Assembly (NCBI GenBank): GCA_903911795.1
Contig: CAIWEX010000423.1
Span: 1-37,629 of the forward strand
Direction: 5' to 3'
Source of the DNA: an uncultured Schlesneria sp.
GTDB taxonomy: Bacteria; Planctomycetota; Planctomycetia; Planctomycetales; Planctomycetaceae
DNA length: 37,629 nucleotides
Positions 1 to 37,629 of the stretch are shown here, in pieces (the first letter of the stretch is position 1; each line of letters starts with the position of its first letter). The translations under genes were made by a program, and so were the position numbers. Under the pieces are notes generated by a model. The model was given only the letters and a program-made list of their open reading frames with translations. It was not told the DNA's origin and did no database searches.

Positions 1-345
1 CCTGTTCATCCCAAGGTCTTTGTTGTATACGAACACGTGCACGTCTTCGTCAGGATTGCCATCATTGCATTGCCTGAATGTCTTCAAGACCCGATCACGA
101 AACCCATCATCGCATTTCGTTATGGACAACCCTGGAAACCCGATACTCTCTTCAAATCTCTCTTCAACAGACGGCGGCGACATGTACCCGATGGTGCACG
201 TTTCCTCCGTGAACTGTGGATGCCTGTCAATTCTTTTCGAAGAGAGCGTCGTGTGAAAGAAGGCATCACCAGGCATGAAATACACGAACCCAGAACTCAC
301 GTTTACGAGAAGGACAAATGCAAACACTTGCATGATGGAACGCAT
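1..345 (-). CDS. Secreted protein of unknown function (3' part beyond window edge)
   Basis: The reading frame is open from an ATG at 345 to the window edge, giving the first 115 residues. The start is preceded by an AGG about 6 bases upstream. The N-terminus (MRSIMQVFAFVLLVNVSSG) looks like a short signal peptide, followed by a polar region with scattered cysteines (about residues 49, 78 and 93). The codon use and the smooth protein-like translation, with no stop over 345 bases, support a real gene. It is the last visible gene of the minus-strand run that starts at 4707, 53 bases after the zinc-ribbon gene. I do not recognise the family. The C-terminal part is missing, so nothing can be said about function. 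Confidence 0.6.
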   Translation of the reverse strand, partial: MRSIMQVFAFVLLVNVSSGFVYFMPGDAFFHTTLSSKRIDRHPQFTEETCTIGYMSPPSVEERFEESIGFPGLSITKCDDGFRDRVLKTFRQCNDGNPDEDVHVFVYNKDLGMNR

Positions 346-398
346 TGGTAACCTCGCTGTTGTTGCATGTAGCGATCGTCCCGCCAAACAAGTTGCGG

Positions 399-875
399 TC
401 AGATCTGGTTGGCTTCGGGGAATTCAGAATTCAGCCGACGTTCTTCAAGAAATTGAAATACGACGGGAACGGTATGGAACACCAAAAGCGTCGCGATAAA
501 TATCACAACTGCCGATGCAAGGATCTCGTACGTCGATCGCGCCCCGATGAAGAAGCGACAGATACTTGCAACCATCAACAGTAACCCACCGCCAATTCCA
601 CAAACAATTCCTTTTGTCATTTGCAGTTGCACGCGAATCGTTGCTCGGCATCTCTCGCGAGTCAGACTCGAATCAGGAACACCGTGATCACGCAGCAGAG
701 TCTCGACCAGTTTCGGATCACCCATTCCACCGCAATGACACGCTGCCTCGCTTACGTTGAGTTTTCGACCGCAAAGTGGGCAGCGCTGACATTGTGGACA
801 CGGCTGGTCGTTCAATTCGCGCACGGCACATTCGCAGCATGGACACCAAATGTGAACTGACGAACATGCGGACAT
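399..875 (-). CDS. Zinc-ribbon membrane protein of unknown function
   Basis: This is a 158-residue protein. The N-terminal 50 residues hold many CxxC pairs (CPCC, CPQC, CPLC, and CHC), consistent with one or two zinc ribbons. A linker of about 40 residues follows, then two hydrophobic segments (about residues 85-105 and 115-140), so the protein probably sits in the membrane with the zinc domain in the cytoplasm. The start at 875 is preferred over an in-frame ATG at 911 because a GGAG lies 9 bases upstream. The gene is followed after 53 bases by another minus-strand gene. Family and role are unknown. Confidence 0.65.
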   Translation of the reverse strand: MSACSSVHIWCPCCECAVRELNDQPCPQCQRCPLCGRKLNVSEAACHCGGMGDPKLVETLLRDHGVPDSSLTRERCRATIRVQLQMTKGIVCGIGGGLLLMVASICRFFIGARSTYEILASAVVIFIATLLVFHTVPVVFQFLEERRLNSEFPEANQI

Positions 876-1140
876 CGTAATTGACTCCAAGCGGATTCCC
901 CATGTCAGCATCTGCCCAAGCCATCAAATGTCAAGGACATTGCCACAGTCGTCTATTGTTTATGGAATCCGCATCGGCACGGGCGATCCAAGGCTATCGC
1001 CCGTGGCACCCCAAAACATGGTCGCGTGACGTTGATTCGTTTCGGTGGATTCTCCTCATCGACACTGCCAACCAGCCGTTCGTACAACCTTAGACATATG
1101 TGTCACATCAAGCAGCCCACGTCCGGCCACCCGCTGCCGA
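876..1140. other. Intergenic stretch with two palindromes
   Basis: No gene is visible. The right part (about 1050-1155, overlapping the stop codon of the SUKH gene) is an imperfect inverted repeat. On the minus strand it starts with GCGAACTGATCGGCAG and ends near GGCTGGTTGGCAGTGTC, loosely like the attC-like palindromes at 9331-12836. The left part contains the hairpin repeat at 978-1005, listed separately. Confidence 0.4.
978..1005 (-). repeat. Hairpin repeat, conserved-loop family, copy 1
   Basis: On the minus strand the arms CACGGGCGAT and ATCGCCCGTG (10 bp, perfect) flank the loop AGCCTTGG. A GGGGTGC tag precedes the hairpin. The loop equals that of the copy at 37574-37601, while the stem differs but remains fully paired. 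Confidence 0.65.
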
Positions 1141-1563
1141 TCAGTTCGCGGCATGGTTAAGTCGCGTTCTTTTGAGATCCCCGAAATCATCTGCAACCGG
1201 TTCGATCTTCGAAGTCTCATGATCCCACCAGTATATGGTATGTTCGAGGACTGTCGAGTCGTCTTCCATGGGCTTCATTACCAGCAGATCTCCACCGCCG
1301 TTGTGGCCGATGACAACAAGGTCCGTTTGAAAGTGGCCCCAATTTCGCATGGATCTCGTTTCACGACAAATGCTGCTGCATGTCCTCTGGAGCCGCTTCC
1401 GGCTCGTGCCATCGAGGAATGAATAAAGAAAAAAGAGCTCATTTCCGGCTCGAACTGTTCCTCCATTCATTTTGGCCATCGACGTGACAAACGAAGCAGG
1501 GAAACGAACTCCGAGTTTCGCCTCTGTCTCTGCGATCCATTTGCCGTCAACGGGGAAGGGCAT
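1141..1563 (-). CDS. SMI1/KNR4 (SUKH) family protein
   Basis: The 140 residues match the SUKH fold. The N-terminal part is KWIAETEAKLGVRFPASFV followed by a conserved NGG, the central part is KRLQRT..ICRET, and the second half has the NGGGDLLVMKP block followed by YWWDHET and PVADDF. SUKH proteins act mostly as immunity proteins against contact-dependent or polymorphic toxins, and also occur alone or in banks of immunity genes. No toxin gene is adjacent. The gene lies between the methyltransferase and zinc-ribbon genes on the same strand. The start at 1563 has only a weak ribosome site, and a downstream start is possible. The family call is fairly secure; an immunity role is inference. Confidence 0.8.
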   Translation of the reverse strand: MPFPVDGKWIAETEAKLGVRFPASFVTSMAKMNGGTVRAGNELFFLYSFLDGTSRKRLQRTCSSICRETRSMRNWGHFQTDLVVIGHNGGGDLLVMKPMEDDSTVLEHTIYWWDHETSKIEPVADDFGDLKRTRLNHAAN

Positions 1564-1652
1564 CTACTTACCGCACTCAGCAATTGAACAATGACGATCT
1601 CTCCGCGATTGATGGGGACTTCCGGTCCGCACGCGAAACAATGTCGCCACGG

Positions 1653-2405
1653 TCATTCTTTATGACCCACGCACGAAACCCAGCACTGCGCAAACATGCC
1701 GGCTTCACTCTGACTCCATTGCCTGAGCGTTGTGGCATGTCGCGGTTCATTCTTTCTTTCGAGCTGAAGAGCGAGGTATTCGCCAATCATGGGCAGGAAT
1801 CCGTAGCATTCGTATCTGGCAGACGTCTGAATGCGCTGAAAACCGCATTCCTGCAAATACCCCCCGAGCTTACGCCCCACGTGAATATCACCGCCGTTTT
1901 TCGCCTGAAGGGATGTATACGCTTCGATTGCCTCGCTCAATTCTGTCGATGGCGGTGCCAGCACGAATCCGCCCCAGTCAGGACTGCAGACTCCGATGAC
2001 GCCATCGGGCTTCAGAACCCGGTACATCTCGCTCACGGCCCGCAGAGGATCGGCCAGATGCTCCATGAGGGCATGGCTGAATACTCGATCAAAGCTGTGG
2101 TCAGCAAACGGCAGCGAATAGCAGTCGGCCGTTTGAAAACTCACGTTTTTCACGCGACGGTTTACGGCACTCGCCATTGCACGTTCGATCTGGCTGAGGC
2201 CGAAGTCCACTCCCGTCGTCTGCCCCGGAGCCACGAGTTCGGCGATCCCCAGTGTGATGGAACCCGGCCCACAACCGCAATCCAGTACCGAGAGACCTGG
2301 CGTCAGATGTGGGAGGAAGAACTGGCCATGCGATTGAATCGAACGCGCGGACATAAAATCGGTCGCATTCTGCGTGTGGCCGGGCGTGTATGTCTCGGTA
2401 CTCAT
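1653..2405 (-). CDS. Class I SAM-dependent methyltransferase
   Basis: This 250-residue protein has the type 11 methyltransferase layout. Motif I is VLDCGCGPGSITLGIAE (about residues 39-55), an acidic residue at the end of strand 2 sits in TGVDFG, motif II is in QTADCYSLPFADHSFDRVFSH, and the MEHLADP and YRVLKPDGVIGV blocks follow. It should transfer a methyl group from SAM to an unknown small molecule or quinone-like substrate in the cytoplasm. The start at 2405 is chosen because AGGAG lies 5 bases upstream; an in-frame start at 2441 has no such support. It sits in the minus-strand run, 58 bases after the HEAT-like gene. Substrate cannot be assigned. Confidence 0.85.
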   Translation of the reverse strand: MSTETYTPGHTQNATDFMSARSIQSHGQFFLPHLTPGLSVLDCGCGPGSITLGIAELVAPGQTTGVDFGLSQIERAMASAVNRRVKNVSFQTADCYSLPFADHSFDRVFSHALMEHLADPLRAVSEMYRVLKPDGVIGVCSPDWGGFVLAPPSTELSEAIEAYTSLQAKNGGDIHVGRKLGGYLQECGFQRIQTSARYECYGFLPMIGEYLALQLERKNEPRHATTLRQWSQSEAGMFAQCWVSCVGHKE

Positions 2406-2463
2406 CTCAACTCCTGACTGACTGCACCTCAGCTTTAACACTCAACGACCGCGAACTCGTGCG

Positions 2464-2988
2464 TCACCCCGCCCTTGCCGGCAGTTGTGTACCTTGCATG
2501 ACACAGATGATTTCACAGATCGTCGTTGTTGCGAGTTCTCGGACGGCATCGTCTTCTTTTTCATCATGAGCAATCTTCAAGAGCTTTGCCACGACTTCTT
2601 TTTTCGGAAAGCCTTTAGAGGTGGCAGTTTGCCCCAAAACGTTCATCGCAGCCATTCGGACTGCGACATTTTTATGATCCAATTCTCGAATGAGCTCGAC
2701 GGCGGCATCTGGAGCCAGTGCATTGAGAGCATAGTGCTCAATTGGGTATTCTTGGTCGCCCTTTTTGACAGCCAACTCCAGCAGCCATTGCACCAATGTG
2801 GGATTTTCATCGAGCAATTGTCGTGCTTCTGATGCATACGGACTTGCGCGATTTACCTCCTGTTTCGCGACGCGGGCTGGAATTGCGTCTTCGTTCGGAA
2901 TGGGCAGTTTGTCGTCAGAGCCGAACACGGCAAAGACACAGATAGCGGCTACGCCAAACACTGGGACCAGATATCGTATGGTCTTCAT
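2464..2988 (-). CDS. Small exported HEAT-repeat-like protein
   Basis: This 174-residue protein begins MKTIRYLVPVFGVAAICVFAVFG, a signal peptide or membrane anchor. The mature part is helical. A segment around residues 90-150 (ALNALAPDAAVELIREL, NVAVRMAAMNVLGQ, VAKLLKIAHDE, DAVRELATTTICEI) reads as two or three HEAT-like repeats. Such domains usually mediate protein contacts. The start at 2988 has GGAAAGGA upstream, whereas the in-frame start at 3060 would put the hydrophobic segment inside the protein. Specific partners and function are unknown. Confidence 0.7.
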   Translation of the reverse strand: MKTIRYLVPVFGVAAICVFAVFGSDDKLPIPNEDAIPARVAKQEVNRASPYASEARQLLDENPTLVQWLLELAVKKGDQEYPIEHYALNALAPDAAVELIRELDHKNVAVRMAAMNVLGQTATSKGFPKKEVVAKLLKIAHDEKEDDAVRELATTTICEIICVMQGTQLPARAG

Positions 2989-3096
2989 GCAAGAGTCCTT
3001 TCCAAAGAGAAACCGTAATGGACGATCAGCCGCACTCAACTCAATCATACAAAGAGCCATTCGCGACTCCAGATCAAGTTGATTACGCAGATTGCC

Positions 3097-3636
3097 TCAT
3101 GATGTTGCAGCCAATCTCGCTTGATATAAAGCGTAGTCCTCGTCATCAAAGCAACAGAACGAGATCGTCTTTGGCAAACTGTGCCCAGCGATCCATTCAG
3201 AGACCGTAGAGACAGCAATTTCGCACGCTTCGTCTTTTGGAAAGGCATAACTTCCGGTTGCAATGAAGGGAAACGCGATGGTTTCGACTCCATTTTCTGC
3301 GGCTAGTCGCAACGATTCCCGATAGCACTTCGCCAAAGTCTCACGTTCGTCGTAGCCGCCTCCGTCCCACACAGGCCCGACGGTATGGATGATCCGGCCT
3401 GCTGGCAGCAGATAGCCATGCGTAATCCGAGCTTCACCTTCGGGGCAAATACCAATCGAGCGACATTCCTCAAACAAGCCTGGACCAGCCGCTCGATGAA
3501 CCGCACCGTCCACACCACCTCCGCCACAAAGTGATTCATTGGCCGCAGTCACGATTGCATCAACGGCGAGCTTCGTGATGTCACCTTGCAAAAGTTTCAT
3601 TCGAGATTGTTCGACTTGGGGTCCACGCGATGACAT
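3097..3636 (-). CDS. Macro-domain ADP-ribose-binding protein (O-acetyl-ADP-ribose deacetylase-like)
   Basis: This protein of about 179 residues is almost entirely one macro domain. It has QGDITKLAVDAIVTAAN (substrate Asn/Asp pocket), the CGGGGVDGAVHRAAGP loop, GEARIT, and the second phosphate loop FPFIATGSYAFP. Bacterial members of the MacroD/YmdB type hydrolyse O-acetyl-ADP-ribose or remove ADP-ribose from proteins. The start at 3636 is a compromise: it has only a weak GAG upstream, and the domain itself starts at Met 3600. The neighbours are an ankyrin protein and a HEAT-like protein on the same strand. Family certain; exact substrate not known. Confidence 0.9.
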   Translation of the reverse strand: MSSRGPQVEQSRMKLLQGDITKLAVDAIVTAANESLCGGGGVDGAVHRAAGPGLFEECRSIGICPEGEARITHGYLLPAGRIIHTVGPVWDGGGYDERETLAKCYRESLRLAAENGVETIAFPFIATGSYAFPKDEACEIAVSTVSEWIAGHSLPKTISFCCFDDEDYALYQARLAATS

Positions 3637-3780
3637 GGTTTTCTCACAGTAATTTTCGTTCAGGGCAACTTGCTCGCGAATTGCGCCGGGTTTGCAATCA
3701 GCACTGCAATACATTGAGCCGCCTTTGCCGACCGGTCAAGCATCCAGCAGGAAAGCAGCTCCGCGGCTACGTGACAGCAT

Positions 3781-4707
3781 TCATCGCGCACCCGCGCTGA
3801 TTAACAGATTGACAACCGACTTACGATTGCGATTTCGTGCGTGTTGCAGCGGCGTACGTCCTTGATGTGCCTTCGAATGGATGTCCCAACCCTTTTCAAT
3901 CAACAATTCCACGATTCGTAATTGTCCTTCCCAGGCAGCAACGCCGAGTGCTTCAGGCTGGAGCACAGGGTCGGCCCCATGCTTCAATAAATGAATGGAC
4001 ACGTCGCTACGTCCACGAGATATCGAACACGCCAAAGGGCCATGTCCGACGCGGTCACGCTGATTCACGTCTGCACGTGCACGAATCAATTGACGAACGA
4101 TATCGATCCGTCCGTGAAAAGCAGCGATGTGCAGCGCAGTCGATCCCATCTTGTTCGCGATTGTCGCGTCAGCTCCATGCTTCAGGAGAGCACGACAAAT
4201 TCGCAGATCGATCGCAGCGGTCGCAGCCTCACGAAGGACAAATTCGCCATCCGCCATCACAAAATTCGGATCGGCCCCCGATTTGAGTAACAGATTCACC
4301 ACACCAGGCGAATTCCCTCGAACGGCATACAGCAGCGAAGGCTGCCGATATTCGTTCGTTTCATTGAGATTCGCACCAAGCGTGATCAACAGGCGGGCGG
4401 TGGACAAGGAGCCTCTCTCAGCCGCCAGCATGAGTGGCGTCTCACCTGCCGGACGATTCTTCCGTTTCGGCAAGCGAATATTCACGCTGGCAGCAGCCTG
4501 AAGTTGAACACGAAGCGATTGTGCGTCGTTGGCAAGAACGGCTTGCGCAATCAGATCCAATTGAGTTCGGGACACAACGAAGATGCCAATAAGTTTGTTG
4601 ATCGTAGCGATTACAACAGTTGCCACAACGGTGGTAACGATTGGCGGATTGTAAGGAAAACTCTGCAGCCGAACAAAGTTTTGATTGCGCAATCTCGAAG
4701 AGGCCAA
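3781..4707 (-). CDS. Ankyrin-repeat protein with N-terminal membrane segment
   Basis: There are 308 residues. A hydrophobic stretch near residues 22-46 (VTTVVATVVIATINKLIGIF) suggests a membrane anchor. From about residue 55 to the end come about seven ankyrin repeats, with clear units such as GETPLMLAAERGSLSTARLL, GSTALHIAAFHGRIDIVRQL and GRTPLQHARNRNRKSVVNLL. The predicted start is a TTG with GGA upstream. No ATG exists in this frame before the repeats, so the true N-terminus is uncertain. Ankyrin proteins bind other proteins, and in bacterial gene banks they often serve as immunity proteins. It is the first gene of the leftmost minus-strand run and is divergent from the histidine kinase gene. 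Confidence 0.8.
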   Translation of the reverse strand: MASSRLRNQNFVRLQSFPYNPPIVTTVVATVVIATINKLIGIFVVSRTQLDLIAQAVLANDAQSLRVQLQAAASVNIRLPKRKNRPAGETPLMLAAERGSLSTARLLITLGANLNETNEYRQPSLLYAVRGNSPGVVNLLLKSGADPNFVMADGEFVLREAATAAIDLRICRALLKHGADATIANKMGSTALHIAAFHGRIDIVRQLIRARADVNQRDRVGHGPLACSISRGRSDVSIHLLKHGADPVLQPEALGVAAWEGQLRIVELLIEKGWDIHSKAHQGRTPLQHARNRNRKSVVNLLISAGAR

Positions 4708-4898
4708 GATTTTTCCATATTTCCATGGCTGACACGGTGCCGATCATTGTTGATTGCGAGTTCCTCAGCAGCAAGGTTTTGCCATTGATCAAATCGCAAG
4801 GAATCCGGCCGAGGTGCAATGTCGGATGATCTTTGTGCTCAGCGGCCAATCAACATCGGTAATACACGCGTCTGCATACAATTTCTGGATAAGTCCTG

Positions 4899-7763
4899 AT
4901 GTCCAATGACTCCTCCACATCGAGCCAGGTTCTGTCACCGGATTCAGAATCGTTCATCTCGTCAGCGCTGAGGGCGAAGATCGACGCAAGTAAAATGCCC
5001 ATCTGGTACGCGGATGGTTCTGGCGTGCCCCGCTATTGGAATCGAGCATGGCGTGAAATGACGGGCGAAAGTCATGTGATCGATTTTACATCGTCGGTCG
5101 TTCATTCGAGCGACTTGCTTAACCTGCAGGAAAATCTTCGGCAGTTCGCAAAGTCGCACCTGCCATTTCATTTGCAGGTCCGGGTTCGACGAGCAGACAG
5201 TGTTTACCGAAAGTTGTCAGTCGCCGCCGTTCCTCAGTTCTCGGTGGACAGTTCTGTGACGGGGTTGATCGCGGTGTGCGCGGATATTTCGGACAGTTGC
5301 AGCAGTCAGGAAACATTTGATTCCGTTAACTTCCTGCGACGGGCAGCTCAAATCGCTAAGATCGGCGGTTGGGAACTCGACTTAGAGACAATGCAGCCAG
5401 CATGGTCTAAAGAGGTCTACGCGATACATGAAGTCGAACCTGGCCGAACTCCCACACTGACTGAGGCCATCAACTTTTATCACCCCAATTCGAGGCCTGT
5501 TATCGCATCTGCCGTAGAACAAGCCATCAAGAACGGGACACCGTACGATCTGGAGTTGCAGTTCATAACGGCTCGGGGACGTCACTTGTGGGTTCGAGCG
5601 ATGGGGGAGGCCGATCGCGAGGATGGCAAGACGACACGATTGTTTGGAACGTTTCAGGATATCACGGATCGAAAGCTGGCTGAACTTACACTCCGTGACA
5701 GGGAAAACCAGTCGAATCTGATATTTGAACATCTGAACGAGTTCATCTTCATGGTGACACCTGATGGGGAGTTAAAATATCTCTCCCCCAACTCAGGACG
5801 CGAGATGGGATACACTCCCGAGGAACTGGTCGGTGAGATGTTTGCACCGCTGGTACACCCCGAGGATGTTCAGGGGTGTTTCGAGCATATGCTGCAATTG
5901 TTGGAGCATGGAACCTCGCGGGAATTGGAATGTCGTATCCTTCAGAAGGACGGCATCTATCGCTGGTTTGCCTCCACAGGAACGAAATTACCGCCAGACG
6001 CTGATGGAAACATCCTGTTACAGGGTTGCACAAGGGATATCACTGATCGCAAACAGATGCAGGAATCGTTGCGATCCAGCGAAGAGATCTTCAGTATCGT
6101 CACGAATGCGATTGATGACATTATCGGCGTTTCGACGACAGATCGACAGATCAGCTACGTCAGCCCGTCGTTCTATCGAATCACGGGTTATCGCCCTGAA
6201 GAAATCGCCCAATCAGATTTTTCAACACGAGTCCATCCAGAGGATCTGTCACGAGTTGAAGATGCCCGCCGACGAAATTTGAATGGCGAACAGACCTCGA
6301 TCGAATGGCGATGCCGACACCGCGACGGTCATTATCTATGGCTGGAGACGCGAGCGAATCCAGTCATTGATGCGGATGGACGCGTAACCAGGATTGTTGC
6401 CTGTTCGCGTGACGTGACGGAGCGGAAGCGAATTGAAGCAGAGATCCGCCAGTATGCGAAGGAAATCGAGGAATCGCGCAACAGAGTCGCACGGCAGGCC
6501 GAAGAACTTCGCCAGGCCAATGAACTCGTCCACCAGGCGAGTCGTTCAAAAAGCGAATTCCTGGCAAACATGAGCCACGAAATTCGAACGCCGATGACCG
6601 CGATTCTGGGCTATACCGACTTGTTGTTGACGGAGCTGAATTGGAACACAACCGACCGAAGTGAAGCACTGCACGCAATTCGACGTAATGGCGAGCATCT
6701 GCTGACGATTATCAACGACATTCTCGACCTGTCGAAGATCGAAGCCGGACGAATCACGTTAGAAACCATCTCGTGCGATCTTCGATTGCTTGTGCAGGAA
6801 GTGGCGGCATCGTTTCAGATTCGCGCCGTGGAAAAGTCGCTGCAAATGTCTGTCGAGTTTGATGAGGAGGTTCCCCAATACGTTGGGACAGATCCAACTC
6901 GCCTGCGTCAAGTCCTGATAAATCTGATCGGCAACGCCATCAAGTTTACGGAAACGGGAGCAGTTTACATTCGTGTGTACGCTGAAGGCCCTGAGACTCC
7001 TCATCGCAAACTTCGTTTTGAAGTCATCGATACAGGAATTGGGATTGATTCCGGCCGACTGGAAGACCTGTTTCTTCCCTTCACACAACTGGATGCGTGC
7101 ACAACGCGAAAATTCGGTGGAACGGGCCTGGGGCTGACGATCAGCCGACGACTTGCGGAAATTCTCGGCGGGGGCTTGAGTGCCACGAGTGAACGCGGCC
7201 TGGGGAGCACGTTTGTGGCGACAATTCGCTACGAATCCATCACAGTCTCCAGCGACGTCAACAGACAGTCAGCATCCGAACTCCATAATTCAGTGCTGGT
7301 GCCCCAACGCCAGCCTGTCTTGTCGAGGTTAGATGGCTGTCGAATTCTGCTGGCCGAGGATGGAGTTGACAACCAGCGCCTGATCGCATTTCTGTTGCAG
7401 CGTGCCGGAGCGTCCATTGTGATTGCAGACAATGGAAAGCGGGCTCTGGAACTGCTGCAGTCCTCAACAGACCAAGGCCAACAGATTGACCTGATTCTGA
7501 TGGACATGCAGATGCCAGAACTGGATGGCTATTCAGCAACCCGTTGTCTGCGTCAGCAGGGAGATGTCCGCCCAATCATTGCACTTACTGCAAACGCCAT
7601 GATTGAAGACCGGCAGATTTGTCTGGATGCAGGTTGCAGTGACTACATCAGCAAACCGATCGACCGTGCAATTCTGCTCGATGTCTTGAGTCGCTGGTAC
7701 AAAGCGGGTTGTTCGAACGATTCATCGAAATCCATAATGGGGCGGCAGTCCGTTTTGAACTAG
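4899..7763 (+). CDS. Hybrid sensor histidine kinase with four PAS domains and a receiver domain
   Basis: This 954-residue protein has no convincing membrane segment and is probably cytoplasmic. It has four PAS/PAC units (about residues 28-130, 145-262, 268-388 and 393-512), the last three each closing with DITDRK/DVTERK-type PAC ends. A coiled coil follows (about 512-550), then a HisKA domain with the phospho-accepting His560 in MSHEIRTPM. An HATPase_c domain carries N (LINLIGNAIKF), G1 (DTGIGI) and G2 (GGTGLGL) boxes. A C-terminal receiver domain has Asp869 in LILMDMQMPELDG and the conserved Lys in SKPID. All catalytic residues are present. Hybrid kinases of this kind pass phosphate onward through a histidine phosphotransfer protein, and none is nearby. 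It interrupts two runs of minus-strand accessory genes. The signal and output are unknown. Confidence 0.93.
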   Translation: MSNDSSTSSQVLSPDSESFISSALRAKIDASKMPIWYADGSGVPRYWNRAWREMTGESHVIDFTSSVVHSSDLLNLQENLRQFAKSHLPFHLQVRVRRADSVYRKLSVAAVPQFSVDSSVTGLIAVCADISDSCSSQETFDSVNFLRRAAQIAKIGGWELDLETMQPAWSKEVYAIHEVEPGRTPTLTEAINFYHPNSRPVIASAVEQAIKNGTPYDLELQFITARGRHLWVRAMGEADREDGKTTRLFGTFQDITDRKLAELTLRDRENQSNLIFEHLNEFIFMVTPDGELKYLSPNSGREMGYTPEELVGEMFAPLVHPEDVQGCFEHMLQLLEHGTSRELECRILQKDGIYRWFASTGTKLPPDADGNILLQGCTRDITDRKQMQESLRSSEEIFSIVTNAIDDIIGVSTTDRQISYVSPSFYRITGYRPEEIAQSDFSTRVHPEDLSRVEDARRRNLNGEQTSIEWRCRHRDGHYLWLETRANPVIDADGRVTRIVACSRDVTERKRIEAEIRQYAKEIEESRNRVARQAEELRQANELVHQASRSKSEFLANMSHEIRTPMTAILGYTDLLLTELNWNTTDRSEALHAIRRNGEHLLTIINDILDLSKIEAGRITLETISCDLRLLVQEVAASFQIRAVEKSLQMSVEFDEEVPQYVGTDPTRLRQVLINLIGNAIKFTETGAVYIRVYAEGPETPHRKLRFEVIDTGIGIDSGRLEDLFLPFTQLDACTTRKFGGTGLGLTISRRLAEILGGGLSATSERGLGSTFVATIRYESITVSSDVNRQSASELHNSVLVPQRQPVLSRLDGCRILLAEDGVDNQRLIAFLLQRAGASIVIADNGKRALELLQSSTDQGQQIDLILMDMQMPELDGYSATRCLRQQGDVRPIIALTANAMIEDRQICLDAGCSDYISKPIDRAILLDVLSRWYKAGCSNDSSKSIMGRQSVLN

Positions 7764-7826
7764 CCGATCAGTCATTCCGCTTTGATACGGCCAGCAAATC
7801 GCAGATCGATTCGAACCATAATTGGT

Positions 7827-7921
7827 TCCATACGGCCACAATCAGGTTGTCACGAAAAACGCCCCGCAACCCATTGCGGCGATGCTCATGATGGTCAACA
7901 AAGCGGTGATTAGACGGACGT
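7827..7921 (-). pseudogene. Frameshifted remnant of a duplicate of the 8756-9316 gene
   Basis: About 95 bases match 9208-9301, the start region of the neighbouring gene. The first 21 bases are identical and the rest is about 85-90 percent identical by eye. Read on the minus strand it begins like the intact gene (VRLITALLTIMSIAAMGC), but a one-base deletion after the GC codon shifts the frame and gives a stop about seven codons later. No further homology to the rest of the intact gene is seen on either side. It is the broken end of a second copy of the gene. Confidence 0.75.
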
Positions 7922-7981
7922 GATCAGTGGTGCAGCGTCCCGCCCAACAGACACCAGCTTCCACCAGTCGGATTCAGACGG

Positions 7982-8185
7982 TCACTCGCCGTTGAACGTT
8001 TCCATGTCCGCAGCACTAACGGTCGCGGCAAATACTGAATTGCCAGTTCGCCCGGTGAGCGTGCTGCTGTTCCATCCCTGCTCGATTACCGCTACCTCGT
8101 CACCGACCGGGCAGTACAGGTGCTTGCCGTGTTCGGCCCAGTCGTGCGGCGTCCCGTCGCGCCATACGGTGCATCGCCTGGTCAT
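7982..8185 (-). CDS. Small protein of unknown function, coupled to the upstream gene
   Basis: This 67-residue protein has no membrane segment. It begins MTRRCTVWRDGTPHDWAEHG and contains a CPVGDEVAVIEQGW stretch. Its ATG overlaps the TGA of the 8182-8718 gene in an ATGA junction, which indicates translational coupling and supports it as a real gene despite its size. Family and role are not recognised. It may form a two-gene unit with the upstream 178-residue protein. Confidence 0.55.
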   Translation of the reverse strand: MTRRCTVWRDGTPHDWAEHGKHLYCPVGDEVAVIEQGWNSSTLTGRTGNSVFAATVSAADMETFNGE

Positions 8186-8718
8186 GCGTCTTTACCATAG
8201 AAACAGGCGACAATACGTTCTGCTTCATTGCGATTCATTGACTGCGGTTTCAATCCGCTCCACACGGAATCTGGACTGACCGTCATGCAGGCTACGATAC
8301 AACGATATACATCACGACGCCGGTCTGCAGATGGTTCGTCAGCGGTAAACTGCCCGTAAACATTTGCAGCATGAGTCCACAGCGCGATTTGACGATCCGG
8401 GTTCGCATCACGGCGGAATCCATCTTCCCATTCGTCAATCGTTAGATCGCGGTGCTCGGCAAATGCGGTCTGGATTTTGCGTAAATAATCGCGGATTTCT
8501 TCGTCGAACGGTTCGTGTTTAATGGGTCCATCTTGAAGTTGGTCGGGCATTACCCAAACCAATCCCTCCATGCCCTGAATCTGAACTTCGATCATCCCCG
8601 GCCTCAACTCGCGACTTGGAATTCTGACGATCGATCCAACATCGAAGTCGTAAAAACGAACCGTGTCCTCCGTTTCGGGTTGAGCGAAGAAACGCTTGAT
8701 CCAATCACGGAATCCCAT
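8182..8718 (-). CDS. Conserved-looking soluble protein of unknown function
   Basis: This 178-residue, acidic, soluble protein starts MGFRDWIKRFFAQPE, with AAGGA upstream. The middle (MIEVQIQGMEGLVWVMPDQL) is beta-rich. The C-terminal half (DEEIRDYLRKIQTAFAEH, DEWEDGFRRDANPDRQIALW, RRRDVYRCIVACM) is helical. The charged W/F-rich helical half resembles proteins found in bacterial immunity-gene neighbourhoods, but no named family can be claimed. It lies 37 bases downstream of the 8756-9316 gene and is coupled by ATGA to the 67-residue gene, so the three probably share a transcript. Confidence 0.65.
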   Translation of the reverse strand: MGFRDWIKRFFAQPETEDTVRFYDFDVGSIVRIPSRELRPGMIEVQIQGMEGLVWVMPDQLQDGPIKHEPFDEEIRDYLRKIQTAFAEHRDLTIDEWEDGFRRDANPDRQIALWTHAANVYGQFTADEPSADRRRDVYRCIVACMTVSPDSVWSGLKPQSMNRNEAERIVACFYGKDA

Positions 8719-8755
8719 GATGTGGTCCTTGTTGTTGAATCCGAATGGTTCAGAG

Positions 8756-9316
8756 TCATCCTAACGAGCAAATTGTGTGGGCACGAACGGACGCCCCATG
8801 CCCCATCCTGTCTCGGGGCGTCTGCATTCGGCGAATTCGTATGAAGATTTGTCCTGCCAGCCAAAGGGCGGGCAATCCAAGGAATATCCAGCGAGGAGCA
8901 CCATAAAGTTCGATTGGGGTAATGCTGCGATACATCGCCCCGGGCTTGATGGCGACACCGACGGACGTGAACCGTGTATTCGTGGGGACATCAACGTAAG
9001 GGGCAACCCATTTTCCATGTGCCTTGGTAAACCCCAGCAAGGTGTGATATTCGTCGAGTTGCATTCCCGGCCATTTGACGATCAGGTCGTCGCCGGGATT
9101 TTGATCGAACTGAATGGCGAAGTCTTCGTGACGCCACCAATCGTGATTTCGAACGAAGTAGACAGAACCCTTGTACGAGAGGACCTGAATGTGATCAGTA
9201 CCGCTTGTCCATACGGCCACAATCAGGTCATTGCGAAAAACGCCCCAGCATCCCATCGCGGCGATGCTCATGATCGTCAACAAACCGGTGATCAGACGTA
9301 TGAGGTGACGTTTCAT
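8756..9316 (-). CDS. Membrane-anchored or lipoprotein-like protein of unknown function
   Basis: This 186-residue protein begins MKRHLIRLITGLLTIMSIAAMGC. The N-terminal hydrophobic segment ends in AAMGC, which could be a lipobox or simply a membrane helix. A globular part of about 110 residues follows (WTSGTDHIQVLSYKGSVYF, FTKAHGKWVAPYVDVP, SVGVAIKPG), then a second hydrophobic segment (IFLGLPALWLAGQIFI) and an arginine-rich tail. The likely topology is two membrane helices with an external loop. The start at 9316 has GGTGGA close upstream. A broken copy of its first part lies at 7827-7921. The family is unknown, but the layout is common in planctomycete genomes. Confidence 0.65.
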   Translation of the reverse strand: MKRHLIRLITGLLTIMSIAAMGCWGVFRNDLIVAVWTSGTDHIQVLSYKGSVYFVRNHDWWRHEDFAIQFDQNPGDDLIVKWPGMQLDEYHTLLGFTKAHGKWVAPYVDVPTNTRFTSVGVAIKPGAMYRSITPIELYGAPRWIFLGLPALWLAGQIFIRIRRMQTPRDRMGHGASVRAHTICSLG

Positions 9317-9330
9317 CGGTCCACCAAATG

Positions 9331-9410
9331 ATGGCAGCGACCGGGCCGCCGCCAAAAGACAATCGTGCTAGGTAACTCGATCCGCCGCTCGGGCTGGCCG
9401 TCTCGTTCGC
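9331..9410 (-). repeat. attC-like imperfect palindrome, copy A
   Basis: This lies between the 9414 and 8756 genes. The minus-strand left arm contains GCGAACGAGACGGCCAGC followed by GAGCGGCGGATCG. The right arm contains GGCGGCGGCCCGGTCGC, largely complementary to the left arm with bulges. It shares an 18-base block (one mismatch) with copy B at 10653-10738. The resemblance to integron attC sites is by layout, not by a perfect core-site match. Confidence 0.4.
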
Positions 9411-9413
9411 AGG

Positions 9414-10058
9414 CTATTTCTTTTTGAATCCAATCATTTGACAGTATTCGTTGTACGCATGCTTCATTGTCGCTTCGTCGAGTTGATACCGCCAGCGGAC
9501 TGATTTGAGCTGTACGCCACAGCAGGGACAGTCGAGCAGCTTTCGAAGACCGTCGACGATTTCCAGCACCTTATTCGTACACGATCCCTCTGCTTTGGCC
9601 AGGAGTGCCAGCGCAGATTCTGTCGGGGCGAATATTGCATTTTTTCGGATAGTAATCAGCCGTCCCGACAGAAGACGATTGAGAGCACCGTGCAACTCTG
9701 CGAGTGTGGGAATGGCGTGATTGATGAAGTCTGCGACTGCAATGATGTCCTGCAGCCGACAATCGTCCGATCCGCGATTGAAGAGTACCGATGCCAAGAT
9801 CCAGGCATCAGTCCATTGCCATTCCGCCTTCAACGCATCCCCTTTGGCTCGCTTGTAGCCTTCCGGAGTGAGAAACCATCTCTCTTCCACCTGGGCCACC
9901 AGGCCACTTTCCTCGAATGACTTCAGCGACCGCAGATCGTCTTTTGCGGTTCTTTTTGGATCTTCATGAAACCTGAGGAAGGTCCGAATGTCACCCATTG
10001 TCGCGCCGACGTTGCGACGGTAGGCGAGTGCGGAAAATACGGAGTCATCGTGATCCAT
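9414..10058 (-). CDS. Protein of unknown function with winged-helix-like N-terminus and CxxC
   Basis: This is a 214-residue soluble protein. Residues about 1-70 (SVFSALAYRRNVGATMGDIRTFL, DDLRSLKSFEESGLV, ERWFLTPEGYKRAKG) read like a winged-helix domain with a wing ending in LTPEG. Residues 80-150 (DIIAVADFINHAIPTLAEL, LNRLLSGRLITI) look like a second copy of the same kind of unit. The C-terminus has CPCCGV and is otherwise helical. This suggests DNA binding or a structural use of the fold, but the family is not recognised. The start is an ATG at 10058 with CAGG upstream. It belongs to the minus-strand run of short genes. Confidence 0.65.
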   Translation of the reverse strand: MDHDDSVFSALAYRRNVGATMGDIRTFLRFHEDPKRTAKDDLRSLKSFEESGLVAQVEERWFLTPEGYKRAKGDALKAEWQWTDAWILASVLFNRGSDDCRLQDIIAVADFINHAIPTLAELHGALNRLLSGRLITIRKNAIFAPTESALALLAKAEGSCTNKVLEIVDGLRKLLDCPCCGVQLKSVRWRYQLDEATMKHAYNEYCQMIGFKKK

Positions 10059-10153
10059 TGCTCAATTCCACCTGAGGCGATCCTGCTGGAACCTGCGTTC
10101 TACTTGGCCGCCATCTCGGCTGACGGTTTTGCCAAGCCCGACCAAGGTGCGGC

Positions 10154-10636
10154 CTACCGTTCGGTTTCGACCAACTCGTCCACAGCATCGCTGCCACGCG
10201 TCGTTCCCCTCCAGGCCCGTAACAGTGGGACGGCGACGGCACCAAGCGGAATCACGAGTAACGGGCACAACGTATAGGCGTGAGGGAGGATATTGAGTGC
10301 CATCAGCGACGTGAACAGGGCGCCCCCGCACAATAGGCCATAAAGAGCGCCGACGAGTGCGTCCGCAAGCACGACGATCGGACGAAAACCAAACAGGTTG
10401 TAGACCCCCAACACCAGAAATGCGAAGCTAAATCCGGAGGCCGCCGCGGTCGCCGTACAGACCCACAGAAGTCGTCCAATCGATTCGGCGATTCCAACCA
10501 GTCGGGTGCCGGCGAGGAGACCAATCATAGCAGCCGGGATGACCGCGAATGTGGCGATCTTCCGAGCCGCCCGATCTTCAGTCGGCCGACCATCTCGTGC
10601 CTCCAGCAACTCCCGCAAATCCATCGGATGCGTCAT
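10154..10636 (-). CDS. Multi-pass membrane protein of unknown function
   Basis: This 160-residue protein has four hydrophobic segments, roughly residues 25-47, 58-82, 88-110 and 115-140. The N-terminus is charged (DLRELLEARDGRPTEDRAARK) and probably cytoplasmic. The start at 10636 is chosen for the GGAG 9 bases upstream; an in-frame GTG at 10651 would use up that site. An attC-like palindrome ends only about 16 bases before the start, a spacing typical of integron cassettes. Function is unknown. Confidence 0.65.
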   Translation of the reverse strand: MTHPMDLRELLEARDGRPTEDRAARKIATFAVIPAAMIGLLAGTRLVGIAESIGRLLWVCTATAAASGFSFAFLVLGVYNLFGFRPIVVLADALVGALYGLLCGGALFTSLMALNILPHAYTLCPLLVIPLGAVAVPLLRAWRGTTRGSDAVDELVETER

Positions 10637-10652
10637 TTGCGTATTCTCCACC

Positions 10653-10738
10653 GCCGAACGACCAACGTAACCCGACCGGGGCCAGGAACCGTTGATTTCA
10701 GACTTAGCCCGATCCGCCGCTCAGGCTGACAGCCTTGT
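10653..10738 (-). repeat. attC-like imperfect palindrome, copy B
   Basis: On the minus strand it runs from AACAAGGCTGTCAGCCTGAG to GGGTTACGTTGGTCGTTCGG. The central CTGAAATCAAC is shared with copy C, and GAGCGGCGGATCG is shared with copy A. The right arm aligns with copies C and D at the GGTTA-N-TGG-CGTTCG block. It precedes the start of the 10636 gene. Confidence 0.5.
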
Positions 10739-10865
10739 TGCATTTCTGCCAGTATGTCACGGCTATTTTCCGTGCAGTCATAGAACGAATCTCTAACCGA
10801 ATCAAGTTCCCCTCCAGGAAACAGCACGCACGCTCTCGGACACCACCACTGCCGCTGTACTGCTG

Positions 10866-11288
10866 CTACTTTTCGGCTGCGACTGGTTTTGGTGTTTCCG
10901 GCACAGTGAAAAGCGAGTCGAGAGCTTGGATATCGATACTGGTTCCTGAGTAGACTTTGTACTCATTTTGAAACCTCGTACTGTCACCGACGTCATGCGT
11001 GAAGTCGATCAGTTGACCAGATTCATCGAACAGGTATGCGGGCGGCCCCGAAGGGAGCGTCCACATGCCAGAAGTTGCATCGCCAAACACAACCACATGA
11101 TTTGCGGGGTTGGACACACGGACAGTTCGCAGCAATGGAACGCCTTGGGCTTTCAGTTGCGGATAGGTCTTTACGCCTGGTGCGGGTGCGAATCGAGACT
11201 GGTATGCTGCCGCCGCGATCACGTATGCAACGGCCAGCACGAACATCATCGTGATTACTATGATCGATCGACCATTCGATATCGCCAT
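10866..11288 (-). CDS. Exported or membrane-anchored protein of unknown function
   Basis: This 140-residue protein begins MAISNGRSIIVITMMFVLAVAYVIAAAAY, a membrane anchor or signal peptide. The rest is a beta-rich domain (VPLLRTVRVSNPANHVVVFGD, AYLFDESGQLIDFTHDVGD) with a proline-rich tail (VPETPKPVAAEK). The ORF lies 42 bases after the 94-residue membrane protein gene without a palindrome between them, so the two are likely co-transcribed. Family unknown. Confidence 0.6.
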   Translation of the reverse strand: MAISNGRSIIVITMMFVLAVAYVIAAAAYQSRFAPAPGVKTYPQLKAQGVPLLRTVRVSNPANHVVVFGDATSGMWTLPSGPPAYLFDESGQLIDFTHDVGDSTRFQNEYKVYSGTSIDIQALDSLFTVPETPKPVAAEK

Positions 11289-11330
11289 TACTTCAGCTTT
11301 CCTGCTGACAAACTTATTGGATAGCCGCGT

Positions 11331-11615
11331 CTATTCGAACTGCTTCCTGGGTGCAGCAACGATAAAGCATGCGGCCCCAATCAATAGTAAAGGAACCGCG
11401 ACGCCGAACACCGCATCTTGAGACACCGTTTCCCGAGATCGGCCAAGAATTCCAGAATTTGATGCAAACTCCACAATCGTCATGTGGCCTCCGCCATTAT
11501 CAGTGGAAGTCAGCGTATGCGAACTGGCAATCAACCAATTGCAATGGAACATGTGCAAAAATAGCGACACGCCCCCGAGTGTGATGGCAGCAATGATCTT
11601 CTGTACGTTACTCAT
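11331..11615 (-). CDS. Small two-helix membrane protein
   Basis: This 94-residue protein has hydrophobic segments at about residues 7-30 (IAAITLGGVSLFLHMFHC) and 70-88 (VFGVAVPLLLIGAACFIVA), with a polar external loop between them. The start at 11615 is an ATG with GAG upstream; the longer in-frame start at 11627 would be a TTG. Function is not recognised. It probably forms a pair with the 10866-11288 gene. Confidence 0.55.
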   Translation of the reverse strand: MSNVQKIIAAITLGGVSLFLHMFHCNWLIASSHTLTSTDNGGGHMTIVEFASNSGILGRSRETVSQDAVFGVAVPLLLIGAACFIVAAPRKQFE

Positions 11616-11727
11616 GCGAAATCTCAATGAGGATCAAGAAAAGTCCATTAAGAATCAGAGGCGTTTCGATCTCAACACATGCCGTTCCGCCACTCGGACG
11701 GACCGCCTTTTTCGCTGTCGGCACAGC

Positions 11728-12243
11728 TCACTTGACGATCCACAACACCTGTCGACGACGCTCGGCAGCATGTGCAGCCAACAGCAATTGTACGTACGTT
11801 TGGACATCCATGTCATTGTCGATCATATCGTCGTCTTCGTATTTCGCGCCTAGTTCCTTCAGGCCTTCGTCGTTCGTAGGAAAACCAAGAACTCTTCCGA
11901 GATTTTCCAATTCGCATACCAATGCTGGCAGTGATGCAACTGCCAATACCGTCGTCTCACCCTCGAATTCAAATGAGCCTGGTTGAGTTGCAGCGGGAAC
12001 GTAGCAACCTGACCATGCCTCCATGGAGAGCAAATGAGGCACAGCAACGGCACCGACGGTTTCAACTGCTTTGTTTTGAAGAAGTCGCCAACCCGACCAG
12101 CCAAGTTCCTGCGAGGAGTAGGCATCTTCCTTGGAATCAAAGACGATCCCACTGAAGTGTGACGCCAAGGTTTTCTTCACACGTTCCGCGAACGGCTCGA
12201 CGAACGCGTCAACTGGATTGCCAACGGTGAAGGTCAGGCCCAT
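11728..12243 (-). CDS. Soluble protein of unknown function, acidic C-terminus
   Basis: This is a 171-residue protein with no signal or membrane segment. It has an N-terminal FTVGNPVDAFVEPFAERVKK, a mixed centre (GWRLLQNKAVETVGAVAVPHLLSMEAW), and an acidic stretch (YEDDDMIDNDMDVQT) before a C-terminal helix (YVQLLLAAHAAERRRQVLWIVK). The ATG at 12243 has AGGAT 7 bases upstream. An attC-like palindrome ends about 15 bases before the start. Size, composition and context would fit a cassette-borne or immunity-type protein, but the family is not recognised. Confidence 0.65.
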   Translation of the reverse strand: MGLTFTVGNPVDAFVEPFAERVKKTLASHFSGIVFDSKEDAYSSQELGWSGWRLLQNKAVETVGAVAVPHLLSMEAWSGCYVPAATQPGSFEFEGETTVLAVASLPALVCELENLGRVLGFPTNDEGLKELGAKYEDDDMIDNDMDVQTYVQLLLAAHAAERRRQVLWIVK

Positions 12244-12258
12244 AGTGTCATCCTATCC

Positions 12259-12334
12259 AGCGAACGCCACGGTTAACCGGGCCGAGGCCAACCAGAGTTG
12301 ATTTCAGAATCCACGCGGCCCGCGACTCCGCGAG
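12259..12334 (-). repeat. attC-like imperfect palindrome, copy C
   Basis: The minus-strand left arm CGCGGAGTCGCGGGCCG and right arm CGGCCCGGTTAACCGTGGCG are complementary apart from bulges. The centre carries CTGAAATCAAC, as in copy B. It ends just before the start of the 12243 gene. Confidence 0.5.
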
Positions 12335-12573
12335 CAAAAATTTATTCAAGTACGCCGTGATCGCTGCGGAATGATTATTTGTTCGCCGATTGTACAAAAC
12401 ATGCTGGTGCTCGCCATAGGGTTGTGAGTTCCCGGGGGGCTCAGCTTGCTTCAAGTTGGGTGCGCTGCGCAAGAAACCTCAAGGCGAGCGCCGATGCACA
12501 AATCGGTTGTCGACGATCCTGACCGTCATGTACGGCTTTCGTTCACCACGAAGGACTTAGTAGTACGAAGGAA

Positions 12574-12690
12574 TCAGAGAACAAAACGCACGATTCCGTC
12601 CTTGAGACTGGTGTTGTTGAAGTTGATGAGGAGCCCGATCTTGATGTCTGCTAGTTTCATGTAGGTCAGCAGTTGGGCCTTAGTCAAATT
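12574..12690 (-). pseudogene. C-terminal remnant of a GxxExxY family protein
   Basis: The minus-strand translation reads NLTKAQLLTYMKLADIKIG, then LLINFNNTSLKDGIVRFVL and a stop. This is the characteristic tail of GxxExxY proteins (QLLTYLKL..KVGLLINFN...LKDGI.R.V). The GxxExxY motif itself and the rest of the protein, about 80 residues, are absent: upstream the frame runs into the nine-base repeat. Family from memory of the motif; the truncation is seen directly. Confidence 0.7.
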
Positions 12691-12694
12691 CCAT

Positions 12695-12721
12695 CTTCGT
12701 GCTCTTCGTGTCCTTCGTGGT
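12695..12721. repeat. Nine-base tandem repeat (CTTCGTGNN x3)
   Basis: Three tandem units share CTTCGTG (CTTCGTGCT, CTTCGTGTC, CTTCGTGGT). On the minus strand this is the CACGAAG series that often flanks GxxExxY genes, here directly upstream of the remnant. A related CACCACGAAGG lies on the other side of the remnant, at about 12544. Confidence 0.6.
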
Positions 12722-12742
12722 AATCCCATCCCACCAACAACA

Positions 12743-12836
12743 GCCGAACGCCAAAGTTAACCCGGTGGCAACCAAGAGATTGTCAACTCGATAAAGAGCC
12801 CGAAACGTGCCACGCCGGCCCAGCATCTTTGCGGGT
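12743..12836 (-). repeat. attC-like imperfect palindrome, copy D
   Basis: The minus-strand left arm has CGCAAAGATGCTGGG and GTGGCA. The right arm has TGCCACCGGGTTAACTTTGG then CGTTCGGC. The arms pair with bulges (CGC-AAAG against CTTTGGCG, GTGGCA against TGCCAC). The right end matches copy C at GGTTAAC-N-TGGCGTTCG. Confidence 0.5.
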
Positions 12837-12853
12837 GTGAATGCTCTGGAATT

Positions 12854-12889
12854 GGTGTGCCGGCGCGGCGAAGCGCCGCGGGTCCCACC
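12854..12889. repeat. GC-rich intergenic hairpin
   Basis: The core stem CGCGGCG-AAG-CGCCGCG is flanked by GGTGTGC and GTCCCACC, giving a longer imperfect stem. It resembles the GGTGGGAC-type palindromes scattered in many bacterial genomes. No U-run follows, so it is probably not a terminator. Confidence 0.55.
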
Positions 12890-12978
12890 CTACTGGATTG
12901 CTGTGATAGGGGCGTGACCGTTGTTCGCGCGTTCGAATCATCAGCCGTGAAAAATTTCGAAATTCGCGAAATTGCCGA

Positions 12979-13031
12979 TTGACAACTCACGCCGGCGGGG
13001 CTACCGTACTAGCGCGATAGTACAGGAGTTC
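12979..13031 (+). promoter_or_regulatory. GntR-operon promoter region with palindromic operator and ribosome site
   Basis: TTGACA at 12979-12984 is a perfect -35 hexamer. A weak -10 would lie near 13002-13007. The perfect inverted repeat GTACTA-GCGCGA-TAGTAC spans 13006-13023, over the expected -10/+1. AGGAG follows, 7 bases before the ATG at 13036. GntR proteins of the YtrA group bind such palindromes, so autorepression is likely. Confidence 0.75.
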
Positions 13032-13035
13032 TGCT

Positions 13036-13455
13036 ATGTTTTTTCAGATCGATCCCGATAGCGGCGTGGCCATCTATGACCAGATTGCCAGGCAGGTCAA
13101 ATACGCGATCGCCAAAAATACGCTCCGGGCGGGTGAGCTTGTCCCCTCCGTGCGCGAATTGGCCGTCAAACTGGCGGTGAATCCGAATACCGTCGCCCGG
13201 GCCTATCGTGATCTGCAGAACGACAAGGTGCTCGAAGCACTACGCGGTGAAGGGCTGCGAGTTTCTCAGGAAGCCGCTGCACACTGTCGCCTGGCCCGGC
13301 AGACCAATATGGAAGCCCGAGTTCAGCGAGTCGTGATCGAAGCTCTGCAAAGTGGATTTGTCAAAGACGAGTTTATTGGACTCGTTGAATCGGCCTGGCA
13401 GAGCCTGGCACGATCCAAGACCATCGAAAAACAAAGCATTCCGGAGACGCCATGA
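13036..13455 (+). CDS. GntR-family repressor, YtrA type
   Basis: This 139-residue protein has the N-terminal winged-helix GntR domain (residues about 5-75: VAIYDQIARQVKYAIA, GELVPSVRELAVKLAVNPNT, VARAYRDLQNDKVL). It has only a short helical C-terminal part (about 60 residues), the layout of the YtrA subfamily that controls ABC transporter operons. The start has a strong AGGAG. A perfect palindrome overlaps its promoter, and its stop overlaps the ATG of the ABC ATPase gene (ATGA). It very likely represses its own operon. The inducer is unknown; in related systems it is often a cell-wall-active or other membrane stress. Confidence 0.92.
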   Translation: MFFQIDPDSGVAIYDQIARQVKYAIAKNTLRAGELVPSVRELAVKLAVNPNTVARAYRDLQNDKVLEALRGEGLRVSQEAAAHCRLARQTNMEARVQRVVIEALQSGFVKDEFIGLVESAWQSLARSKTIEKQSIPETP

Positions 13456-14417
13456 GTTCGATTTTCGAGATGCACAGGGTCACCAAACACTTCGGCAACC
13501 ACGTCGCCTTACAGGGCCTGACGCTCCGCGGTGACCCCGGCCAGGTGATCGCCCTGCTGGGAGAAAATGGGGCTGGCAAAACAACCGCCATCAAGATCCT
13601 GCTGGGATTGATGCCACTCGACTCAGGTTCGTCGCGCGTGCTTGGAATGGACAGCCAGGAACATGGGGGCGAGATTCGGCGGCGAGTTGGTTACATGCCT
13701 GATCGGCCGGCGCTGTACGAATGGATGACCGTCGAAGAGATCGGCTGGTTTGCCGCGGGGTTTCATCCGATCGGCTACCGCCAGCGATTTAACGACCTGA
13801 TCCGGCAGTTCCGTCTGCCGGCAGATCGGCCGATCAAGTCACTCTCCAAGGGGATGCAGGGAAAGGTTTCATTGTCGCTGGCGATGGCACATGAACCGGA
13901 ACTGCTCGTTCTTGACGAACCAACATCGGGACTCGATCCGATGGTGCGTCGTGAGTTTCTGGAAAGCATGGTCGATGTTGCAGCCCATGGACGGACGGTG
14001 CTGCTGTCGAGTCATCAGATCTCGGAAGTAGAGCGGGTCGCCGATACGATCGCGATTATTCGCGAAGGACGACTGGTGCTGTGTGAACCGCTGGAAACTC
14101 TCAAGGATCGCGTTCATGAAGTGATTGTCTCGATGAACGGAATCGAGACTGCGCCACCGGTCTTTTCCGAGCCAACGCTGCTGATCGGTTCGCAGCGCGA
14201 AGATCGGATCTGGCGATTACTCGTACGGGACCTTGATGACGCGGCGTTGCAGGTGCTCAACGATGATCCGAATCATTGCGATGTCGCGCTGCGTCGACCG
14301 TCGCTGGAAGAAATCTATGTGGCCTGCATGACATCGGAGTTTGCGAGCCTGGCACCGCTGAGCATCAAATTACCAGACGAAGAAGTTTGCCGACCGAAGG
14401 CTTACCACTTCTTTTAG
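13452..14417 (+). CDS. ABC transporter ATP-binding protein
   Basis: This 321-residue protein is a complete ABC ATPase. It has Walker A GENGAGKTT, a Q-loop region around YMPDRPALYEWMTVEE, signature LSKGMQGKVSLSLAMAHEP, Walker B LLVLDEP, D-loop SGLD and H-loop SSHQ. A C-terminal extension of about 100 residues follows. The signature is LSKGMQ rather than LSGGQ, as in many exporters of the YtrB/NatA class. It is translationally coupled to the GntR gene upstream, and the permease gene follows after about 100 bases. It should power export, or removal of a compound from the membrane, by the partner protein. Confidence 0.95.
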   Translation: MSSIFEMHRVTKHFGNHVALQGLTLRGDPGQVIALLGENGAGKTTAIKILLGLMPLDSGSSRVLGMDSQEHGGEIRRRVGYMPDRPALYEWMTVEEIGWFAAGFHPIGYRQRFNDLIRQFRLPADRPIKSLSKGMQGKVSLSLAMAHEPELLVLDEPTSGLDPMVRREFLESMVDVAAHGRTVLLSSHQISEVERVADTIAIIREGRLVLCEPLETLKDRVHEVIVSMNGIETAPPVFSEPTLLIGSQREDRIWRLLVRDLDDAALQVLNDDPNHCDVALRRPSLEEIYVACMTSEFASLAPLSIKLPDEEVCRPKAYHFF

Positions 14418-14425
14418 AAAAACAT

Positions 14426-14444
14426 GACAGGTGCTTCGCCTGTC
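14426..14444 (+). repeat. Small hairpin between ABC ATPase and permease genes
   Basis: GACAGG-TGCTTCG-CCTGTC forms a 6-bp stem with a 7-base loop, 9 bases after the ATPase stop codon. No U-run follows. It could adjust expression of the permease relative to the ATPase, for example as a stability element, but that is inference. Confidence 0.4.
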
Positions 14445-14521
14445 GGTGCGATGAAAGTGATCTCGGGACCGGTTGAAAGCCAGTCCTGCGTCGGGCTTAC
14501 ATGTCGTTGAAGGTGGTTATC

Positions 14522-17392
14522 ATGTTCACCTCTGCCATTGGTCGTTTACTCTGGAAGGAATACCGCGTCCAGCGGGCGTTGTGGTTCCTTCTGCTAGGAC
14601 TGTTGCTGATCCTGCAGATCCTGTTGCGACTGGCATTTTTCAACACGACTCCATCGGCAGCCCCTTATACCACGTCACTTGACGAGCAGTGGGCGACCTG
14701 GGCCATGTGGTTTCTGGCGTTCGTCGTGCAGGTGATTTTTATTGTCGCCTCTGCCGCAATCAGTTTTGCTGGCGAACGTGAAGAGCGGACCTGTGATCTG
14801 CTGGTCCACCATGCCCCTTCGCCGTGGGCGATCCTGCTGGCCAAGGTCGGAACCTGTCTCGCCGGGAGCGCGGCGTTGTACGTGTGCGGCGCGTTCGTGG
14901 CACTACTGCTGGGTCGATCCAATCCCGGCGATGCCTATGTCACATATCAGATCTTTTTCGTAAACCATGCGATTGGAAGTGAAGTTGCCCTGCGCCTGAC
15001 AATCTTACTCGTGCTGCTGGCCTGGTGTCTGTTCGGATCACTCTTGAGCCAGCGGGTAATCACATCCATTCCAACGATGGCCGCTGGCTGGGTCCTGACC
15101 GGCTGGCTTCCGATGATCGCGGTGGTCGGAATGCTGAACCTTGTTCCCGCCGACGTGGGACCACAAGCCGACCGGTCAATCCTGTTGGCGGCGTTTGCGA
15201 TCGCGGGACTGGGGATGATCGGAGTGGATGCATGGCTGGGATACCGTTGGGCGGAAGGAAAATATCTCGACTTCCGGTTCCTCGCTGACTACGGTGACTT
15301 CTGGTCAACCTGGCGGAATGGAATCCTCGATCGAAAGGCGCGAGCCAGTCGTATCCCAGGTGGCATCGAGCCGGACGAAAGTGAGCGTCGCGCGTGGCAG
15401 CGTCTGGTATGGCAGGAACGTCAACGCAACATCATTCCGCGCTGGCTGATGATTACGATTTGCGCCTTGTTACTGAGTGGTAGCCAGATCGACTACGCCA
15501 TCCCAAAGAACTACGGGATACCATCTGTTCCCGATGTTGTCGTCTGCCTGTTGGCACTGGTCATGGGAATTCTGTCGTTCCGCAGCGAAGGGGAAGGGCA
15601 GCCGGTCCGATTCCTGGCCAATCACGGTTCGTCTCCAAGGATGATCTGGAGTGCCAGACAAGCGGTGAGGCTGGTCCGTGCATTTGTCACTCCTGCCGTG
15701 CTTCTCGCCCTGGTCGCGATCCGTGATCGCAGTCTGTGGACATATCCCACCACGCTGATAGAGCGTCATTTCTGGCTGGTTCTGTTGAGTTATGGGAGTG
15801 GTCAACTGGCCGCGATGCTGCTGCACCGAGCGATCCTCGCCGCGATCATAGGGGCAATGGCAACGGCCGTCCTGTTTCTGTGGTTTGAGTTCATGCGCAG
15901 CCTGCACATTCCCCAATGGTGGTCCGCCGGCATTCCAGCGATTGCCCCACTGATCGCCACGCGAATGCATGCCCGGTCGTGGTTGTTGGATGACTTCGCA
16001 TGGACACAGAAGGTCCGCCTCTCAGCCGTGTTGATCGGGCTTCCGTTGTTCACATGTGCGACCGTGGCGGCTTACCGCGTTTACGAAGTCACGCAGATTG
16101 AACCTGCCAGTCAAACAGGGACAGCATTCGATCCCGTTCACAGTTGGCAATTTCTGAATGAGCAGGGCAATCTGGCAACGGACTTAAACACCTCAGGCGA
16201 GCCATCTGTTCGGCCACGCCTGTTCGCCATCGCCGCCCTGCCGACCGAATACAGACCACAGGTTGATTCCGGTTCTGCCAACCTTTCGCTGAGCAGCGAC
16301 GAACGAAAGCTTGCCGATGAAATTGCCCGTGCGTTTGCTGCCAGTGCTGTGATTCATGTCCGTTTCGAACAAGCTCACAATCAGCCATCGAATCGAGACC
16401 AGGCTGACTCGCCGTCTGCCAAGCCAATCTTCATCGGTCGGGTTCAACTGTTCCCTGTCGCAAGTTTCAATCGGCTTAGTGATCGGATGCTCGTGCGTGC
16501 GCGGGATCACCTGAACTTGAACGAACCAGCATCAGCATTCGAGATCTGTCTGGCCCACCTGAAGTCTTGCCAGGCGATGGCGAGAGGTCCGTTCAAACCT
16601 TGTTGGCAAACTGGTGCGGATGAGGAACGCCGCGTACTCGAATTGCTGGTCGAGTGGGCCAATCACAGGAATGTGACATTCGCCGAGATTCACGGCGGGA
16701 TCAAGGAGTTAGAAGTTCGGTTGAACTATTTTCCGTCTCCAGGTTCCGCGATTATCGACGAACATGCACAGGCGAAGCAGAACTCAATTGTCGATGAATA
16801 TGTGACGCAACACGGGGAGATTCCCGGCTGGCAGCGGATCTTTATGCAATTGCCATGGGAATCGATTCGACGCGGTCATTTGTGGGAAATCGAGGCGATG
16901 CTGCATCGAGCCAATCTCAGTTATCTTGTCAGTCGCTTGAGTTACGATCCACGATTCCCTGTCGATGACAGAGTAGTTCCCGTTGGAGGAAATTACCTGC
17001 AGTCGATGGCCGAACTGCAGTCGACAACCTGGGGTGCTGAGGTTGCTCTGACAGGTGATCGGTCCGAGTCCGTTCGCGATCGATTCACTGCGATGAAAGC
17101 TGCGCTGACGCGAATGGGGATCATTGCCTACCGTAAGCAACACGGGAAGATGCCAGCCGATCTGGATGCTCTGTTCGGAATCGTGCGGCAATTGAATTTC
17201 CAGGACCCCTGGTCAAATGGGCGGTTCGACTATCGATCGAATTGCCTTGTGTCGCACGGTAACGGCCCGAGTGGCATCGACGTGCAGTCGAAGGAATCGG
17301 CCGCAGGACAAACGGTTAAGCTCTCACGTTTCGTTTTTCCAATTCCTCCGGCCGCAGTCGACCAATTCCTGCCACAAACGCCAGATCGCTGA
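14522..17392 (+). CDS. Very large ABC-2-type membrane protein with soluble C-terminal half
   Basis: This 956-residue protein has a first membrane block (residues about 20-245) with six or so helices in the ABC-2 style: RLLWKEYRVQRALWFLLLG, a GEREERTCDLLVHHAPSPW coupling-helix-like segment, and ILLAKVGTC. A second block of helices spans about 310-530 and again includes GSSPRMIWSARQAVRL. The last 420 residues are soluble, with no recognised domain. Two ABC-2-like halves in one chain would explain why only one permease gene accompanies one ATPase gene. The start at 14522 is preferred (AAGG upstream); an in-frame ATG lies at 14501. Substrate unknown. Confidence 0.85.
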   Translation: MFTSAIGRLLWKEYRVQRALWFLLLGLLLILQILLRLAFFNTTPSAAPYTTSLDEQWATWAMWFLAFVVQVIFIVASAAISFAGEREERTCDLLVHHAPSPWAILLAKVGTCLAGSAALYVCGAFVALLLGRSNPGDAYVTYQIFFVNHAIGSEVALRLTILLVLLAWCLFGSLLSQRVITSIPTMAAGWVLTGWLPMIAVVGMLNLVPADVGPQADRSILLAAFAIAGLGMIGVDAWLGYRWAEGKYLDFRFLADYGDFWSTWRNGILDRKARASRIPGGIEPDESERRAWQRLVWQERQRNIIPRWLMITICALLLSGSQIDYAIPKNYGIPSVPDVVVCLLALVMGILSFRSEGEGQPVRFLANHGSSPRMIWSARQAVRLVRAFVTPAVLLALVAIRDRSLWTYPTTLIERHFWLVLLSYGSGQLAAMLLHRAILAAIIGAMATAVLFLWFEFMRSLHIPQWWSAGIPAIAPLIATRMHARSWLLDDFAWTQKVRLSAVLIGLPLFTCATVAAYRVYEVTQIEPASQTGTAFDPVHSWQFLNEQGNLATDLNTSGEPSVRPRLFAIAALPTEYRPQVDSGSANLSLSSDERKLADEIARAFAASAVIHVRFEQAHNQPSNRDQADSPSAKPIFIGRVQLFPVASFNRLSDRMLVRARDHLNLNEPASAFEICLAHLKSCQAMARGPFKPCWQTGADEERRVLELLVEWANHRNVTFAEIHGGIKELEVRLNYFPSPGSAIIDEHAQAKQNSIVDEYVTQHGEIPGWQRIFMQLPWESIRRGHLWEIEAMLHRANLSYLVSRLSYDPRFPVDDRVVPVGGNYLQSMAELQSTTWGAEVALTGDRSESVRDRFTAMKAALTRMGIIAYRKQHGKMPADLDALFGIVRQLNFQDPWSNGRFDYRSNCLVSHGNGPSGIDVQSKESAAGQTVKLSRFVFPIPPAAVDQFLPQTPDR

Positions 17393-17749
17393 CCCAAAAT
17401 ACAGTTATCCGAACGGCCAATTCCATTAGACAGGACAACTGGAAGCGGGAATGAACGACGTCCACATGAGAACAAGATTCAACAACGACCGCCCCTGTAC
17501 CCCAAATTTCGAAAAATAATGAAATCACTCGACAATTCGCGTGCGTTCTGGAAGCTCGAACGTCTTTCCAAAGAAGTTTCTCGTGATACTCCACTGTTCA
17601 GAATTCGGGTTGGACCATCAGCCGCTGGGCGCTTACCCATAGATCAAACCGGATGCTAGCGCGTTCCGGCCGATGGGTTGAACTCGAAAAACACGTCGTG
17701 ACACGACATACAACATATCGCCAGAATTCGTTCGAATTAAGCAAATCCC
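17393..17749. other. Intergenic region before the pseudopilus cluster
   Basis: These 357 bases contain no believable gene on either strand and no clear terminator or promoter by eye. The promoter of the GspE-like gene is expected here. Confidence 0.5.
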
Positions 17750-19156
17750 ATGACTGAAGTATTCCAGGCCACCATTGATGAAAGCCCTCGTCAACGTCGC
17801 AGTGACGTTGCCAAGGTGGATCGTGAACTGGTTGCTGGAGTCAAGAAAGTTTCCATGTCTTCCGCGACGCTTGCTGATCAATATCAACAGACTCTGCCGA
17901 AACTGGATCCCAAGCATCCAGAATATATCGTCGGGATCGTCGAACATCTGCTGCGGTTCGCCCAAGCGAGTGGTGCCAGTGACATTCATTTCACTCCTGC
18001 TGATGGGGGGCTGGAAATCGATTGCCGGATTGATGGTGTGCTCGTCCCGATGGCCGTGTATCCGCGTCAATTCGCCCCCAATATCGTGGCCCGGTTAAAA
18101 GTTCTGGCAGAGTTGCTCACGTACAAAACGGACATTCCCCAGGAAGGACGTATCCAGACCTCGAAGCCTGCCGCGGCATCGCCAAATACGGATCGCCAGA
18201 CGCTGGAGGCGGATGTCTGGGAAATGCGTGTCAGCACATTTCCCACATTGTTTGGCGAGAAAGCAGTCGTCCGGATTTTTGCCGGTTCGAGTCGTTTCCA
18301 GTTTCCTGCGGATCTCGGTTTGCCTGACGATCTTGGCGACAGCTTGTCACAGGCTTTGCAGGAGACCGCCGGTGCACTTTTGATTACGGGCCCTGCGGGG
18401 AGTGGCAAGACGACTACGGCCTATGCCTGCCTGCGCGAGATCCAGCGCCAGAATGGACGTGGCAAGAGCCTTGTCACGTTGGAAGACCCGATCGAGACAG
18501 TGCTGCCTGCCGTGGCGCAATCGCAGGTCAAACGAAACGTCGGGTTCGACTATGCGGTTGGGCTGAGATCTTTGATGAGACAGGATCCCGATGTGATTCT
18601 GGTGGGAGAGATTCGTGATCGGGAAACAGCAGAGACCGTCTTTCAGGCCTGCCTCACGGGTCATTTGGTGATCTCGACATTTCATGCGGGTAGTGCGTGC
18701 GAGGCGATCAGCCGCCTCAATGACATGGGTATCGAACCCTATTTGTTGCGAACGGGTTTGCTCAGCGTGCTGAGCCAGCGGCTGATTCGTCAGTTGTGCG
18801 AGTGCGCGGCCTGGTCGGACGATCCTGTCGATCTGCTCGGATTTGACATGTCGCGAGTCCGGATACCAGTCGGTTGCCCGCGATGTGCCGGGACAGGCTA
18901 CTATCGACGATCTCTGGTCGCAGAATTGTTGCGACCCGATCAAAAGGAGATCGGACGCGCGATTCTGTCGCAATTCGGTGCCGACGATCTTCAGCGAACT
19001 GCGATGATCACCGGTTTCTGCACACTCGGACAACGGGCTCGTTCACTTGTCGAATCGGGAATGACCAGTCCCGCGGAAATTCGCCGCGTACTCGGCTTTC
19101 GCCACGACTGCGACATCCAGGCGACGACGATTGCAGATCAAGGGAGAGGACAATGA
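17750..19156 (+). CDS. GspE/PilB-type assembly ATPase (short form)
   Basis: This 468-residue protein has an N2 domain (ASGASDIHFTPADGG), Walker A GPAGSGKTTTAY, Asp box LVTLEDPIE, Walker B DPDVILVGEIRD, His box TGHLVISTFHAG, and a C-terminal CxC / CxxC zinc motif (CECA ... CPRCAGTGYYRR). All catalytic motifs are present. The N-terminal N1/E1 domain that docks GspE to GspL (or PilB to PilM) is missing: only about 35 residues precede the N2 region. That fits the absence of GspL in this cluster. An alternative start at Met35 has GGAG upstream. Its stop overlaps the first GspF-like start (ATGA). It should drive pseudopilus assembly from the cytoplasmic face. Confidence 0.93.
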   Translation: MTEVFQATIDESPRQRRSDVAKVDRELVAGVKKVSMSSATLADQYQQTLPKLDPKHPEYIVGIVEHLLRFAQASGASDIHFTPADGGLEIDCRIDGVLVPMAVYPRQFAPNIVARLKVLAELLTYKTDIPQEGRIQTSKPAAASPNTDRQTLEADVWEMRVSTFPTLFGEKAVVRIFAGSSRFQFPADLGLPDDLGDSLSQALQETAGALLITGPAGSGKTTTAYACLREIQRQNGRGKSLVTLEDPIETVLPAVAQSQVKRNVGFDYAVGLRSLMRQDPDVILVGEIRDRETAETVFQACLTGHLVISTFHAGSACEAISRLNDMGIEPYLLRTGLLSVLSQRLIRQLCECAAWSDDPVDLLGFDMSRVRIPVGCPRCAGTGYYRRSLVAELLRPDQKEIGRAILSQFGADDLQRTAMITGFCTLGQRARSLVESGMTSPAEIRRVLGFRHDCDIQATTIADQGRGQ

Positions 19157-20211
19157 GTTCACGAAGCTCGCCTAAGATGAACGACCTGATCGAAATCAAC
19201 CATGAAATTGCCGCGTTGATCCGTGCGGGGGTTCCACTGGAACTGGGATTACGCAGTATCGCCGGGGGTGCACAAACAAGCTTTGACACGTTGGCAGAGC
19301 GGTTGGCAGATCACCTCTCCAGCGGTCGAAGCCTGGCCGAAGCATTCGCTCAAGAGACGCAATCGATTTCTCCTGTGTATGCCGCGGTTGTGGATGCGGG
19401 GACGCAGGCAGGCCGATTGCCCGAGGCGCTGGATTCTGTCGCGAATTCGGCACGCGTCGTCCAGGAGATGCGACGCCGAGTGGGCTTGGCGATGATCTAT
19501 CCACTGGCCTGCCTGATTGTGGCAATCCCCCTTGCAGCAGGTGTGATTTCCATTCTGATGCCAAGTATCAAATCCACTCTCGAAGACATTCGGCTTCCGG
19601 CCGACTGGGCGATTGAAACACTGTTCACGCTGCACCAGACACTGTCGATCTGGAGCGTACAAATCCCGTTGGGGCTGCTGGGTCTGATTGCCGCCTTGTA
19701 CCTGTTCAGTTTTGGGCCTACTCGCCCACTGTGGTTCGCAATTACGGGACTCAACTGGTTACCCGGATTTGGCCGAGTTCAATACTCATTGCGCCGGACT
19801 CAGTTCCTGGAACTGCTGGCATTGCAGACGAATTTTGGCATTCCGCTGGAACAAGCTTTTCCGCGAGCAGCGAGTGTCACTGAAAATAAGAAGCTTCAAA
19901 TCGATGCTGATCGAATCGCGACAGCGTTGAAATCGGGGCGGTCATTACGTGAGGCATTGGCGGAAGCGACAACGATTCCTGCGTCCTGGAAGTGGGTTCT
20001 CGTGACCAGCCAGGAGGCCGGTTTGCTGCCAGTCGCCATCAAGCAATTGGCGGAGTCGAGCCGTCTTCAAGCGGAACAGCGGACCGCGTGGTTCAACCTC
20101 GCTGTCCCTGCCGTATTGGCCCTGGCGTGCAGTACGACAATCGTAATGGTGTACATGTTAACGGTCCTGCTCCCTGTCATCTCAGTCTGGAAAGGTCTGG
20201 ACCAGCCATGA
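19153..20211 (+). CDS. GspF/PilC-like inner-membrane platform protein, first of three
   Basis: This 352-residue protein has two T2SF domains. The first is INHEIAALIRAGVPLELGLR ... LAEAFAQE ... VVDAGTQAGRLPEALDSVA and the second is LLALQTNFGIPLEQAFPRA ... LREALAEA ... TSQEAGLLPVAIKQLAE. Each is followed by membrane helices (about residues 117-145, 165-190 and 320-345). This is the most canonical of the three copies: both domains carry the GxPLExxl and GxLpxAl signatures. The start overlaps the ATPase stop (ATGA) with GGAGAGGA upstream, and the stop overlaps the next gene. It anchors the ATPase to the pseudopilus in the inner membrane. Confidence 0.92.
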   Translation: MSSRSSPKMNDLIEINHEIAALIRAGVPLELGLRSIAGGAQTSFDTLAERLADHLSSGRSLAEAFAQETQSISPVYAAVVDAGTQAGRLPEALDSVANSARVVQEMRRRVGLAMIYPLACLIVAIPLAAGVISILMPSIKSTLEDIRLPADWAIETLFTLHQTLSIWSVQIPLGLLGLIAALYLFSFGPTRPLWFAITGLNWLPGFGRVQYSLRRTQFLELLALQTNFGIPLEQAFPRAASVTENKKLQIDADRIATALKSGRSLREALAEATTIPASWKWVLVTSQEAGLLPVAIKQLAESSRLQAEQRTAWFNLAVPAVLALACSTTIVMVYMLTVLLPVISVWKGLDQP

Positions 20212-21242
20212 ATGAATCACTGACGACGGAAGAGAGCGAAGCCGTTCTGATCGCTTTGTCGCATCGCATTGCAGCGAACTTGCCATTGAACACCGCGCTG
20301 ACAGCATTAGCCGACGAATCGACTTCGCCACAGGCTCAACGCGTCCTGCGAGAACTGGACCGCCGATTGCAGACGGGCGAATCGCCCAATTCTGTGATTT
20401 GCAGATTGCAAGAGCGACTCCCCGCGATGGTCGGCAAACTTCTGCAGGGGGGAATGGAAATAGGTCGACTCGATCTCGTGATGCAGGTCATGCTCAATCA
20501 GAAACAATGGGATCGAGACTTTCGTCATCGGCTGATGATTGGATTCGCGTATCCGATGGCAATTCTTGTTTTTTTTGGCATTTGGGCATCGATTGTCTTA
20601 TGGGGCCTCGTGCCACATTTCAAAGGAATTTTTGAAAACTTTGGTATCCAGGTGCCGGGGATTACAAAGCTGCTGATCGGTATGTCAGATGTAGTCTGTG
20701 ATTATGGAATTTTGCTGGTCCCGGTATTGCTGGCAGCCGTCATAGGTGGATGGTACTGGCTGTTGTTCGGCAATTTTTCGCGTATGTCCAGTCGATCCGG
20801 ACAGACGATTCCGATCATTGGGCCGATGCTGAGTCTGCGTCAGTTCAGCGAATTTTGCGAAATACTGGCAATTCTTGTGGAGGGACAACTCCCTTTACCC
20901 AAAGCCGTGCAGTTCGCTTCGGCAGGATTGTCCGATCCGACACTGCAAGCGACCTGTCAAAATCTCGTCAGGCTATTAGATCATGGCGAATCGATAGAGT
21001 CTGCGGCAAATCGCCTGGAACTGCCGCACGCGTTTTCACTGGTCTTGCGACAGCCACCCGATGAAATGGCCTGCAATCTGCGAGCACTGTCCAATGTCTA
21101 TACGACAAAAGGAGAGTTCTCGATCCGATCATTGATCATATCGGTCGACGTCATGGTGATGATGGCCGTTTCGGTCATGATCGTGACGACACTGGGGGGA
21201 CTCTTCCTTCCGCTGATCAGGCTCCTCAACGATTTATCCTGA
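20208..21242 (+). CDS. GspF/PilC-like inner-membrane protein, second of three
   Basis: This 344-residue protein has a first T2SF domain (ALSHRIAANLPLNTALTALA ... LLQGGMEIGRLDLVMQVML), then helices (YPMAILVFFGIWASIVLWGLVPHFKGIFENFGIQVPGIT), and a second domain (EILAILVEGQLPLPKAVQF). The second domain is degenerate towards the end: the usual G.L..vL segment is replaced by QPPDEMACNLRALSNVY. The final helix ends FLPLIRLLNDLS, nearly the same as the third copy (MPLIKLLNDLS), so copies 2 and 3 are closer to each other than to copy 1. The start overlaps the previous stop (ATGA). Confidence 0.9.
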   Translation: MNESLTTEESEAVLIALSHRIAANLPLNTALTALADESTSPQAQRVLRELDRRLQTGESPNSVICRLQERLPAMVGKLLQGGMEIGRLDLVMQVMLNQKQWDRDFRHRLMIGFAYPMAILVFFGIWASIVLWGLVPHFKGIFENFGIQVPGITKLLIGMSDVVCDYGILLVPVLLAAVIGGWYWLLFGNFSRMSSRSGQTIPIIGPMLSLRQFSEFCEILAILVEGQLPLPKAVQFASAGLSDPTLQATCQNLVRLLDHGESIESAANRLELPHAFSLVLRQPPDEMACNLRALSNVYTTKGEFSIRSLIISVDVMVMMAVSVMIVTTLGGLFLPLIRLLNDLS

Positions 21243-21263
21243 CTCACTCATAGCGAATCTATC

Positions 21264-22541
21264 ATGGTCGAAGAAACAATGCTGTTCGCACTCCTGGTCG
21301 TCGTCGTTCTGATCGTCTTGACGATTCTCGGGCTGGGGTTGAATCTGCAATCAGAACTGTTACTGAATCCACGTGCTGCCCGAAGTATCAAGGCCCTGAG
21401 CAGGGTCTGCTTCTTCATCGTCGGTTTAATCAGCCTGGGGTTGGGTAACGTCGTGGGATTCGTTCTGGCAATGTTCATCCTGGGTCGCTGGTTTCATTTT
21501 CAAATGACGCAACGATGGGCCAGCCAGAAAGCTGCCGAATTAGAATTGATCTGGTTACTGGCTCTTTCCGCAAAATCCGAGAAATCACTGGTGGATGAAA
21601 TCCAGATGTACTCCGGCGGAGCCACGGGTGCTCGCAAAAGACGATTGCTGGCATTTGCGACGGACCTTCAAAACGGTGTGCCTCTGCAAACGTGCCTGCC
21701 GTATGAATTGTTCTCGCGGCCGACAGCGCTGCAGTTGCAATCAGCCCTGAACAGTGACACGTTCGTTGAATCGCTGACGCGGCTGGCAATCTCGCAGGGA
21801 AAAGCTCTTGCCGACCGCCAACAAGACCTTGGCTATTCGATAGTCGCGTATCCATGCCTACTTTTGGTAGTGCTCTTCGGAATCTGCAGTTTTCAGATGT
21901 ATTACATCATTCCGAAGTTCAAAAAAATCTTCGACGATTTTGGCACGGACCTGCCTGAGATCACGAAGGCGACGATCAGGTTTTCGGATTTCTGCGTCAA
22001 CTACTGGTATTTAATCGTCCCGCCGGTTGTCGCGGTCGCTTTGTTAATCAGGCGTTATCTTTTCAGTGGCCGGCATGACAGCGAGGCGTCAGCGGTAATG
22101 GGACTTCTTGGGCGATTCTTTGTTCGGATACATGCACCCGAGATTCTGCGAGCACTCGCCATGACCGTTTCCTCAGGCCAATCGGTGACTGAGGGAGTCA
22201 AAGTTCTTGCGCAGCAGCCCGACGTCCCTTTGATCCAGTCGACAATCAATAGACTGACGCGGCATGCTCAACAGGGCCATTCCGTGTGGGGCGAACTGCG
22301 GTTTCAAGGCGTTCTGCGAAGCAGCGAGCTGAACCTGATTGAGGCAGCCGGTCGGGCGGGCAATCTCCCCTGGGTTCTGGAGACACTCGCAGAGAATCTG
22401 GAGCGGCGGTGGAAATTCCGATTCAACGTGATCGGTGGCATCCTTCATCCCGTTTTGATCCTACTCGCCAGCCTGCCGATCGGCTTCTTCGCAATTGCGA
22501 TGTTTATGCCGCTGATCAAGCTACTCAACGACCTTTCATAA
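21264..22541 (+). CDS. GspF/PilC-like inner-membrane protein, third of three, with extra N-terminal helices
   Basis: This 425-residue protein has two additional hydrophobic segments at the N-terminus (residues 5-30 LFALLVVVVLIVLTILGLGL; 48-75 CFFIVGLISLGLGNVVGFVL). A reduced first T2SF domain follows, in which the usual motif is replaced by LIWLLALSAKSEKSLVDEIQ. Helices around 195-225 include YIIPKFKKIFDDFGTDLPEIT. The second T2SF domain is well kept (ILRALAMTVSSGQSVTEGVKVLA ... LIEAAGRAGNLPWVLETLAENLE), with a final helix ending PLIKLLNDLS. The gene starts 21 bases after copy 2. It probably combines with copies 1 and 2 in a heteromeric platform; that is inference. Confidence 0.9.
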   Translation: MVEETMLFALLVVVVLIVLTILGLGLNLQSELLLNPRAARSIKALSRVCFFIVGLISLGLGNVVGFVLAMFILGRWFHFQMTQRWASQKAAELELIWLLALSAKSEKSLVDEIQMYSGGATGARKRRLLAFATDLQNGVPLQTCLPYELFSRPTALQLQSALNSDTFVESLTRLAISQGKALADRQQDLGYSIVAYPCLLLVVLFGICSFQMYYIIPKFKKIFDDFGTDLPEITKATIRFSDFCVNYWYLIVPPVVAVALLIRRYLFSGRHDSEASAVMGLLGRFFVRIHAPEILRALAMTVSSGQSVTEGVKVLAQQPDVPLIQSTINRLTRHAQQGHSVWGELRFQGVLRSSELNLIEAAGRAGNLPWVLETLAENLERRWKFRFNVIGGILHPVLILLASLPIGFFAIAMFMPLIKLLNDLS

Positions 22542-22605
22542 GCGTTCCCACAGGAAATGCTGCGGGATGACGAGATTACAAAGTACGTTTTTTTGAGACT
22601 TTCCG

Positions 22606-23064
22606 ATGTGCCGTAATAAACGACCACGATTTCGCTCTCAGTTGACGCATACGCGCCGCAGCGTGAATTCGCGCAGCGGGTTCACATTGACTGAAATGAT
22701 TGCCACGTTCCTGTTGCTGGGGGCCGCGATTGCGCTGATTGCACCGTTTCTAGTCAGCGTCTCCCGACAGCGGTTGGCGATCGAACAACGTCAGTTCGCA
22801 ATCCAATATGCCGGAAGCGTGCTTGAGCGGTACTCGGCACTCCCCTGGGAAAAGCTCTCACCGGGGACACAAACGCTGGCAGACGCTCCTGCAGAACTGC
22901 ACACCTTACTGCCGGATCTCAAACAGTCTCTCGAGATTACAGAGCAGGCAGAGAAACCGATCTCGCGTCAGTTGCGTGTCTCGATCTCGTGGCGTGGGCA
23001 ATCTGACGTGACAGTCAAACCCGTTCAATTGTCCGCATGGATCTTTCAAGCGGAGGCAAAATGA
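22606..23064 (+). CDS. Minor pseudopilin, GspI/PilV-like
   Basis: This 152-residue protein has a positively charged leader of about 25 residues ending in RSG, followed by FTLTEMIATFLLLGAAIALI. This is a class III prepilin signal with cleavage after Gly, Phe at +1 and Glu at +5. The mature domain (RQRLAIEQRQFAIQYAGSVLERY, then a beta-rich part) resembles GspI/PilV. The start is an ATG at 22606 with a weak site. The stop overlaps the next gene (ATGA with a strong GGAGG). It belongs to the minor pseudopilin tip set I-J-K. Confidence 0.85.
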   Translation: MCRNKRPRFRSQLTHTRRSVNSRSGFTLTEMIATFLLLGAAIALIAPFLVSVSRQRLAIEQRQFAIQYAGSVLERYSALPWEKLSPGTQTLADAPAELHTLLPDLKQSLEITEQAEKPISRQLRVSISWRGQSDVTVKPVQLSAWIFQAEAK

Positions 23065-23744
23065 GACCTGCGACACTCCATCGATTCTCTGCACGGGAAG
23101 CCGGTATCCAATCAGGGCGACGGTCATCTTCGCGCCGCGGGTTCAGCCTGATTCACATGGTGACTGTGATCGGCATGATGTCGATCCTGATGACGATGTC
23201 CGGCGTCATCATTCAATCCTTGTTGCGTTCCGACCAATCGGTATCCCGGCAGGCGGCCCTGGAGATGACGTTGCTAGAACTGTCACGTCAATTCCGAGAC
23301 GACGTCCATGCGGCGAACCCGATGGACCTGAAGGAGGCCAAACCGGCGCCGACAGACTCATTGGAATTGTCGGCCCCTCGATCAAGCCGCGTGACCTATC
23401 GAGTTAAGGACGAGACGGTGATTCGTGAGTCATTTAACGGGGATCAGGCGACAGGGCGCGAAGTCTACCGCGTACCGGATTGTGGAGTTCAGTTCCGTAG
23501 CGAAGCGAGCGATGGCGACCAGGCCCGGCTACTCGCATTGGACATCGATCGATCAGGACTGACGATGACACCGCAACAAAAATCAGCCATGGGCAAACGC
23601 AAACTGACGGTTGTGGCCGAACTGGGACGAAACCTGCGAATTGCCAAACGTCAGCCAAGCATCGCGCCAAAAGCGGCTGCCGCTGAAAACCGCGATTCAA
23701 TATCGATGTCCAGCGCGGCTGATGGTGGGGAGACGCAACCATGA
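23061..23744 (+). CDS. Minor pseudopilin, GspJ-like, with His at +5
   Basis: This 227-residue protein has a leader ending SSSRRG, then FSLIHMVTVIGMMSILMTMSG. This is a class III prepilin segment in which the conserved Glu at +5 is His. The mature part (LEMTLLELSRQFRDDVHAAN, then short beta strands around VYRVPDCGVQF and LALDIDRSG) fits GspJ/PilW. The tail is alanine- and serine-rich. The start at 23061 has GGAGG 4 bases upstream and overlaps the previous stop, so the longer frame from 23037 is not used. The stop overlaps the next start. Confidence 0.85.
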   Translation: MRPATLHRFSAREAGIQSGRRSSSRRGFSLIHMVTVIGMMSILMTMSGVIIQSLLRSDQSVSRQAALEMTLLELSRQFRDDVHAANPMDLKEAKPAPTDSLELSAPRSSRVTYRVKDETVIRESFNGDQATGREVYRVPDCGVQFRSEASDGDQARLLALDIDRSGLTMTPQQKSAMGKRKLTVVAELGRNLRIAKRQPSIAPKAAAAENRDSISMSSAADGGETQP

Positions 23745-24190
23745 AAAGAATTCATCTCCAGAACAGTCGATCGAGTGCGAGGTCATTCGGCCGGTCCCAC
23801 CCGCGTCGGGGAACAATCATCATCATTGCCATGGTCATCCTGTTGATTTTCATGGCGATCAGCACGACGCTCATCGGTTCGGTGATTCAGACCCGAACAC
23901 AATTTATTCGGGAAGAGCAGTTCCTGCAGACGTCATTGCTGGTCGACGCAGGCCTTCGCCGGGGTGTTGTACAGCTTCGTAGCGATGGCACCTACCAGGG
24001 GGAAACATGGCAGATTCCCGCAGACCCAGCGGCGGGGCTTGATTCTGCGAAGATCGTCATCGTCGTCGCCAGTGCGGCTGATGCACAAGGGGAGCAGACT
24101 GTCACTGCTACTGCGGAATACCCGGTGGGAACTCCGAATCCAATTCGAATCACGCGTGACCTTTCAATTTCACTCCGGGAGTCGCCTTGA
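23741..24190 (+). CDS. GspK/PilX-like minor pseudopilin
   Basis: This 149-residue protein has an arginine-rich leader ending HPRRG, then TIIIIAMVILLIFMAISTTLI. There is no Glu at +5, as is usual for the GspK tip subunit. The mature domain is short (about 100 residues, TRTQFIREEQFLQTSLLVDAGLRRGVVQL and a small beta part), without the large insertion of classical GspK. It begins in an ATGA overlap with the J-like gene and is the last of the three overlapping pseudopilin genes. Confidence 0.8.
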   Translation: MKRIHLQNSRSSARSFGRSHPRRGTIIIIAMVILLIFMAISTTLIGSVIQTRTQFIREEQFLQTSLLVDAGLRRGVVQLRSDGTYQGETWQIPADPAAGLDSAKIVIVVASAADAQGEQTVTATAEYPVGTPNPIRITRDLSISLRESP

Positions 24191-24401
24191 TGAAGGTCGT
24201 TTTCATTTCGCTAACTAAGTCATGTCGGCAACGTCGATTTCGGGCCATCATCCACTGGACGACAGCGTCTGATTGATCGAGCCAGAAAACAAGCCGCATC
24301 GCAGCACTCGTACAAACGCAGCACTTCTATCGGCGCAAGCCCGATGAGGGCCGAAAACTCGCTACCGCAATTTTGTCCGAACTATCAAAAGGAATTCTTC
24401 C

Positions 24402-25328
24402 ATGCCTCACAAGCAAGCCTCAACACCCCGTCATCCTCGCCGCGGATTCACTCTGATTGAACTACTGGTCGTGATCGCAATCATCGCGGTCTTAATCGCC
24501 CTGCTGCTCCCCGCTGTGCAGCAGGCACGCGAGGCGGCACGCCGAACGCAGTGTAAAAACAATCTTTCTCAAATTGGTCTGGCCCTGCATAACTACCTGA
24601 TGACACACCAGACATTGCCGCCGGGAACACAAAACCCGACTGGTCCGATCATCTCAGTGGAAGGTGGCGGTCATCACATGGGTTGGATCACACAGATCCT
24701 GCCGTTCCTGGATCAGACTGCAGCCGCCAACAAGATCGACTTCAACCAGTCGGTCTACGCCGAACAAAATCGCCGCGTCCGGAAGCACTTTATTCCAGCG
24801 CTGATGTGTACGTCCGACCCAGCACCAACACGCGGAGAAAAGGAAGCAACCCCGTCAAGTTATTGTGGAATTCACAATGACTACGAAACCCAGATCGACG
24901 TCAAGCAAAATGGAGTTCTGTTCCTGAACAGCTCAGTACGGGCGATGCAGGTACTGGATGGACTCTCGAACACATTGTTTGTCGCCGAGACACGGATTGG
25001 AACGCAGTCGAAATCAGACCTGGGATGGATGTCTGGAACGTCAGCGACGTTACGCAATCCCGTGATCTGGTTGAATCAATCGACACCCGATGCTGCGCCG
25101 AACTATCAGACGCACGCCCTTCCCGAAAGGATCGGAACAGAGATGGCGAATCAACAAAAGGCGACACAACCCCCAGAGTTCGTGGGCGGGTTCGGCAGTT
25201 GGCATACTGGCGGATATCATACAGTGATTGGTGACGGTTCGGTTCGCTTCATCTCCAGTAACATCAATTCTGGCGTCCTTCGCAATATGGCCCACAAATC
25301 GGATGGCGAACTGATTGAAGAGTTTTGA
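24402..25328 (+). CDS. DUF1559 pseudopilin-like protein
   Basis: This 308-residue protein has a canonical class III prepilin leader: RRG then FTLIELLVVIAIIAVLIALLL, with Glu at +5. The planctomycete DUF1559 signature PAVQQAREAARRTQCKNNL follows. The DUF1559 body is intact (LPPGTQN, WITQILPFLDQ, VADLSNTLFV-type DGLSNTLFVAETR), and the C-terminal H..GDGSVRFI box is present. The ATG at 24402 has AAAAGGA upstream. Planctomycetes carry dozens of these proteins; next to this assembly cluster it is a candidate major pseudopilin. The 210 bases separating it from the K-like gene hold no gene. Confidence 0.93.
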   Translation: MPHKQASTPRHPRRGFTLIELLVVIAIIAVLIALLLPAVQQAREAARRTQCKNNLSQIGLALHNYLMTHQTLPPGTQNPTGPIISVEGGGHHMGWITQILPFLDQTAAANKIDFNQSVYAEQNRRVRKHFIPALMCTSDPAPTRGEKEATPSSYCGIHNDYETQIDVKQNGVLFLNSSVRAMQVLDGLSNTLFVAETRIGTQSKSDLGWMSGTSATLRNPVIWLNQSTPDAAPNYQTHALPERIGTEMANQQKATQPPEFVGGFGSWHTGGYHTVIGDGSVRFISSNINSGVLRNMAHKSDGELIEEF

Positions 25329-25341
25329 TTGGTGGCACCTG

Positions 25342-26529
25342 TCAGTAATCGCTCGCGATACGAATCATGGCGGTTTGGCCGGGATTGTAGTTGCCGATTC
25401 CCGAGGCATATTCGACAGCACGGCCAAAGATCCAGCCGAATTCCAATCGGCTGGCGTGGCGCTTGTCGCCTCGGTTTTCGTACCCGATGAAGACTCGATA
25501 GTCTCGTAATGTGACGATGTCCTGAACGGCACCCGTACGCTGGATCGTGAACGAGTTTCCTCCGAGTTCCGCCGAGACAAATCCCCAGTGACGGCCCTGG
25601 TCAGCCTGGCTCAGTCGCCAGGCGGCTTTTGGTCGCGGAAAGACGAGATTGTAGTCGGCACTGCCATCGACAGGTCGATAGATCACACCTGCGACAGGAA
25701 GCAGATGAATGTCTTCTCGGTCCAGATCCGTCAGCCCGGCAACCAGCTTCCATTCGTCATCCAGTCGAAACGTATTGACGGCCTGCCAGGGAAGGCGAAA
25801 CAACTGATAGCTCTTGTTGGCAAAGTCCGTATTCCAGCTTGGGCAGACCACGACATCGAATGACCAGTCGTTGCCAACTTTGATCCCCGCTCCAACCTCG
25901 ACAAACAGGCTGAACAGATAGGGCGGCAAGTCGGTGGAATCGGGGCCGGTCAGCCAGCGGAATTCGTGACCGCCGTTGATACGAAATGAACCTCGATCCG
26001 CCGCCGAATAGTCGACAACGGACAGGTCGCGTCCCATCCATTCCAGCATTCCCAGTTGGTTTCCCGTCCCCGCAATCCAGCCAAAGCTCGATCGATTGTC
26101 TGCGGGTTTGATATCTGCCGGACTGGAATTGATTTCTGCTTCCTTCGCGGCACCGTCCAGAGGGACCGCATTTCCTGTTGGAGCTTTAATCGTAAATTCA
26201 TCGTTACCGGAAGCAGGCAGATCGGGTGGAAGCAGCAGATCTTCACCGTTCATTTCCGGTTCTGTATGTGTTCCCTGGCCGATGTAGGCAAACCCCGCGT
26301 CGTCATTGACCAGCCGCACTTGCAGTTCGAACGGCTTCGCAGTCCGTAAAGGCACCCGTTGAGTCATCCCTCTCGAACTCTGACGAGCTCCCAATGACGA
26401 TCGTTGCTCAAAAATCGGCCGAACCCAATTGCCGTCGTCCGGTGGCCGATTGCGTGTCATGAAATTCTCTTCGCCCCACGTCATCGGACTGAGGAAGATC
26501 AACACGGCAATGCCAGACAAAAATCGCAT
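25342..26529 (-). CDS. DUF6268-like exported outer-membrane-type protein
   Basis: This 395-residue protein begins MRFLSGIAVLIFLSPMTWG, a signal peptide. A low-complexity polar linker follows (about residues 30-145). From about 150 to the end it is beta-rich, with alternating strands and the block LDREDIHLLPVAGVIYRP followed by LVFPRPKAAWRLS, which I associate with DUF6268. It ends in an aromatic residue (IASDY), as do many outer-membrane barrels. It is convergent with the DUF1559 gene (13 bases apart). The start is uncertain: ATG at 26529 lacks a good ribosome site and an in-frame TTG is at 26538. It may form the outer-membrane side of the adjacent system; that is inference. Confidence 0.75.
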   Translation of the reverse strand: MRFLSGIAVLIFLSPMTWGEENFMTRNRPPDDGNWVRPIFEQRSSLGARQSSRGMTQRVPLRTAKPFELQVRLVNDDAGFAYIGQGTHTEPEMNGEDLLLPPDLPASGNDEFTIKAPTGNAVPLDGAAKEAEINSSPADIKPADNRSSFGWIAGTGNQLGMLEWMGRDLSVVDYSAADRGSFRINGGHEFRWLTGPDSTDLPPYLFSLFVEVGAGIKVGNDWSFDVVVCPSWNTDFANKSYQLFRLPWQAVNTFRLDDEWKLVAGLTDLDREDIHLLPVAGVIYRPVDGSADYNLVFPRPKAAWRLSQADQGRHWGFVSAELGGNSFTIQRTGAVQDIVTLRDYRVFIGYENRGDKRHASRLEFGWIFGRAVEYASGIGNYNPGQTAMIRIASDY

Positions 26530-26612
26530 CAAGGACAAGCTCGCGAATCAACAGATCTGGTGAAGACTTCAACGGGAATAGAGGTGCCAGATATCACTTC
26601 AGACAAAACCGG

Positions 26613-26882
26613 TCAATTGCGGGGTGCAGCCGTCGCCAGACGACATTCATTTCCGGTGTACCCTGCAAACGGTTCTGCGGTGGGGACTTGGATCTGAGGC
26701 CGAGGAATGTCTTGTTCAAAGAAATCTAGAAGAACTTGAACCGGCTCGTCGACGCTTTCGGCAGAAATCGCCTTTCGAACGGTGGCTGCCGACTTCGGAC
26801 TTGCATCGGGCCCCCAGTCGCCCAAATGAAACCATTTGCCGAGACGTGGATCCTCGTCACCCTTGTCGTGTTGAGTTATCAT
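26613..26882 (-). CDS. Possible short protein of unknown function
   Basis: A frame of 89 codons begins MITQHDKGDEDPRLGKWFHL and runs through VQVLLDFFEQDIPRP to ATAAPRN and a stop. The codon choice looks like that of neighbouring genes, which is the only support. There is no obvious ribosome site, and the family is not recognised. It may also be the tail of a broken gene, because the 120 bases upstream on the minus strand give no continuation. It lies in the 470-base gap between the DUF6268-like and STN-like genes. Confidence 0.35.
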   Translation of the reverse strand: MITQHDKGDEDPRLGKWFHLGDWGPDASPKSAATVRKAISAESVDEPVQVLLDFFEQDIPRPQIQVPTAEPFAGYTGNECRLATAAPRN

Positions 26883-27008
26883 CCACACAGTATCAAGACA
26901 CCGTGTCGTAGAGAATGAGCAAGCCCCTTTGCCGTCTTGATCCTCCGTAGGTGAGACGTCTCCTGCCAGAAGCTGATTTGAAACATTCCTCGAACAAGAT
27001 TCCAGAAA

Positions 27009-28100
27009 ATGCTCATACGTTCACTGATCGCTTTGTTGGCAGTATTTTTCCTGGCGATTCCAGCAGTCACTGACGCTCAACTGAGAACGGACAAGCGTCT
27101 TCAGGAGAAGGTGTCGATCGACGTCAAGGATAAGCCGACGGAGGAATTCCTGCGTGAACTGGGTGAGAAATACAAGATCCCAGTCGATCTTGATCCGTCG
27201 ATCCCGGATGTTGCCCCCGGTCCAATCACCTTGACGGCGGATGGCATCACCCTTGGTTCTGTGATCCATCTGGCATGCGAATCACAGTTTCTCGTCGCAA
27301 CGATGGAGAAGGGGAGACTGGCGGTAATGTCACGCGAAAAGGACGAATTAAATCTAGTCGTCCGTGATTATCCGCTGGCACAACTTGGCCCCGGTATTGA
27401 CCCGCAGACCTTGTCCGTCGGCCTGACCGAAATGACCTCAGGGTTCTGGAAGGATGTGGATGGTGAAGGAGGAGAAATTGCCGCAATCAATCCGCAGACG
27501 TTTCGAATTCGTCAGACGCGTTTTGTTCACGCCGAATTGCAAAGTGTCTTTGATCTGATCACTGCAGCAAACGGACGTCCTCGCCCGCCGACTGTTCAGG
27601 AACGCAGTGAACAGGCACTCCTCAAGAAACTCAACACTCCTTCACAGTTTTCCGCAGAAGAAACCCCTTTGCCCGAGTTACTCGAACAATTACTTCGGAA
27701 GAATGGTATTCCCTATTGGATCGATGCGACGGGTCTTTCAGATGAGGGGCTAAATCTGTTGATAATGAACTCCAAGTTTGCGGCGTCGAAGAAGCTGTCA
27801 ACGGCGATGCGATTGGACGCTATCGCAACGCAGCATCAACTCTCCTGGACTGTTGCGGATGAACTGGTTCAGATCACTTCAGCTGCCAAGGCGGACGAAA
27901 CGATGATCAACCGGTTGTATGATGTCCGACGAGCGAATGTCCCTGCGGCCGCACTCGCAGAGCAAATCGTTCGGAATAAAGAACTTGGAAAATGGATGAT
28001 CGTTGACGAGGAAGGGGGAAGCATCCTGCCGCTGGGGACAGGACTGCTGATTCGCCAGAACGCCAAAGCACATGCAAAGATTGCCAAGCTGCTCAATTGA
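27009..28100 (+). CDS. Exported protein with STN/secretin-N-like modules
   Basis: This 363-residue protein has a signal peptide MLIRSLIALLAVFFLAIPAVTDA. It then has two or three modules with the betaalpha pattern of STN / secretin N-domains. They are residues about 35-110 (KVSIDVKDKPTEEFLREL ... ITLTADGITLGSVIHLACESQFL), about 215-290 (PLPELLEQLLRKNGIPYWID ... LSTAMRLDAIATQHQLSWTV) and about 300-360 (DVRRANVPAAALAEQIV ... LLIRQNAKAHAKIAKLLN). It lacks a secretin barrel, so it would be a soluble periplasmic protein. Its place after the pseudopilus genes suggests a periplasmic connector role, but such proteins are also scattered elsewhere in planctomycetes. Confidence 0.75.
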   Translation: MLIRSLIALLAVFFLAIPAVTDAQLRTDKRLQEKVSIDVKDKPTEEFLRELGEKYKIPVDLDPSIPDVAPGPITLTADGITLGSVIHLACESQFLVATMEKGRLAVMSREKDELNLVVRDYPLAQLGPGIDPQTLSVGLTEMTSGFWKDVDGEGGEIAAINPQTFRIRQTRFVHAELQSVFDLITAANGRPRPPTVQERSEQALLKKLNTPSQFSAEETPLPELLEQLLRKNGIPYWIDATGLSDEGLNLLIMNSKFAASKKLSTAMRLDAIATQHQLSWTVADELVQITSAAKADETMINRLYDVRRANVPAAALAEQIVRNKELGKWMIVDEEGGSILPLGTGLLIRQNAKAHAKIAKLLN

Positions 28101-28214
28101 GGCGTTTAAGAATGAATTCTCACGAATTCTGCTACGACAGTGCAGCTGTTCGGTTTCGGCCGTACCGCGATTTCACAGTTGACGTTCATTAAAATCGTCA
28201 CTCGTCTTGGGTGG

Positions 28215-28242
28215 CACTGGCGGCAGTCTTGGGCCGCCAGTG
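28215..28242 (+). repeat. Hairpin repeat, conserved-loop family, copy 2
   Basis: CACTGGCGGC - AGTCTTGG - GCCGCCAGTG: perfect 10-bp stem with an 8-base loop, preceded by GGGTGG. The stem is identical to the copy at 37574-37601. It lies between two convergent genes; no U-run follows. Confidence 0.8.
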
Positions 28243-28322
28243 TCTTACGCATCTCGCCCGCCGCCCGTCCGCTCGCGCCACCCGCAGATTCATCGATTCA
28301 AAAATCGTTCGGCGTGGAAAAC

Positions 28323-29648
28323 TCAGATCAGTTCGCTGATCGGTCGGATTCCGGGATCCAAGACTGGCAGGCGACGTCCTGAGATATCGTTGATCGACGG
28401 ATCTTCACCGAGCCCCACTGTATGGTACAGCGTGGCCAGCACCTGTTGATAATGCAGCGGACGGTCGACGACATCACTCCCCAATTTGTCCGTGGATCCC
28501 AGAATCTGGCCGACTTTCAGGCCGCCGCCGCATAGCAACGCGTGTCCGACGCGCGGCCAGTGGTCTCGGCCTGCATCCTTGTTGATTTTCGGCGTACGAC
28601 CAAATTCGCCCCAGACGCACACCGTCACATCCTGATCCAACCCGCGATCATAAATGTCGTTGACAAGTGCCGAGATCCCCTTGTCGAACAGCGGCAAGTG
28701 ATCTTTCAGATATTTGAAATTGTTGCCGTGAGTGTCCCAGAATCCATACGCGACGGTGACACAACGGACTCCCGATTCCACCAGTCGACGTGCGGCGAGC
28801 AACTGGTCATTCCACATGGGTGCGCCATCGCCAAGATGCTTTGACGATCCAACTCCGTAACGTTCACGAATGCGCGGGTCTTCCTTCGTCACGTCCAGTG
28901 CATTCACGAGTCGGCTGCTGGTCAGCACGTCAAAGGCCTTGCCGTATGTCGCGTCCATATTGCGGACGGGACTGGCATCGGCCTCGCGCCGAAAGCGATC
29001 CATGGAATCGAGCAGCTTGCGGCGGTTGCCCAGTTGTCCTGGTTCCACAAACCGCAACTTCATACTCGCCAGATCTTCGCCGTCGGCCTGGACTGAACGA
29101 TGAGCCGGGCCCAAGACGCCTGACTTCGGGCTGTTATAGGGCTTATGCTGCATTGTCGGAAAGAGATCGACGAACGCGGGGACAGCAGGATCGGATTGCC
29201 CGAGTTTGTGCGACAGGATCGAACCGAAGTTGGGCTTCCCTTCGCGATTGCTCTGGTCCATCGGGTAGCCGGTGACGTTCTGAAAACTGCTGTGCTCGTC
29301 ACGCAGCCCGACGATCGACCGAACCACCGACATGCGGTGGACACATTGCGATGTCAGGGGAAGCAGTTCTCCGACCTGGTATCCCGGCAGACTGGTATCG
29401 ATGCCGTTGAATTCGCCCCGAATTTCCTTGGGGGCATCCAGCTTCAGATCGAATGTATCCTGATGTGCCAGTCCACCGCTGAGGTACACCATGATGACGG
29501 ACTTGTTCGAGGAACTTCCCCGATTCGCTTCTGCCTGAAGGATCTGCGGCATCGTCAGGCCACCGACCGCCAGAGAACCGATTTGCAGAAAGGATCGCCG
29601 GGGAATGCCATCGCAGCATCGAAACGGCATGCCAGTCAGGGATAACAT
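28323..29648 (-). CDS. DUF1501 family exported protein
   Basis: This 441-residue protein starts with a twin-arginine signal (RRSFLQIGSLAVGGL). The DUF1501 sulfatase/phosphatase-like fold shows in VIMVYLSGGLAHQDTFDLK, the conserved SVVRSIVGLRDEHSSFQNVTGY region, WDTHGNNF, and the C-terminal VCVWGEFGRTPKINKDAGRDHWP block. The metal-ligand-type Asp/His residues are present. These proteins are abundant in planctomycetes, usually encoded with DUF1549/DUF1553 cytochrome-type partners; none is visible here. The start at 29648 has GGAG 7 bases upstream and is preferred over the GTG at 29651. Exported via Tat; substrate unknown. Confidence 0.93.
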   Translation of the reverse strand: MLSLTGMPFRCCDGIPRRSFLQIGSLAVGGLTMPQILQAEANRGSSSNKSVIMVYLSGGLAHQDTFDLKLDAPKEIRGEFNGIDTSLPGYQVGELLPLTSQCVHRMSVVRSIVGLRDEHSSFQNVTGYPMDQSNREGKPNFGSILSHKLGQSDPAVPAFVDLFPTMQHKPYNSPKSGVLGPAHRSVQADGEDLASMKLRFVEPGQLGNRRKLLDSMDRFRREADASPVRNMDATYGKAFDVLTSSRLVNALDVTKEDPRIRERYGVGSSKHLGDGAPMWNDQLLAARRLVESGVRCVTVAYGFWDTHGNNFKYLKDHLPLFDKGISALVNDIYDRGLDQDVTVCVWGEFGRTPKINKDAGRDHWPRVGHALLCGGGLKVGQILGSTDKLGSDVVDRPLHYQQVLATLYHTVGLGEDPSINDISGRRLPVLDPGIRPISELI

Positions 29649-29800
29649 CACGCGACTCCGGCAAAAAAACGGGCGGGGTGGGCGAGGAAGGCTATTCGGG
29701 TTGTCGGCAGAGGATTGTCGACAACTTCACGTAAACATCGGAATTCTGCAATGCGAATGCCGCAACGTCAACAGTGATTGTCGTTTGAGAACAAAAGTGA

Positions 29801-29842
29801 AGACCGCAGGTCTCGGGTGGTGCGAGAGACGTGCGGTCTTTT
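29801..29842. terminator. Strong hairpin after the Flp-like gene
   Basis: AGACCGCAGGTCTCG pairs with CGAGAGACGTGCGGTCT (small bulge), with a loop of about 7 bases. A T-run follows directly on the plus strand, and TTCACTTTTG follows on the minus strand. It lies downstream of the 29936-30244 gene, which is the likely user. Confidence 0.65.
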
Positions 29843-29935
29843 GATCACTGTTGAATATCGTCGCGAAGACTGAGGTGCAGTCAGGAGAGAAGCGATGACT
29901 TCAACGTCATTTCGGGAGCATTTGCAAGTTAAAAA

Positions 29936-30244
29936 TCATTCCGAGTATTCGCCACGGCCTTCGAAACCCTGGACGTCACAGGTGTTGTCGCAGTGATCGA
30001 TGTTGTCGCGGAATTCGGTGCCGCTGGAGTAGCCTTGGCAACCGAGGATTCCCTTGACGCAGTAGGTCTGATTCATGGATCCAATCGCGGAGCCGACGTC
30101 TTCCAGTTCGTTGTTGACGTTCAGAGCGACTTCCGACAGGCCAACAATCATTCCGAGGACAGCGATCGTTGAAACCAGGACCAATTCAGCAGAGATGATG
30201 AAACCAGCTTCGTCGTTGATCAGGGTGGCGAAAACGTTTGACAT
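29936..30244 (-). CDS. Flp-pilin-like small membrane protein (planctomycete type)
   Basis: This 102-residue protein begins MSNVFATLINDEAGFIISAELVLVSTIAVLGMIVGLSEV. A short leader is followed by one hydrophobic helix containing an Ala-Glu-Leu, as in Flp/TadE-like pilins. NNELEDVGSAIGSMNQTY follows, with a C-terminal part carrying five cysteines. The start at 30244 is set by AAAGGA 8 bases upstream; the longer frame from 30364 is unlikely. Similar short proteins recur in planctomycete genomes, usually as orphan genes, as here. No Tad genes are nearby. A pilin-like role is inferred from the N-terminus only. Confidence 0.75.
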   Translation of the reverse strand: MSNVFATLINDEAGFIISAELVLVSTIAVLGMIVGLSEVALNVNNELEDVGSAIGSMNQTYCVKGILGCQGYSSGTEFRDNIDHCDNTCDVQGFEGRGEYSE

Positions 30245-31018
30245 GGTGTTGGTCCTTTCTGGGACTTGATTCAGGATTCGTTCGAGCGGCCCTGCTGACC
30301 GTCTCGTGTTGTTTGTTTGAGTGATTCGCAGGATGAACATGCTGTAAAGCAGATTGAATGCCAATTCGATTTTTTGTTCATTTCTCGTGACGCGAGCCAG
30401 CGATTTTATTCTCTAAAATATTATCTGGAAACATGTTGCGAATAATTAGCATTGGCGACGCGAGAATTGGCAGGTGGCTTCGACGAATGATGCCAAGACG
30501 CCACATTCGGCTGATTCAAAGCATAGGTTCGACGCTGAAAACTGTTGTCCAGAAACAGGTTCCGCAGCGCACCATCGGCCTGCACCTGGATGATGCGAAG
30601 ACTCCACAGAATTCAGAGGGTCGACCGCTGATGAACAATGATGAACGCTGATGGGGAATGTGTTCTGTTTGGGCTGAATGCCCAAACTCACATCACACAG
30701 TTTTGAGTCACATCAACTATTCATCTCCGAAATAGACCTGCAGCAGACAGTATCCCGCGAGCCAACGAAGCCGGTTGCAGATTGCATGAAGAGCATCTTT
30801 CCATCTCCTGATGATCTTGATTTATCAGCGTTCATTAGCGTTTATCAGCGGTTCCCTCGCATTTCATCCCGGAATTGATGGCGATTCCAAAACGATCCGC
30901 CGTTACGTAGATTGAAATCGATTTTCTCGATCACCTATTCGTCGGGTGGAAAACCGGTGGAGTGTCGTCGAACAGGTCAGCAACAAGAGTTGGATTCGTG
31001 TTTCAGGAGATTTCGCTG
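30245..31018. other. 770-base stretch without a convincing gene
   Basis: Short frames occur, but none has a ribosome site or protein-like composition. At 30628-30655 there is ATGAACAATGATGAACGCTG, and at 30823-30851 the related inverse TTATCAGCGTTCATTAGCG then TTTATCAGCGG. These are pieces of a common degenerate intergenic repeat. The left end should contain the promoter of the Flp-like gene. Confidence 0.5.
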
Positions 31019-31492
31019 ATGTCGGATGCTCCCGCCCCTGACTTTGCCGTGACGCATCGCCATTTTGCCTCCACGTGTTTTAACCAGGTCTGGTCACTGT
31101 TGGACAAGACGAATCGGACGCCGGACGAGGACCGGCAGATGGTATTGCTGGCGTTTGCCTCGCTTTATCACTGGACTCAGCGTCCGGAATGTGCCAATCA
31201 GCAACTTTCCGTGGGGTACTGGCAGATCTCACGAGTGCATGCGGTCTTGAGCCTGGCAGATGAGGCTTTGCGATATGCCGACATTTGCAATTCCCTCAGT
31301 CAGAATCTGCCCCCATTTTACCGGGGTTATGCCTTGGAAGCCGTGGCACGCGCCACCGCGCTGGCCGGAAAAATTCCGCAGGCACGGCTTGCGTACGGCG
31401 AGGCGACTGGATTGCTGAACGAAATCGCCGACGCTGATGAGCGTCACCTCCTGGCACAGGATCTGGCCTCGATCGCTTTGCCAGAGAACTAA
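31019..31492 (+). CDS. Small helical-repeat (TPR-like) protein
   Basis: This 157-residue, all-helical, soluble protein contains HRHFASTCFNQVWSLLDK, RTPDEDRQMVLLAFASLYHW, VGYWQISRVHAVLSLADEAL and RGYALEAVARATALAGK. These are paired helices in the style of TPR-like repeats, with a YALEAVARA core. The start at 31019 is chosen for the AGGAG 9 bases upstream; the frame is open from 30962. Homologues of this size occur in several phyla without a known role (from memory). It stands alone, upstream of ahcY. Confidence 0.75.
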   Translation: MSDAPAPDFAVTHRHFASTCFNQVWSLLDKTNRTPDEDRQMVLLAFASLYHWTQRPECANQQLSVGYWQISRVHAVLSLADEALRYADICNSLSQNLPPFYRGYALEAVARATALAGKIPQARLAYGEATGLLNEIADADERHLLAQDLASIALPEN

Positions 31493-31876
31493 ATGACCGT
31501 GCGCGATTATGGTTGTTGCGGTGGTGCCACTGCTTCGGAGTCCTCGGAGAAGCAGTGGCTTCGCGGCGACATCCTCCTTGACCTTCGAGCAAAATCGCGC
31601 ACGATCATTTTAACTTGCACATCGGGCTGCAAATATTGTCTCCCGCGTTTTCTTCCTCAACACCTGCCAACGAGGGCGACATCGCTGGACAGTCACGCTA
31701 CAATCTTGCGACTCATCGTGGATGGCCCGGATGTGGGAGGCGTTTCTAACGTCCCTGCAGTCAATGATCCAGACGCGTCAAAAGCGTGCTGAACGACCCG
31801 CCAGACGCGTCCAATGACAATTTTTGGAACGATCATGTGGATTGTTCCGCTATCGGCTTCAGGAGGATATTTGGAT
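31493..31876. other. Upstream region of ahcY
   Basis: These 384 bases contain no credible gene. They hold a hairpin repeat (31526-31559) and, at the end, AGGAGG 10 bases before the ahcY ATG. I looked for the SAH riboswitch fold and did not see its core. Confidence 0.5.
31526..31559 (+). repeat. Hairpin repeat, conserved-loop family, copy 3
   Basis: GCCACTGCTTC and GAAGCAGTGGC form a perfect 11-bp stem around GGAGTCCTCGGA. The loop centre AGTCCTCGG resembles AGTCTTGG of copy 2, while the stem is different and still fully paired. It is preceded by GGTGGT. Confidence 0.65.
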
Positions 31877-33235
<1,359 letters not shown>

Positions 33236-33263
33236 ATCTGGTTTCGCCAGATGATTTTCATCG

Positions 33264-33306
33264 CAGGCCGGGTTTCGATTCTTGTCGAAACCCGGCCTGT
33301 TTTGTT
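33264..33306 (+). terminator. Rho-independent terminator of ahcY
   Basis: CAGGCCGGGTTTCGA - TTCTTG - TCGAAACCCGGCCTG is a perfect 15-bp stem followed by TTTTGTT, 29 bases after the stop codon. Confidence 0.95.
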
Positions 33307-33354
33307 GTCGTGATCGCACATTCTGCCTCTCATTTTCCTGCCAAATGTCCGGAA

Positions 33355-33416
33355 TTGAAGAGGAGACCTTCGGTCGGCCGTTTCGGCGGGGTCGGGAGAC
33401 CCGCGCCGAGCGCGTC
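33355..33416. repeat. Pair of short palindromes (GACC-type intergenic repeat)
   Basis: GAGACCTTCGGTCGGCC and GGTCGGGAGACCCGC lie next to each other just after the stop of the minus-strand HEAGH gene. Similar GGTCGGGAGACC-type repeats are common between planctomycete genes. They may help terminate the HEAGH gene. Confidence 0.45.
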
Positions 33417-33421
33417 TGCGA

Positions 33422-33901
33422 TTACATCCCGATCCAGTCACGGATGATGTCTCGCACTTCTTCTGTTTCCAGAGTCTCGTGAGCCAGTAGATGATCCGCC
33501 AATGCGGCGATGGCGGACCAGTTAGGTTCGGCGTCCATGAAGCGATAGAGTTCGCCGGTGGTTTGTTCGAGATATTCCAGACGGCGGCGATCATCTGGAA
33601 TCAGCACAGCAGCCAGTTCCCACGCGGCCTGCCAGTCATGTGCCCACTCTGCGACGAGGCCGGGATGGAATGGGTCACCCGTATAGAGCATTTCTGCAAC
33701 AGGTCCGGCGAGTGAGACCTTGACGGCTCGTTCGTGAAATTCGCGGTCGCTGAACTTGGATCGTTTCCAGAAAATCTGCGTATCCCCGAATCGCTCGGGG
33801 CCGTCGTCATTATCTGGGTCAATCGTTACGGACTTCACCCGAGCTCCCAGCCGCGTCGCCATGAATGCATGTCCCGCTTCATGATAGGCGGTCGGTTCCA
33901 T
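33422..33901 (-). CDS. Stand-alone HEAGH protein related to FtsH-type (M41) peptidases
   Basis: This 159-residue protein has no AAA+ domain or membrane segment. It opens with MEPTAYHEAGHAFMATRLGA, which contains the zinc-binding HEAGH, followed by VKSVTIDPDNDDG. The SLAGPVAEMLYTGDP segment that follows resembles the LAGRAAE region of FtsH. It ends with a helical part (VRDIIRDWIGM). It therefore looks like an isolated M41-type peptidase domain; whether a third zinc ligand is present cannot be told by eye. The start at 33901 places HEAGH at residue 7, very close to the N-terminus as in related short proteins. The frame is open to 33961. Confidence 0.75.
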   Translation of the reverse strand: MEPTAYHEAGHAFMATRLGARVKSVTIDPDNDDGPERFGDTQIFWKRSKFSDREFHERAVKVSLAGPVAEMLYTGDPFHPGLVAEWAHDWQAAWELAAVLIPDDRRRLEYLEQTTGELYRFMDAEPNWSAIAALADHLLAHETLETEEVRDIIRDWIGM

Positions 33902-34047
33902 CGGAAGACTCTTTGAATGAGCGTTGTAGAAGGATTGGGACACGGAGTGCACGGAAATCACGGAGGGGAACGCCCCCTGATTGTGGAACCAGCCTCAAAG
34001 ACAATTTGTACCTAAACCAAGTACGAAACACCCCATTTCAAGGCTTT

Positions 34048-35403
34048 TCAGCGCAACAGCCAGGCGGATGGCGATTCCAGTGCCTGACTTAATGTTTGCA
34101 AGAATCGGGCGGCAGGAGCACCGTCAAGGATTCTGTGATCAAACGTCAGGCTGAGCGTCATTTGATCTCGCGGGATGATCTGATTGTCGACCACTGCTGG
34201 TTCTCGACGAATCCGGCCCATGCCCAGGATGGCTGCTTCGGGGGAATTGATGATGGGTGTGAATCCATCGATCCCGAATCCTCCGAGATTCGTAATCGTG
34301 AAGACACTTCCCTGCATGTCATTCGCTTTCAGTTGACCGGCGCGCGTCCTGCTGATCAGGTCACTGGTCCGACTGCAGACCTCTGTCACCGTCAGTGATG
34401 GCACGTTGCGGATAACAGGGACCAGCAAGCCCGCGTCGGTATCGACAGCCAGTCCGATGCTGATTTCCTCGGGGATCACCAATTGGTTCTCGCCCCATTG
34501 TGCCATCACCTGCGGTTGTTGCGCAAGGACCATGGCGGATAGCTTGATTGCGACATCCGAATACGACGGCACGACGTCACCTCCTGCGGCTTTGAATTGT
34601 TGTCGCAGGCTTACCAGATTCGTGGCATCGATGCGGGTCGTCAAAGTGACGGGGGCAGTTTGCTGGCGGCTGTTCGTCATCCGATCCGCGATCGTGCGGC
34701 GATGACGCGTCATTGGAATCGAAGTACCTTTAGACGTCGCATTCGAACTCGCTGAACTCGTCGTTTTGGGTCGCTTCGCTGCCGCAAGAATATCGCGTTC
34801 GCGGACGCGACCATCACGCCCCGAGCCGTCGACCGTCTTCCAGTCGACTCCTAATTCCCTGGCGATCCGCCGGGCTCGCGGACTCGCGACATTCGAACGG
34901 CTCGTTTGTTGACGCGCAACGGGATTTGCAGTGACAAGATCCGACGCCAGGATTCGTCCGGCAGGACCACTCCCCGCGACTTGACTGAGGTTGATGCCAC
35001 GTTCACGAGCCATGCGGCGCACGGAGGGTGGAGCCGCGGATTCTGTGGCTGGCTCGACGAGAGACGAGGCCTTCGCCACAGGAGATACTGCTGAAACATT
35101 GCTGGCTGCAGTGACGTTGACTGCTACTGTGCCTGTTGAGGAACCGGGAGTTGCTTCACCCGTTGCGACGAGATAGCCGATGACTGCTCCAACGGCGACA
35201 GTCGTGTTCGGCTGTGGGGCCGTCGGTGGAATGCGAAGAATCCCGCCGTCGACAGCTTCGACGTCCTGAGCGGCTTTCTCACCTTCGAGTTCAAACAACG
35301 CTTCGCCCGGCGTGACGACATCGCCGTCCCGCTTCAACCAACGTACGAAAACCCCCTCTTCCATCGACCAGCCGAGTCGGGGGATTATGATCTCGAAAGC
35401 CAT
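34048..35403 (-). CDS. Dihydrolipoamide acyltransferase (E2) with two subunit-binding domains
   Basis: This 451-residue protein has a lipoyl domain at 1-80 with the lipoylated Lys43 in LEGEKAAQD. Two peripheral subunit-binding domains follow, at about 124-157 (SVRRMARERGINLSQV..GSGPAGRI) and 173-206 (RARRIARELGVDWKTV..GSGRDGRV). The catalytic domain (about 225-451) carries the SFDHRILDGAPAARF-type active site with His and Asp. One subunit-binding domain is usual, so the duplicate is a striking feature. It is encoded 14 bases downstream of the E1 gene in one operon, with GGAG before the start. It acetylates CoA within the 2-oxoacid/acetoin dehydrogenase complex. The E3 gene is not in the window. 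Confidence 0.95.
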   Translation of the reverse strand: MAFEIIIPRLGWSMEEGVFVRWLKRDGDVVTPGEALFELEGEKAAQDVEAVDGGILRIPPTAPQPNTTVAVGAVIGYLVATGEATPGSSTGTVAVNVTAASNVSAVSPVAKASSLVEPATESAAPPSVRRMARERGINLSQVAGSGPAGRILASDLVTANPVARQQTSRSNVASPRARRIARELGVDWKTVDGSGRDGRVRERDILAAAKRPKTTSSASSNATSKGTSIPMTRHRRTIADRMTNSRQQTAPVTLTTRIDATNLVSLRQQFKAAGGDVVPSYSDVAIKLSAMVLAQQPQVMAQWGENQLVIPEEISIGLAVDTDAGLLVPVIRNVPSLTVTEVCSRTSDLISRTRAGQLKANDMQGSVFTITNLGGFGIDGFTPIINSPEAAILGMGRIRREPAVVDNQIIPRDQMTLSLTFDHRILDGAPAARFLQTLSQALESPSAWLLR

Positions 35404-35417
35404 GCGTTACTCCAAGT

Positions 35418-37403
35418 CTATTCGTTCATCAGGTCGCGGATCGCCTGGGCAATGTCTTGGGCCTGGGGGACAACCATCTTTTCCAAGCTCGGACTATACG
35501 GTGTCGGAGTAAAGGCTCCGTTGATTCGTTTGATCGGTGCATCCAGATCATTGAACCCTCGATCGGCGATCTGAGCTGCCACTTCACTCGCAATGCTGCA
35601 GGGGCCAAACGTCTCATCCACGATCAACAGCCGTCCGGTCTTATGGACAGATTGCAGGATCGTGTCGATATCCAGAGGCGAAACCGTTCGCGGATCGACG
35701 ACTTCCACCGAGATCCCCGCATTTTCCAGTTCATCACAGACCGAAAGCGTCAGATGAACCATTCGTGCGAGGGCGACGACTGTGACGTCGTGCCCTGTTC
35801 GCGTGATCGCCGCCTTGCCGAATTCAATCTCGTAATCACCGTCCGGGACGGGGCCCTTGATCGAGAGGATTTCACGATGCTCCAGAAACATCACTGGGTC
35901 GTTGCAGCGCAATGCATGCTTGAGCAAACCCTTGGCATCGGCCGCATTCGATGGCACGACAACCCGCAGGCCAGGGACTTGCGAGTACATCGGGTAGTAA
36001 TTGCCGGAATGGTGCGTCGCGGCAGAATGGCCGATGCCGATACAGCCTCGCAGCAGTACGGGCATCTTCAAACGACCGCTGCTCATGTACTGCATCTTGG
36101 CAATCTGGTTGATGATTTCGCCGACCGAATCGAGCACAAAATCGGCGAACATGAAATCGATAACGGGTCGAGTCCCCGTCATTCCCGCCCCGCAGGCCAA
36201 TCCGACGAAACCTCGTTCACAGATCGGGGTGTCACAAAGGCGTTCCGCACCGTAAAGATCGAACAGCCCCGCTGTTGTTTTGAAGTTGCCACCCCGGACA
36301 CCGATCCCTTCCCCCATGACGAAAATCCTGGGGTTGGTTTTCATTTCTTCGGCGAGTGCTTCATGGGTCGCCTGCGTCATCGTGATCGAACGGGTCGCCG
36401 GGGGAGGTGCAGGGATCGGCGGTGACGGCTCGGAGTAGACATGTCGCGTGGCGGATGCTGGATCCGGCACTGGACTCGCTTCGGCGAAATCGCGGGCTTC
36501 TTTCACGATCGAAGCCACTTCACTGTCAATCGCATCGAACTGGCTGGCGGTCACTTTCTGACTCGCCGTTTGTCGCAAACGAGTGATCGGACATTTCTTC
36601 TTCCATTCTTCCACGTCTTCGCGAGTTCGATAGGTGAAGTCTCCCATTCCTTCCGCATGAGCCCGCGTGCGATAGGTCTTGCATTCAATCAGAGTTGGGC
36701 CGCCACCCGTTCGGGCTCGCTTCACGGCTTCTCCGGCGACGCGATAGATCTCCAGGACATCGTTGCCGTCGAGTGTAAACCCCGGCATTCCGTAGGCTTC
36801 TCCGCGACTACCGACATTTGGGTTTCCTGCCGCGTAGGCATTGGGGACTTCGGTTGCGAACTGATTGTTTTCACAGATGAACAGGACTGGCAGTTTCCAG
36901 ATGCTGGCCATGTTCAGGCCTTCGTGGAAGGCACCGTTATTGGACGCTCCATCACCGAAAAACGCGACCGCGACATTATCGGTCTTGAGCAGCTTGAAAC
37001 TGTATCCGCCGCCGCACGCCTGCAGGATACAGGGGCCAACGATACCGCTGGTCCCCATCATGCCGATTTCCGGAGAGAACAAGTGCATGCTGCCTCCACG
37101 GCCACGGGAACAACCCGCTGCACGCCCGAAGAGTTCCGCCATCAATTCACTCGGCGGCATCCCCTTGGCGAGTGCGTGTCCATGTCCCCGGTGCGTACTG
37201 AAGACCACATCCTCAGGCCGCAGATGGGCAGCAACCCCAGTCGCGATTGCTTCTTCTCCGACGTACGTATGACAAGCACCGTGGATCAACCCGCGCTGGT
37301 GGCAGCGAGCCAGTTCCTCCTCGGTCTGTCGAATCGTCTGCATGACACGATAAAGCGACTGAATGACATCACTGGCAGGGAGAGTTACGTCGGCTGCTGG
37401 CAT
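35418..37403 (-). CDS. Fused alpha/beta E1 subunit of a 2-oxoacid (or acetoin) dehydrogenase
   Basis: This 661-residue protein has an alpha part (about 1-325) with YVGEEAIATGVAAHL, STHRGHGHALAKG, RGRGGSMHLFS and the thiamine diphosphate motif GDGASNNGAFHEGLNMASIWKLPVLFICENN. A linker rich in Pro/Ala (about 315-340) leads to a beta part (about 340-661) with MGEGIGVRGGNFKTTAGL, DTPICERGFVGLACGAGMTG, GIGHSAATHHSG and VVDPRTVSPLD. Separate alpha and beta genes are the rule, so this is a fusion. The alpha part is most like the pyruvate/acetoin type. The start at 37403 has CAGGAA upstream. It heads the operon with E2, where it decarboxylates the substrate and hands the acyl group to E2 lipoate. Confidence 0.95.
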   Translation of the reverse strand: MPAADVTLPASDVIQSLYRVMQTIRQTEEELARCHQRGLIHGACHTYVGEEAIATGVAAHLRPEDVVFSTHRGHGHALAKGMPPSELMAELFGRAAGCSRGRGGSMHLFSPEIGMMGTSGIVGPCILQACGGGYSFKLLKTDNVAVAFFGDGASNNGAFHEGLNMASIWKLPVLFICENNQFATEVPNAYAAGNPNVGSRGEAYGMPGFTLDGNDVLEIYRVAGEAVKRARTGGGPTLIECKTYRTRAHAEGMGDFTYRTREDVEEWKKKCPITRLRQTASQKVTASQFDAIDSEVASIVKEARDFAEASPVPDPASATRHVYSEPSPPIPAPPPATRSITMTQATHEALAEEMKTNPRIFVMGEGIGVRGGNFKTTAGLFDLYGAERLCDTPICERGFVGLACGAGMTGTRPVIDFMFADFVLDSVGEIINQIAKMQYMSSGRLKMPVLLRGCIGIGHSAATHHSGNYYPMYSQVPGLRVVVPSNAADAKGLLKHALRCNDPVMFLEHREILSIKGPVPDGDYEIEFGKAAITRTGHDVTVVALARMVHLTLSVCDELENAGISVEVVDPRTVSPLDIDTILQSVHKTGRLLIVDETFGPCSIASEVAAQIADRGFNDLDAPIKRINGAFTPTPYSPSLEKMVVPQAQDIAQAIRDLMNE

Positions 37404-37573
37404 TACGATTTCCTGGCACTATTCGAAGCAGTTTGAAGTCAATTCGGATGGAGTCGAAGAATATGTAGGTAAAGGTATTTTGTACGGCAGAATTTGAGTA
37501 GCCGAAATCGTGAGAGTTCGGAGATGCATTGAAGAAACGTGAATTCTCTCGAATTCAGCGACGAATGGGGTGG

Positions 37574-37601
37574 CACTGGCGGCAGCCTTGGGCCGCCAGT
37601 G
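37574..37601 (+). repeat. Hairpin repeat, conserved-loop family, copy 4
   Basis: CACTGGCGGC - AGCCTTGG - GCCGCCAGTG, preceded by GGGGTGG. It has the same stem as copy 2 and the same loop as copy 1. It lies 170 bases upstream of the E1 gene start, in an otherwise featureless 226-base stretch to the window edge. Confidence 0.8.
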
Positions 37602-37629
37602 TCTGGTGAAAGCCTTGCAGAATTGTACC

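Follow-up and report, generated by a model that had tools for sequence, protein, structure and literature searches.

Of the core parts of type II secretion systems and type IV pili, the platform protein is the one least understood: the field still debates whether it acts as a dimer or a trimer, and whether or not it conducts ions. The locus described here, from an uncultured Schlesneria sp., carries three genes for such proteins in a row, and raises the question of whether one assembly machine can be built on three different platform subunits. It lies in a stretch of 37,629 nucleotides, which is called the window below. A preliminary description had proposed that the three genes are specialized paralogues in a planctomycete secretion or pilus-like system; the surface structures of this phylum are poorly known.

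Organization of the Gene Cluster

The three consecutive platform genes (F1, F2, and F3) are preceded by a short assembly ATPase gene and followed by three minor pseudopilin genes and a DUF1559 pilin gene (Table 1). The ATPase gene and F1 share an ATGA overlap at 19153–19156, F1 and F2 share another at 20208–20211, and the F2 stop is separated from the F3 start by 21 bases, a spacing that had been read correctly at the outset.

Table 1. Features of the three-platform gene cluster in the window.
Feature	Position	Strand	Description	Evidence
ATPase	17750..19156	+	Short assembly ATPase, GspE/PilB family, 468 aa as called	T2SSE PF00437 293.8 bits
F1	19153..20211	+	First platform paralogue, 352 aa, two T2SSF domains, 3 TM	T2SSF 97.7 bits; F1 clade; pore columns
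F2	20208..21242	+	Second platform paralogue, 344 aa, C-tail PLIRLLNDLS	T2SSF 74.9 bits; AlphaFold2; Foldseek; F2 clade
F3	21264..22541	+	Third platform paralogue, 425 aa, two extra N-terminal TM helices, C-tail PLIKLLNDLS	T2SSF 58.0 bits; AlphaFold2; Foldseek; F3 clade
pilA	22606..23064	+	GspI/PilV-like minor pseudopilin, GFTLTEM, Glu5 present	Weak N_methyl and XpsI matches
pilB	23037..23744	+	GspJ-like minor pseudopilin, GFSLIHM	Weak GspJ/Verru_Chthon D matches
pilC	23741..24190	+	GspK/ComGG-like minor pseudopilin, without Glu5	Weak ComGG and GspK matches
DUF1559 pilin	24402..25328	+	Prepilin signal GFTLIEL, H-X9-DG C-terminus	PF07596 196.9 bits; N_methyl 37.7 bits; TIGR04294

The ATPase is conserved from about residue 36 and comprises the N2 and C-terminal domains, without an N1 domain. 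It has a Walker A motif (GPAGSGKTTT) and Zn-type cysteines; the motifs are conserved in its orthologues, whose median length is 405 aa. Among the minor pseudopilins, Glu5 was found in 97 of 113 parsed PilA orthologues and in 81 of 103 parsed PilB orthologues, the window copy of PilB having a His at this position, and no Glu was present among the listed position-5 residues of 108 parsed PilC orthologues. A GspE-type ATPase, GspF-like genes, and a GspI/J/K-like tip set, assigned from weak matches and gene position, share one cluster in which the GspF-like genes are three, and each operon has a single ATPase and a single set of tip pilins. The DUF1559 pilin, whose gene is syntenic in most loci, is presumed to be the main filament subunit.

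In the loci compared, neither the secretin GspD nor GspC/L/M were found as conserved neighbours, no PilT retraction ATPase or PilMNOP was conserved in the cluster, and there was one ATPase per cluster. No further conserved cluster genes were found, the recurrent matches being mostly antisense or in other frames of cluster genes. A canonical PilB/PilT/PilC set sits elsewhere, for instance at loci L189 and L308. With its short ATPase, three tip pseudopilins, and a DUF1559 pilin, the cluster is a distinct planctomycete system, as suggested earlier.

The Three Platform Proteins Have the Two-Domain Architecture

The Pfam search matched T2SSF (PF00482) twice in each of F1, F2, and F3, with scores well over the curated cut-off of 25.2 bits (Table 1). 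The two-domain layout claimed in the preliminary description was thus recovered, and one of the outcomes named there as refuting its overall reading, a failure of two of the three proteins to match T2SF, was not seen. The NCBIfam GspF, PilC, and ComGB models also cover most of the three proteins, with scores below the equivalog cut-offs (119 bits at best, compared with 424 for GspF and 700 for PilC).

AlphaFold2 models of F2 and F3 contain both six-helix bundles. Although the second domain of F2 has a weak Pfam score and had been described as degenerate, its fold is intact, with both bundles complete and a pLDDT of 91.2. The F3 model (pLDDT 88.2) has additional N-terminal hydrophobic helices at residues 2–32 and 36–59, as had been noticed from the translation, and at least one such segment is present in 111 of 127 F3 orthologues. 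These helices take the place of the N-domain, which is absent from F1 and F2. The best Foldseek matches were to PilC and EpsF/OutF for F2, and to PilC and EpsF for F3.

Canonical Residues Are Lost in a Complementary Fashion

The pore glutamate of TMS3 is found in 18 of 19 canonical copies, but in none of 110 F1, 45 of 118 F2 (38%), and eight of 130 F3 sequences. In the window, the TMS1 pair is Y116-P117 in F1, Y115-P116 in F2, and Y196-P197 in F3. Where canonical proteins have the pore Glu, F1 has P319, and the E-P pair is represented by D314-V315 in F2 and H395-P396 in F3. The TMS1 Tyr is retained in about 92–95% of F1, F2, and F3, whereas the Pro that follows it is lost in most F3. Common to all three are both six-helix bundles or T2SSF domains, the glycines G124 and G327, P405, and the pore Tyr.

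What is missing from the canonical signature differs between the paralogues. In the F1 family neither the pore Glu nor the periplasmic LPxxT motif is kept, and the C-terminal tail is gone as well; F2 and F3 both keep the LPxxT loop and, in many cases, the C-tail, and F2, with most canonical motifs kept, is the paralogue nearest to canonical proteins. It is for these reasons that F1 cannot be regarded as the canonical copy, as had been assumed. Each paralogue has invariants of its own, such as E83 (96%) and P384 (96%) in F1, E104 (85%) in F2, and W359 (88%) in F3. An apparent salt-bridge covariation between acidic residues of F2 and basic residues of F3 in the pore (Fisher p 0.005, raw) was rejected, since phylogenetically independent pairs gave a median p of 0.69.

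The nearly identical C-terminal ends of F2 and F3 are real, but they are not private to these copies, because the ordinary PilC of the same genome (contig C466) also ends in FMPLIKLLNDLS. The codons differ, and a recent gene conversion of the C-termini was rejected on this ground.

The Paralogues Are Ancient and Retained Together

In a tree that included canonical GspF/PilC from the same genomes and was computed after removal of long-branch rows, F1, F2, and F3 formed separate clades (SH-aLRT 99, 97, and 98, respectively), apart from canonical GspF/PilC (95). These clades are common to several families, and all three paralogues are under purifying selection (dN/dS 0.05–0.3). Their separation is ancient.

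F1 orthologues were found in 206 of 398 sampled genomes of the class Planctomycetia, and none were detected outside this class. The order ATPase-F1-F2-F3-pilA-pilB-pilC-DUF1559 is recurrent across the class, and in 96 of the 100 loci with all three, F1, F2, and F3 follow one another directly in this order. The triplet is old and widespread and not a local decay product, which was the other refuting outcome named beforehand. In most genomes of the window's genus, the three genes are unlinked (at 1.21, 2.62, and 5.47 Mb in genome G003). All three are nevertheless present in 13 of 14 genomes, the window included, and none is present in G010. The ATPase was detected in 12 of the 13 genomes of this genus searched, the sole absence again being G010. 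An alignment of the ATPase N2 domain served for a genome scan, F1 being too little conserved for that purpose. The presence of DUF1559 proteins was uninformative in this respect: they occur in 398 of 398 genomes of the class, including those without the three-platform system, so DUF1559 does not track the system.

A two-gene version of the platform is present in the groups labelled f3 and f81, and three distinct subunits are thus not obligatory. In f3, F2 is absent and F1 and F3 are retained. As to whether this state reflects a loss of F2 or predates a duplication, the tree favours F1 orthology (97), and a shared Pro-for-Glu change and an indel in TMS3 agree, but the AU test left an F1+F2 clade unrejected (p 0.48).

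A Probable Heteromeric Platform on a Single ATPase

The stoichiometry of the platform in known systems is debated, a dimer and a trimer both being considered. The current model is a homotrimeric platform on a hexameric ATPase, as for PulF with cysteine cross-links (PMC10790770) and, by prediction, for ComGB (PMC10191384). With the platform modelled as three copies of a two-domain protein, six cytoplasmic domains can dock on six ATPase subunits.

We consider it probable that the cluster encodes a T2SS/pilus-like machine of Planctomycetia that is dedicated to assembling type IV filaments and has a heteromeric platform, probably made of F1, F2, and F3, on one ATPase. We infer the hetero-assembly, its stoichiometry, the division of labour, and a DUF1559 filament product. 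The three platform positions would be filled by the three paralogues in a hetero-oligomer, most simply 1:1:1, and the hexamer, stepping with ATP, would push on an asymmetric platform. The pilins would be engaged by F2 and F3, with their periplasm-facing signatures; F1, which lost these signatures and gained conserved cytoplasmic residues of its own, may have coupling to the ATPase as its main role. In place of the pore-glutamate ring there would be about one acidic residue at most. To a stricter version we give an even chance, namely an obligate heterotrimer that has an asymmetric membrane pore with a dismantled Glu ring, sits on a symmetric hexamer of the ATPase, and originated stepwise through one-, two- (f81-like), and three-gene states.

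Alternatively, F1, F2, and F3 could each form a homotrimer, alternating on the single ATPase to serve different DUF1559 pilins or extension versus retraction. The genome of the window has many DUF1559 proteins, with 76 candidates at first look, and these might need different platforms. The conserved cluster is without a PilT-like ATPase, so a second mode would need an outside source. We regard such alternation as unlikely: DUF1559 is also universal in genomes that do not have the system, F1 and F3 on their own lack residues that almost every canonical homomeric platform in the comparison conserves, and the all-or-none retention of unlinked genes, together with the complementary loss of residues, fits interdependence better than alternates. 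Marginally less probable still is a platform oligomer made of F2, with F1 and F3 as cofactors handling the ATPase or the pilins at its edge. The frequent retention of the acidic pore residue only in F2, along with most canonical motifs, the extra TM helices of F3, and the periplasmic motifs gone from F1 would agree with such roles, but the core architecture and residues are kept in all three proteins, and in f3 it is F2 that is absent, with F1 and F3 present, which would be odd if F2 was essential.

That the genes are tandem duplicates in decay or recently gene-converted, without functional specialization, seems very improbable. F3 and the second domain of F2 score weakly against Pfam, and the C-termini of the two are nearly identical, which could be read this way, but the clades are ancient and span several families under purifying selection, the folds are complete and of high confidence, and the C-termini differ in codons and also match PilC. 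The separate clades, complementary residue losses, paralogue-specific invariants, and co-retention when unlinked argue for the heteromeric platform and strongly support the paralogous specialization first proposed.

Comparison with Known Systems

Three full-size platform genes in one system are new, and no comparable three-part platform was found in the literature searched. The more general statement of the preliminary description, that known systems have one platform protein each, is not universal because Tad/Epd systems have two platform genes, TadB and TadC, with one ATPase. These are half-size proteins with one T2SSF domain each that arose by gene fission (PMC6668835), whereas F1, F2, and F3 are full two-domain proteins that arose by duplication. 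GspF/PulF of Klebsiella resembles the planctomycete proteins in its pair of T2SSF six-helix bundles, its three TM helices, its conserved glycines, and the TMS1 Tyr-Pro, of which most F3 have lost the Pro; however, PulF is encoded by one gene and modelled as a homotrimer, the planctomycete pore Glu is mostly lost, and the N-domain of GspF/PulF has no counterpart in F1 and F2. PilC, including that of the same genome, shares the fold and the PLIKLLNDLS tail kept by F2 and F3, but lies in a separate cluster with its own ATPases, with E-P and Y-P intact. The Com pilus (ComGA/ComGB) is similar in its minimal ATPase, a platform without the N-domain, its minor pilins, and a cluster without secretin; it differs in its single ComGB, its monoderm host, and the lack of a DUF1559 pilin.

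Outside these machines, the c-ring of the fungal V-ATPase, unrelated to T2SS/pilus platforms, offers a possible parallel: the specialized paralogues Vma3, Vma11, and Vma16 arose from a one-subunit ring by duplication and complementary loss, and their hetero-assembly has been demonstrated. The planctomycete cluster is a case of growing machine complexity, with one, two, then three platform genes. Three anciently separated hub proteins let nature itself test the way in which the hub drives the assembly of filaments. Because the subunits have distinguishable genes, their stoichiometry and order can be tested with simple genetics and tagging, and, since most subunits have lost the pore glutamate, the system also puts to the test the proposal that assembly is driven by a conserved Tyr/Glu ion channel.

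The P. limnophila operon Plim_0410-0401, annotated with 'Type II secretion protein' genes (PMC10632474), resembles the cluster at first sight and was also considered. Taking G388 as P. limnophila and placing the operon by interpolation, it is very probably a different one, because the 500–520 kb region of G388 holds the ordinary PilB/PilT/PilC cluster L189; the three-platform cluster of this genome (L099) is located at 4.38 Mb.

The Three Platform Genes of the Cluster

Three adjoining two-domain T2SF platform genes had been proposed in the preliminary description, and this was borne out by Pfam, AlphaFold2 and Foldseek. The ATPase gene is followed in an unbroken row by the F1, F2 and F3 open reading frames, all of whose products scored above the Pfam T2SSF cut-off. 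Similarity to the GspF/PilC/ComGB NCBIfam models covered the full length of the three proteins, with scores below the equivalog cut-offs. In confident AlphaFold2 models built from orthologue alignments (F2, pLDDT 91.2 and pTM 0.83; F3, pLDDT 88.2 and pTM 0.82), F2 and F3 each had both six-helix bundles complete along with three core transmembrane helices, and Foldseek matched the models to PilC (3jc8) and to the cytoplasmic domains of EpsF, OutF and PilC. The second domain of F2, previously described as degenerate, thus has a complete fold, and the two additional N-terminal transmembrane helices ascribed to F3 were recovered in its model.

The genes pilA, pilB and pilC, located after F3, resemble a GspI/J/K-type tip set in their position and Glu5 pattern. 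The prepilin motif of the window's PilB reads GFSLIHM, with His at position 5, a site occupied by Glu in most orthologues.

Coordinates of the platform genes and of other features in the window.
Feature	Position	Strand	Description
GntR regulator, ABC ATPase, permease	13036-17392	+	Directly upstream of the cluster; permease ABC-2-like, 963 aa
F1	19153-20211	+	T2SSF 97.7 bits, two stretches over cut-off (Pfam)
F2	20208-21242	+	T2SSF 74.9 bits, two stretches over cut-off (Pfam)
F2 C-terminus	21204-21239		PLIRLLNDLS
F3	21264-22541	+	T2SSF 58.0 bits, two stretches over cut-off (Pfam)
F3 C-terminus	22503-22538		PLIKLLNDLS
pilB	23037-23744	+	Minor pseudopilin
Secreted-looking protein	27009-28100	+	363 aa
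Small protein	29936-30364	-	Flp/Tad-like N-terminal stretch

Distribution and Co-Retention

The three-platform cluster is a conserved system and no local oddity. The order ATPase-F1-F2-F3-pilA-pilB-pilC-DUF1559 was seen repeatedly in related genomes, and the synteny survey suggested earlier showed a widespread triplet, with the platform genes adjacent, ordered and on the same strand in 96 of the 100 loci holding all three. In an even sample of the class, which like our other genome samples includes many MAGs, F1 orthologues were found in 206 of 398 genomes (177 of 340 of good quality; 91 of 186 genera). Across the 392 genomes sampled from the phylum, matches at the orthologue level (from about 220 bits upwards) were confined to the window's class; the best outside matches reached ~210 bits, and the ones inspected proved to be canonical GspF/PilC or belonged to a two-gene form in family f81. 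A scan with a sub-alignment of the ATPase returned 80 loci, nearly all with planctomycete titles (two were titled just 'bacterium', and some MAG names, e.g., Kuenenia, look mis-assigned). ATPase-F1-F2-F3 was unbroken in 39 of them, many loci being short, including those of Gimesia sp. SAT87, Tautonia sociabilis and Paludisphaera soli.

In genus g57 (7-8 Mb genomes), the cluster is mostly present twice per genome, as two diverged whole-cluster copies in most sampled genomes (locus pairs L092/L093, L094/L095 and L109/L110). At locus L116 of genome G528, no separate F3 ORF was detected and the F2-matching frame scored unusually high (468 bits), possibly reflecting a fusion or frameshift.

In most genomes of the window's genus, the operon is broken up. 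In the one-contig genome G003, the positions are 1.21 Mb for F2-F3, 2.62 Mb for the ATPase gene and 5.47 Mb for F1. All three platform genes were nevertheless kept in 13 of 14 genomes, the window's own included, and the fourteenth (G010) gave canonical-level matches only; the ATPase was found in 12 of the 13 genomes searched, being absent in G010 alone. Since linkage cannot account for it, this co-retention in broken-up operons is the strongest of the indirect evidence that F1, F2 and F3 are interdependent.

Origin of the Paralogues

In a tree of 98 proteins, from which long-branch rows had been taken out beforehand, F1, F2 and F3 each formed a single group (SH-aLRT 99, 97 and 98, respectively), and canonical GspF/PilC split off from all three (SH-aLRT 95). 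A first tree of 116 rows agreed, save for one long F2 row and can_L286, which had been labelled canonical and turned out to be F12, the first platform protein of the f81 form. By these trees, F1, F2 and F3 are ancient paralogues; dN/dS was 0.05-0.3 in each in close orthologue comparisons.

The f81 clusters, from another class, consist of the ATPase, F12, F3 and pilins (L291 in G231, L292 in G446) and are a candidate intermediate state. Family f3, within the window's class, also has a two-gene form. F2 was probably lost there, because the f3 copy shares the F1 replacement of Glu by Pro and an indel in TMS3 and clusters with F1 (support 97); in an AU test, the alternative placement of this copy was not rejected (p 0.48). 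The simplest history is a rise in platform gene number from one to two to three.

Pore, Loop and C-Terminal Tail

In the PulF homotrimer, a pore formed by Tyr-Pro in TMS1 and Glu-Pro in TMS3 has been proposed (PMC10790770). In 19 canonical GspF/PilC proteins of planctomycetes, mostly from the same or related genomes, Tyr-Pro was present in 19 and Glu-Pro in 18. F1 kept Tyr-Pro (105/110) and had Pro at the Glu position in 106/110. F2 had Tyr-Pro in 100/118 and Glu in 45/118, with Q, P, A, S, T or G at the Glu position in most of the others. F3 kept the Tyr, with the following Pro mostly gone (Tyr-Pro in 27/130), and had Glu in 8/130, with F, R, K and Q among its replacements. At the Glu position, the window copies carry Pro (F1), Asp (F2) and His (F3). 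The LPxxT motif, in the loop between TMS1 and TMS2 that faces the periplasm by the usual topology, is present in F2 and F3 and gone in F1 (L 5%, T 5%). Residues conserved specifically, in canonical PilC numbering, are N81, E83, W233 and P384 in F1, E104 in F2 and W359 in F3. At the level of residues, the pattern is one of complementary degeneration and new constraint. An F2-F3 covariation at the pore position (Fisher p 0.005) was lost under phylogenetic pairing and was set aside.

The near-identical C-terminal ends noted for F2 and F3 are present but not private to them, as the canonical PilC of the same genome (L271, contig C466 of G000, in another operon) shares the tail, FMPLIKLLNDLS, with different codons. 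The tail tends to follow the PilC of the same taxon, since in Isosphaeraceae (f2) an SG ending is common in PilC, F2 and F3 tails alike (e.g., KLSG, RLSG). A periplasmic partner common to the three proteins may be one explanation; F1 lacks the tail.

A Putative Heteromeric Platform

In published models, a platform trimer sits on an ATPase hexamer, pairing six cytoplasmic domains with six subunits; the basis is cysteine cross-linking for PulF (PMC10790770) and prediction for ComGB (PMC10191384). From co-dependence we infer one physical complex, most likely a heteromeric platform and most simply F1:F2:F3, which fits because one ATPase and one tip-pilin set accompany three interdependent full-size platform paralogues. 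F2 and F3, which retain periplasm-facing features, would handle pilins, and F1 would mainly serve the ATPase side; the DUF1559 protein is the likely main pilin.

The cluster components are already known in kind; the three-gene platform is new. In the literature searched, a single gene encodes the platform; Tad/Epd systems are the exception, with two half-size genes that originated by fission (PMC6668835, PMC10191384). Our search, with most subscription papers outside it, found no paper linking planctomycetes, GspF and a pilus, and planctomycetes are unmentioned in the text of the filament-superfamily study. The cluster in a P. limnophila transposon paper is a different one, as far as locus position tells.

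Other Genes in the Window

The genes for the GntR regulator, ABC ATPase and permease, the latter with a long additional C-terminal part, were not among the conserved neighbours of cluster loci. The 363-aa protein, with a sub-threshold match to STN (secretin short domain), also falls outside the conserved cluster. The small protein on the minus strand, with no Pfam match, has an N-terminal stretch, AGFIISAELVLVSTIAVLGMIVG, that resembles Flp/Tad-type pilins.
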